Of a stretch of DNA of 44,533 nucleotides, positions 1 to 44,533 are shown piece by piece. The position numbers and the translations under genes are program-made. Under the pieces are notes generated by a model. The model had not been told where the DNA came from and did no database searches. It saw only the letters and a list, made by a program, of their open reading frames with translations. This DNA comes from Clostridia bacterium (GTDB taxonomy: Bacteria > Bacillota > Clostridia > Christensenellales > Aristaeellaceae). The DNA is taken from the NCBI GenBank assembly GCA_017427165.1, contig JAFRTK010000107.1, forward strand, positions 1 through 44,533. The letters are read 5' to 3'. Numbering within the stretch: the first letter of the stretch is position 1; every line of letters starts with the position of its first letter.

Positions 1-1152
1 AGAGAATGGAATCGAATCAGGCAGGCCGCAGCAAACGGCCCACAGTCTCCAGGCCGCGAGATCTTCCGGATCCGCGGCTTTTTTCCATTCCGCCGGGGAG
101 GTGTGAATGTTCACAGGCAGGTCTTTCCAGCGGTCGCTGAGGGAAGTTCCTTTCCGGAGCGAAAGCAGCAGCGTGCGGTCAGGGGGCACAAGCGATTCCA
201 GCCGAGCACGGGTAAAGTCCAGCATTGCCGCAGCCATCAGCCGGCTGATCCGGGCCCCCGGATAGCGGCGAGTGGACAGATACTGCAGCAGCTGATCCCG
301 GGAGGAACATAAAGAAGCCGCTTTTTTCAGGGCATTTTCCAGTCCTTCGGAAAGATCCGGCAGCTCTGAAAGTCCAGCAGTCCGGAGCTTGCTGATCAGC
401 AGGGTGTCCAGCTTCCGGGAATCGGGTATCCGCCGGTTCAGGAATGCGGCTCTTGTCCGCTCTGCGGAAAACGCAGGCATGGCCGCAAGAGCAGGAATGT
501 ATATGCCCCGGGACAGACTCTCGCGGAGCGCGGAGGCGGAAGGAATATCTGTCCGGATATCCGGATCGTGATATTCCCCGCGGCGCGGAATGACAACCGG
601 AATAACAGGAGAATGCATGCGGCGCAGCGCACGCAGGTAACAGACGGCAAGGATGTTGTTCGGACGGGACAGAACGGCACCGGCTTCCGGCAGGCAGTCA
701 TTGACGGCTGCAGACAGCGCGGCGGGATAGCCTTCTCCGCCGGACAGGTGAAGGTTCAGTGTTTCCTTGAAGCGCGGCGGGGAATCTTCCAGAAGACCCG
801 CCACGCCATTCAGCAGGCGGAGGTCCGGCGTTTCCGCGCCGAACGCAAGATGGGTAATGCCCAGGCCTGCAAGCAGGTGAACAGCTCCGAAAGCATAATG
901 TTCCGCATCCCGGACGGTCCAGAGAACCGGCATGGCGAATACGGCATCGGCCCCTTCATGGACGGCGCAGGCCGCCCGGTCAAAGGGGGACAGCATGGAC
1001 AATTCGCCGCGCTGCTTCAGGCATGGGGAGAGCGCGATATATACGGCATCCGGCCTGACAGCTTTCCGTGATTCCGAAAGATGCAGGGCATGTCCGTTAT
1101 GGAACGGATCATACTCAGCAACAATACCCAGAATGGTTTTTCGATCTGGCAT
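1..1152 (-). CDS. tmcAL: tRNA(Met) cytidine acetate ligase TmcAL (YlbM family), C-terminus cut by window edge
   Basis: Reading the minus strand from an ATG at 1152 gives an open frame of 384 codons that runs off the left edge without a stop. The N-terminus carries the nucleotidyltransferase-like motif GIVAEYDPFHNGH (about residues 9-21), with the HxGH-type signature of the YlbM/TmcAL family; further on are SPCLKQRG and SRPNNILAV, both typical of it. TmcAL activates acetate with ATP and acetylates C34 of elongator tRNA-Met (known for the family). The family is usually about 390-415 residues, so only the last few dozen or fewer are missing. The start is supported by GGAGG five bases upstream. 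It is transcribed divergently from darA and has its own promoter at 1242-1269. Confidence 0.9.
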   Translation of the reverse strand, partial: MPDRKTILGIVAEYDPFHNGHALHLSESRKAVRPDAVYIALSPCLKQRGELSMLSPFDRAACAVHEGADAVFAMPVLWTVRDAEHYAFGAVHLLAGLGITHLAFGAETPDLRLLNGVAGLLEDSPPRFKETLNLHLSGGEGYPAALSAAVNDCLPEAGAVLSRPNNILAVCYLRALRRMHSPVIPVVIPRRGEYHDPDIRTDIPSASALRESLSRGIYIPALAAMPAFSAERTRAAFLNRRIPDSRKLDTLLISKLRTAGLSELPDLSEGLENALKKAASLCSSRDQLLQYLSTRRYPGARISRLMAAAMLDFTRARLESLVPPDRTLLLSLRKGTSLSDRWKDLPVNIHTSPAEWKKAADPEDLAAWRLWAVCCGLPDSIPFS

Positions 1153-1241
1153 CTTTTCCTCCGTGCGCTCCGGATCAGCCTGCGGCGGTATATCCCGCGG
1201 GATACAGGCCTCAGCGCGGAATGGTTCATGCGGACAGGTCA

Positions 1242-1269
1242 ATTATACCAGAAAAGACACATGAAACAA
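1242..1269 (-). promoter_or_regulatory. sigma-A promoter of tmcAL
   Basis: On the minus strand there is TTGTTT (1269-1264), a 16-base spacer and TATAAT (1247-1242). The -10 is preceded by TGG, making an extended -10 (TGGTATAAT). It points at tmcAL and leaves a leader of about 80 bases. Confidence 0.65.
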
Positions 1270-1322
1270 AGGGCGGATTCCGGAAACTGAATGCCCTGCC
1301 AGCCTGGAACAGCGGAGAAATA

Positions 1323-1351
1323 TTGATTTTCTGCCGGATGTAGGATATACT
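1323..1351 (+). promoter_or_regulatory. sigma-A promoter of darA-holB-ricT
   Basis: TTGATT at 1323-1328 and TATACT at 1346-1351 are separated by 17 bases, about 30 bases upstream of the darA start. Confidence 0.75.
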
Positions 1352-1381
1352 TAATTGATTTATCAGGAGGGAGGATTCATT

Positions 1382-1714
1382 ATGAAACTGATTATTGCGA
1401 TCGTTCAGGATGAAGATTCTTCTAAGCTGTTATCAAAACTGATGCAGAAAGGCTTCGGGGTTACCAAGCTGGCGACTACCGGCGGTTTCCTGAGAGCCGG
1501 GAATACCACTCTGCTTCTGGGTGTTGATGAAGACCGCATTTCCGAAGCGATCCACATCATTGAAACGGTCTGCAAGAGCAGGAAACAGATGACGGCAGCT
1601 ACTACCGGCATTAACAATATCACCCATGGGGAATATGCCGCGTTTCCGATGGAAGTTACCGTCGGGGGAGCGACCCTGTTTGTGCTGAACGTGGAACAGT
1701 TCCTGAAGGTTTAA
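1382..1714 (+). CDS. darA: cyclic-di-AMP receptor DarA (PstA, DUF970)
   Basis: This 110-residue protein is a PII-like signalling protein that binds cyclic-di-AMP as a trimer (known for the family). The N-terminus MKLIIAIVQDEDSS, the segment GFGVTKLATTGGFLRAGNTT (glycine-rich ligand-binding loop) and the C-terminal ATLFVLNVEQF match DarA/YaaQ proteins throughout. The ATG at 1382 is preceded by a strong AGGAGGGAGG Shine-Dalgarno, so an in-frame extension upstream to 1355 is unlikely to be used. It is followed 13 bases later by holB and then ricT, the order seen in Bacillus (yaaQ-yaaR-holB-yaaT) with yaaR missing. The downstream partner of DarA is not known from the sequence. A c-di-AMP phosphodiesterase gene (pgpH) lies elsewhere in this window. 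Confidence 0.95.
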   Translation: MKLIIAIVQDEDSSKLLSKLMQKGFGVTKLATTGGFLRAGNTTLLLGVDEDRISEAIHIIETVCKSRKQMTAATTGINNITHGEYAAFPMEVTVGGATLFVLNVEQFLKV

Positions 1715-1727
1715 CGGGTCGGATGGC

Positions 1728-2750
1728 ATGAAACCGGATTTAGCGTCTTTTCATATACAGGGGAAAGAAGTCAGCGGACTGCTGTCCCAGCTGGCGGAAG
1801 GCCGGCTGGTTCACGCAAGCCTGATTACAGGGGAAAAAGGGACCGGAAAACGGACGCTGGCAAAGCTGATAGCGTCCGCTCTTCTGTGCAGTTCCGGCGG
1901 AGACCGGCCCTGCGGTATATGCAGGGACTGCATTCTGGCTGAGCAGGGTGAGCATCCGGACGTGACGGTTATCCGGCAGGGAGTTCCGCTTGCGCCGGAC
2001 GGGAAGAAGGACAGGACCACCATTCCGGTGGACGATATCCGTGAAATGATCCGGATATGCGGCAGTCATACGCTGGAGGGGAAGGCGCGTGTCGTTCTTC
2101 TGTTTGATGCGGAACGGATGACTGCCCAGGCGCAGAACAGCCTGCTGAAAACCCTGGAAGAACCGCCGGAAAATACCTATATTATTCTGGTGACCGGGCA
2201 TCCGGAGGCACTCCTGACAACTGTGATCAGCAGGTGCCGTCCGATCCGGCTGAAAGCATGGCCTGATGAATACGTTCTGAATGTGCTTGCGGAGGAAGGA
2301 ATCAGGGGAAAACGTGCGGAAGAGCGTGTGGAAGAAGCACACGGTTCCATCGGCAGGGCACTCGAACTTGCCAGTGATGAGGAGTACTGGAAAACGCGTG
2401 CTGAAGTGAACAGCCTCTTTTTCCGGCCGGCCGGCACCGGGAGAAGCGATATCCTGCGGGTTTCAAACAGCTGGAAAGAGAGAAAGGCCGAAGCCGGAAC
2501 CCTGCTGAACATACTGGAAACCTCCCTCGACCGTATGGCTCACTGCCGTTATCGGGGGAAGGGCAGCAGCGAAGAAGCCGGCCTGCCGGATAACTGGAAG
2601 CGCTTTTCCGAAAAAGCCGGTCCTGAAGATTTTACCGGGCTGATCAACGCGGTCAGCGATGCCCGGAAACAGCTTGAGTCGAATGTTAATTTCCAGGCGG
2701 TTCTGGAACAGCTTCTTTTTGTTTTTATGGGGGAAGGAAACAAATGGTAA
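1728..2750 (+). CDS. holB: DNA polymerase III subunit delta'
   Basis: This is the clamp-loader delta' subunit, 340 residues, part of the replisome complex that loads the sliding clamp. The AAA+ fold shows GEKGTGKRT (residues 35-43) at the Walker A position, a four-cysteine zinc module (C54, C62, C65, C68) and the sensor/arginine-finger segment around VISRCRPIRL. The stretch LLKTLEEPPENTYIILVT is a hallmark of the DnaX/HolB family. Its last seven bases overlap the start of ricT, implying translational coupling. Placement between darA and ricT is the conserved Firmicute arrangement. Identity is secure; the choice of delta' over tau/gamma follows from length and context. Confidence 0.95.
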   Translation: MKPDLASFHIQGKEVSGLLSQLAEGRLVHASLITGEKGTGKRTLAKLIASALLCSSGGDRPCGICRDCILAEQGEHPDVTVIRQGVPLAPDGKKDRTTIPVDDIREMIRICGSHTLEGKARVVLLFDAERMTAQAQNSLLKTLEEPPENTYIILVTGHPEALLTTVISRCRPIRLKAWPDEYVLNVLAEEGIRGKRAEERVEEAHGSIGRALELASDEEYWKTRAEVNSLFFRPAGTGRSDILRVSNSWKERKAEAGTLLNILETSLDRMAHCRYRGKGSSEEAGLPDNWKRFSEKAGPEDFTGLINAVSDARKQLESNVNFQAVLEQLLFVFMGEGNKW

Positions 2751-3922
2751 AAATCGTTGGAATCCAATTTCAGAATAACGGGAAAATCCATTATTTTGAC
2801 GCGTGCGACCTGATGCTGAAGCCGGGCGATTATGTTGTGGCGGATACAGCCAAAGGACTGGATCTGGGAGAGGTTGTGATCGGGATCCGGGAAGTGGAGG
2901 AATCCGCGAACGCGCCGATGCGCAAAATTGTCCGGATTGCCACACCGCAGGATGTTCAGCACAGCAGCGAGAACCGGGAAAAGGAGCGGGAGGCATATCA
3001 GACCTGCCAGAAAAAGATTGCAGAGCATCAGCTGGACATGAAGCTGGTATCAGTGGAATATGCATTTGACAACAGCAAGATCCTGTTCTACTTTACCGCA
3101 AACGGCCGGGTAGATTTCCGGAGCCTGGTGAAGGATCTGGCTTCCGTTTTCAAAATGCGGATTGAACTCCGGCAGATCGGGGTCCGGGATGAAGCGAAAA
3201 TGCTCGGCGGTCTCGGACCTTGCGGCCGCCCCATCTGCTGCGGCGCATTCCTGGATGAATTCCAGCCGGTATCCATCAAAATGGCCAAGGAACAGAACCT
3301 TTCGCTGAACCCCACCAAGATCAGCGGTGTCTGCGGGAGACTGATGTGCTGCCTCAAATATGAGCAGGATCATTACGAACAAACCCGCAAAAAGATGCCG
3401 AAGACAGGCCGGGAAGTTTCCACACCGGCCGGAACAGGAATTGTCTCTGACCTGAACATCCTGAAGGAAACCGTGAGTGTCCGGATTACAACAGGCGATT
3501 CCAGTGAGATCAAGGAATTCCCGCTGGAGGATATCATCCGGACAGATGCCGAAAAAACGCCGGACAAAACACCTCCGGCCGGGAAGAAGAACCGCGGCAC
3601 AGCAGAAAATGATTCCCGGAACGGAAACGGTGAGCGGGAACGGGCGTCCGGAAATGAGTCCGGAAGGGATAACGGAAACGGCCAGCGGGAAACCAGACCG
3701 GATGCCGGACCGCAGGCACATCCCCAGGAGGGCAGAAAGGGAGCCCGGAAGGACGGACAACAGCTGGGGAAACCGGTCCGGCGTGAAAACCCCAACCGGA
3801 CAAAGGAAGATGACGTGACAGCGGAGCAGCCTGCTCCGGTCCCGGAGCAAAAAACAGAAGCGGCCACCACACGCGGAAGCTGGGCGGACGCGCTCCAGAA
3901 GGCAATGGACGCCATCAACTGA
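2744..3922 (+). CDS. ricT: PSP1-domain regulator RicT (YaaT) with a long disordered C-terminal tail
   Basis: RicT/YaaT is a PSP1-domain protein. In Bacillus it forms the RicA-RicF-RicT complex that stimulates RNase Y processing and the sporulation phosphorelay and carries [4Fe-4S] clusters (known). Residues 1-270 match this domain. Two cysteine motifs are present: GPCGRPICC (C160, C165, C166) and CGRLMCC (C197, C202, C203). The Bacillus protein is about 275 residues; this one has 392. The extra roughly 120 residues are rich in Gly, Asn, Arg, Glu and Pro, look disordered, and end in RGSWADALQKAMDAIN, which could form a short helix. No ricA or ricF is in the window. It overlaps holB by seven bases. 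Confidence 0.93.
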   Translation: MVKIVGIQFQNNGKIHYFDACDLMLKPGDYVVADTAKGLDLGEVVIGIREVEESANAPMRKIVRIATPQDVQHSSENREKEREAYQTCQKKIAEHQLDMKLVSVEYAFDNSKILFYFTANGRVDFRSLVKDLASVFKMRIELRQIGVRDEAKMLGGLGPCGRPICCGAFLDEFQPVSIKMAKEQNLSLNPTKISGVCGRLMCCLKYEQDHYEQTRKKMPKTGREVSTPAGTGIVSDLNILKETVSVRITTGDSSEIKEFPLEDIIRTDAEKTPDKTPPAGKKNRGTAENDSRNGNGERERASGNESGRDNGNGQRETRPDAGPQAHPQEGRKGARKDGQQLGKPVRRENPNRTKEDDVTAEQPAPVPEQKTEAATTRGSWADALQKAMDAIN

Positions 3923-3937
3923 TGCCGGCGGATGGTA

Positions 3938-3966
3938 TTGCAAAAACACAGATTCGATGGTATATT
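3938..3966 (+). promoter_or_regulatory. sigma-A promoter of the ferredoxin gene
   Basis: TTGCAA at 3938-3943 and TATATT at 3961-3966 are separated by exactly 17 bases. The ferredoxin start lies about 44 bases downstream, so the gene is probably transcribed alone. Confidence 0.7.
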
Positions 3967-4009
3967 ATGAAGGACACCATTTCCCAAACAATTTTTGGAG
4001 GTAGGATTT

Positions 4010-4180
4010 ATGGCTTACAAAATTTCTGAAGACTGCATCAGCTGCGGCGCCTGCGCTGCGGAATGCCCCGTGAACGCGATCTCCGAAGGAGACGGCAAGT
4101 ACGAAATCAATCCCGATGTTTGCATCGAATGCGGTGCATGCGCGGAAACCTGCCCGGTAGGAGCTCCTGCCCAGGCGTAA
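4010..4180 (+). CDS. 2[4Fe-4S] clostridial-type ferredoxin
   Basis: This 56-residue protein has two CxxCxxCxxxCP cluster motifs, CISCGACAAECP near the N-terminus and CIECGACAETCP near the C-terminus. That is the layout of low-potential 2[4Fe-4S] ferredoxins that carry electrons between oxidoreductases in anaerobes. The ATG at 4010 follows GGAGG by eight bases; a TTG at 3995 overlaps that Shine-Dalgarno and is rejected. It has its own promoter (3938-3966) and terminator (4201-4230), so it is a monocistronic gene. Its redox partner cannot be told from this neighbourhood. Confidence 0.95.
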   Translation: MAYKISEDCISCGACAAECPVNAISEGDGKYEINPDVCIECGACAETCPVGAPAQA

Positions 4181-4200
4181 TCCGGATTTGCGCAGTCCAG

Positions 4201-4230
4201 GCCGGCCATATGCTCTATGGCCGGCTTTTT
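4201..4230 (+). terminator. intrinsic terminator of the ferredoxin gene
   Basis: A perfect 9-base-pair stem GCCGGCCAT / ATGGCCGGC (4201-4209 and 4217-4225) with a 7-base loop is followed by TTTTT (4226-4230). Confidence 0.9.
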
Positions 4231-4254
4231 GATATGCCGGTTATTCTGAAGCAC

Positions 4255-4281
4255 AAAAAAACCTGCGGCGTTAACCGCAGG
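4255..4281 (-). terminator. intrinsic terminator of the tRNA-Lys gene
   Basis: On the minus strand, CCTGCGG / CCGCAGG (7 pairs, 6-base loop) is followed by seven T. It lies directly downstream of the tRNA and converges with the ferredoxin terminator. Confidence 0.88.
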
Positions 4282-4286
4282 CCTTG

Positions 4287-4359
4287 TACACCATTAGGGA
4301 CTCGAACCCTAGACACCCTGATTAAGAGTCAGGTGCTCTACCAACTGAGCTAATGGTGC
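4287..4359 (-). tRNA. tRNA-Lys, anticodon CTT
   Basis: The minus strand folds into a complete cloverleaf of 73 bases. The acceptor is GCACCAT / ATGGTGT with one G-T pair at the end, followed by T8, A9. The D arm is GCTC/GAGC and the anticodon arm is CCTGA-CTCTTAA-TCAGG with CTT at positions 34-36. The variable loop is GTGTC and the T arm is TAGGG-TTCGAGT-CCCTA. The discriminator base is A and no CCA is encoded. It reads the lysine codon AAG. It has its own consensus promoter and terminator and stands alone. Confidence 0.96.
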
Positions 4360-4377
4360 TCACAGCGAACAGATGTT

Positions 4378-4405
4378 ATTATACAGAAAACAGAAGGTTT
4401 GTCAA
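4378..4405 (-). promoter_or_regulatory. consensus promoter of the tRNA-Lys gene
   Basis: On the minus strand a perfect TTGACA (4405-4400) and a perfect TATAAT (4383-4378) are 16 bases apart, about 20 bases upstream of the mature tRNA 5' end. Such near-ideal hexamers are typical of stable RNA genes. Confidence 0.88.
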
Positions 4406-4450
4406 GCAGAAATATTCAAAAATTGCAGGACTATTTTTTTCCATGATTTA

Positions 4451-4459
4451 TGGTATAAT
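4451..4459 (+). promoter_or_regulatory. extended -10 promoter of mrnC-thyX-rlmB-sigH
   Basis: TGGTATAAT at 4451-4459 is a perfect -10 with the TGn extension. No good -35 hexamer is visible 17 bases upstream, which an extended -10 can tolerate. The distance to mrnC is about 25 bases. Confidence 0.65.
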
Positions 4460-4485
4460 CTTTCCGTAACAGCGGAGGGATGAAT

Positions 4486-4899
4486 TTGAGTCTGAGACTG
4501 ACAGGACCGTTGACTGACCGGGACGCCGGGATGCTGAATGCGCTTCAGCTGGCATACCTGGGAGACTCTGTATGGGAAACCGTAGTGCGTGATACGCTTG
4601 TGCACCGGGGATTGAATGTCCACCATATGCACCGGGCCTGCGTGGAATATGTCAATGCTGCGGCGCAGGCTTCTTTTCTGGAAACAATCCTGCCGGAAAC
4701 CGATGAGCAGGAGCAGGAAATTGTCCGGCGGGGACGCAATGCCCATGCACGGCATCCCGCGCCGAAAAACCAGGAACCCGGGGACTATTCGGCGGCGACT
4801 GGATTTGAGGCCCTGATCGGCTTTCTGTATATAACCGGCAGGGAAGACCGGATTCTGCAATTTGCCGGAATGATTATCGGAGGGAATGGCCATGGCTGA
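4486..4899 (+). CDS. mrnC: Mini-ribonuclease III
   Basis: Mini-RNase III is an RNase III catalytic domain without the double-stranded RNA-binding domain; it matures the 23S rRNA ends in Firmicutes (known). The protein of about 137 residues has LQLAYLGDSVWE near the N-terminus, where the family signature AYxGD holds catalytic acidic residues, and a second acidic helix FEALIGFLYITG near the C-terminus. The start is a choice. An ATG at 4480 abuts the Shine-Dalgarno GGAGGG (4474-4479) with no spacing, whereas the in-frame TTG at 4486 has six bases, so TTG is preferred. It precedes thyX and rlmB. mrnC-rlmB is a conserved Firmicute neighbourhood (normally cysS-mrnC-rlmB). Confidence 0.9.
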   Translation: MSLRLTGPLTDRDAGMLNALQLAYLGDSVWETVVRDTLVHRGLNVHHMHRACVEYVNAAAQASFLETILPETDEQEQEIVRRGRNAHARHPAPKNQEPGDYSAATGFEALIGFLYITGREDRILQFAGMIIGGNGHG

Positions 4900-5656
4900 A
4901 AGAAAACAGATGAATGTGATTCTGATCCGGCATACCGGATTTCCGGAAGAAACGGTATCCCTTGGAGCAAAACTGTGCTATTCCAAGGCCAATATCGAGG
5001 ATCTGAAAGCCAAAATATCCGAGAAAGACCAGTCGGCATTTATCCAGAGGCTGATGAACATGGGACATGAATCGGTGCTGGAGCATGCCACATTCACCTT
5101 CGGGATTGAAGGAGTGAGCCGGGCGCTTCTGGCGCAGATTACCCGGCACCGGGTCGGTGTGGCCTTCTCGGTCCAGAGCCAGCGCTACGTTTCCTATGAA
5201 AACGGATTCGGATACATTATTCCGCCGAGCATTGAGGCACTTGGAGAGCAGGCTGTTGAGGAATACCATGCCCAGATGAACCAGATTGAGGAATGGTACA
5301 GATCCTGGCAGGAAAGACTCGGAAAACAGGGGGAAAAGTCGAATGAAGATGCCCGGTTTGTTCTTCCGAACGCCTGCGAAACACGGATGCTTGTAACCAT
5401 GAACGTACGCGAGCTCCGCCATTTCTTCAGCCTGCGGATGTGCTCGCGTGCCCAGTGGGAGATTCGTGCCCTGGCGGAAAGGATGCACGAGCTGTGCCTT
5501 CAGGTTTCCCCGGAACTTTTCCGTGACGCAGGCCCGGCCTGTCTCCGCGGAAAATGCCCGGAAGGTGAAAAGAGCTGCGGAATGCAGATGATTAAGCGGG
5601 AAGAGCGTGAAAAGCTTCTTGCCCGTCTGAATGAGGAGAATCAGAATGCCGAATAA
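4892..5656 (+). CDS. thyX: flavin-dependent thymidylate synthase ThyX
   Basis: ThyX makes dTMP from dUMP using methylene-tetrahydrofolate, FAD and NADPH. The 254-residue protein has GHESVLEHATFTFGIEGVSRALLAQITRHR, then the signature segment ending in QSQRYV, and LRHFFSLRMCSRAQWEIR near the C-terminus, all characteristic. The signature normally reads RHR-x7-S; here RHR is residues 85-87 and the matching Ser is 96, giving eight intervening residues. The ATG at 4892 has GGAGGG seven bases upstream; the ATG at 4886 is only one base from it. The start overlaps the end of mrnC by eight bases, and the 3' end overlaps rlmB by eleven, so the three genes are coupled. ThyX within mrnC-rlmB is not the usual order. 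Confidence 0.93.
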   Translation: MAERKQMNVILIRHTGFPEETVSLGAKLCYSKANIEDLKAKISEKDQSAFIQRLMNMGHESVLEHATFTFGIEGVSRALLAQITRHRVGVAFSVQSQRYVSYENGFGYIIPPSIEALGEQAVEEYHAQMNQIEEWYRSWQERLGKQGEKSNEDARFVLPNACETRMLVTMNVRELRHFFSLRMCSRAQWEIRALAERMHELCLQVSPELFRDAGPACLRGKCPEGEKSCGMQMIKREEREKLLARLNEENQNAE

Positions 5657-6695
5657 TTACAGCAACAGGGATCGGAAGAAAACCCCCGCAGCGTCATACG
5701 GTCAGCGGGAGCGGAAAGGATTCAGCCCCGCGGGCGGAAGAAAAAACAGTGATAATCCGCGGGAACGGAACAGCTTCCGCCCTGCGGCGGCGCGCAATAC
5801 AGAAGAAAGTCCGCGCAGGAACGGAAGGCCTTTTCCGGCTGCAAATCCGGAAAGGGACGAATTCCGGAGGAACAGCGGATACCGTGATTTTGAATACAGG
5901 GAGGAGGCGCGCCCGCGCCGTGAACGGGTCCCTGCATATGAAACCCGTCCGGATCATGACGCCGAGACGGAAAAGTATATCCTGACCGGCAGGAATCCGA
6001 TCCGGGAGGCACTGAAGAATCATCGCGACCTGGAAAAACTGATGGTTCAGAAAGGCGACCTGTCGGGATCGGCCCTGGAAATTATCCAGAAGGCAAAGGA
6101 ACAGAAGATTATGATCCAGACGGTGGACAAAAGCCGGCTGGACGAAATCGCGCCCCGACATCAGGGACTGATTGCCTTTGCTTCAGCCTACCAGTACTGT
6201 ACGGTGGAGGATATTCTTGAGGCGGCCCGTGAAAAGGACGAACCTCCTTTTATCATCATTCTGGACGGCGTAACGGATCCGCATAACCTCGGCGCGATTA
6301 TCCGTACGGCGGAATGCGTTGGGGCGCACGGCGTAATTGTGCCGCAGCATCGCAGCGTAGGACTGACACCCGCGGCGGTTAAATCATCCGCCGGAGCGGT
6401 GGAGTATGTGAAGGTTGCCCGTGTGATGAACCTTAATCGCACGATTGAGGAGCTCCAGAAGGCAAACATCTGGGTTTATGCCCTGACAATGAACGGAAAG
6501 GATTTTCGCGAGGTCTCCTTTGATGGAGGAACCGCTCTTGTGATCGGCGCCGAAGGAGAGGGAATCAGCCGGCTGACAGAGGAAAAGTGTGATGCATCCG
6601 TATCCCTTCCGATGAAAGGACATCTGGACAGCCTGAATGCATCTGTAGCTGCCGGTATCATGATGTACCATGTGTTCACATCGCGAAACAAATGA
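5646..6695 (+). CDS. rlmB: 23S rRNA (guanosine-2'-O-) methyltransferase RlmB with a basic N-terminal extension
   Basis: This is a TrmH/SpoU-family methyltransferase, which 2'-O-methylates a guanosine of 23S rRNA using SAM. The substrate-binding domain begins near residue 115 (ILTGRNPIREAL). The knotted SPOUT domain follows, with motif 1 around DPHNLGAIIRTAECVGAHGV, motif 2 ALVIGAEGEGIS and motif 3 VSLPMKGHLDSLNASVAAGI. Total length is 349 residues against about 245 for the family. The surplus is a 110-residue N-terminal stretch rich in Arg, Asn, Pro and Glu that looks disordered and could bind RNA. The ATG at 5646 is preceded by AGGAG eight bases upstream, inside the thyX coding end; the ATG at 5631 lacks a Shine-Dalgarno. 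Confidence 0.93.
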   Translation: MPNNYSNRDRKKTPAASYGQRERKGFSPAGGRKNSDNPRERNSFRPAAARNTEESPRRNGRPFPAANPERDEFRRNSGYRDFEYREEARPRRERVPAYETRPDHDAETEKYILTGRNPIREALKNHRDLEKLMVQKGDLSGSALEIIQKAKEQKIMIQTVDKSRLDEIAPRHQGLIAFASAYQYCTVEDILEAAREKDEPPFIIILDGVTDPHNLGAIIRTAECVGAHGVIVPQHRSVGLTPAAVKSSAGAVEYVKVARVMNLNRTIEELQKANIWVYALTMNGKDFREVSFDGGTALVIGAEGEGISRLTEEKCDASVSLPMKGHLDSLNASVAAGIMMYHVFTSRNK

Positions 6696-6719
6696 TAACC
6701 GAAGGCGGGGAGAAGCTGC

Positions 6720-7433
6720 ATGCTGGATGAAAGAAAACTGCCGGACAAACAGCCGGAAGAGATGAATAACACAGCCGATACGACCGTCAGCGAAGAAAAC
6801 GAAATGGGATTCCTGAGCGCCCGGTATCAGCAGATGAATGATGAACAGGTGGTGGAAATGTGCCACCAGGGAGATTCCGAGGCAGAGGAATACCTGCTGA
6901 ATAAATACAAGAATTTCGTCCGGGCCAAAGCACGGAGTTACTTCCTGATCGGGGCGGATCACGAGGATATTGTGCAGGAAGGAATGATCGGACTGTATAA
7001 GGCGATCCGGGATTTTAAACCGGAGAAGCTCAGTTCATTCCGTGCGTTTGCAGAACTGTGCATTACCCGCCAGATTATTACGGCCATCAAGACGGCAACC
7101 CGGCAGAAGCACATTCCGCTGAACAGTTATGTTTCGCTGAACAAACCCCTGTATGACGAGGAGAGCGACCGTACACTGCTGGATGTGATTATGGAAGGAC
7201 GGATTTCCGATCCGGAAGAGCTGATTATCAACCGCGAGAACCTGGGCAACATCCACAACAAAATCAGCGAGGTCCTTTCCGGACTGGAACAGGAAGTCCT
7301 GCAGGCATACCTGGACGGGAAAAGCTATCAGGAAATAGCAGACGCGCTGGGACGCCATGTCAAATCCATTGACAATGCGTTACAGCGCGTGAAAAGAAAA
7401 CTTGAAAAATATCTGGAAGAAAAGTGGGTATAG
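6720..7433 (+). CDS. sigH: RNA polymerase sigma factor H (sporulation/stationary-phase type)
   Basis: This 237-residue sigma-70 family protein has region 2 around YKNFVRAKARSYFLIGADHEDIVQEGMIGLYKAIRDF and region 4 around LSGLEQEVLQAYLDGKSYQEIADALGRHVKSIDNALQRVKRKL. These closely match sigma-H, which directs early sporulation and competence genes in Bacillus and early sporulation in clostridia (known). It is slightly longer than the Bacillus protein (about 218) because of an acidic, Asn-rich N-terminus of around 35 residues. GGGGAG lies upstream of the ATG. Position after rlmB matches the conserved mrnC-rlmB-(yacP)-sigH order, with yacP absent. Its presence suggests a spore former or a recent descendant of one. 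Confidence 0.93.
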   Translation: MLDERKLPDKQPEEMNNTADTTVSEENEMGFLSARYQQMNDEQVVEMCHQGDSEAEEYLLNKYKNFVRAKARSYFLIGADHEDIVQEGMIGLYKAIRDFKPEKLSSFRAFAELCITRQIITAIKTATRQKHIPLNSYVSLNKPLYDEESDRTLLDVIMEGRISDPEELIINRENLGNIHNKISEVLSGLEQEVLQAYLDGKSYQEIADALGRHVKSIDNALQRVKRKLEKYLEEKWV

Positions 7434-7446
7434 AGACCACAGGCTC

Positions 7447-7908
7447 TCAGTTCGTGCCTTTGGGTACGGAAACGGCGGCGGGATCGGCGGATTCCGCCGC
7501 TTCATCATTTTCCTCAGCCGGATCTGCTTCTTCCGATTCCGGAACGGCTTCTTCATTCTCTTCCGGTATTACGGAGCCGGCAGCGGCAGCATACTGGCTG
7601 ACAGTTTCATCGATAATGTTCTGCAGGATAACCGGCGATTCGATCCGGCGCGCCCCTGCAGTGATCGTCCGGATGTCTGCGGCATCAGAGTCATTCAGGG
7701 AATGAACCTGGCCGAGAACGGCTACCAGTGCAATCATCACTACGGAAAGAGAGCAGAGCGCGATCATCGGAACCCGGATGGAACGGCGGGACGGAACGGA
7801 ATCCGGCTCGAGGGCTTTCCGGTAAATACGGCTTTTCAGTTCATCACCGGCCTGAAGACAGGCAAGCACCTGTTCCGTTGCCTCGGGCAATTGTTCAATT
7901 CTGGTCAT
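7447..7908 (-). CDS. putative membrane-bound anti-sigma factor
   Basis: I do not recognise a named family. The 153-residue protein has a cytoplasmic N-terminal part of about 45 residues and one strong transmembrane segment at about residues 46-66 (VPMIALCSLSVVMIALVAVL). An outer region follows that ends in an acidic, Ala/Glu/Asp-rich tail. The start overlaps the end of the ECF sigma gene by 14 bases. That overlap and the single-pass layout are typical of anti-sigma factors paired with ECF sigma factors, which is the basis of the call. The usual zinc anti-sigma motif (HxxxCxxC) is absent. ATG 7908 is preferred over ATG 7917 because the latter abuts the Shine-Dalgarno AAGGAG. Confidence 0.6.
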   Translation of the reverse strand: MTRIEQLPEATEQVLACLQAGDELKSRIYRKALEPDSVPSRRSIRVPMIALCSLSVVMIALVAVLGQVHSLNDSDAADIRTITAGARRIESPVILQNIIDETVSQYAAAAGSVIPEENEEAVPESEEADPAEENDEAAESADPAAVSVPKGTN

Positions 7909-8443
7909 CTGCCCCATCTCCTTTCAAATCATTTGCCAGCCGCGTCCTGGCCCGGCTGAGCCGGGAGGACACAGTGCCTTCTGAAATTTCGAGCATCATT
8001 GAAATCTCCGATACCCCATATCCCTGGTAATAGTGCAGCAGGACAACTTCCTTGAAAATCGCCGGAAGCCGGTTAACAGCTTCTGCCAGGGTGGTACTTT
8101 CCGCAAGGCGGCCGATTTCATCATCTGCCGGGAAAAGCTCAAAGGCCGGATGTCCGAGAACAACGCGTTTCATCCATGCGCCCCGCCAGAGATCCCGGCA
8201 CCGGTTAAGCGCCACTTTCAGGAGCCATGCCTTTTCCCGGCCTTCCACCAGTGTGGGGCGGGAAGTGAGGAACCGGACGAATACATCCTGGGTGACATCC
8301 TCCGCACGCTGGCGGTCTCCGAGATAATAGTATGAAACGCGGAGAACATCAGTCGCGTACAGATCATACAGCTGCTCGAAGGAGAGCCCGGAAGCAGGAG
8401 AATTGTCTCCCTCTGCCGGCCGCCGGCCGGAACCCTCTTCCAT
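7895..8443 (-). CDS. ECF-type (sigma-70 family) RNA polymerase sigma factor
   Basis: The 182-residue product has sigma region 2 at about residues 20-90, with LYDLYATDVLRVSYYYLGDRQ followed by AEDVTQDVFVRFL. Region 4 is at about 118-172, with LPAIFKEVVLLHYYQGYGVSE and EISEGTVSSRLSRARTRL. Length and the two-domain layout fit ECF factors. The start is uncertain. The frame is open up to 8617, but the likely promoter -10 sits at 8608-8613, so the longest form is excluded. ATG 8443 gives a family-sized protein but has no clear Shine-Dalgarno, and ATG 8590 is an alternative. It is coupled to the putative anti-sigma gene and diverges from glgC. The signal it senses is unknown. Confidence 0.88.
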   Translation of the reverse strand: MEEGSGRRPAEGDNSPASGLSFEQLYDLYATDVLRVSYYYLGDRQRAEDVTQDVFVRFLTSRPTLVEGREKAWLLKVALNRCRDLWRGAWMKRVVLGHPAFELFPADDEIGRLAESTTLAEAVNRLPAIFKEVVLLHYYQGYGVSEISMMLEISEGTVSSRLSRARTRLANDLKGDGADDQN

Positions 8444-8607
8444 TGATAGTAACGAAACAAACAAGCGGTTTATTCCCCCGTTATCGGAAAAATTGGATAA
8501 AAAATTCAGAATTCCGGAAAATCCAGCCGGAGTCCCGTAACAGCCCGGCTGATTTGCAATCGATGACTGCGTGATAGGCAATATTGCCATATCGTTACCA
8601 ATAAAAC

Positions 8608-8636
8608 AGTATAGCACAATCCGTCAATATTTGAAA
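8608..8636 (-). promoter_or_regulatory. possible promoter of the ECF sigma operon
   Basis: On the minus strand there is TTTCAA (8636-8631), 17 bases, and TATACT (8613-8608), with TGC before the -10 giving an extended TGCTATACT. The -35 is weak. It looks sigma-A-like rather than ECF-like, so there is no sign of autoregulation. Confidence 0.5.
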
Positions 8637-8680
8637 CCTGTCAGCAACGATTTGTTGACTGCCGGATGTGCAAATTTCAC

Positions 8681-8710
8681 TTGACGAAAGTGTCGTAAAC
8701 GGGTTAATAT
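8681..8710 (+). promoter_or_regulatory. promoter of glgC-glgD-glgA
   Basis: TTGACG (8681-8686) and TAATAT (8705-8710) are 18 bases apart. A small inverted repeat CACTT-5-AAGTG (8678-8692) overlaps the -35 and could be an operator, though it is short. The leader to glgC is about 80 bases. Confidence 0.55.
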
Positions 8711-8796
8711 ATTACCAGAGAAAGCATAAAACGATTTTGCATGTCAGTTCGTGTATTATGCGCGCACATCATAATAATAAAGGAGCGTGTTACCCT

Positions 8797-9981
8797 GTGT
8801 TAAGAAAAAAGACTTGTGTTGCGATGCTTCTCGCTGGCGGTCAGGGAAGCCGGCTTGGTATTCTGACCAAGAATGTTGCGAAACCGGCAATTCCGTATGG
8901 CGGGAAGTACAGAATTATCGACTTTCCGCTGAGCAACTGTACCAACAGCGGTATTGATACGGTTGGCGTGCTGACCCAGTATCAGCCCCTGGAACTGAAT
9001 GCATATATCGGCAGCGGTGCCCCGTGGGATCTGGATATCTCCAACGGCGGCGTTTTCGTGCTTCCACCGTATCAGAAAGGGAAAAGCGGAGAATGGTACC
9101 GCGGCACGGCAAACGCGATATACCAGAATATCGCATTTATCCAGCAGTACAATCCGGATTATGTGCTGATCCTGAGCGGCGACCACATCTACAAGATGGA
9201 TTACAATGCCATGCTGAATTACCACATCAGCCATGGTGCGGACGCAACGATCGCGGTTCGTCCGGTCGCCTGGGAGGAAGCTCCCCGTTTCGGCATCATG
9301 AACACCGATGAAAATGACCGGATCATTGAATTTGAGGAAAAACCGAAAAAACCGAAGAGCAACAAAGCTTCCATGGGCGTCTATATTTTCACATGGGAGA
9401 AACTGTACAAGTACCTGACGGATGATGAAGCGGACAAGGGAAGCTCCAATGACTTCGGTAAGAACATCATACCAAACATGCTCAATGACAATCAGGTAAT
9501 GATGGCTTATAACTTTACCGGATACTGGAAAGACGTGGGAACCATTGAAAGTCTCTGGGAGGCCAACATGGACCTGCTTGAGAATCCGATGCCGATGGAT
9601 ATGCATGACAAGAAATGGCGGATATACGCCAAGAATCCGGGCATGCCGCCCCATTATATCGCCAAGGGTGCGACCGTTACCGATACGCTGATTACAGAAG
9701 GCGGCGAGATATACGGGAATGTCCATCATTCCATTCTGTTTGCCGGTGTTGTGGTGGAAGAGGGCGCTTATGTCGAATCCAGCGTGATTATGCCGGGTAG
9801 TGTCATTAAGAGGGGCGCTGTCATCCGCAGGACCATTGTGGCGGAAAATGCAGTAATCGGTGCCGGTGCAATTGTCGGGGAAGAAGAAGGGAATATCGCG
9901 GTGGTCGGACAGGGCATTTCGATTCCCGCAGGAGCAACTGTTCCGGCCGGGCAACAGGTGGACGAGTCGTATTCTTTCTGA
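8797..9981 (+). CDS. glgC: glucose-1-phosphate adenylyltransferase, catalytic subunit
   Basis: GlgC makes ADP-glucose from glucose-1-phosphate and ATP, the committed step of bacterial glycogen synthesis. The 394-residue protein has the nucleotide-binding loop [11 protein letters not shown] at the N-terminus, [19 protein letters not shown], the [10 protein letters not shown] metal and nucleotide site, EEAPRFGIM and [10 protein letters not shown] left-handed beta-helix domain forms its C-terminal third. I take GTG 8797 as the start; GGAG lies about 11 bases upstream, a little far, but the sequence before it does not resemble the family. glgD follows after 23 bases and glgA after that, so the three form one operon. 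Confidence 0.95.
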
Positions 9982-10004
9982 AAAATGGAAAGGAATGAAA
10001 TAGA

Positions 10005-11126
10005 ATGAAAGATATAATGGGAATTATCTATACCGGTGAAAATGACGCCAGACTCCGGGAACTGACGATTACCCGGGCAATTGCCGCCATGCCGGTCGCG
10101 GGCAGATTCCGTGTGATTGACTTCCTGGTTTCCAGCATGGTGAACGGCGGAATGAAAAATATCGGTGTGATTATGCAGAAAAACTATCACAGCCTGATGG
10201 ACCATCTCGGCTCCGGCAAGGAATGGGATCTGCACGGCAAACATGAAGGACTTCATATTCTGCCGCCGTTCCTGACACGCGAAAATGTCGGCCTGTATCC
10301 GGGCATCCTGGACGCTCTCCGATCCAATAACAGCTATCTGACCCGGAGCAAGCAGGAGACCCTGGTGTTGAGTAACAGTAACATCCTGTACAATGCCCGC
10401 CTGGATGAACTGATCAGTTTTTACCGGGAAACGGGCGCGGATATTACCCTGATGTACACCAAGGATCCCACCATGATCCGGGATGAATATGGTACGTATA
10501 TCAAGGTTGAGGAGAACGGCGACGTAACCGATATGGAGGTTCAGCCGACCCATCCTGCATACGGGAACTGCTATATGCAGGTGTTTGTGATGAAGCGCGA
10601 ACTGCTGCTGGATCTGGTGGATAAAGCGGTTGCACACGGTCTGCATTCCATGGAGAAGGATATTTTCCTCCGCCTGATCCAGAGCCGCAGTGCAAAGATC
10701 AATGCTTACGAATACAAGGGAAAATGCTGGCATATTGATTCAGTCCAGAGCTATTTCCGGTTCAACATGGAGATTCTGGATCCGAAAATGCGGAAGGGAT
10801 TATTCCGGGACGAGCTTCCGGTCTATACAAAAGTCCGCGATGAAATGCCGGCTTACTACGGTGACAATTCAACCGAGCTGAATTCCCTGGTGGCAGACGG
10901 CTGCCAGATTGAAGGAAAAGTGGAAAACAGCGTACTATTCCGCGGTGTCAAGATCGCCCCCAATGCTCATGTCAAAAACTGTATCATCATGCAGGACGGT
11001 CAGGTGCAGGAAGGTGCCTATATTGAAAACTGTATCCTGGACAAGGAGGCCATTATCCGGCAGAATGCCCGTCTGATCGGACCGGAAGCGTATCCGATCG
11101 TAATCGGCAAAAATGTTGTGATATAA
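10005..11126 (+). CDS. glgD: glucose-1-phosphate adenylyltransferase subunit GlgD (regulatory-type)
   Basis: This 373-residue protein is homologous to GlgC along its whole length. At the nucleotide-binding loop, however, it has IIYTGENDARLRELT where GlgC has GGQGSRL, the usual feature of the non-catalytic GlgD partner in Firmicutes. Other marks are RFRVIDFLVSSMVNGGMKNIGVIMQ, GYGTYIKV-like RDEYGTYIKV and C-terminal hexapeptide repeats (NSVLFRGVKI, NCIIMQDGQV, NCILDKEAII). In Bacillus and clostridia GlgC and GlgD form a hetero-oligomer with altered activity (known). It lies between glgC and glgA; glgA starts 12 bases after its stop. Confidence 0.95.
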   Translation: MKDIMGIIYTGENDARLRELTITRAIAAMPVAGRFRVIDFLVSSMVNGGMKNIGVIMQKNYHSLMDHLGSGKEWDLHGKHEGLHILPPFLTRENVGLYPGILDALRSNNSYLTRSKQETLVLSNSNILYNARLDELISFYRETGADITLMYTKDPTMIRDEYGTYIKVEENGDVTDMEVQPTHPAYGNCYMQVFVMKRELLLDLVDKAVAHGLHSMEKDIFLRLIQSRSAKINAYEYKGKCWHIDSVQSYFRFNMEILDPKMRKGLFRDELPVYTKVRDEMPAYYGDNSTELNSLVADGCQIEGKVENSVLFRGVKIAPNAHVKNCIIMQDGQVQEGAYIENCILDKEAIIRQNARLIGPEAYPIVIGKNVVI

Positions 11127-11138
11127 GGAGGAATCATC

Positions 11139-12638
11139 GTGAAAATCCTGTTTACTGCCAGTGAGTCTGTACCGTTCGTCAAAACCGGCGGTCTGGCTGA
11201 CGTGGTCGGTGCACTGGCTCCCGTGCTTGCTGCGCAGGGACATGATGTCCGTGTAATCATTCCGGATTTCAGTGCAATTCCGCAGGAGTACACGGAGAAA
11301 ATGGTTCACGTATGCGACTTTGAGGTTCAGCTGGGCTGGCGCCGCCAGTACTGCGGGATCGAAAAGATCGAAATGGACGGAGTTATCTGGTATTTCATGG
11401 ATAACAAGTTCTATTTCGGCAGGCCGTATATCTATGGGATGGGCGGTGATGAGTATGAGCGGTTCGGCTTCTTCTGCCGCGGCGTCCTGAATATGCTGCC
11501 TCTGATTGATTTCCAGCCGGATGTGATCCATGCGCATGACTGGCAAAGCGGTATGGTGCCCGCACTCCTGAAGATTCAGTATGCCCACCTTCCTTTTTAC
11601 GGAAAGATTAAAACGGTGTTTACAATTCATAATCTCCAGTATCAGGGCATTTTCGGGATCCGCGAAGTCCAGGATATCCTGGGACTTGGTGACAGCCTGT
11701 GGACGGATGATAAACTGGAATGCTTCGGATGCGCCAATTTCCTGAAGGCAGCGCTGGTATACAGCGATGCAATCACCACAGTCAGCCCGTCCTATTCCGA
11801 GGAAATACAGACGGCCTACTACGGAGAACGGCTGGACGGCCTTCTCCGGGCACGAAAAAAAGACCTGCATGGTGTACTGAACGGAATTGATATGGTGGAT
11901 TACGATCCGAAATCGGATACAAGAATCGCATCCGTTTATTCCATCGGAGATATGGGCGGGAAGGCTGCGTGCAAGAAAGCCCTCCAGGAGGAACTGGGGC
12001 TGGATGTGCGGCCGGATGTCCCGATTATCGGGATGGTTGGCCGCCTGAGCAATCAGAAAGGCCTGGACCTGGTGGATTATGTGATTGCCGATATTATGCG
12101 GCTGGATATCCAGCTGGTTGTTCTGGGCATGGGTGAAGGACGGTATTTCAATCTGTTCAGCTGGGCTGAAGGTGAATACAAGGGCAGGGTGGCAGCCCGG
12201 TTCACGATGGACCACGCCCTGGCCCACAAGATTTATGCCGGTGCGGATATGTTCCTGATGCCCAGCCAGTTTGAACCATGCGGACTAAGCCAGATGATCG
12301 CAATGCGGTATGGCACGGTTCCGATCGTCCGGGAAACCGGCGGCCTGCGGGATACGGTGCTGAGCTACAATGAATTCTCCGGTGAGGGAAACGGATTTAC
12401 ATTCTTCAACTATAACGCGCATGATATGCTGCATACAATCGAACGTGCAGTGGATTATTACCTGCACCACCGGGATATCTGGCAGATCATCCAGAAGCGC
12501 GGGATGGAAGGCGATTACAGCTGGACTCATTCCGCCGGCGAATATATGAAGATTTACCGGGACCTGTTTGCAGATAAAAAGCCGGAAGAACCGCCACGGG
12601 TCCCTGAAAAGAATCCGGTGGTGATGGAAGACCTGTAA
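11139..12638 (+). CDS. glgA: glycogen synthase (ADP-glucose-dependent, GT5)
   Basis: GlgA extends alpha-1,4-glucan chains from ADP-glucose. The 499-residue protein begins with MKILFTASESVPFVKTGGLADVVGALAPVL, in which KTGGLADV is the ADP-glucose-binding signature. It also has VIHAHDWQSGMVPALLK, TVFTIHNLQYQG, GMVGRLSNQKGLDL and the C-terminal nucleotide-sugar segment MFLMPSQFEPCGLSQMIAMRYGTVPIVRETGGLRDTV. The start is GTG 11139 with AAGGAGG eight bases upstream. It is the last gene of the glgCDA operon and is followed by a strong terminator. Branching enzyme and phosphorylase genes are not in the window. Confidence 0.96.
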   Translation: MKILFTASESVPFVKTGGLADVVGALAPVLAAQGHDVRVIIPDFSAIPQEYTEKMVHVCDFEVQLGWRRQYCGIEKIEMDGVIWYFMDNKFYFGRPYIYGMGGDEYERFGFFCRGVLNMLPLIDFQPDVIHAHDWQSGMVPALLKIQYAHLPFYGKIKTVFTIHNLQYQGIFGIREVQDILGLGDSLWTDDKLECFGCANFLKAALVYSDAITTVSPSYSEEIQTAYYGERLDGLLRARKKDLHGVLNGIDMVDYDPKSDTRIASVYSIGDMGGKAACKKALQEELGLDVRPDVPIIGMVGRLSNQKGLDLVDYVIADIMRLDIQLVVLGMGEGRYFNLFSWAEGEYKGRVAARFTMDHALAHKIYAGADMFLMPSQFEPCGLSQMIAMRYGTVPIVRETGGLRDTVLSYNEFSGEGNGFTFFNYNAHDMLHTIERAVDYYLHHRDIWQIIQKRGMEGDYSWTHSAGEYMKIYRDLFADKKPEEPPRVPEKNPVVMEDL

Positions 12639-12655
12639 CAGGTTGCAGATGTTAT

Positions 12656-12689
12656 AAAAGAGATGCGCCGAACGTGCGCATCTCTTTTT
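12656..12689 (+). terminator. intrinsic terminator of the glg operon
   Basis: GAGATGCGC / GCGCATCTC (9 perfect pairs, 12660-12668 and 12676-12684) has a 7-base loop and is followed by TTTTT. A-T pairs extend the stem outward. Confidence 0.92.
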
Positions 12690-12714
12690 GAAAGATGCAT
12701 GGAGGCAAGTGACA

Positions 12715-13458
12715 TTGGATCAAATGATGCGTGAAGATGAGACGGTGGAGGATCTGCAGCTGGGCGGACTTCGGCTGCTGCAGAAAAGAACGGGATTCCG
12801 TTTCGGAATGGATTCCGTACTGCTTGCGGATTTTGCAGCAGTCCGGAAAGAAGATACAGTGGTGGATTTTGGAACGGGAACAGGGATCCTTCCGTTGCTG
12901 CTCATCGGAAGAGATAAAGGGCAGCTTTTCCGGGCCATTGAGATTCAGGAAGAGTATTGCGAAATGGCATCCCGGACGATGATGCTCAATCACCTGGAAG
13001 ACAGGGTTTCCATCATCTGCGGGGATGCCGGAAACGCAGACCGGCTGCTTCTTCCCTGCAGTGTGGATGCGGTGATCTGCAACCCGCCATACGGAATACA
13101 CGGGGCAGCCCTGACCAGCCCGATCCCGGAACGCGCAACAGCCCGGAACCAGGCGGAAGATACACTCGGCCGGTTTTTCACAGCTGCTTTCCGGATCCTG
13201 CGGGGGAAAGGAAAGTTCAGTATGGTATATCCGGCACCGCAGATGCTGCAGGCGATGGAACTGATGCGCAAATGCCATCTGGAGCCTAAACGCTTTCAGC
13301 TGGTATATCCCCAGGAAAACAAGCCGGCGAATCTTGTGCTGATTGAAGGTGTGAAGGATGCGCGGCCTACCCTGCAGCCTATGACTCCGCTGATTATATA
13401 CGACAGCAGTATGCACTTGACAAACAGACTCAAGTCTATTTATCATATAAAGGAATAG
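12715..13458 (+). CDS. trmN6: TrmN6-like tRNA (adenine-N6)-methyltransferase (YabB family)
   Basis: This is a class I SAM-dependent methyltransferase. The 247-residue protein has DLQLGGLRLLQKRTGFRFGMDSVLLADF near the N-terminus, the SAM-binding motif VVDFGTGTGILPLLL (about 49-63) and the amino-methyltransferase motif NPPY (123-126). Members of the family methylate N6 of A37 in tRNA-Val in E. coli (known). The exact substrate here is inferred. TTG 12715 is chosen because GGAGG (12701-12705) lies nine bases upstream; earlier in-frame codons overlap the glg terminator or the Shine-Dalgarno. ATGs at 12724 and 12727 are alternatives. It is followed 36 bases later by a flavoprotein gene. Confidence 0.85.
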   Translation: MDQMMREDETVEDLQLGGLRLLQKRTGFRFGMDSVLLADFAAVRKEDTVVDFGTGTGILPLLLIGRDKGQLFRAIEIQEEYCEMASRTMMLNHLEDRVSIICGDAGNADRLLLPCSVDAVICNPPYGIHGAALTSPIPERATARNQAEDTLGRFFTAAFRILRGKGKFSMVYPAPQMLQAMELMRKCHLEPKRFQLVYPQENKPANLVLIEGVKDARPTLQPMTPLIIYDSSMHLTNRLKSIYHIKE

Positions 13459-13494
13459 AATCCGGTCTGAAATGAGATGAGGAAGTAGGACAGA

Positions 13495-14727
13495 ATGGAT
13501 AATATCTATGATCTGGCCATTATAGGTGGGGGTGCGGCGGGCCTGGCTGCATGTGCGGCAGCATCCCGGCTGGGCGACCGTGTCATAATCCTGGAAGGGA
13601 CATCCTCTGTCGGCCGGAAAATCCTCGCATCCGGGAACGGCAGATGCAATCTGATGAATACAGGAGCTCTGCGGTATTACGGGTCACCCCTCTTTGCGGA
13701 GAGTGTCCTGTCCCGGTGCGGGGCCGCGGAGCAGACGCGATTCTGGAAAAGTATCGGGCTGGTTGTTTCCGGGGAAGATGACGGAAGAGTATATCCGTGT
13801 ACATTTCAGGCAGCATCAGTGCTGGACGTTCTCAAACGGGAAATCGGAAGCCGGCAGGCGGAAATCAGCCTGAATACACGCGTCTGTATATGTTACAAGG
13901 AAACGACGGACTGCTTTGTGCTGGAAACGGAAAACGGAAGGAAAATCCGTTCCCGCCGGATTCTGGTGGCGGCAGGAGGCACAGCAGCGCTGAAACCCGG
14001 CAGCGCGGAAAGCGGATACGGGATTCTGAAACGATTCGGACATACCATCCATCCGGTATTCCCTGCTCTTGTGCCTGTTGAAACCGACAGCCGGAGCATA
14101 TCCGGACTGTCCGGCATCCGGATCCGCTGCATCGTGACACTGACCGATTCAGCCGGGACAGAACTTCACCGTGAAGCCGGAGAGGTTCTGTTTACTGACA
14201 CCGGTGTCAGCGGAATATGTGTCATGCAGTGTGCGCGGTTTATTCACGGGGAAGGCTGCCGGCTGGAACTGGATATGGCAGACCGGCTGTTTCCGGATGA
14301 TACGGAACTGGCGGACGAGCTGCTGCGACGGATCAGGCGCTATCCGGATACGGATGCGAAAACAATGCTGATCGGACTCGTTCCTTCCAGGATATCGTAC
14401 GCGGTGATGAAACAGGCAGGTATTCCGCTTCGCGGGGAAAAACTGGGAGAAATTTCCCGGGAAGTCATTCCTGCACTGATTGATGCGATGCGCCATTACC
14501 GGATCACGGTAACAGGCACACGCGGAATGGAGAATGCCCAGGTAACAGCGGGCGGGGCAGCATGTGATGAATTCAGGCCGGATACGCTGGAGTCGGTTAT
14601 TGTGCCCGGACTGCATGCCGCCGGAGAGATCCTGGATGTGGACGGAGACTGCGGGGGGTTTAACCTCATGTTTGCCTTCGGCTCCGGCATCCTGGCCGGG
14701 CTGAACGGACGTGAACCGGGTTTCTGA
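13495..14727 (+). CDS. NAD(P)/FAD-dependent oxidoreductase, HI0933/YhiN family
   Basis: The 410-residue protein opens with the Rossmann dinucleotide-binding motif LAIIGGGAAGLAACAAASRLG, followed by VGRKILASGNGRCNLMN, the family signature. LVAAGGTAALKPGSAESGYGILKRFGH lies mid-protein, and the C-terminus has GLHAAGEILDVDGDCGGFNLMFAFGSGILAG, the second FAD contact. This family (BaiN/YhiN-like flavoproteins) is widespread and its substrate is usually unknown; a bile-acid role has been shown for one relative only, so I do not assign one. A purine-rich GAGGAAG precedes the ATG. It lies between trmN6 and a TetR regulator, with short gaps on both sides. Confidence 0.9.
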   Translation: MDNIYDLAIIGGGAAGLAACAAASRLGDRVIILEGTSSVGRKILASGNGRCNLMNTGALRYYGSPLFAESVLSRCGAAEQTRFWKSIGLVVSGEDDGRVYPCTFQAASVLDVLKREIGSRQAEISLNTRVCICYKETTDCFVLETENGRKIRSRRILVAAGGTAALKPGSAESGYGILKRFGHTIHPVFPALVPVETDSRSISGLSGIRIRCIVTLTDSAGTELHREAGEVLFTDTGVSGICVMQCARFIHGEGCRLELDMADRLFPDDTELADELLRRIRRYPDTDAKTMLIGLVPSRISYAVMKQAGIPLRGEKLGEISREVIPALIDAMRHYRITVTGTRGMENAQVTAGGAACDEFRPDTLESVIVPGLHAAGEILDVDGDCGGFNLMFAFGSGILAGLNGREPGF

Positions 14728-14751
14728 TCATCCGGAGGAGGTGAAACGGAA

Positions 14752-15450
14752 GTGAAAAAAGGGGAAATCAAGAAACAGGAAATCCTGCAGACTGCCGAGG
14801 CAATGTTCTGCCGCAACGGATATGATAAAACCAGCGTTCAGGATATCCTGGACGCACTTCATACCAGCAAGGGAAGTTTCTATCACCATTATGCAAGCAA
14901 AGAACTGCTGCTGGAAGAGATTTGCCGGACCCGCGTGAAAAACGGAACAGGGCAGATCCTTTCCGGAATATCGGACAGCGCAGCTGCAGCCGACAATATC
15001 AACCGGCTGTTCTCCGGCGCTATGCCGCTGAACGGGGAAAACCTGACATTTCTGAGAATGCTTCTGCCTGTGTTCATTCTTCCGGAAGGAATGCAGATCC
15101 GCGCCGGCTATGCGGATGCGCTGACTGAGATGATGCTCCTGCCGACTGTGAAGGAGATTGTGCACGGAAATGAAACGGGTGAATTCTTCTGCACGGATCC
15201 ACAGCATTCCGCTGAGGTATGCTGGCTGCTGATACATGACTGCTGGATCCGGATCTGTATGCTGATTATCCGCAGCGAACAGGCGGGAGAAGAGACGGAT
15301 CCTTCCGAACTGCTCAGCATTACCGATCATTACCGTCATTCCGTTGAAAGACTTCTGTCTGCTCCATTCGGGTCCATCCGGCTGATGAATCTGGATGAAC
15401 TGATCCGCCTGACCGAACAGATTCACTATTACTGGAACCGCCAACATTAA
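14752..15450 (+). CDS. TetR/AcrR-family transcriptional regulator
   Basis: The 232-residue protein has the TetR helix-turn-helix domain at residues 5-55: KKQEILQTAEAMFCRNGYDKTSVQDILDALHTSKGSFYHHYASKELLL, with the typical GxFYxHY[A/P]SKE end. The ligand-binding part (about 60-232) is not recognisable as a known subfamily. GTG 14752 has GGAGGTG eight to ten bases upstream. The gene lies 24 bases after the flavoprotein gene and 19 bases before deoD, so it may be co-transcribed with both. Its targets are unknown; the immediate neighbours are the simplest guess. Confidence 0.9.
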   Translation: MKKGEIKKQEILQTAEAMFCRNGYDKTSVQDILDALHTSKGSFYHHYASKELLLEEICRTRVKNGTGQILSGISDSAAAADNINRLFSGAMPLNGENLTFLRMLLPVFILPEGMQIRAGYADALTEMMLLPTVKEIVHGNETGEFFCTDPQHSAEVCWLLIHDCWIRICMLIIRSEQAGEETDPSELLSITDHYRHSVERLLSAPFGSIRLMNLDELIRLTEQIHYYWNRQH

Positions 15451-15469
15451 TCAGAAGGAGGACTGAAAC

Positions 15470-16186
15470 ATGAATCCCAATATCCCGACCCCCCACATCA
15501 CTGCAGGAGAGAACGATTTTGCCAGAACCGTCCTGATGCCCGGAGATCCGATGCGGGCAAAATTCCTTGCTGAGCATTACCTGGAGAATGCGGTCCTTGT
15601 CAACAATGTCCGCGGAGTCCAGGGATATACCGGAACCTGGCACGGAAAAAGGGTATCCGTGATGGCCAGCGGCATGGGATGTCCGTCCATCGGAATCTAT
15701 TCGTATGAGCTGTTTAATTTCTATAATGTGGATAATATCATCCGGATCGGCAGTGCAGGCGCGCTGCGTCCTGAAATCAAGGTAAGGGATATCGTAATCG
15801 GCATGAGCGCCTACACAAATTCCGGATATATCAGGGCATTCGGCTTTACGGGCAGTGCCGCGCCGTGCTGCAGCTATGATCTGCTCCGCAAAGCGATGGA
15901 CAAGGCGGAAGAAATGGGAATCCGGGCATTTGCCGGGCCTGTTTTCAGCAGTGATATGTTCTATTCTGATATCAGCAAGCAGGAAAATGAAGTACTGGCA
16001 AGACAGGGAGTGCTGGCAATTGAAATGGAAAGCGCGGCGCTCTATCTGAACGCCGCGCGGGCAGGCAAAAACGCGCTCTGCATCTGTACGATATCCGACA
16101 GCCTGGTGACCGGAGAGATTACCAGCGCGGAAGAACGGCAGGAAGGTTTCACCAAAATGATGGAACTGGCCCTTTCAATCGCCTGA
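15470..16186 (+). CDS. deoD: purine-nucleoside phosphorylase, DeoD type
   Basis: DeoD cleaves purine (deoxy)nucleosides with phosphate to base and (deoxy)ribose-1-phosphate. The 238-residue protein matches the hexameric family in length and motifs: MPGDPMRAKFLAEHYLE (phosphate loop), VMASGMGCPSIGIYSYEL, IIRIGSAGAL, VFSSDMFY, VLAIEMESAALY (ribose-binding ExE) and CTISDSLVTGE (catalytic Asp). GGAGGA precedes the ATG. It is 19 bases after the TetR gene. Its 3' end overlaps the convergent YigZ-family gene by 12 bases, so no terminator separates them. Confidence 0.96.
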   Translation: MNPNIPTPHITAGENDFARTVLMPGDPMRAKFLAEHYLENAVLVNNVRGVQGYTGTWHGKRVSVMASGMGCPSIGIYSYELFNFYNVDNIIRIGSAGALRPEIKVRDIVIGMSAYTNSGYIRAFGFTGSAAPCCSYDLLRKAMDKAEEMGIRAFAGPVFSSDMFYSDISKQENEVLARQGVLAIEMESAALYLNAARAGKNALCICTISDSLVTGEITSAEERQEGFTKMMELALSIA

Positions 16187-16831
16187 CGGACCGGATTCCT
16201 CCACTTCCCATGGAACGTACAGCTCTTCACCCGGGATCATCTCGATTTTCCTGTTTGTGACCCGGTTCATGGCATCTGTAACCGAGGCCAGATCCCGCGT
16301 GCGGACAGACAGGGTAAAGGTGATGGTGGAGGCAAATTCGGGGCTTTCGATCCGGACGGGAAGACTGCCTGCGGCATGGCAAAGCGGATCCCAGCAGGAA
16401 TACGGAATATCGCACAGCAGCTGCGAAGTCAGCTCCATTTTTGCGATTCCGGCTGCCTTCAGTGCTGTTTTGCAGCCCTGTGTATAAGCTCGCACGAGGC
16501 CGCCGGTTCCCAGCAGAACGCCGCCGAAATACCGGACAACAACCACACAGCAGTTTACCACATGTGAAGATTTCATCACTTCCATAATCGGGAGCCCGGC
16601 GGTACCGCCGGGCTCTCCGTCATCACTGTACCGCATGATCCCGGAATTTTCACCGATGATATACGCGTAGCAGTGGTGTGTTGCCCCGTGATGTTGATCG
16701 CGGACAGACTGCAGGAAGGACAGGGCTTCGCTTTCTGTCGCACAGGGACACGCATAGCCGATGAAACGGCTTTTTTCAATTGTGAATTCACCGGAGGCCG
16801 ATGATTTTACGGTAATATACGAGTCTTTCAT
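16175..16831 (-). CDS. YigZ/IMPACT family protein
   Basis: The 218-residue protein has an N-terminal UPF0029/IMPACT domain (about 1-125) with [39 protein letters not shown] and [23 protein letters not shown]-terminal DUF1949-type domain follows. The family is linked to translation and proteolysis regulation in eukaryotes; the bacterial role is unclear. The start ATG overlaps the tyrS stop codon (ATGA), so it is translated as the third gene of the T-box operon. This placement with tyrosyl-tRNA synthetase may simply be read-through and is not evidence for a tyrosine role. Confidence 0.92.
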
Positions 16832-18057
16832 GCCAGCTTGATGCGGCAGAATCCCTTCTTGCCTTTTTTCAGGAGGATACTGTCCTCTTTCAGCTGCGAG
16901 ACAGAAATCTGCGCAGCCGGATCGGTCACCTTGCTGTCATCCAGGGAGACCGCGTTCTGCTCGATCTGTTTCCGGGCGTCGCTCTGGCTCTTGCAGAGAC
17001 CGGCACGGACAAGCATCGTGGAAACACGGGCATCCTCATTCAGTTCCGCTTCCGAAATCTCCAGGGTAGGAACATTCTCCATGGAAGCGCCGCCGCCGAA
17101 GAGGGAAGCGGAAGCATCCGCTGCCTTGCGGGCTTCTTCCTCGCCGTGGACCAGCTTGGTGACTTCATACGCGAGAACCTTTTTGGCTTCATTGATCTCG
17201 GAATCCCGGAGGGCACCCAGGCGGCGCACCTCATCCATGGGGAGGAAGGTCAGCAGCGCAAGGCACTTCTCCACATCTTTGTCATCGACATTCCGGAAGT
17301 ACTGATAGAACTGGTAAGGAGAAGTCTTTGCAGCATCCAGCCAGAGCGCGCCGGCTTCCGTTTTGCCCATCTTCTTGCCGTCATGGGTCAGGAGCAGCTG
17401 GAACGTACATGCAAAGGCCTTTTCGCCATCCTTTTTCCGGACCAGGTCCGCACCGCCGAGCATGTTGCTCCACTGATCGTTGCCGCCCATCTCCAGACGG
17501 CAGCCGTAGCGATGGAACAGCTCCAGGAAATCGTAGCTCTGCATCAGCATGTAGGTGAATTCCAGGAAACTGAGGCCGTTCTCGGTTGCCATACGGGCTT
17601 TGTAGCAGTCCGCCGTGAGCATTTTGTTGACGGAGAACTGGGATCCTATATCGCGCATAAACTCGATGAAGTTCAGGTGGCGCAGCCAGTCGCCGTTATT
17701 GACGATGATGGCGTTCCCTTCGCTGAAATCCAGGAAGCGGGACATCTGCTTTTTGATACTTTCCACATTGCTGTCAATCGTTTCCGTGGTCAGCATTTTC
17801 CGCATGTCGGTTTTGCCGGAGGGATCGCCGATCATGGCGGTACCGCCGCCCATCAGGGCAATGGGCTTATGGCCGGCCCGCTGCATATGTGCCATTGCCA
17901 TGATCGGGATGTAGTGGCCGATATGCAGGCTGTCCGCAGTAGGATCAAAACCGACGTAAAAGACGGTCGGATTTTTCAGCTGTTCGTAAAGCTCGTCCTC
18001 AAATGTCACCTGCGCGATAAATCCGCGCTCTTTCAGGATGTCCAGGATATGTTCCAT
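16828..18057 (-). CDS. tyrS: tyrosyl-tRNA synthetase
   Basis: TyrRS charges tRNA-Tyr with tyrosine. The 409-residue class I synthetase has [20 protein letters not shown] with the HIGH motif near residue 45-48. The tyrosine-site segment [27 protein letters not shown] follows, then [14 protein letters not shown] in the KMSKS position (bacterial TyrRS usually has KFGKT-type variants here) and a C-terminal S4 domain. ATG 18057 has AAGGAGG eight bases upstream, and upstream in-frame ATGs lack one. It follows the aminotransferase gene by 13 bases and is under the T-box leader at 19277-19513. The yigZ start overlaps its stop. Confidence 0.97.
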
Positions 18058-18070
18058 ACTTGTTTCCTCC

Positions 18071-19255
18071 TTATCGAATGGTTTGGGCAATCAGGTCTTT
18101 CAGGATGCCCATGCCGGTAATGATCTGGTCTTCCGTACTGTTGGAGAAGTTCAGCCGCAGGGTGTTTTCATGGCCGCCGCCGACACAGAAATGGGTTCCG
18201 GGGACAAAGGCCACTTTTTTCTCAATTGCCCGGGTCAGCAGGTCAAGCGCACTGATGTTTTCAGGCAGCTCAGCCCAGATGAAAAGGCCGCCTTCCGGTT
18301 TCGTAAAGGAAACGCCGCCGGGGAATGCGGAAAGCTGGTCCAGCATCAGCTTCATTTTCTTTCCGTACTCTGCGCAGATGGAAGCAATATGGGCGGGCAG
18401 CAGACTGCGGCGGATGAACTGGTCCACAACCGCTTGGTTCAGGTTGGCCGTATGAACGTCAGTGGACTGTTTGCCGACTGTGCACTTCCGGATGATGGAA
18501 GGATCGCCGGCCATGTAGCCGACGCGCAGGCCGGGAGAAATGATCTTGCTGAAGCTGCCGAGGAAAACCACCCATCCGTCTGTGTCGAAGCTCTTGATGG
18601 AAGGAAGCGGAGTCCCGGTATACCGCAGGTCACGGTACGGATCATCCTCCGCAACTACGACATGATACTCGCCGGCAAGCTCAGCAACCCGTTTCCGCCG
18701 TCCTTCCGGGAGCGTTTTACCGGTAGGATTCTGGAATGTCGGAATCGTGTAGAGCATCTTTGGATGGTACTGACGGATTTTCGCTTCGAGATCATCCGGC
18801 AGCAGGCCGTCCCCGTCACTTTCCACGGGCACCAGGTTGGCCTGATACAGTTTCATGCACTGGAGATTACCCAGGAAGGAAGGATTCTCCACCAGAATGG
18901 TGTCGCCTGGATCAATCATGGCCTTGCAGAGCAGATCCATCGCCTGGGTGGAACCGGTAACCGGCAGAACTGCCGGGATTTCACACTTCAGCATATCCGC
19001 AACATAAGCATGCAGACTCTCCAGGAAAGGCGCATATCCCTCCGTTGCCCCATACTGCAGGATCGCCTTACCGTTCTGCGCCAGGACATCGACAGCCAGA
19101 TCAGAAACCAGCCTGTCGGGAAGGGCATTCAGGGAAGGATTGCCGCCGGCAAATGAGATCATACCGGGCTGCGCAATGATCTTGAAAATTTCCCGGATGG
19201 CGCTTCCGGATACGTTGTCAAACCGGTGGGCAAAATGAATAGCGGACTGGTCCAT
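18071..19255 (-). CDS. PLP-dependent class I/II aminotransferase (aromatic or 2-aminoadipate type)
   Basis: The 394-residue fold-type I enzyme begins with [26 protein letters not shown]. It continues with [40 protein letters not shown] and the PLP lysine K237 in [17 protein letters not shown]. These are features of the MocR-like/LysN aminotransferases (aromatic, 2-aminoadipate and branched-chain substrates). It is the first gene behind a T-box leader whose best specifier is TAC, with tyrS next. I therefore infer that it helps make tyrosine or phenylalanine from their keto acids. The sequence alone does not fix the substrate. AGGAGG lies seven bases before the ATG. Confidence 0.88.
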
Positions 19256-19276
19256 GGAAAAGCCTCCTTCAGAAAC

Positions 19277-19314
19277 AAAAAATCCGCAGTTCTCCGGAAG
19301 GCGAAGAACCGCGG
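19277..19314 (-). terminator. T-box attenuator terminator, aminotransferase-tyrS leader
   Basis: On the minus strand CCGCGGTTCT / AGAACTGCGG (10 pairs, one G-U) is followed by ATTTTTT. Its 5' arm overlaps the T-box bulge sequence, as required for the terminator/antiterminator switch. Confidence 0.88.
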
Positions 19315-19513
19315 TACCACTTCCATTTGATATTGCAGGTGACTATGCAATACCCTCATCGAACGCTGTAACCGGCGAACCGGATCCATCCTACTTGCAG
19401 CTGCTTTCAGACGATAACTCCGGGATGTACATTTCCCCGCCGGACGCTTTCTTCCACCTGCCGAAAGCTCTCTGAAGACCGTTACCGGAGAACATCTTCC
19501 CATCATCGTATTG
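19277..19513 (-). promoter_or_regulatory. T-box riboswitch leader, probably tyrosine-specific
   Basis: The minus-strand leader of about 240 bases carries the T-box core AAGTGGTACCGCGG (complement of 19311-19324), an AGAGAGC motif in the Stem I region, and the overlapping terminator. The probable specifier is TAC (complement of 19427-19429). It sits directly above a basal helix GGGA/TCCC and is followed by A, as in the well-studied glyQS leader. Uncharged tRNA-Tyr would pair with it and prevent termination (known mechanism). The downstream genes, an aminotransferase and tyrS, support tyrosine. Confidence 0.88.
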
Positions 19514-19518
19514 GTGAT

Positions 19519-19547
19519 ATTATGACCGATGGACAGCAAAATGTCAA
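19519..19547 (-). promoter_or_regulatory. promoter of the Tyr T-box operon
   Basis: On the minus strand there is a perfect TTGACA (19547-19542), 17 bases and CATAAT (19524-19519). Transcription would start around 19513 at the T-box leader. Confidence 0.85.
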
Positions 19548-19578
19548 GCATCCCGAGACAGGCGCTTTTGGAAAAAGC

Positions 19579-19607
19579 TTGATAAACCCCCCGAAATCCT
19601 GTATAAT
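19579..19607 (+). promoter_or_regulatory. promoter of yloU-yloV-recG-ppk
   Basis: TTGATA (19579-19584) and a perfect TATAAT (19602-19607) are 17 bases apart, about 65 bases before the first gene. It is divergent from the Tyr T-box promoter, the two -35 elements being about 30 bases apart. Confidence 0.85.
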
Positions 19608-19674
19608 TTACAGGGTCTTTTTCAGGATACTGCAGCCCGGCTATTTCCTCGGGATGTGCAAGGAGGCGTATTCA

Positions 19675-20025
19675 ATGGAATGTAAGGTCAAGAACGATTA
19701 CGGCACAATCTATATTGCGGAAGACGTCATGCTGAAAGTCGTCGGTTATGCCGCGCTGGAATGCTACGGGATTGTGGCGATGTCCGGCAAACGGGCAACA
19801 GACGGAATTTCTGAATGGCTGGGACGGGAAAACCTGTCCAAGGGTGTCCAGATCCGGAATGTCGGCGATATGCTGGACGTGGATCTGTTTATTATTGTCG
19901 AATACGGAATTTCCATTTCCGAAGTTTGCAAGACCATTGTTGAAACGGTTCGATATAAACTGGAAAGTATGACCGGTGTCAAAGTCCGGAAGATCAGCAT
20001 TTCGGTGGAAGGCATCCGGATCTGA
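19675..20025 (+). CDS. Asp23/Gls24 family envelope stress response protein (YloU-like)
   Basis: This 116-residue protein has the Asp23 domain throughout: NDYGTIYIAEDVMLKVVGYAALECYGIVAMS near the N-terminus, VDLFIIVEYGISISEVCKTIVETVRYKLE and a C-terminal VKVRKISISVEGI. Members are alkaline-shock or envelope-associated proteins of unclear biochemical function. ATG 19675 has AAGGAGG nine bases upstream; the frame extends to 19522 but that region holds the promoter. It precedes the DAK2/DegV-type gene and recG, as in Bacillus (yloU-yloV-...-recG). Confidence 0.93.
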   Translation: MECKVKNDYGTIYIAEDVMLKVVGYAALECYGIVAMSGKRATDGISEWLGRENLSKGVQIRNVGDMLDVDLFIIVEYGISISEVCKTIVETVRYKLESMTGVKVRKISISVEGIRI

Positions 20026-20068
20026 TCCTGTTTGAACTCACAAGTATTGTTAGACGGAGGAAGATTCC

Positions 20069-21742
20069 TTGATTCAGTTTAAGACAATAGACGGCCTCCT
20101 GCTGCGTGATATGGTGATGGCCGGCACAGCGCTGCTGGAAAAGAACCGTGAAGCGGTGGATGCCCTGAATGTTTTCCCCGTACCGGACGGCGATACCGGT
20201 ACAAACATGTCCCTGACCATGCAGTCTGCCACCCGGGAAGTGAACAGCAAGGAGTTTCTCCGGGCAGATGAAGCGGCGAATGCCCTGGCCAAGGGCGCAT
20301 TGAAAGGCGCACGCGGAAACTCGGGTGTGATCACGAGCCAGCTGCTGCGCGGCTTCGCAAAAGCCGTGAACGGGATTGAGAAGATCACTCCGGTTCAGTT
20401 TGCCGAGGCCCTGGGAAAAGGCGCTGAAATGGCTTACAAAGCCGTTATGAAGCCCAAGGAAGGTACAATCCTGACCGTTGCACGGGTAGTCGCGGAAGAC
20501 GCCATGAAACAGGCGGCCAGCGATCCTGAAGATTATGACAAGCTCTTCAATGTGATCCTGAAGAGCGGTGAAGCCATTCTGAAAAAAACGCCTGATATGC
20601 TTCCGGCACTGAAACAGGCCGGTGTTGTGGATTCCGGCGGACGGGGACTGCTGCTGATCTATCAGGGGTATGCAGCGGTACTCCGCGGTGAAGATATCAG
20701 CATGGCGGAAACCGGAATGGAAAATGACAGTATCGCGGATTCCGATGACTGTCATGACCTGAGCAAGGAACTTACATATTCCTATTGCGTCAATTTTATC
20801 CTTTCCAGATTCCGCGAAGACTGTGACGAGCATGATCTGGATTCCTTCCGCCGGCGCCTGAACCGGATCGGTGACAATGTATCGGTGAGCGGGGACCTGA
20901 CAAAGGCAGAAGTGCATGTTCATACGGATAATCCAGGTTCCGCACTGGAATACGGGATTGAGCTGGCGGAAATTTCCGAAATCCGGATTGATAACCTGGC
21001 GGAAATGAAACGCGCCTACGATGCGGAAAACGGAACGGCACAGCCGGCTGAGGATAAAGAACCGGCGGCGCCTGCCGAACCTGAAAAGAAATACGGCTTT
21101 GTGGCGGTTTCCCTGGGCGCAGGATTTTCCCAGTTTTTCCACGACCTGAGCGTCGACCAGATTGTGGAAGGCGGACAGACGATGAATCCGTCGGTGGATG
21201 ATCTGCTGAATGCAGTGAATCAGGTACCCGCACAGTGCGTGTTTATCCTTCCGAACAACGGGAATGTCATATTTGCGGCCAACCAGGCAGCTGAGCTAAG
21301 CAAGAAGGATGTCCGGGTGATTCCGACAAAGAATGTCGCCATGGGCATTGCAGCAGCAATTGCATTCCAGAATGATTTGGAGCCGGATGAAAATGTTCAG
21401 CGGATGGACGAGGCTTCCCAGCATGTCAAGACCGGCATGGTTACATATGCAATCCGGGACAGTGAATATAACGGAATTGAAATCAAACAGGGCGATATCA
21501 TCGGCCTGCATAACGGAAAGATCGAGTTTTCCGGCTCTTCCATCCAGGAAGTCGTTACCGAGATGATGAAGAACATCGTGACGGACGAGGATGAACTGAT
21601 CACCGTCTATTACGGGGCGGATGTGAAGGAAGAGGACGCGAAGGATATCGCAGACGCCATTGAGCAGGAATATGATTTCTGCGATGTGGAATGCCATAAC
21701 GGAGGACAGCCGCTGTATTACTATCTGATTTCCGTGGAGTAA
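20069..21742 (+). CDS. DAK2 domain fatty acid kinase-like protein (YloV/FakA)
   Basis: The 557-residue protein has an N-terminal DhaL-like kinase domain (about 1-200) with NVFPVPDGDTGTNMSLTM, whose aspartates bind Mg-ATP, and GALKGARGNSGVITSQLLRGF. The C-terminal half is DegV-like (from about 345, YGFVAVSLGAGF). This is the layout of FakA, which phosphorylates fatty acids held by a separate FakB (known). No fakB is in the window, so fatty acid kinase is the most likely but unproven activity. A short Ala/Pro/Glu-rich linker lies around residues 325-345. TTG 20069 has GGAGGAAG upstream at good spacing. Confidence 0.92.
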   Translation: MIQFKTIDGLLLRDMVMAGTALLEKNREAVDALNVFPVPDGDTGTNMSLTMQSATREVNSKEFLRADEAANALAKGALKGARGNSGVITSQLLRGFAKAVNGIEKITPVQFAEALGKGAEMAYKAVMKPKEGTILTVARVVAEDAMKQAASDPEDYDKLFNVILKSGEAILKKTPDMLPALKQAGVVDSGGRGLLLIYQGYAAVLRGEDISMAETGMENDSIADSDDCHDLSKELTYSYCVNFILSRFREDCDEHDLDSFRRRLNRIGDNVSVSGDLTKAEVHVHTDNPGSALEYGIELAEISEIRIDNLAEMKRAYDAENGTAQPAEDKEPAAPAEPEKKYGFVAVSLGAGFSQFFHDLSVDQIVEGGQTMNPSVDDLLNAVNQVPAQCVFILPNNGNVIFAANQAAELSKKDVRVIPTKNVAMGIAAAIAFQNDLEPDENVQRMDEASQHVKTGMVTYAIRDSEYNGIEIKQGDIIGLHNGKIEFSGSSIQEVVTEMMKNIVTDEDELITVYYGADVKEEDAKDIADAIEQEYDFCDVECHNGGQPLYYYLISVE

Positions 21743-21745
21743 AGC

Positions 21746-23752
21746 ATGGAACTGACAGATCTGGAAGGCATCGGCCCGGTACGTACTGAAGCATTACGCG
21801 CAGTGGGAATTCTCTCATTGCGCGATTTATTGTATACGCTCCCGGTACGGTATGAAGACCACAGTACCGTTTACCCATGCGCAACCCGGCAGGAAGGGCC
21901 GGTAATGGTGCGCGGATCATTCCAGGAATCACTGAAACTCAGCTATTTTCACGGGCTTTCCCGTGTTACCGGTACAATTGCCGATGCATCCGGGAAAATG
22001 CCGGTATGCTGGTTCAATGAACCCTGGATGGCGAAAAATATCCGCCCGGGGGATGAAGTTACCCTTTACGGGCGCATGAATATCAAAAACAACCGAAGAG
22101 TGCTGCAGAATCCCATCATTGTAACGGAAACCGGATGGTCACCCGTATACCGCGCGGTACGGCAGATTCCGGCAGCGTCTTTCCGGAAACTGATCCGGCT
22201 GGCTCTGGACAATGTGGATGACTGCTGTCCGGAAACGCTGCCGGCTGAATTCAGGCTTCGGTACCGGCTGTGTGAACTGAATTTTGCAATCCGTCAGGCT
22301 CATTTTCCGACGAACGAGGCAAATCTGAGAATTGCCCGGCGAAGGCTTGCGTTTGAAGGAATGCTGGTATATCTGCTGTATGTTTCCATGAACGGAAGCC
22401 ACAGAAAGCCTGCGGTCCCTCTGCAGGCTGCGGACGATGCCGCGGAGGTATACTGGAAGCTACTTCCTTTTCCGCCCACTTCCGCCCAGCATCACGTGCT
22501 GAATGAGATCGCGGCGGATATGCGGCAGGGTACGGCGATGGCACGGCTGGTTCAGGGGGATGTCGGCTGCGGAAAGACGGCGGTTGCCTTCGGCGCTGTT
22601 TATTTGGCGTGTATGGCGGGTGTCCAGGCATGTATGATGGCTCCGACGGAAATCCTGGCTGAGCAGCATTACCGGAATGCCAAAAAGATACTGGAACCGG
22701 CCGGTATTTCATGCCGGCTGCTGACAGGCAGCACAAAAGCGAAGGAACGCAAATCCATTCTGAGTGAACTGGCGGATGGAAGCTGCCAGGCAATATTTGG
22801 TACCCATGCGCTGATCAGTAAGGATGTAGAATACCATCAGCTGGGGCTGGTGATTACGGATGAACAGCATCGGTTCGGTGTAAACCAGCGGTCAGGCCTG
22901 GAGGAAAAGGGAACCGGGGAGACCGGCATGGCACCGCATGTGCTGGTGATGTCAGCAACACCGATTCCCCGGACCTTATCCCTGATCCTGTACGGGGACC
23001 TGGATCTTTCCATTATCGATGAGCTGCCGGCAGGAAGAATTGCCGTACGGACAAGGATGGTACCGGAAGAAAAGCGGAAAGCCATGTACGCGTTTCTCCG
23101 GGAGGAAGTCCTCAAAGGCCGTCAGGCATATGTCGTCTGTCCGATGGTGGAGGACAGTGAGAAAACCGATGGCGTACGAAGCGCAAAGGCGGTCTATGAA
23201 CAGCTGAAAAACAATGAACTGCAGAACCTGAATATCGCACTGACGTGGGGAGAACAGAAGACAGAGGACAAGGAAAGAGCCATACGCAGTTTTATGGATG
23301 GAAGCAGCCAGGTGCTGGTTTCCACCACTGTGATTGAGGTGGGCGTCAACAATCCGAATGCGACAGTTATGGTGATTGAAAACGCGGAAAGATTCGGACT
23401 GAGCCAGCTGCACCAGCTGCGGGGACGGGTCGGCCGCGGGACGGAGGAAAGCTGGTGCTTCCTGCTGTCTGACGCAACGGATAAGCTGCAGATCCTGTGC
23501 AGTACCAATGACGGGTTTGAGATTTCCAGGAAGGATCTTGAACTTCGCGGCCCCGGCGACCTGATCGGAACCCGGCAGTCCGGGGATGCTGCCGGACCGT
23601 TTGCAGGCGGTGACGCGAGACTTCTGGATGAAGTGGCACAGACGGTACGAGAACTTCACCGGGATCCATCCATGAGCGGGATCCTGGAACAGGTGGAAGC
23701 ATATGCACGGGCATATTTTGAAGAATACGGCCATCAGATTGCCATGAACTGA
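21746..23752 (+). CDS. recG: ATP-dependent DNA helicase RecG
   Basis: RecG remodels stalled forks and branch-migrates Holliday junctions. The 668-residue protein, close to the family length, has an N-terminal wedge/OB domain (LEGIGPVRTEALRAVGI, then VTGTIADASGKMPVCWFN). Walker A follows as GDVGCGKTAVAFGA (from about 270), the DExH box as ITDEQHRFGVNQR (about 370), and motif III as VMSATPIPRTLSLILYGDLDLSIIDELP. Domain 2 carries VSTTVIEVGVNNPNATVMVIENAERFGLSQLHQLRGRVGRG. It starts three bases after the yloV stop and is followed by ppk. Confidence 0.97.
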   Translation: MELTDLEGIGPVRTEALRAVGILSLRDLLYTLPVRYEDHSTVYPCATRQEGPVMVRGSFQESLKLSYFHGLSRVTGTIADASGKMPVCWFNEPWMAKNIRPGDEVTLYGRMNIKNNRRVLQNPIIVTETGWSPVYRAVRQIPAASFRKLIRLALDNVDDCCPETLPAEFRLRYRLCELNFAIRQAHFPTNEANLRIARRRLAFEGMLVYLLYVSMNGSHRKPAVPLQAADDAAEVYWKLLPFPPTSAQHHVLNEIAADMRQGTAMARLVQGDVGCGKTAVAFGAVYLACMAGVQACMMAPTEILAEQHYRNAKKILEPAGISCRLLTGSTKAKERKSILSELADGSCQAIFGTHALISKDVEYHQLGLVITDEQHRFGVNQRSGLEEKGTGETGMAPHVLVMSATPIPRTLSLILYGDLDLSIIDELPAGRIAVRTRMVPEEKRKAMYAFLREEVLKGRQAYVVCPMVEDSEKTDGVRSAKAVYEQLKNNELQNLNIALTWGEQKTEDKERAIRSFMDGSSQVLVSTTVIEVGVNNPNATVMVIENAERFGLSQLHQLRGRVGRGTEESWCFLLSDATDKLQILCSTNDGFEISRKDLELRGPGDLIGTRQSGDAAGPFAGGDARLLDEVAQTVRELHRDPSMSGILEQVEAYARAYFEEYGHQIAMN

Positions 23753-23768
23753 AGCGGGAGGAACGGAA

Positions 23769-25814
23769 ATGCAGAGCTGCTTTACCAACCGAGAACTCAG
23801 CTGGCTTGAATTCAACCGCCGGGTGCTGATGAATGCAAGCAGCCCGCTGGTTCCCCTGTGCGAACGGCTGAATTTCTTTTCGATCTTCCAGTCCAATCTG
23901 GATGAATTCTTCATGGTGCGGATCGGCAGTCTGCACGATCAGAAGCTTCTGGATGACGGCAGCCGGGAAAACAAGACAGGTATGCGGCCCTCCAGCCAGA
24001 TAGAAGCAGCCCTGGCCAAAATACGCAGTATCTGCCGGGAACGCGATGAAGTTTACAATGTACTGATGGATGACCTGGCCGCCCAGGGAATCAGGATTGT
24101 CCGGTTTTCCGACATTTCCGATGAGGCAGAGGAGGAGCTTGGGAAGCTTTTCCATTCGGATGTTCTGCCTTATCTCTCCCGGTTTATGATTACCCGGAAA
24201 GAAGATTTTCCATTTCTGAAGAATCGGGAAATCTACGCCATTGCTGTACTGAAATCCCGGGATGGTGCCATCCGTGTTGCAGTCATTCCATGTGCGGGAA
24301 CAGTTCTGCCCAGACTGATCCGGGTGCCGGGCGAAGAAGGCCGGTTTATCCTGCTGGAGGAATTTATCCTGCACTATGTTCCCACGCTGTTTACGGAAGA
24401 AGAGGTGGTCGGGAAAACACTGGCCCGGATTACGCGGAACGCGGATATTGACGCAGACGCGGTATATGATGAAGACCTGAATTACCGGGAGCATATGGCG
24501 GAGATCATCCGCATGCGGAAACGGCTCTGTCCTGTACGGATGGAACTCAGCCGGCAGATTGATACGGCCATTGTGAACCGGCTGCGTGAGTATATGGGAC
24601 TGACAGCCAGTCAGGTGTTTGAGTATGACACACCGCTGGAACTGTCGTTCCTGTACCGGTTCAGTGATATGCTGAGGGGGAAAGCTGACCTGTTTTACCC
24701 GCCGCGGACATCCCGGAAGCTGGCGGTACCGGATGGCAAGGATCCTTCTGTGATCGGAATGATCAGACGGGGCGACGTTCTGATTCACTATCCCTATGAC
24801 AGTTTTAGCTTTTTCCTGCGGCTTCTCCGGGAAGCAGCGGTAAATCCGCGTGTAACCGCAATCCGTATGACGCTGTACCGTGTAGCCAGGAACAGCAAAG
24901 TCGCTGAAGTGCTGGAGGAAGCAGCGGAAAACGGGAAAAAGGTTGAGGTTTTTGTTGAACTGAAAGCCCGGTTTGATGAGGAAAACAATATTGAATGGAG
25001 CCGACGCCTGGAGAGTGCAGGGTGCAGGGTGATCTACGGAATCGAGCACATCAAGGTTCACAGTAAACTCTGCCTGATCAGCCTCCGCAATGAAGCCGGC
25101 GGGGAGGAATATATCACACAGATCGGAACCGGCAATTACAATGAAAACACCAGCCGGATCTATACCGATCTTTGCCTGATGACATATAACCAGCAGATCG
25201 GCCGGGATGGGCGCATGGTTTTTGACGCCCTGACCAAGGGAGAGACCATCCGCCATGCAGAAATGCTGCTGGTATCCCCGAATGATATGCAGGTTTCCCT
25301 GATGAAACTGATTGATGAACAGATCCGGAAAGGCCGGAACGGCAAAATCCGGCTGAAACTGAACAGCCTGACTGACAAGGAACTGATGGACAAGCTGATT
25401 GAAGCCAGCCGGGCCGGAGTCAGCATCCGGATGGTCATCCGCGGTATCAGCTGCATGCTGCCGGGGGTCCCCGGACTGACGGATAATATCCGGATCATCA
25501 GCATTGTCGGCCGGTATCTGGAGCATTCACGGATCTATCTGTTCGGAGACGGGGAGGATACGAAAGCGTTCATTTCCAGTGCTGACTGGATGACGCGGAA
25601 TATGAGCCGGCGGGTGGAAATCGCGTGTCCTGTACTGTACAGGCCGCATATTGAAATGCTGAACAGGATCATGGAAACCTGCCTGAATGATACGGAACAG
25701 TCATGGGAACTGGAAAGCACCGGAGAATACAAGAAACGGAACAATCCGGAAAAACCGTACTGTGACGCGCAGGATGCTTTTCACGATCCGTCCTTTATGC
25801 CCTGTCTTCCATAA
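23769..25814 (+). CDS. ppk1: polyphosphate kinase 1
   Basis: PPK1 polymerises phosphate from ATP into polyphosphate, reversibly. The 681-residue protein has the N-terminal segment NRELSWLEFNRRVL and SNLDEFFMVRIGS, and the Phospholipase-D-like catalytic domains with IRMTLYRVARNSKVAEVL, EHIKVHSKLCLI (the autophosphorylated His lies in VHSK) and IGTGNYNENTSRIYTD. The second HKD-like region includes IRGISCMLPGVPGLTDNI and SSADWMTRNMSRRVEIACPV. It starts 16 bases after recG with GGGAGG upstream, as the last gene of this operon. The 3' end overlaps the convergent hemW by 20 bases, with no terminator between. Confidence 0.97.
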   Translation: MQSCFTNRELSWLEFNRRVLMNASSPLVPLCERLNFFSIFQSNLDEFFMVRIGSLHDQKLLDDGSRENKTGMRPSSQIEAALAKIRSICRERDEVYNVLMDDLAAQGIRIVRFSDISDEAEEELGKLFHSDVLPYLSRFMITRKEDFPFLKNREIYAIAVLKSRDGAIRVAVIPCAGTVLPRLIRVPGEEGRFILLEEFILHYVPTLFTEEEVVGKTLARITRNADIDADAVYDEDLNYREHMAEIIRMRKRLCPVRMELSRQIDTAIVNRLREYMGLTASQVFEYDTPLELSFLYRFSDMLRGKADLFYPPRTSRKLAVPDGKDPSVIGMIRRGDVLIHYPYDSFSFFLRLLREAAVNPRVTAIRMTLYRVARNSKVAEVLEEAAENGKKVEVFVELKARFDEENNIEWSRRLESAGCRVIYGIEHIKVHSKLCLISLRNEAGGEEYITQIGTGNYNENTSRIYTDLCLMTYNQQIGRDGRMVFDALTKGETIRHAEMLLVSPNDMQVSLMKLIDEQIRKGRNGKIRLKLNSLTDKELMDKLIEASRAGVSIRMVIRGISCMLPGVPGLTDNIRIISIVGRYLEHSRIYLFGDGEDTKAFISSADWMTRNMSRRVEIACPVLYRPHIEMLNRIMETCLNDTEQSWELESTGEYKKRNNPEKPYCDAQDAFHDPSFMPCLP

Positions 25815-26955
25815 ACTCCAGCAGGATGCTGTTCTGAATATCCATTCCGCGGCGTGTCAGGAGCCAGCTGTCATCCTTCAGAACCAGAAGTCCCTGTGAT
25901 GCGAGGCGCCGGAGAACATCCCCGTAGAAGGCTTCCGGCGGGGCTCCGTGCAGGTCCCGGAAGCGTTTGCGGTTCATACCGGCAGTCATGCGCAGGGACA
26001 GCATCACGGTTTCAAAACGGGCTTCAGCAAGGGATATTGTCTCTTCGGGAACGGAAAAAACCGGAGAATGGATCAGCCGGTAATACTCATGCAATGTGTC
26101 CGGATTGGTTGTTCGGATACTGAATACTCCTTTTGGCCTGGAAGCAGGGCGGAGCATCGAGGCGGCAGAAAGGCCGAGCCCCAGATACGGAACCTGGTCC
26201 CAGTAACCGATATTATGCCGGCAGGCATATCCGGGCCGGGAAAAATTGGATATTTCATACTGCTCGAATCCGTTTTCTGCCAGAAGACGGATACAGAAGT
26301 CATACATATTCCGTTCTGAATCCGGATCCGGCAGTTCAAGGATACCGGAATCCAGCTGGGCAGACAGGGGGGTTCCATCCTCCGGAATCAGACCGTATGC
26401 GCTGATATGATCCGGACACAGGGATAAAGCAAAATGCAGCGTTTCTGCCCAGTCCTCCGCTTTCTGGCCGGGAATGCCGAACATCAGGTCGAGGCTGATG
26501 TTTTCCATGCCGGATTCCCGGGCGGCTTTCACGGAAGCAGCAACATCACAGGAACGATGAATCCGGCCGAGTGTCTGCAGGATCTGATCCTGAAATGCCT
26601 GCACACCAAAGGAAATACGGTTGATCCCCTGGGAGACGGCTGTATCCAGCCAGGCCGGGGTGACCGTGCCCGGATTGGCCTCCGTGGTAAATTCATGGAC
26701 CCGGGAAAAGTCCAGGATTGTTTTCAGTTCTGAAAGAAATGAACAGAACAGCTCTGCCGGTATCAGCGAAGGAGTGCCTCCGCCGATATATACGGTTTCA
26801 AGCGGCTCATTTATTTCGTGCTTCCGGAGCTGCGCCTCCCTGAGAACCGCAAAGAGGTAGCGTTCCATTTCCTGCTGACTGCAGCCGGGGAATGAAGTAA
26901 ACGAACAGTATGTGCATTTCCGGACACAGAAGGGGATGTGAATGTACAGTTCCAT
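25795..26955 (-). CDS. hemW: radical SAM family heme chaperone HemW
   Basis: The 386-residue protein has the radical SAM cluster motif CxxxCxxC in FCVRKCTYCSF near the N-terminus and the HemW/HemN core: YIGGGTPSLIPAELF, FTTEANPGTV, INRISFGVQAFQDQILQTLGRIH and SLDLMFGIPGQ. HemW delivers heme to target proteins in other bacteria; it is not the anaerobic coproporphyrinogen oxidase (known). Adjacency to lepA is the conserved Firmicute order (lepA-hemW-hrcA). AAGGAGC lies five bases before the ATG, inside the end of the upstream DUF1273 frame, and the two coding frames overlap by 145 bases. Confidence 0.92.
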   Translation of the reverse strand: MELYIHIPFCVRKCTYCSFTSFPGCSQQEMERYLFAVLREAQLRKHEINEPLETVYIGGGTPSLIPAELFCSFLSELKTILDFSRVHEFTTEANPGTVTPAWLDTAVSQGINRISFGVQAFQDQILQTLGRIHRSCDVAASVKAARESGMENISLDLMFGIPGQKAEDWAETLHFALSLCPDHISAYGLIPEDGTPLSAQLDSGILELPDPDSERNMYDFCIRLLAENGFEQYEISNFSRPGYACRHNIGYWDQVPYLGLGLSAASMLRPASRPKGVFSIRTTNPDTLHEYYRLIHSPVFSVPEETISLAEARFETVMLSLRMTAGMNRKRFRDLHGAPPEAFYGDVLRRLASQGLLVLKDDSWLLTRRGMDIQNSILLEFMEDRA

Positions 26956-27488
26956 AGCTGCTCCTTCATCAGGGCCTGGGAAGCGGGGCCTTCATACAGG
27001 TTGATGATATCCCGGGACTCAGACAGCGCATACCGGACCGTATACCCCGTACCGCCATCAAATTGCCTGAGATAACAGATACAGACGGAGGAGTGCCGTA
27101 CCATGAACCGGTTCCGGACGTGCATACATCCTCTGAAATAGGAGGGGGCCAGAACCAGTTCATCGTCAGCGGAATCCCGGATCCTCTCATATCTGCGGCG
27201 GTCTGCAGCAGACCAGTGAGCGGACTGATCGGCACATGGAATCGCCAGGAAGAGCCCGATATCCGGATGATTCGCACGGAAGGACAGGACTTCTTCCGCA
27301 GCCAGCGTATCAAAACCCAGAGCTCCGCCGCAGATAAACCAGCGGGAACCCTGCTCATAACACCGGAGAATGGCGTCTTTCAGGCGCAGCCGGATTTCCG
27401 GCACCCATTCCCGGTCAATCCGGCGGTGCCCGGTGAAACATACCGTATTCTGTTCAAGCCGCGGTGTTCCGCATCCTGATGCTCTCAT
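26811..27488 (-). CDS. DUF1273/SLOG-family protein (YpsA-like) with an out-of-frame tail
   Basis: The first 170 or so residues match the DUF1273 SLOG domain: NTVCFTGHRRI, the Rossmann-like loop FICGGALGFDTLAAEEVL, LFLAIPC, RNRFMVRHSSVCICYL and GGTGYTVRYAL. The family is thought to bind nucleotides; YpsA affects cell division in Bacillus, but its mechanism is unknown. The frame then continues about 48 residues beyond the domain, in another frame of the hemW 5' end, to a stop at 26811. That tail (from about residue 178) is Ser/Arg-rich and does not look like a domain. The gene begins one base after the lepA stop and lies in the six-gene minus-strand operon. Confidence 0.8.
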   Translation of the reverse strand: MRASGCGTPRLEQNTVCFTGHRRIDREWVPEIRLRLKDAILRCYEQGSRWFICGGALGFDTLAAEEVLSFRANHPDIGLFLAIPCADQSAHWSAADRRRYERIRDSADDELVLAPSYFRGCMHVRNRFMVRHSSVCICYLRQFDGGTGYTVRYALSESRDIINLYEGPASQALMKEQLWNCTFTSPSVSGNAHTVRLLHSPAAVSRKWNATSLRFSGRRSSGSTK

Positions 27489-27489
27489 A

Positions 27490-29289
27490 TCAATCCATTT
27501 TCAGAACGGCAAGGAAAGCCTCACTGGGAACCTGAACGGTGCCAAACTGGCGCATCCGCTTCTTGCCTTCCTTCTGCTTCTCCAGCAGTTTTTTCTTCCG
27601 GGTAATATCGCCGCCGTAGCACTTGGCCAGGACATCCTTCCGAATGGCCTTGACAGTTTCACGCGCGATGACTTTTCCGCCGATGGCTGCCTGAATCGGG
27701 ATTTCAAACATCTGCCGCGGAATCACGTCCTTCAGTTTTTCCGCAATTCCGCGTCCGCGGGCGTAAGCCTTGTCCCGGTGGACTATAATGGAAAAAGCAT
27801 CGCAGATTTCACCGTTCAGCAGAATATCCAGCTTGACCAGATCGCTCTCACGGTAATCCTTCAGTTCATAGTCAAAGGAAGCATAACCGCGGCTGCGGCT
27901 CTTGATCTGATCAAAGAAATCAAAGATAATCTCATTCAGCGGCATATCATAGTTCAGCTTGACCCGGGTGCCTTCATACTGCATATCCAGGAATATGCCG
28001 CGCTTGTCCTGGCAGAGCTCCATCAGTGTGCCGACAGAATCCTGGGGTGTATAGATTGTGGCATGCACGAAGGGTTCTTCCATGGATGCGATTTCACCCA
28101 CAGGCGGCAGGTTTGTCGGGTTATCAATCATCAGTTCGGTTCCGTTTGTTTTGATGACCCGATAGATTACGCTCGGGGCAGTGGTCACCAGGTCCAGGTC
28201 GAATTCACGTTCTAGGCGTGTGGTGATGATATCCATGTGAAGCAGTCCGAGGAATCCGCAGCGGAATCCATAACCAAGCGCCACTGAAGTTTCCGGATCA
28301 AAGGACAGGGAGGCGTCATTCATCCGCAGCTTTTCCAGGGCATCCTTCAGCGCGGTATAATCCGCTCCGTCAGCAGGATAGATACCGCAGTAGACCATGG
28401 GGGTCACATGACGGTATCCGGGCAGGGGAGCTGACGCAGGACGGTCAGCGTCCGTAATGGTATCACCTACACGGGTATCCCGGACATCCTTGATGGAAGC
28501 GGATACATAACCGACATCGCCGGCCTGCAGGGCATCGCACGGGGTGTATCCCGGGGTAAAGTGACCGACTTCCACTACGTCAAACTCGGTGCCTGTGGAC
28601 ATCAGACGCATTTTCATGCCGGGACGGACCGTACCTTCTTTGACCCGGATAAAACAGATCGCGCCGCGGTAATTGTCATAGAACGCATCGAAAATCAGCG
28701 CCTGAAGCGGGGCTGACGGATCTCCTTCAGGAGCCGGAATATGCCGGACAACCGCTTCCAGGACGTCTTTGATATTCTGACCTGTTTTGGCGGAAATACA
28801 CGGGGCATAGCTGGCATCCAGCCCGATGACGTCCTCGATCTCGCGGCGGACTTCTTCCGGGCGGGCGGAAGGCAGGTCAATCTTGTTGATGACTGGAATG
28901 GTTTCCAGGTTGTGCTCCAGGGCCATGTACACATTGGCCAGCGTCTGGGCTTCAATACCCTGGGTTGCGTCCACGACCAGCAGGGCGCCTTCACAGGCGG
29001 CCAGGGCACGGCTGACTTCGTATGTAAAGTCCACGTGCCCGGGGGTATCGATCAGATTCAGGATATATTCCTGCCCGTCTTCCGCCCGGTATTTCATATG
29101 AACGGCTTTGCTCTTGATGGTGATTCCGCGTTCGCGTTCCAGCTCCATGCTGTCCAGGATCTGATCCACCATTTCGCGCTGTTCAAAAACGCCGGTGGTT
29201 TCCAGAATCCGGTCTGCCAGTGTGCTTTTTCCGTGATCGATATGCGCGACGATACAGAAATTGCGGATTTTCCGCATATCATCCGCCAT
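27490..29289 (-). CDS. lepA: elongation factor 4 (LepA)
   Basis: LepA is a ribosome-associated translational GTPase. The 599-residue length matches the family. GTPase motifs are [17 protein letters not shown] (G1), GITI (G2), [10 protein letters not shown] (G3), VINKIDLP (G4) and ISAKTG (G5). The C-terminus carries the LepA-specific domain with [24 protein letters not shown]. The start lies in the minus-strand operon 16 bases after plsY. It is followed one base later by the DUF1273 gene and then hemW. Confidence 0.98.
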
Positions 29290-29305
29290 GATTGTACCTC
29301 CGGTC

Positions 29306-29947
29306 TTACTTTGATTTGAAGCGAAGCTTATTTTCCGTTCCTTTCAGGAGACGTCCGATATTTGCATGATGGCGTGCCACGCAGATGACTGCAAGCAGCA
29401 CGGACCAGATGATGACATACAGGCGGTATTCGCCCTGGTAAGTCAGGGAAACGAGAACTGAAAAAGAAGTCAGAAGGAACATGCTGCCCAGGGAAATATA
29501 CCGCGTAATGACAATCAGCGCGATCGTCAGGACGAAACAGATCAGCGCAGGAACCGGGAAACAGTAAAGCAGCACGCCGCAGCTGGCTGCAACACCTTTT
29601 CCGCCCCGGAACCGGTAATAGACAGGCCAGTTGTGTCCGATGATACAGAACAGGCCGGCTGCCAGGCAGGCCATATGGTCACCGGTCAGCAGCTGGGCGA
29701 TGAGGCAGGAAAACACGGATTTCAGGGAATCCCCGGCGAATGTGATCAGGCCGAATTTCCAGCCCATGGTCCGCTGTACATTGCTGGCGCCGGTATTTCC
29801 GCTGCCGACCTTCCGGAGATCGGGACCGCCGGCAAACCGCGCGACAATCAGTCCGAACGAAACGGAGCCGAGCAGGTAAGCAATTACACAGGAAAGCAGG
29901 ACGAGCCAGGGCTTTTCAGTAAAAACAGCAGGAATCATACGAATCAT
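29306..29947 (-). CDS. plsY: glycerol-3-phosphate acyltransferase PlsY
   Basis: PlsY transfers acyl groups from acyl-phosphate to glycerol-3-phosphate, the first step of phospholipid synthesis, in the inner membrane. The 213-residue protein has several hydrophobic segments and the family motifs [58 protein letters not shown] and the C-terminal [17 protein letters not shown]. The ATG at 29947 overlaps the der stop codon (ATGA); a second Met lies three codons later. der-plsY is a common clostridial pairing. Confidence 0.96.
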
Positions 29948-31269
29948 TTTTTCCTTTCGCGCAGGATAAACCGGATAGGTGTACCGGTAAAATCAAAAGT
30001 TTTCCGGAAATAGTTTTCCAGGTAGCGTTCGTACGAGAAGACCATCAGGGTTTCATCATTCACAAACAGGACAAATGTCGGGGGCTGAATATCACACTGC
30101 GTGGCGTAATAGATTTTCAGCCTGCGTGTTCCCTGGATCGGCGGCTGGAGGGCGTTCATCGCGTCGTTCAGCACGTCGTTCAGCACACCGGTGGTAATCC
30201 GGCGGCAGGATGTTTCGTATACGGCCTTTACGGTCTGGAATACTGTATTGACCCGCTGGCCGGACTTGGCAGAGATACAGAGTACCGGGGCATAATCCAT
30301 GAACTTCAGGGCGGAAAGGACTTCCTTCTGGTATTTTTCGAATGTGCCCGTCTCTTTTTCAATCAGATCCCATTTATTGACGATGATGACAACGCCTTTT
30401 CCTTCTTCATGGATCAGTCCGGCGATTTTCGTGTCCTGTTCAGTAACGCCGTCTTCGGCATTGATCAGGAGCAGTGCGACATCGCAGCGGCGGATAGCGG
30501 CGACAGAACGCAGGACACTGAAATGCTCCAGCGATTCATCCTCAACCGAGCGCTTTCTGCGCATACCGGCGGTATCGATGATATTGTAGGATGTACCGTC
30601 CTCCGCGGTATAGGGCGTATCAATCGCATCCCGCGTGGTGCCCGGGATATCGGATACCATGGTCCTTTCCTGGCCGAGTAGACGATTGGTCAGGGAGCTT
30701 TTTCCCACATTCGGCCGGCCGACGATTGCAACCTGAATCGGGGAGGATTCATCCGCTGCTTCGCCTGTATCCTCCGGGAACAGGCGGATGATCTCATCCA
30801 GCAGGTCACCGAATCCCAGCATATTGACGCTGCTGATTCCGATCGGGTCGCCGAGCCCCAGTTCATAGAACTCATACATCTGGTCGTTCAGGCCCATGTA
30901 GTCGATTTTGTTGACAACCAGCAGGACCGGCTTGCCGGTGCGGCGCAGCAGGTTGGCCACATCACGGTCGTCATCGGTCAGACCGTCCCGTGCATCGGTA
31001 AAAAAGCAGATGACATCCGCCAGGTCCATGGCGACCTGAGCCTGGGCACGCATCTGGCTGAGCAGTTCATCATCGCTTTTCGGATCAATACCGCCGGTAT
31101 CGATCAGTGTGAAGGAATGGCCGAGCCACTCCACATCGGCATGAACCCGGTCACGCGTTACACCGGGCGTATCCTCCACGATACTGATCCGTTTCCCGGC
31201 CATTTTATTGAAAAAGGTGGATTTGCCGACGTTTGGACGTCCGACAATTGCGACAAGCGGTTTGCTCAT
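29944..31269 (-). CDS. der: ribosome biogenesis GTPase Der (EngA)
   Basis: Der has two tandem Era-like GTPase domains and a KH-like C-terminal domain and is needed for 50S assembly. The 441-residue protein shows G1 twice: VGRPNVGKSTFFNKM at the N-terminus and VGRPNVGKSSLTNRL near residue 180. DTGGI and DTAGM supply the G3 motifs, and NKID and NKWD the G4 motifs. The ATG overlaps the stop of the upstream DUF512 gene, and the plsY start overlaps its own stop, so three genes are translationally coupled. Confidence 0.98.
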   Translation of the reverse strand: MSKPLVAIVGRPNVGKSTFFNKMAGKRISIVEDTPGVTRDRVHADVEWLGHSFTLIDTGGIDPKSDDELLSQMRAQAQVAMDLADVICFFTDARDGLTDDDRDVANLLRRTGKPVLLVVNKIDYMGLNDQMYEFYELGLGDPIGISSVNMLGFGDLLDEIIRLFPEDTGEAADESSPIQVAIVGRPNVGKSSLTNRLLGQERTMVSDIPGTTRDAIDTPYTAEDGTSYNIIDTAGMRRKRSVEDESLEHFSVLRSVAAIRRCDVALLLINAEDGVTEQDTKIAGLIHEEGKGVVIIVNKWDLIEKETGTFEKYQKEVLSALKFMDYAPVLCISAKSGQRVNTVFQTVKAVYETSCRRITTGVLNDVLNDAMNALQPPIQGTRRLKIYYATQCDIQPPTFVLFVNDETLMVFSYERYLENYFRKTFDFTGTPIRFILRERKK

Positions 31270-32597
31270 GATTCAACCTCCGGTCCGCGAAGCGCGCGGA
31301 TAAAAGCATCTCCTGTATTGGCAACAACGGTAATGGGTTTTCCGACGAGCTGCCGGACTTCCTCCAGTGTCATATCATCCAGGAACCGGTCCGTCTGCTC
31401 CCGCAGCATGGTTCCTGAAATCAGGACGCGGTCGAATGTATGGGATTTCAGGGCATCCACGAGATCCCGGCCGACGATCAGGCCGGTTACCGTGATGGAC
31501 TCCCCGAAAAAACGGTTGGGAACAGCAATAACCTCCACGCTGGTGCCGGGCGGCGCGTAGCGTTCAGCCAGGTCACGGATAAACGGCTGAGCTGAAACGC
31601 CTGTCGGGATGATCAGCCGTTCACCGTGAACAGGCTGATCCGCCAAAACAGCAGAATCAGCGGCTTCATCATCTGCAGCGGATTCACATTCCTTTTCCAG
31701 AAGACGCAGCATTCCGACACCGTTTTCAATCTGCGGATAATCCTCATAGTCATTGTCTTCCGGAAGCGGCTTCCCGGCGATGCAGTAGAATTCATCGGAA
31801 GGGAATACGAACCGGGTACCGAAGTCACGGAGGTACTGCTCCTGGAAGGACTCACAGAGGCGGATGACTTCTTCTGCCTTTTCCGGGGTAACGCACTGCA
31901 TGGGGGTCAGGCCTTCCCGGTGGCTGGTCATACCGATCGGTACAATTGCAAGCGAGCAGGCAGCCGGGAAGAGGGAAGCGGTATCCTCAATGGTTCGGGC
32001 CAGGATATCACCGTCATTGATACCCGGGCAGAGGACAACCTGTCCGTGAAACTGAATTCCGTGATCGCGGAGCAGGCGGAGCCGTTCCATGATATTTCCC
32101 GCATTGGGATTCCGGAGCAGGCGGACCCGGGTTTCGGGATCGGTAGCGTGAATGGAGATAAAAAGCGGGGATGCTTTCCGCTGGAGTATCCGGGTAAATT
32201 CCTTGTCATCCACATTGGTCAGGGTGACATAATTGCCCATCATCATACTGAGACGCCAGTCATCGTCCTTGACATACAGGGTATTCCGCATGCCCTCCGG
32301 CATCTGGTCAATAAAGCAGAAAAGACAATGATTACGGCAGTGGCGCGGTTTCAGGGCGACCGTTTCATCCAGGCAGAGTCCGAGCGGTTCCCAGGGGGAT
32401 TTATAGATAAATACCTGACGCGGTGATCCGTCGGTGCCGATCAGGTCCAGCGTGAGACGGGAAGCGGAAGTGAGCGCCTGATAATCAATCTCGTCGATGA
32501 TTTTCTCGCCGTTGACAGATTCCAGCTTTTCGCCGGCCCTGATTCCGGCTTTATCGGCCGGTGAACGGCCGGTAACCGCCAGGATTGGTATTGCCAA
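31266..32597 (-). CDS. DUF512 family PDZ/radical-SAM-like protein
   Basis: The 443-residue protein has an N-terminal PDZ-like domain (about 1-70: LAVTGRSPADKAGIRAGEKLESVNG) and a cysteine motif CRNHCLFCFIDQMPEGMR (about 85-105) resembling a radical SAM cluster site. A long DUF512 region follows to the C-terminus. The family sits next to der in many clostridia and has no established function. TTG 32597 is chosen because GGGAGGGAG lies about four to seven bases upstream. The ATG at 32618 precedes that Shine-Dalgarno and would need none. It is first in the six-gene minus-strand operon. Confidence 0.88.
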   Translation of the reverse strand: MAIPILAVTGRSPADKAGIRAGEKLESVNGEKIIDEIDYQALTSASRLTLDLIGTDGSPRQVFIYKSPWEPLGLCLDETVALKPRHCRNHCLFCFIDQMPEGMRNTLYVKDDDWRLSMMMGNYVTLTNVDDKEFTRILQRKASPLFISIHATDPETRVRLLRNPNAGNIMERLRLLRDHGIQFHGQVVLCPGINDGDILARTIEDTASLFPAACSLAIVPIGMTSHREGLTPMQCVTPEKAEEVIRLCESFQEQYLRDFGTRFVFPSDEFYCIAGKPLPEDNDYEDYPQIENGVGMLRLLEKECESAADDEAADSAVLADQPVHGERLIIPTGVSAQPFIRDLAERYAPPGTSVEVIAVPNRFFGESITVTGLIVGRDLVDALKSHTFDRVLISGTMLREQTDRFLDDMTLEEVRQLVGKPITVVANTGDAFIRALRGPEVES

Positions 32598-32633
32598 GGT
32601 ACTCCCTCCCATCTCCATAACATTCCAGAATAT

Positions 32634-32662
32634 ATTATGCTGAATCGTACGTTTGTTGTCAA
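32634..32662 (-). promoter_or_regulatory. promoter of the DUF512-der-plsY-lepA-DUF1273-hemW operon
   Basis: On the minus strand a perfect TTGACA (32662-32657), 17 bases and CATAAT (32639-32634). It faces the DUF512 gene with a leader of about 30 bases. Confidence 0.85.
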
Positions 32663-32683
32663 GAACGGCGGCGGGATGCGATG

Positions 32684-32712
32684 TTGTAATTTTGGGGGGT
32701 TAATGATATGAT
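32684..32712 (+). promoter_or_regulatory. promoter of the MreB-like gene
   Basis: TTGTAA (32684-32689) and TATGAT (32707-32712) are 17 bases apart, about 60 bases before the gene. Confidence 0.6.
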
Positions 32713-32771
32713 GTATCCATTATCCGGAAGCCGGGTAATGGATTCTATACAGGGTTGAAAGGTGCAGGCAG

Positions 32772-33782
32772 ATGGCACAGGCAGCAGGCGATCTCGGAAT
32801 CGATCTGGGAACTTCCAATGTCGTGGTATACATGAAGGGGCGCGGTGTGATATTCCGTGAGCCTTCGGTTGTGGCTGTTGACAGGGAGACAAACAATATT
32901 ATTGCTTTCGGCACGGAAGCCTACCGGATGATCGGAAGGGCGCCGTCCAATGTCAGCATCATCCGGCCGCTGGCCCAGGGCGAGATGATTGACTTTGAGC
33001 TGACAAACTCCATGCTGCGCTACTATATCACCAGTATCACGGGGAAGCGTTTTCTGGCCCGCCCGCGTGCCGTGATGGCCGTTCCGTCCGGAGTCAAGGA
33101 AATGGAGAAAAAGGCTCTGGTTTCCGCCATGTTTGATGCAGGCCTTCGGAGGACCCAGCTGCTGGACCGGACGATTGCCGCCGCACTGGGAGCCCAGCTG
33201 AACTTTCTGGGTTCCTATGGCAGCCTGGTTGCGGATATGAGTGCGGGAGGCACAGATCTTGCGGTACTCTGCAACAGCGCAGTGACAGTGATGAGCTCTG
33301 TACCTGTCGGCGGGGATCATTTTGATGATTCGGTGATCCGGTATCTCCGGAAAAAACATAACCTGCTGATTGGCGAAAGAACGGCGGAGCAGGTGAAAAT
33401 GACACTCGGCGGCGCAGTCAGGCGTAATCCGAAGGTTGTGATGGATGTGACCGGGCGGAACCTGATTTCCGGCCTTCCGAAAACACTTGCCATCGATTCG
33501 GATGAAATTTACGAAGCCCTGGTGGATAATGTCAACGAGCTGATTGAGGGAGTCCAGGTAGTCATCGAACGGACTCCGCCCCAGCTGGCATCTGATATCT
33601 TCGAAGGCGGCCTGACACTGACCGGCGGCGCTTCCGGGCTGTATGGACTGGCTGAATGCATCAGTGATGTGCTGAAAATCCCATGTCACGTGGCACAGGA
33701 TGCCAAGGACTGTGTGGTGCTCGGATGCGCCAAGGTGCTGATGAATCCTGCCGGCATGCGCCACCTGCTGGAACGGGCCTGA
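32772..33782 (+). CDS. divergent MreB/Mbl-like actin homologue
   Basis: The 336-residue protein aligns with MreB from end to end: GDLGIDLGTSNVVVY (phosphate loop 1), FREPSVVAVDR, RPLAQGEMIDFELTNSML and VMAVPSGVKEMEKKALVSAM. Later it has LTLTGGASGLYGLAECISDVLKIPCHVAQDAKDCVVLGCAKVL. Several residues that are nearly invariant in MreB differ. The segment normally IEEPMAAAIG reads LDRTIAAALG (about 131-140), and the second phosphate loop, normally DIGGGTT, reads DMSAGGT (155-161). So ATP hydrolysis may be altered or lost (inference). It stands alone, without mreC or mreD, with its own promoter and terminator. It is probably an accessory paralogue rather than the main MreB. Confidence 0.88.
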   Translation: MAQAAGDLGIDLGTSNVVVYMKGRGVIFREPSVVAVDRETNNIIAFGTEAYRMIGRAPSNVSIIRPLAQGEMIDFELTNSMLRYYITSITGKRFLARPRAVMAVPSGVKEMEKKALVSAMFDAGLRRTQLLDRTIAAALGAQLNFLGSYGSLVADMSAGGTDLAVLCNSAVTVMSSVPVGGDHFDDSVIRYLRKKHNLLIGERTAEQVKMTLGGAVRRNPKVVMDVTGRNLISGLPKTLAIDSDEIYEALVDNVNELIEGVQVVIERTPPQLASDIFEGGLTLTGGASGLYGLAECISDVLKIPCHVAQDAKDCVVLGCAKVLMNPAGMRHLLERA

Positions 33783-33817
33783 TGATATTCATCTGATCCT
33801 GAAACCGTAATATTATA

Positions 33818-33859
33818 AAAGACCTCCTTCACGGTAACCGTGTGAAGGAGGCCTTTTTG
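33818..33859. terminator. bidirectional intrinsic terminator
   Basis: CCTCCTTCAC / GTGAAGGAGG (10 perfect pairs, 33824-33833 and 33843-33852) is followed by CCTTTTT on the plus strand and by TCTTTTAT on the minus strand. It lies between the convergent MreB-like gene and the acyl-CoA synthetase fusion gene and can serve both. Confidence 0.9.
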
Positions 33860-33870
33860 ATTTCCTGCGG

Positions 33871-36387
33871 TCAATTCTTTCCGCCGCCGGCGGTATCAAT
33901 TCCTGCGGCACCGACCAGGCCGAGGCGTTCAGCTGCTTCTTCCCGCATTTTGTATTTCAACACTTTGCCGGCTGCATTCATCGGGAACGCATCCATGAAT
34001 TCAATATACTGCGGAACCTTGTGGCGGGCCATATGGCTCTTGATGTATTCGGTCATTTCCTCTGCGGTCAGGGAAGCGCCTTCCTTTTTGATAATGCACG
34101 CCATCACCGCTTCACCGTACCGCGCGTCCGGAACACCGATCACCTGTACATCGGCAACCGCCGGATGCGTATAGATGAATTCCTCGATTTCCTTCGGATA
34201 GATATTCTCGCCGCCGCGGATGATCATATCCTTCAGACGGCCGGTGATCAGATAGGTTCCGTCCGGGTTCCGCCGTGCCAGGTCACCGGAGTGGAGCCAG
34301 CCGTCCGCGTCAATTGTCGCGCTGGTGGCATCCGGCATTTTATAGTAGCCCTTCATGATATTGTAGCCGCGGGAGCAGAATTCGCCGTCCTGGCCGTCCG
34401 GCAGTTCTTTTCCGGTTTCGGGGTCGATCACCTTGCACTGGACGTGGGGGAACGCATATCCGACTGTTTCGGTACGGAGCTCCAGTGAATCAGTCCAGGC
34501 GGACATTGTGCTTCCGGGGGAAGACTCGGTCTGCCCGTACACGCTGACAATTCCGCGCATATTCATTTCATCGGGCCGGGCAGCCCGCTTCATGAGCTCA
34601 GGGGGACATCCGGATCCGGCCATAATGCCTGTCCGCATGTAGGAGAAATCGGTTTTCCGGTAATCCTCATGGTTAAACATGGCGATGAACATGGTCGGGA
34701 CACCGTGGAAGCAGGTAATCCGTTCCTGGTTGATACATGCCAGGGAGTTCTTGGCAGAGAAATAGGGAAGCGGACAGAGTGTTGTCCCGTGGGTCATGGA
34801 GGCGGTCATGGCCAGTACCATGCCGAAGCAGTGGAACATCGGAACCTGGATCATCATGCGGTCCGCGGTGGACAGCCCCATCCGGTCGCCGATACATTTA
34901 CCGTCATTGACGACGTTGTAATGGGTCAGCATGACGCCCTTGGGGAAGCCGGTAGTGCCGGATGTATACTGCATGTTGCACACATCATCCGGTTTTACGC
35001 GTTCCGCCATTGCGTTCAGCGTCTCATCGGTGACGGAATCAGCACGGCGCATCGCTTCCTCAAAGGTGAGGCATCCGCTCTGCGTAAACCCGACGGTGAT
35101 GACATTGCGGAGGAAAGGAAGCCGCTTGCAATGCAGCGGTTCGCCGGGTTTCGATACCGCGATTTCAGGGCAGAGTTCATTGATGATTGCGCGGTAATTG
35201 CTGTCCAGCGCACTTTCAATCATAACCAGCGTATGCGTATCGCTCTGCCGGAGCAGGTAATCGGCTTCATGGATTTTATAGGCGGTATTGACGGTTACCA
35301 GTACAGCACCGATCCGGGCGGATGCCCAGAACGCGATATACCACGCGGGAACATTGGTAGCCCATACAGCCACCTTGGTCCCGGCTTTTACCCCCAGGGA
35401 GATCAGGGCTTTTGCAAAGCGGTTGACATCATCACGGAATTCGGTGTAGGTACGGATATAATCCAGCGTCGTGTATTTGAAGGCATACTGATCCGGAAAT
35501 TCCTCCGCCATGCGGTCCAGTACCTGGCCGAATGTCAGGTCCACCAGTTCATCCTTTTTCCATACATATTTGCCAGTGCCGTCATGGTTGAAATAAAGGG
35601 ATTTCTTTTTGCCCTTCGGATTGTCAAAACGGCCCATGTAGTTGAGGAAATGCGCGAAGATGATTTCCCGGTCCGGAATATCCTCCATCCATTCCGTTTT
35701 CCACTCCAGGGAAATAAATCCGTTGTAGTCGATGGAAGACAGCGCGTTCATCATATCCTGTACGGGAATTGTGCCTTCGCCGATCAGGTTGTAATTCAGG
35801 TCGTCATCTGAGTCCCGCAGGTGGACGTGGTGCACATATCCGCCCAGGTTGCGGATGGTGGTATCCGGGGTTTCGTGGAAATCCCGGTAGGGGTGGTGCA
35901 TGTCCCACAGCGCTCCCAGCTCATCGCACGCGTATTCGTCCATCAGTTTCCTGAGCTTGCCGGTATCCGCAAAAATCCCGACTGTTTTAATCAGCATGCA
36001 GACGCCTTTTTCGGAAAACTGCGGAATCAGCCGGTCAATGCGTTCCCGGATGCGTTCATCATCGTCATGCAGGGCGCAAACGGCGACATACGGGATTTTC
36101 ATCGTGGCGGCTGTATCGATCAGCTCAGGGATGAAACCCGTTTCATCCTCTGCGGAGCCGAGGTCAATGCAGGTATCGAGGCACGGAATCGTCAGATGGT
36201 GCTCCCGCAGCTCCCGCAGGGTTTCATTCCGGTGAAACTTGTGAAAAACACCACTCCGGTCTGTCAGGGAAGGACATTTATGCAGGTTGTAAACTTCAAT
36301 CCCCTGGAACCGGAGTTCGGAGGCATCTTTTACCTGTTCCGGCCAGGGAAGCTCTTTCCAGCCGCGTGTTGAAAAAGAAAGCTTCAT
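33871..36387 (-). CDS. fusion of a sugar-isomerase-like TIM barrel and an AMP-forming acyl-CoA synthetase
   Basis: One continuous 838-residue frame holds two domains. Residues 1-265 are a xylose-isomerase/AP-endonuclease-2-like TIM barrel: STRGWKELPWPEQ, LWDMHHPY (D162), HVHLRD (H189), GEGTIPVQDM and ISLEWK (E228). The position expected for the first metal-binding Glu reads LIKTVG (K134). Residues about 285-838 are an acyl-CoA/AMP-binding domain with the P-loop YTSGTTGFPKG (474-484), YGQTE, HSGD (699-702), GRLKDMIIRGGENIYP and the catalytic lysine K808 in AAGKVLKYK. The adenylation half looks intact; the barrel may not be. The ATG overlaps the stop of the upstream LeuA-like gene (ATGA). Both are downstream of a T-box leader. 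Substrates are unknown. Confidence 0.85.
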   Translation of the reverse strand: MKLSFSTRGWKELPWPEQVKDASELRFQGIEVYNLHKCPSLTDRSGVFHKFHRNETLRELREHHLTIPCLDTCIDLGSAEDETGFIPELIDTAATMKIPYVAVCALHDDDERIRERIDRLIPQFSEKGVCMLIKTVGIFADTGKLRKLMDEYACDELGALWDMHHPYRDFHETPDTTIRNLGGYVHHVHLRDSDDDLNYNLIGEGTIPVQDMMNALSSIDYNGFISLEWKTEWMEDIPDREIIFAHFLNYMGRFDNPKGKKKSLYFNHDGTGKYVWKKDELVDLTFGQVLDRMAEEFPDQYAFKYTTLDYIRTYTEFRDDVNRFAKALISLGVKAGTKVAVWATNVPAWYIAFWASARIGAVLVTVNTAYKIHEADYLLRQSDTHTLVMIESALDSNYRAIINELCPEIAVSKPGEPLHCKRLPFLRNVITVGFTQSGCLTFEEAMRRADSVTDETLNAMAERVKPDDVCNMQYTSGTTGFPKGVMLTHYNVVNDGKCIGDRMGLSTADRMMIQVPMFHCFGMVLAMTASMTHGTTLCPLPYFSAKNSLACINQERITCFHGVPTMFIAMFNHEDYRKTDFSYMRTGIMAGSGCPPELMKRAARPDEMNMRGIVSVYGQTESSPGSTMSAWTDSLELRTETVGYAFPHVQCKVIDPETGKELPDGQDGEFCSRGYNIMKGYYKMPDATSATIDADGWLHSGDLARRNPDGTYLITGRLKDMIIRGGENIYPKEIEEFIYTHPAVADVQVIGVPDARYGEAVMACIIKKEGASLTAEEMTEYIKSHMARHKVPQYIEFMDAFPMNAAGKVLKYKMREEAAERLGLVGAAGIDTAGGGKN

Positions 36388-37802
36388 GCTTCTTCCTCCT
36401 CGTAAACGATCTTGTTCAGGGCATTCATGTAGGCCAGGATTCCGGCACCCACGATATCCGTTGAAATACCGCGCCCGGAGTACAGTTTGCCTTCATGGCG
36501 AAGCTTGACGATGGTTTCACCGACTGCTTCACGGCCTTCGGTAATGGCCTGGATCTGGAAGTCTTCCAGCTCAAAATGACGGCCGGTTGCCTTTTCAATG
36601 GAATTGAACGCCGCGGCAATGGAACCATCCCCGACGGCCATTCCCTCGATCACCCGGTCATGGTACATGAGTTTCATATGCGCCATGGCATTGATGGTAT
36701 TGCCGGTATTGATAACGTACTGGATATCATGGTACACAGGCGGAACCTGCATGGCTTCGGTTGCCACAATCGCATCCAGCTCCCGGAGGGAAATCAGGTC
36801 TTTTTTCTCCGCAATTTCGGAAAAACACTGCCAGACCTTTTCCATATCATCGGCGGTCAGGTCATATCCCAGCTTATCCACGGCCTTCATAACGGATTCG
36901 CGGGAATCATGGGTGCTCAGCATCACGCCGGAATCATGGTCATCCGCCCCGGTTTCGGCAGCGACGGAACGGCTGAGTCCGGTGCGGCAAAGCATTTCGA
37001 TTTTGCTGGTGAGGTTCCGGATCTGCTCGGTGCCGATCCGGCAGTGTACATCAAACTGATTGGCTTTGATATCCAGGATCCGGACGATATTCATCAGGGA
37101 GATGGCGTTGGTCCGGAAGGAAGCGGCCTTGATTTCCCGGATGCCGGAACGGACAGCGGAGACAGCACATGCGTCCGCCATATTCATCTGGTCTGTGCAG
37201 GAAAATCCGACAGTAACCCCGCTCAGGCATTCAATATCCTGATACAGGGAATTGATGAAGGCGGCGGTTTCATCCGGGAGCATCGCCCCTGCTGTATCGC
37301 ACAGCGTAATCGTCCGGGCACCGGCGCTGACGGCCTCTGTGATAATGCTGCGCAGGAAGGCAGTATCGCTGCGGGTGGCGTCTTCCGCGATGAACTCCAC
37401 GTCCTCCGTGAATTCACGGCATTTCCGGATGGTATCGGCAACCGCGGCAATCATAGCCTTCGGTTTCATATGGGAAAGGTATTCCATCTGCACCGAGCTG
37501 ACAGGAGCCGGCACCTGGAGGCGCGGACGGACCGCATTTTTGAGTGCTTCCCGGGCAATCCGCACACTTTCCTCATTCAAAGCCACAGGCACGGCGATCC
37601 TGGAACTGGAAACCGCCGTACAGACGGATTTGATCAGCAGGCTGTCAATTTTAACCTGCCGGATTTCCTCCATTTCAATCAGGTCCACATTCAGACGGTC
37701 AATCAGGCGGCAGAGCTCTAGCTTCTCCCGAAAACTGAGGTCGGGAAGACCGTTTTTCTGCCGAAGCGTGCAGTCTGTAATGGTCATGATCTGTTTTTCC
37801 AT
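36384..37802 (-). CDS. isopropylmalate synthase-like protein lacking canonical metal ligands, with LeuA regulatory domain
   Basis: The 472-residue protein aligns with 2-isopropylmalate/homocitrate synthases: TDCTLRQKNG near the N-terminus, EDATRSD (140-146), CDTAGAMLPDE (168-178), and a C-terminal LeuA dimer domain (about 355-465) including GDGSIAAAFNSIEKATG, TEGREAVGETIVKL and GRGISTDIVGAGILAYMNALNKI. The metal site is gone. The usual LRDGEQ reads LRQKNG (Q15), and the usual HCHND reads SCTDQ, so both metal-binding His are S201 and T203. The NGIGERAGN segment is also not recognisable. Condensation by the known mechanism is therefore unlikely (inference). ATG 37802 has AGGAGG ten bases upstream, immediately after the T-box terminator. 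The downstream fusion gene starts inside its stop codon. Confidence 0.82.
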   Translation of the reverse strand: MEKQIMTITDCTLRQKNGLPDLSFREKLELCRLIDRLNVDLIEMEEIRQVKIDSLLIKSVCTAVSSSRIAVPVALNEESVRIAREALKNAVRPRLQVPAPVSSVQMEYLSHMKPKAMIAAVADTIRKCREFTEDVEFIAEDATRSDTAFLRSIITEAVSAGARTITLCDTAGAMLPDETAAFINSLYQDIECLSGVTVGFSCTDQMNMADACAVSAVRSGIREIKAASFRTNAISLMNIVRILDIKANQFDVHCRIGTEQIRNLTSKIEMLCRTGLSRSVAAETGADDHDSGVMLSTHDSRESVMKAVDKLGYDLTADDMEKVWQCFSEIAEKKDLISLRELDAIVATEAMQVPPVYHDIQYVINTGNTINAMAHMKLMYHDRVIEGMAVGDGSIAAAFNSIEKATGRHFELEDFQIQAITEGREAVGETIVKLRHEGKLYSGRGISTDIVGAGILAYMNALNKIVYEEEEA

Positions 37803-37820
37803 ATCCGAAAACCCTCCTGA

Positions 37821-37854
37821 AAAATAAAAACCCTGAAGCAAATATGCGTCAGGG
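37821..37854 (-). terminator. T-box attenuator terminator, LeuA-like operon
   Basis: On the minus strand CCCTGA-GCA / TGC-TCAGGG (six outer and three inner pairs with one mismatch) is followed by TTTTTATTTTT. It is just downstream of the T-box core. Confidence 0.85.
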
Positions 37855-38093
37855 ACGAAATCAATCCGCGGTACCACCCATTTTACTGCCGGAAGGCAGT
37901 CACTCTCGGGCTCCAACAAGCCCACAGCCGATTACGGGGCATCCGGGTTCCATTACTGATGCATCCGCATGTTCACAGAACCAACTCAGGAAGCAGTGAC
38001 TTTCCGGCTTTGTACCGCCTCGCAGCGACCGGCGGCTCTCTGAAATCAACGCGGGAAGCTTCATTTCCTTCATCGTCATTCATGTTAAATTCA
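37821..38093 (-). promoter_or_regulatory. T-box riboswitch leader of the LeuA-like operon
   Basis: The minus strand has the consensus T-box core GGGTGGTACCGCGG (complement of 37866-37879), an AGAGAGCC motif in Stem I, and a terminator hairpin downstream. The specifier is not certain. By analogy with the glyQS pattern GAAA-NNN-A it would be GTC (valine, complement of 37998-38000). By distance from the helix AGGAA/TTCCT it could instead be CTG (leucine, complement of 37994-37996). Either fits a branched-chain amino acid theme. Confidence 0.88.
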
Positions 38094-38099
38094 AGCGAA

Positions 38100-38128
38100 A
38101 TCCTATCATAAACGGACCGATGTGTCAA
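38100..38128 (-). promoter_or_regulatory. promoter of the LeuA-like T-box operon
   Basis: On the minus strand a perfect TTGACA (38128-38123), 17 bases and TAGGAT (38105-38100). It diverges from the phoH promoter about 70 bases away. Confidence 0.72.
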
Positions 38129-38196
38129 CGGAAAGGAAGGGACCCGGGTGTGTTTTTTTTCTGTTCGGAGCAGGGGGATACCGGTCCGGATCCTAT

Positions 38197-38224
38197 TTGA
38201 CAAAAGCGATAAAAATAGTATCAT
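38197..38224 (+). promoter_or_regulatory. promoter of phoH-pgpH-ybeY/cdd-era
   Basis: A perfect TTGACA (38197-38202) and TATCAT (38219-38224) are 16 bases apart, about 40 bases before the phoH start. Confidence 0.7.
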
Positions 38225-38262
38225 ATAAAGGAAGTTTTGGTGAAGGGAAGTCATATGGATTG

Positions 38263-39225
38263 ATGACGAGCCGGGAAATGATCCTGTCCGCCGATTCCAT
38301 GGATGCATATGTATCCCTGTTCGGTCTGAATGACCAGAATATCGCACTGATTGAACAGGAATGCGGCGTTACAACTGCGCTCAGGGGAAACAAACTGGTT
38401 ATTCAGGGAGAGGAAGACCGCCTGGATCTGCCGGAGCAGGTGATTGAGACACTGCTTTCCATGATCAGGCGCCATGAATATGTAGACCGTGTCCGGATCC
38501 GTTATGTGATTGCCATGATCCGGGAAGGCAAAAAGGAACAGATCGAGGAAACATTTAAAAATGTGATCGCGGTGACTCACCGGGGAAAGCAGATTACCTG
38601 CAAGACGATCGGACAGCAGCAGTATGTGAATGCAATCCGGCAGAACATGCTCACATTTGCGATCGGCCCTGCCGGGACGGGCAAGACGTACCTGGCGATG
38701 GCCCTGGCAGTGATGGCACTGAAAAACAAGGAAGTGGAGCGGATCATCCTCACCCGGCCGGCAGTGGAAGCCGGCGAGAAACTTGGCTTCCTTCCGGGTG
38801 ACCTGACCCAGAAGGTCGATCCTTACCTCCGGCCGCTGTACGATGCTATGTATGATTTCATGGGCGCGGATTCGTATACCCGGCTGATGGAGAAGGGGAC
38901 CGTGGAGGTTGCCCCGCTGGCTTACATGCGGGGACGTACACTGTCCGATGCGTTTATCATCCTGGATGAAGCCCAGAATACCACATCGGAACAGATGAAG
39001 ATGTTCCTGACCCGGATGGGCTTTAACTCCCGGGTGATTGTGACGGGTGACATTACCCAGACGGATCTGCCGCAGGGCAAACAATCCGGCCTGGCTGAAG
39101 CGATATCCCTGCTGAAGGGAATTCCGGGCATCGGTATTGTGGAGATGACCGGAAAGGATATTGTCCGCCATGAACTGGTCCAGAGAATCGTGGAAGCATA
39201 TGAAAAGAAGCACGATCCGGCATAA
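38263..39225 (+). CDS. phoH: PhoH-like ATPase
   Basis: The 320-residue protein has a Walker A motif IGPAGTGKTYLAMALAV (from about 135), RPAVEAGEKLGFLPGDL, Walker B DAFIILDEAQNTT and VIVTGDITQTDLPQG, the PhoH signature. The family is an RNA/nucleotide-linked ATPase of unclear role, often near ybeY. The frame is open back to 38122, but the promoter lies inside that part. ATG 38263 (MTSREMILSAD) matches the family start, with a purine-rich GAAGGGAAG somewhat far upstream; TTG 38260 is possible. It begins the conserved block phoH-pgpH-ybeY-cdd-era. Confidence 0.95.
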   Translation: MTSREMILSADSMDAYVSLFGLNDQNIALIEQECGVTTALRGNKLVIQGEEDRLDLPEQVIETLLSMIRRHEYVDRVRIRYVIAMIREGKKEQIEETFKNVIAVTHRGKQITCKTIGQQQYVNAIRQNMLTFAIGPAGTGKTYLAMALAVMALKNKEVERIILTRPAVEAGEKLGFLPGDLTQKVDPYLRPLYDAMYDFMGADSYTRLMEKGTVEVAPLAYMRGRTLSDAFIILDEAQNTTSEQMKMFLTRMGFNSRVIVTGDITQTDLPQGKQSGLAEAISLLKGIPGIGIVEMTGKDIVRHELVQRIVEAYEKKHDPA

Positions 39226-39279
39226 ATGACAATCCTGCATATCGGATCGGAAAGGATGCAGACGGGAGAGAAAAGCATT

Positions 39280-41643
39280 ATGACAAACGTCCAGGAAAAC
39301 CATGCGGATGCCGGACAGGAGCGGAAGGACCGGAGTACCGGAGCGAAGCTGAAGGAATGGTTCGGTTCTTCTGCATGCAGATGTACGTTGCTTGTTATTG
39401 CGTCAGCGCTGATTATTTTCGTGCTGTTCTTTTTTGTGTGCACGCCCAAAAAGTATGACCTGAAGGAAGGGGCCGTCGCCCATGAGACGATCTGGGCAAC
39501 CCGTGATGTGGTGGATGAGGTCCGGACTCAGGAGAGAAGGGAAACAGCGGCGGCCAAGACGGAGATCCAGTATATCTACTCCAATGTCAAGCAGGATGTG
39601 CTGGCTTCCCTGGCATCCGCATTTGAAGAGCTTCAGTCCATCCAGCGCTACGGCGAGCAGCTGCGTACCAGTGAGCCGGGCCGGGGGGATCGTTTTACCG
39701 AGGATGAGATTGAATACGCGACGATTGAATACCTGAATTCAGTGCCGCTGTCCGGCAACCAGATCCGGATCCTGATGAAAACAAATACCGATGATTTTGA
39801 AACCATGGTTAAAATCGTCACCAATGCTGTTTCCATCAAGATGAATTCCAACCTGTATGAGGGGCAGACCGAGGACCTCATCAAGGAGATGGTGGAGGAC
39901 TTCAACGCTTATTATCCGGAACTGGATATTGAAATGCGCATGAATGATATCATTCCCACCATCCTGCGGGAATGTATCCGGCCGAATTACATCATCGATA
40001 CGGAAGCGACAGAGAGGGCACGCAGCGAAGCAATGGACTCTGTGGATCCGGTGACGATCCTGCAGGGTGAGCCGGTCATCATTGAGGGAAATACGATCAC
40101 CTATGCGCAGATCCAGGTGCTCCGGTCACTGAACCTGCTGAAGGACGGCACCTATGATTACTCTGCCTATGGAGGATCCCTGGCGGTTGTAATCCTGTCC
40201 ATGGTGATCCTGATTATGTGCCTGAAGCTGCTGAACCGGGATCTCCTGAAGGATGTCCGGAAACTGTCCGTGGTCCTGCTGATCCTGATCCTGTGCATGA
40301 TCCTGGCGGCAATTTTCCAGTTGCTTCCCAGCTCATTCCTGATTCCGCTGGCGCTCGGATCGATCCTGGGCACCATGCTGATCGGCTACCGGGCCGGTAT
40401 CTGCCTGACGCTGGCGCTTACACTGCTGATTTCATTCCTGACTGCCGGAAGAAGCAGCAGTACTTTCCATGAAGTGGTGCTCCTGATGGCGATGACGCTG
40501 ACAGAAGGCACGCTGTCGATCTGGTTCCTGAAGGGAAAGCCGCAGCGTGTACGTGTCCTGATTGCAGGACTGCTGTCCGGCATTGCGGGCGTTCTGCTGC
40601 TGGTGATTGTCAAGTGGATCACATCCGTGGAATCGCTGAGCATTCTGACGGATGGAGCATGGACGCTGGCCGGCGGGCTGCTGAGCGGCCTGCTTGCAGT
40701 TGCCCTGCAGCCTGCGTTTGAAGGCGCTTTCCGGCTGGCAACCCCCAGCCGCCTGCTGGAACTGACCAATCCGAACCAGCCGTTGATGAAGCGTCTGATG
40801 ATTGAAGCAGCCGGCACCTATCATCATTCCATTATTGTGGCCAACCTGGCGGAAGCGGCGGCTGACAAGATCCAGGCCAATCCGTATCTTGCCCGGGCTG
40901 GCGCCTATTACCACGATATCGGGAAACTGAAACGGCCGGGTTATTTCAAGGAGAACCAGACCGGTGACAATCCGCATGAGCGGACAGATCCGTATATTTC
41001 CTCTGCCATTGTTACCAGCCATACCATGGACGGTGTGCTGCTGGCTCAGAAAGAGCATATTCCGGAGGAAGTCCAGAACATTATCCTGCAGCATCATGGC
41101 GATACTCCCGTAATGTTCTTCTATCACAAAGCGCTTCAGATGTCTGACGGAAACCATGTGGATATCAATGAGTTCCGGTATGCCGGCCCGAAACCCAATA
41201 CCAAAGAAGCAGCTGTGGTAATGCTGGCTGATACGATTGAAGCGGCGGTCCGGTCCATGAAGGATCCGACCCCGAAGGAAATCGACCAGTTCATTGAGCG
41301 TCTGGTCCGGTCGAAGCTGGAAGACGGCCAGCTGAGCGAAAGCCCGCTGTCCCTGTCGGACATTGACGATATCTGCAAGGCATTTTCCGGAATCCTGCGA
41401 GGGGTGTACCATGAACGGATTGAATATCCGACGGTCCGCCATTACGTGAATCCGAACGGAACTGTGCAGGATGTGGCTGTTCCGCCGGCCGCTGCTCCGC
41501 AGCCGGTTCCGGCTGCGCCGGACGCTGCGGGTTCTGTACCGGAGGAACCGGTACAGCCGCCGGAAGAGACCGCAAAGACGGCGGATAAGACGGAAAGCAC
41601 CACAGATCAGATGCCTGCCGAGGACGCGAATGATGAGAATTGA
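39280..41643 (+). CDS. pgpH: cyclic-di-AMP phosphodiesterase PgpH (7TM-HD family)
   Basis: The 787-residue membrane protein has an N-terminal transmembrane helix (about residues 35-54), a long extracytoplasmic 7TMR-HDED domain, and a cluster of hydrophobic helices (about 290-480). Its cytoplasmic HD domain has YHHSIIVANLAEAAADKI and AYYHDIGKLKRPGYF (His-Asp near 546), then HTMDGVLLAQKEHIP and ILQHHGD. PgpH degrades c-di-AMP (known). The C-terminal 60-70 residues are Pro/Ala/Glu-rich and probably disordered. ATG 39280 has GGGAG upstream; ATGs at 39226 and 39256 are alternatives. DarA at the left of the window binds the same messenger. Confidence 0.93.
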   Translation: MTNVQENHADAGQERKDRSTGAKLKEWFGSSACRCTLLVIASALIIFVLFFFVCTPKKYDLKEGAVAHETIWATRDVVDEVRTQERRETAAAKTEIQYIYSNVKQDVLASLASAFEELQSIQRYGEQLRTSEPGRGDRFTEDEIEYATIEYLNSVPLSGNQIRILMKTNTDDFETMVKIVTNAVSIKMNSNLYEGQTEDLIKEMVEDFNAYYPELDIEMRMNDIIPTILRECIRPNYIIDTEATERARSEAMDSVDPVTILQGEPVIIEGNTITYAQIQVLRSLNLLKDGTYDYSAYGGSLAVVILSMVILIMCLKLLNRDLLKDVRKLSVVLLILILCMILAAIFQLLPSSFLIPLALGSILGTMLIGYRAGICLTLALTLLISFLTAGRSSSTFHEVVLLMAMTLTEGTLSIWFLKGKPQRVRVLIAGLLSGIAGVLLLVIVKWITSVESLSILTDGAWTLAGGLLSGLLAVALQPAFEGAFRLATPSRLLELTNPNQPLMKRLMIEAAGTYHHSIIVANLAEAAADKIQANPYLARAGAYYHDIGKLKRPGYFKENQTGDNPHERTDPYISSAIVTSHTMDGVLLAQKEHIPEEVQNIILQHHGDTPVMFFYHKALQMSDGNHVDINEFRYAGPKPNTKEAAVVMLADTIEAAVRSMKDPTPKEIDQFIERLVRSKLEDGQLSESPLSLSDIDDICKAFSGILRGVYHERIEYPTVRHYVNPNGTVQDVAVPPAAAPQPVPAAPDAAGSVPEEPVQPPEETAKTADKTESTTDQMPAEDANDEN

Positions 41644-42529
41644 TTGGACCGGGGACTATGAGATTGATCCCGGGATCCGGAAAAAGATGCAGGAAGCAGC
41701 GGACTGCTGTCCGGCTGCTGAAGGGATTGACGTGCCGGTCGCGATTTCCGTCCGGCTGTGTGATGACAATGCCATATCTGAAATCAACGCGGAATTCCGG
41801 GGAATCAGTCGGAGTACGGATGTCCTGTCTTTTCCGACAGTGGAATATCCGGCCGGCCGGACAGCCGGACAATGCGGAAAACTGCTGCAGCAGGAATATG
41901 ACGATGAGCTGAACGCCTGTTTTCTGGGGGATATCATCATCGCTGTACCGCATATTTATTCGCAGGCAGCGGAATACGGCCATTCACCGGAGAGGGAAGC
42001 GGCCTATCTGCTGGTTCATGGAATCTGCCACCTGATGGGGTATGACCATATGGAAGAGGGGGACAAGGCAAAAATGCGCAGGATGGAAGAAAAGGTCCTG
42101 TCTGAAGTTTCCGCGACCCGGGAAGCGGGAATCACGGAAGTTGACAGGGAACTGGTCCGGGCGGCCGTAAAGGCCATGGAAAACAGCTATTCCCCGTATT
42201 CCGGTTTTCCGGTCGGCGCTGCCATCCGGGGAACAGACGGACGCGTTTTTACCGGGTGCAATATTGAAAATGTTTCATTCGGACTGACGAACTGTGCGGA
42301 ACGGACGGCTGTATTCAAGGCGGTCAGTGAAGGAACTCGTTCATTTGATGCGATTGCAATCGCAGCCAGCCAGACACCCTGGCCCTGCGGTGCGTGCCGT
42401 CAGGTACTGGCTGAATTTGCCCCGTCTATCCGGATCCTGCTGTGCTGGGATGGACAGGTAATTGAGAAGAATCTTTCAGAACTGCTGCCGTTCAGCATTG
42501 AACTGGAAACAAAGGAGTCAAAAAAATGA
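41630..42529 (+). CDS. fused YbeY endoribonuclease and cytidine deaminase
   Basis: One frame of 299 residues carries two normally separate proteins. Residues 1-160 are YbeY, a metal-dependent rRNA-processing RNase: FRGISRSTDVLSFP, LGDIIIAVP, and HGICHLMGYDH, with zinc ligands H130, H134 and H140. Residues about 170-295 are cytidine deaminase: NSYSPYSGFPVGAAIR, GCNIENVSFGLTNCAERTAVFKAV (C222, E224) and PCGACRQVLAEF (C253, C256). All catalytic residues are present in both. There is no stop or frameshift between them. In Bacillus these are ybeY-dgkA-cdd-era; here dgkA is missing. The start overlaps the pgpH end by 14 bases, and the stop overlaps era. Confidence 0.92.
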   Translation: MMRIDWTGDYEIDPGIRKKMQEAADCCPAAEGIDVPVAISVRLCDDNAISEINAEFRGISRSTDVLSFPTVEYPAGRTAGQCGKLLQQEYDDELNACFLGDIIIAVPHIYSQAAEYGHSPEREAAYLLVHGICHLMGYDHMEEGDKAKMRRMEEKVLSEVSATREAGITEVDRELVRAAVKAMENSYSPYSGFPVGAAIRGTDGRVFTGCNIENVSFGLTNCAERTAVFKAVSEGTRSFDAIAIAASQTPWPCGACRQVLAEFAPSIRILLCWDGQVIEKNLSELLPFSIELETKESKK

Positions 42530-43425
42530 AACCTGCAGAGAATGCTTTTTATTCCGGATTCATTACCATTGTCGGCCTTCCGAATGTCGGGAAATCCTCA
42601 CTGATGAATGCGATGATCGGTGAAAAGGTGGCCATTGTATCCAACCGGCCGCAGACCACCCGGAACCGGATCATGGGGGTTGTGACGCATGAGCACGACC
42701 AGATGGTTTTCCTGGATACACCGGGTATTCATCAGCCGCGAACGCGGCTCGGGGAGTATATGATGCAGTCGGTCCATACTGCCATGGATGGCATGGACTG
42801 TGTACTGATGATTGCAGATGCGTCCCATATCACAGACAGGGACCTGGCGATTGCGGCGGATGTGGTTTCCCGGAAGGTGCCCAAGATCCTGGCGCTGAAC
42901 AAGATTGACCTGATCCGGCCGGATGCTGTTCTGGAAGCAACCGCCCGCTTTGCTGAATATGCTTTTGATGAAATAATCCCGGTCAGCGCAAAGACAGGCG
43001 CCGGGCTTGAGGAACTGAACAGCAACCTGCGGAAATACCTGCCGGAAGGCCCGAAGTATTTCCCGGATGATATGATGACTGATCAGCCGGAACGGGTGCT
43101 CTGTGCGGAAATCATCCGCGAGAAAGCGCTCCGCCATCTGCGGGATGAAGTGCCGCACGGAATCGGCGTTGAGATCCTCGGAATCGAAAAGATCCGGGAT
43201 GATCTGACGGAGATCAACGCAACGATCTATTGTGAAAGAGATGCCCACAAGGGGATTATCATCGGAAAGCACGGTGCCATGCTCCAGACGATCGGTACGG
43301 AAGCGCGGCTGGATATTGAACGGCTTCTCGACACCCATATCAATCTGAAACTATGGGTAAAAATCAGGCCCGACTGGCGGAACAACGCGTCGGACCTGAA
43401 AACACTCGGATATGAGGATAAATAA
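42526..43425 (+). CDS. era: GTPase Era
   Basis: Era binds 16S rRNA and is needed for 30S maturation. The 299-residue protein has G1 GLPNVGKSSLMNAM, the switch segment NRPQTTRNRIMG, G3 DTPGIHQP, G4 NKID and G5 SAKTG. A C-terminal KH domain includes AHKGIIIGKHGAMLQTIG. Length matches the family. The ATG overlaps the stop of the ybeY/cdd fusion (ATGA). It ends the conserved phoH-to-era block; a weak hairpin without a T-run lies just after. Confidence 0.98.
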   Translation: MKPAENAFYSGFITIVGLPNVGKSSLMNAMIGEKVAIVSNRPQTTRNRIMGVVTHEHDQMVFLDTPGIHQPRTRLGEYMMQSVHTAMDGMDCVLMIADASHITDRDLAIAADVVSRKVPKILALNKIDLIRPDAVLEATARFAEYAFDEIIPVSAKTGAGLEELNSNLRKYLPEGPKYFPDDMMTDQPERVLCAEIIREKALRHLRDEVPHGIGVEILGIEKIRDDLTEINATIYCERDAHKGIIIGKHGAMLQTIGTEARLDIERLLDTHINLKLWVKIRPDWRNNASDLKTLGYEDK

Positions 43426-43440
43426 CGGTCGGTATTCCCG

Positions 43441-44533
43441 TTATACCGGGAACACCTGGTAGATACCGCACTTCAGGTATTCGGTTTCCGGTGCGGCCGG
43501 AAGAATCGGATGATCCTTTCCCTGGCTGCGGAATTCCACCTGCCGCAGGGAAACGCGGGCGTCATACGCGGCATCCTGGATCATCTTTTTAAACAGGTCC
43601 GGTGTAACGTGCTGGCTGCAGGAGCAGGAAATCAGATAACCGCCGGGAACAACCATTTTCATGGCGCGCAGGTTGATTTCCTTATACCCGCGGAGTGCGC
43701 TTTCCACAGCGGAACGCGTCTTGGTAAATGCCGGCGGATCCAGGATGATCACGTCGTATTTCTGGCCGGATTTGCTCTGCTCGGAAAGCAGGTCAAATGC
43801 GTTGGCTGTCACAAAGCGGATGTTGTCCCCGAACCCGTTGAGGCGGGCATTTTCGGTGGCAAACTCACAGGCGTAATCACTGATATCAACACCGGTGACA
43901 TCCGCGGCGCCATAATGCGCGGCATGGAGCGCGAAAGAGCCGGTGTGCGTGAAGCAGTCCAGGACTTTTTTATTTTTTACAAACGGAGCAATCGCAGCCC
44001 GGTTTTCTTTCTGATCGAGGAAGAAACCGGTTTTTTGTCCTTCCTTGACATCCACCAGGAAACGAATTCCGTTTTCCGTCATTTCCACTCGATCCGGAAC
44101 GTTCCCGTAAAGCAGGCCGGTCTTCATTTCCATGCCTTCGAGCTTGCGGACGGGAATGTCATCCCGTTCCCAGATGCCGTCGGGATGGATTTCATCGACA
44201 ATCGCGTCGATCACATCCTGCTTGAAGCGCTCCATTCCCAGCGACATGCACTGGATAACCACCGTGCTGCCAAACACGTCGGCAATCAGGGCCGGAAGGC
44301 GGTCGCTCTCCGCAAAGATCAGCCGGCAGCTGCGAAGATCGGCAAAAGTCCGGCGGTATTCAACAGCATCGTGAACACGCCGGAAGATAAAAGCGCGGTC
44401 AATTTCCTCATCCTGCCAGGTGAGAATGCGGAGTGCGATCTGGCTGTTGGGGTTGTAGAACGCCTTTGCCAGGAAACGCCCTTTGTCAGAATAGATACTG
44501 ACAACGTCACCGGGATTGCAGTGACCTTCCGTA
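43441..44533 (-). CDS. class I SAM-dependent rRNA methyltransferase, RlmI family, N-terminus cut by window edge
   Basis: Read from the right edge, the minus-strand frame stays open for 364 codons. It starts inside a PUA-like domain with the segment NPGDVVSIYSDKGRFLAKAFYNP, then SQIALRILTW. The RlmI/RlmK core follows: ENGIRFLVDVKEGQKTGFFLDQKENRA, VLDCFTHTGSFALHAA (SAM loop), VTGVDISDYACEFATENARLNG and VIILDPPAFTKTRSA. RlmI methylates cytosine C1962 of 23S rRNA in E. coli (known); the target here is inferred. About 25-30 N-terminal residues are missing. ATG 44277 is an internal methionine, not the true start. It converges on era. Confidence 0.93.
   Translation of the reverse strand, partial: TEGHCNPGDVVSIYSDKGRFLAKAFYNPNSQIALRILTWQDEEIDRAFIFRRVHDAVEYRRTFADLRSCRLIFAESDRLPALIADVFGSTVVIQCMSLGMERFKQDVIDAIVDEIHPDGIWERDDIPVRKLEGMEMKTGLLYGNVPDRVEMTENGIRFLVDVKEGQKTGFFLDQKENRAAIAPFVKNKKVLDCFTHTGSFALHAAHYGAADVTGVDISDYACEFATENARLNGFGDNIRFVTANAFDLLSEQSKSGQKYDVIILDPPAFTKTRSAVESALRGYKEINLRAMKMVVPGGYLISCSCSQHVTPDLFKKMIQDAAYDARVSLRQVEFRSQGKDHPILPAAPETEYLKCGIYQVFPV

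Follow-up and report, generated by a model that had tools for sequence, protein, structure and literature searches.

A leucine T-box operon pairing a LeuA homologue stripped of catalytic residues with a fused acyl-CoA ligase, the probable leucine branch of amino acid synthesis from branched short-chain fatty acids

The operon at positions 33,871 to 38,128 of a 44,533-nucleotide stretch of DNA from a Clostridia bacterium (the window; contig JAFRTK010000107.1) raises the question of what a homologue of 2-isopropylmalate synthase (LeuA) without its metal site does beside an acyl-CoA ligase under a T-box. The two genes very probably serve as the leucine branch of a route leading from branched short-chain fatty acids to branched-chain amino acids. 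The layout proposed in an earlier note, with one promoter, one T-box leader, two genes joined by an ATGA overlap and a bidirectional terminator, was recovered in full (the promoter by consensus only), both open reading frames lying where that note had placed them:

38100..38128, minus strand: sigma-70-like promoter TTGACA-17-TAGGAT, its second hexamer preceded by TG (10/12 matches, consensus match only)
37848..38082, minus strand: T-box leader RNA, RF00230 (Rfam match, 98.8 bits, E 1e-20)
37994..37996, minus strand: specifier codon CUG, leucine (leader reading and aligned stem I of relatives)
37821..37854, minus strand: leader terminator formed by CCCTGA...TCAGGG and a T run, to which the T-box antiterminator is the alternative (by eye)
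36384..37802, minus strand: LeuX, 472 aa, an HMGL-like barrel without catalytic residues plus a LeuA_dimer (leucine regulatory) domain (domain matches, alignment)
33871..36387, minus strand: TIM-barrel/acyl-CoA ligase fusion, 838 aa (domain matches)
33823..33851, both strands: bidirectional terminator hairpin, 11 pairs (hairpin scan)

The LeuX and ligase genes overlap at 36384-36387. Neither promoter-like sites (3, against 4.1 expected from shuffles) nor terminator-like sites (4, against 4.5) are in excess in the region, and the leader terminator is absent from the hairpin scan because its loop of ~12 exceeds the loop allowed there.

The leader identifies the amino acid concerned. The window T-box exceeds the RF00230 gathering score of 93 and contains stem I, the antiterminator and the T-box sequence. 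RF00230 matches at E <= 0.01 were obtained in 22 of the 30 loci L004-L033, 5 of these 22 lying under the gathering score, and the stem I covariation score over 21 leaders is 0.738 versus 0.285 in shuffles, with 0/500 shuffles reaching 0.738. The specifier position reads CUC or CUG in all 21 aligned stem I sequences (by eye), and CUN, a leucine codon, in 62/62 LeuX leaders of loci L034-L113 and 24/24 LeuX leaders found among 29 class-level loci. The specifier of the window T-box is leucine, CUN standing in every LeuX leader read, and the starvation for one amino acid that the earlier note expected to switch on the operon is thereby starvation for leucine. T-boxes stand ahead of most of the loci in other genomes, where that note had suggested searching for them; no Leu T-box was found at 18 of 80 LeuX loci, comprising 9 with an aminotransferase just upstream, 1 with 87 bases of room and 8 without explanation.

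Leaders of other specificity precede related ligases. An AMP ligase lies downstream of 33/39 Ile (ATC) leaders; the remaining 6 have <2.1 kb of sequence left, and an ORF of the ligase cluster has begun there in 3. Val (GTC/GTA) leaders are followed by an AMP ligase in 23/23 cases, one codon having been re-read by hand. In the ligase tree, from which the rows of L115 were left out as contained in L177, the Leu ligase with its TIM barrel forms a clade apart from the Ile and Val ligases; the ligases of L049, L066 and L067 have an Ile T-box in front, yet group among the Val ligases. In the window's genome, HTH and cupin domains precede the ligase part of the Ile and Val sister enzymes, whose best model is MbcS (443 and 447 bits, respectively, versus a cut-off of 850). 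Among solved structures, the Ile ligase is closest to 3etc (MacS of Methanosarcina acetivorans, 618 bits).

The second gene of the operon, described earlier as a sugar-isomerase-like barrel joined to an adenylate-forming ligase, bears out that description with AP_endonuc_2, AMP-binding and AMP-binding_C matches, the xylose-isomerase-like barrel spanning approximately residues 1-275 and the AMP-forming ligase 276-838. The ligase has the features of an ANL acyl-CoA ligase, both AMP-binding domains and the catalytic lysine included, with lysines K483 kept in 32/32 sequences and K808 in 31/31 with letters there. The barrel positions that we take to be metal ligands are less well kept: K134 in 21/32 (Glu, presumably the residue of related isomerases, in 9), D162 in 23, H189 in 28 and E228 in 24/32. 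To judge from the alignment, the TIM metal site is eroded and the conserved ligand set of xylose-isomerase-like enzymes is not retained; a working isomerase is unsupported given these positions. It had also been raised that the ligase might prove to be a characterised enzyme for a known acid. When checked, it fell short of the threshold for each of the 25 NCBIfam families among the matches listed; generic fatty-acyl ligases (PRK12583, 663 bits against a required 832) are nearer to it than MacS or MbcS.

The first gene, LeuX, was correctly recognised as a LeuA homologue that has lost its metal site. HMGL-like and LeuA_dimer profiles match LeuX and likewise 30/30 relatives, so that the LeuA fold and regulatory domain appear to be kept, as had been noted. 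Aligned with 8 LeuA of the same order, the 30 LeuX sequences have residues other than His as the commonest at the two H-x-H positions (no His was seen there by eye), gaps at the RAGN positions in 29 or 30 of 30, and a gap in place of the catalytic His block NAFAHESGIHQHG in 30/30. LeuX falls below every NCBIfam LeuA equivalog cut-off (best 272.5 bits versus 532). Its regulatory domain is the best-kept part, with its residues retained: the mean majority fraction is 0.49 in the barrel versus 0.70 in the regulatory domain, and invariant positions number 11/300 versus 27/172. Within the barrel, S102, M106, Y108, K113, D141, A142 and R144 are invariant over the 30 relatives, so selection still acts on some part of the barrel.

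The pairing is constant. LeuX and the fused ligase are adjacent in 30/30, 80/80 and 30/30 loci (140, with the window counted twice and species possibly recurring), which answers affirmatively whether the two families co-occur elsewhere. Five further LeuX-like rows (G237, G275, G338, G400, G437), first left out and then checked for pairing and IlvC, show the TIM ligase following in 4/5, the fifth being cut by a contig end; these genes also lack the H-x-H metal ligands and the catalytic-His block, 4 having letters over both regions. Among the best 80 of at least 550 records, a ruminant is named in 48/80 titles by our own count.

Genomic neighborhoods supply candidates for the remaining steps, with VorABC adjoining the operon in many relatives. 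VorABC, an aminotransferase, LeuX and all three ligases occur in operons or operon runs at L177, L120, L121, L130 and L122, the aminotransferase of L122 running off the stretch. Ligase, branched-chain 2-oxoacid:ferredoxin oxidoreductase and aminotransferase are thus found together at several loci; in the window's genome, VorABC (G000:C79) and the Val and Ile T-box ligases are present, unlinked to the operon. No VorABC was found within the stretches around LeuX at L126-L128, from the window's genus. VorABC is a 2-ketoisovalerate:ferredoxin oxidoreductase (VorB match 567 bits versus a cut-off of 399), an assignment that replaced an indolepyruvate type on family match, and the branched-chain aminotransferase, taken from L177, scores 481.7 bits versus 307. 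A pyruvate-type ferredoxin oxidoreductase lies directly 3' of the ligase in 12/58 loci with room (TIGR02176 in one checked).

The classical pathway is usually missing where LeuX occurs. Reading of match rows split the order into 33 LeuX and 55 LeuA genomes, 36 of the latter being used in comparisons; outside the order, 35 LeuX and 35 LeuA genomes were hand-chosen from a wider match list. IlvC passes its family cut-off in 5/73 LeuX versus 55/71 LeuA genomes (same order, 0/33 versus 23/36; outside it, 3/35 versus 32/35, plus 2/5 of the further LeuX genomes). LeuC does so in 3/68 versus 51/71 (same order, 0/33 versus 27/36; outside it, 3/35 versus 24/35), at a cut-off of 611 that undercounts LeuC, because both sets hold LeuC-like genes beneath it (426-439 bits in LeuX genomes G065, G097, G179 and G192; several LeuA genomes outside the order have such genes only). 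Three LeuX genomes, G225, G276 and G511, pass both cut-offs; G237 and G400 hold genuine LeuX-ligase pairs together with LeuA and IlvC, G142 contains part of a LeuA-like gene, and in G414 a fragment of IlvC reaches 130.7 bits, under the cut-off. Since at most 4 candidates were scored in most genomes of the outside-order search, LeuA beside LeuX may be missed there. VorB is found in 32/33 LeuX versus 26/36 LeuA genomes and was ruled out as a marker of the system, being common in the latter too. Many uncultured gut and rumen bacteria carry the system, most likely as a means of regaining leucine from the gut's isovaleric acid, and the classical leucine pathway is seemingly absent from most of them.

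The best explanation is a set of three parallel routes, from isovalerate to leucine, from 2-methylbutyrate to isoleucine and from isobutyrate to valine. In each, a ligase would act first, followed by reductive carboxylation and transamination, and the ligase usually stands under the T-box of its own amino acid. Binding of uncharged tRNA to a T-box allows transcription onward. Low leucine would place uncharged tRNA-Leu on the T-box through the CUG specifier, and both genes would be transcribed. The ligase would convert isovalerate, ATP and CoA to isovaleryl-CoA; VorABC, from its family and context, would combine this with CO2 and reduced ferredoxin to give 4-methyl-2-oxopentanoate; and the branched-chain aminotransferase would yield leucine. 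Downstream of Ile and Val T-boxes, the two sister ligases would serve 2-methylbutyrate and isobutyrate in the same way, and the leucine-binding domain of LeuX may exert feedback on the adjacent ligase. The earlier suggestion of a pathway or stress module thus holds in its first half: the leucine specifier, VorABC, the aminotransferase, the Ile and Val T-box ligases and the frequent absence of LeuC and IlvC argue for biosynthesis, and a stress module or an unrelated acid is ruled out by the leucine specifier and the pathway setting.

For LeuX, the likeliest role, at about even odds, is that of a catalytically dead LeuA whose leucine-binding domain feeds back on the adjacent ligase and restrains it, perhaps via the latter's eroded TIM barrel. 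The fuller proposal makes the dead LeuA a leucine-sensing regulatory subunit that gates an isovalerate-CoA ligase; an enzyme that once catalysed the committed step of a lost pathway would then control the replacement, under a Leu/Ile/Val T-box trio. This is plausible at slightly under an even chance. It is doubtful that the pathway is right while the ligase acts on another acid, or that LeuX is a scaffold joining ligase and VorABC rather than a leucine sensor; the invariable succession of LeuX and TIM ligase in the loci examined and the eroded metal site are consistent with this, but the leucine-regulatory domain is precisely what LeuX has kept best. Enzymatic activity of a changed kind, such as acyl transfer or hydrolysis without a metal, with a CoA ester or keto acid from this pathway as substrate, would account for the seven invariant barrel residues from S102 to R144, but is unlikely given the loss of H-x-H, RAGN and the catalytic block and the lower conservation of the barrel.

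Other purposes for the whole operon fare worse than synthesis of leucine. Excerpts of PMC10026030 describe Staphylococcus aureus MbcS as activating 2-methylbutyrate and isobutyrate for lipids, and isovalerate poorly. MbcS being the best model, below cut-off, for the two sister ligases in the window's genome, the operon might deliver isovaleryl-CoA to the synthesis of branched fatty acids for the membrane, or of some other product; this is very unlikely, as a leucine T-box, VorABC and aminotransferase genes sharing these operons, and LeuC and IlvC being absent as a rule, all favor the amino acid. That the route runs in reverse, degrading leucine to isovalerate for energy, is scarcely credible: VorB is common in relatives with true LeuA, where an oxidative role is likely, but the induction expected under leucine starvation fits synthesis, as does an AMP-forming ligase, a type of enzyme that normally spends ATP.

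The T-box-tagged ligases are candidate genes for the activating step with a built-in acid-to-amino-acid assignment, and they hint at which gut bacteria, still uncultured, would depend on a growth medium that contains isovalerate, 2-methylbutyrate and isobutyrate. LeuX, in turn, offers a possible case of an enzyme retained as a regulator after loss of its own pathway.

Among the closest known systems is the rumen route that Allison and co-workers reportedly established by labelling in 1962 and 1966, carboxylating isovalerate to leucine, 2-methylbutyrate to isoleucine and isobutyrate to valine. It resembles the proposed pathway in predicted substrates, reductive carboxylation, products and ruminant habitat; it differs in being known from labelling. 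According to passages of PMC7356843, conversion of branched acids to amino acids by rumen bacteria has been known since the 1960s; isovalerate carboxylation is named for methanogens in parts of PMC10658910 and PMC2812497, and an excerpt of PMC7709123 says that formation of the amino acids from branched acids by a reverse reaction ‘was not proven yet’. The chemistry is that of the classical rumen pathway, already known; the gene set for the activating step was not found in the literature searched, nor was any gene set, T-box or LeuX for the rumen route in the open-licence PMC literature. In Geobacter and Pelobacter, leuA is known to be preceded by a T-box (PMC2494555, in part). LeuA shares the HMGL-like barrel and LeuA_dimer domain with LeuX; unlike LeuA, LeuX lacks the catalytic residues and a whole block, and most of the genomes that carry it gave no LeuC or IlvC. 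Methanogens combine aryl acid activation with indolepyruvate:ferredoxin oxidoreductase for amino acid synthesis. That system shares a ligase and a ferredoxin oxidoreductase with the present one, but uses other acids and is not known to involve a T-box. MacS of Methanosarcina acetivorans, which prefers 2-methylbutyrate (3etc; PMC10455477, in part), and Staphylococcus aureus MbcS both use small branched acids, MacS being the closest solved structure to the Ile ligase and MbcS the closest named family to the Ile and Val ligases; in contrast to them, the sister ligases of the window's genome add HTH and cupin domains, and the Leu ligase, with its TIM barrel, falls in a different clade.

The operon that the earlier note had claimed at 33871 to 38128, a T-box-controlled pair of a LeuA-like gene and a ligase fusion, is present in the window with its promoter-like site, T-box, two ATGA-sharing genes and end hairpin:

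Features of the operon in the window
38128-38100, minus strand: promoter-like site, upstream of the T-box leader
37848-38082, minus strand: T-box leader (RF00230, 98.8 bits)
36384-37802, minus strand: LeuX, a LeuA homologue without catalytic residues (472 aa)
33871-36387, minus strand: TIM ligase, a TIM-barrel/acyl-CoA ligase fusion (838 aa), with an ATGA common to the LeuX end
33823-33851: closing hairpin, end of the operon

Because promoter-like and terminator-like sites show no excess over shuffled sequence in the region, the promoter and terminator calls are based on their placement and shape. The T-box signal exceeds chance: its stem I covariation across 21 leaders (0.738 vs 0.285 in shuffles) was attained in 0 of 500 shuffles. 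Control by a single amino acid, as the earlier note had expected, is borne out, and that amino acid is leucine. All 21 aligned leaders, and 24 of the 24 leaders detected among 29 class-level loci, have CUC or CUG as specifier, and all 62 leaders preceding LeuX in loci L034-L113 have CUG, CUC or CUU. These 62 belong to 80 LeuX genes. Among the 18 genes with no such leader found, nine probably belong to a longer operon, because each has an aminotransferase gene ahead of it on the same strand, at a distance of 139-228 bases, preceded in eight cases by the gamma subunit of Vor (VorABC, 2-ketoisovalerate:ferredoxin oxidoreductase); one has just 87 bases of room, and eight are unexplained. The window holds a second T-box (19415-19515, minus strand), whose specifier is UAC (Tyr) and which scores 46.5 bits with the stem I model; downstream of it are a PLP aminotransferase (18071-19255) and a tyrosyl-tRNA synthetase (16828-18090), both named by eye.

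Co-occurrence of the two families elsewhere, a check proposed in the earlier note, was found throughout: TIM ligase directly follows LeuX in 30/30 loci of the order, 80/80 loci from named records and 30/30 class-level loci (the window included), sets that may have species in common. It is also directly next in four of five additional loci, the fifth being cut by a contig end.

LeuX and 30/30 relatives match the HMGL-like and LeuA_dimer profiles, and LeuX falls far under the cut-off of every LeuA equivalog (best 272.5 bits vs 532). In an alignment of 30 LeuX with eight LeuA from the same order, the H-x-H metal motif is missing from LeuX, the RAGN positions are gaps in 29 or 30 of the 30, and the NAFAHESGIHQHG block is gapped in 30/30; in the regulatory domain, most of the GxGP-DA, GxEA and GxGxSTD residues are retained. 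The mean majority fraction is 0.70 for LeuX residues 301-472 vs 0.49 for 1-300. In TIM ligase, a xylose-isomerase-like barrel is joined to an AMP-forming ligase; the P-loop lysine is conserved in 32/32 relatives, and so is the C-terminal lysine in each of the 31 that have a letter at that position, while the barrel positions that we take to be metal ligands are variable. Judged from the catalytic lysines kept, the LeuX motifs lost and the variable barrel positions, the ligase domain looks live and both barrels, that of LeuX and that of TIM ligase, look retired. Elsewhere in the window's genome (G000:C67, locus L001), an HMGL-like protein with a 472-aa open frame adjoins an aminotransferase; by eye it is not LeuA.

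Further T-boxes near LeuX, located with the stem I model, mostly precede sister AMP ligases. An AMP ligase comes next after 33 of 39 AUC (isoleucine) T-boxes, the sequence after the other six ending within 2.1 kb, where in three of them a ligase-cluster ORF has already started, and after 23 of 23 GUC/GUA (valine) T-boxes, one codon having been re-read by hand. The AMP-domain tree places 89 of 171 rows in a TIM clade and 82 in a second clade, where one group (support 0.997) takes in 37 of the 40 Ile-T-box ligases; the other three are placed among Val ligases, and their loci show a single such ligase. Among solved structures, the sister Ile ligase is closest to MacS of Methanosarcina acetivorans (3etc, 618 bits), for which PMC10455477 gives 2-methylbutyrate as the preferred substrate. 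Some genomes hold the sister ligase in a stand-alone form of ~560 aa. In the window's genome, the Val ligase (L164:8600-10894) and the Ile ligase (L166:6080-8350, minus strand) carry HTH and cupin domains N-terminal of the ligase, a fusion that suggests an in-protein sensor like the role proposed for LeuX.

Four loci (L120, L121, L122, L130) have a Leu T-box before LeuX and its ligase and Ile and Val T-boxes each before a ligase, with VorABC and an aminotransferase adjoining the set (the L122 aminotransferase is cut by the stretch end). Locus L177 reads T-box(Ile), ligase, ligase, ParA-like, VorB, TPP subunit, gamma subunit, aminotransferase (481.7 vs cut-off 307), LeuX, TIM ligase. In the window's genome, the Val ligase (G000:C40), the Ile ligase (G000:C46) and VorABC (G000:C79; VorB 567 vs cut-off 399) are not linked to LeuX. 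A ParA/CbiA-like P-loop protein of ~224 aa lies directly 5' of VorB on the same strand at L177:10068-10739 (plus strand) and in 48/49 ParA-like hits. Immediately after TIM ligase, 12 of the 58 loci that have room for it show a single-chain pyruvate-type ferredoxin oxidoreductase (e.g. L058:11989-15519, plus strand); it is TIGR02176 in the one case checked and may act on 4-methyl-2-oxopentanoate.

Among 200 genomes of the order, 33 have LeuX and 55 true LeuA, as split by reading of rows. With 36 of the 55 LeuA genomes tested, LeuC passes its cut-off in 0/33 LeuX vs 27/36 LeuA genomes and IlvC in 0/33 vs 23/36 (Fisher 9e-12 and 2e-9, genomes treated as unrelated). Outside the order, the figures are 3/35 vs 24/35 for LeuC and 3/35 vs 32/35 for IlvC (3e-7 and 8e-13, on the same treatment). 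Two of five LeuX genomes beyond the chosen 35 have IlvC (G237, G400), bringing the pooled IlvC counts to 5/73 vs 55/71; those for LeuC are 3/68 vs 51/71, with a cut-off that undercounts LeuC because several LeuA genomes hold only sub-cut-off genes. A sub-cut-off LeuC-like gene (426-439 bits) occurs in four LeuX genomes of the order, and an IlvC fragment in LeuX genome G414. The usual leucine pathway is therefore commonly, not always, missing from LeuX genomes. Outside the order the same three LeuX genomes, G225, G276 and G511, pass both cut-offs, and G237 and G400 hold LeuA and IlvC alongside LeuX; in these five, either both routes coexist or there is contamination. G142 carries, as well as LeuX, a partial second gene that is LeuA-like.

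VorB, tried as a separator, failed to split the groups (32/33 LeuX vs 26/36 LeuA genomes). A MacS-like ligase is present in 33/33 vs 26/36. Because 12 of 13 IlvC-less LeuA genomes (e.g. G002, G007, G072) have a MacS-like ligase, isobutyrate may be the source, in such genomes, of the ketoisovalerate that ordinary LeuA then uses.

Under the mechanism that we consider most likely, leucine scarcity would leave tRNA-Leu uncharged and permit readthrough at the T-box; TIM ligase would form isovaleryl-CoA, VorABC with reduced ferredoxin would carboxylate it, and the aminotransferase would yield leucine. LeuX with leucine bound may restrain the ligase. The analysis itself establishes the leader, its specifier, the gene pairing, the neighbouring genes and which genes were not found, whereas the substrates, the direction of the pathway and the restraint by LeuX are inferred. 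Searches of an open-licence paper library gave no description of the gene set or of LeuX. T-box control is already known, and the carboxylation of branched acids is, according to PMC7356843 and PMC10658910, the chemistry of a classical rumen pathway.
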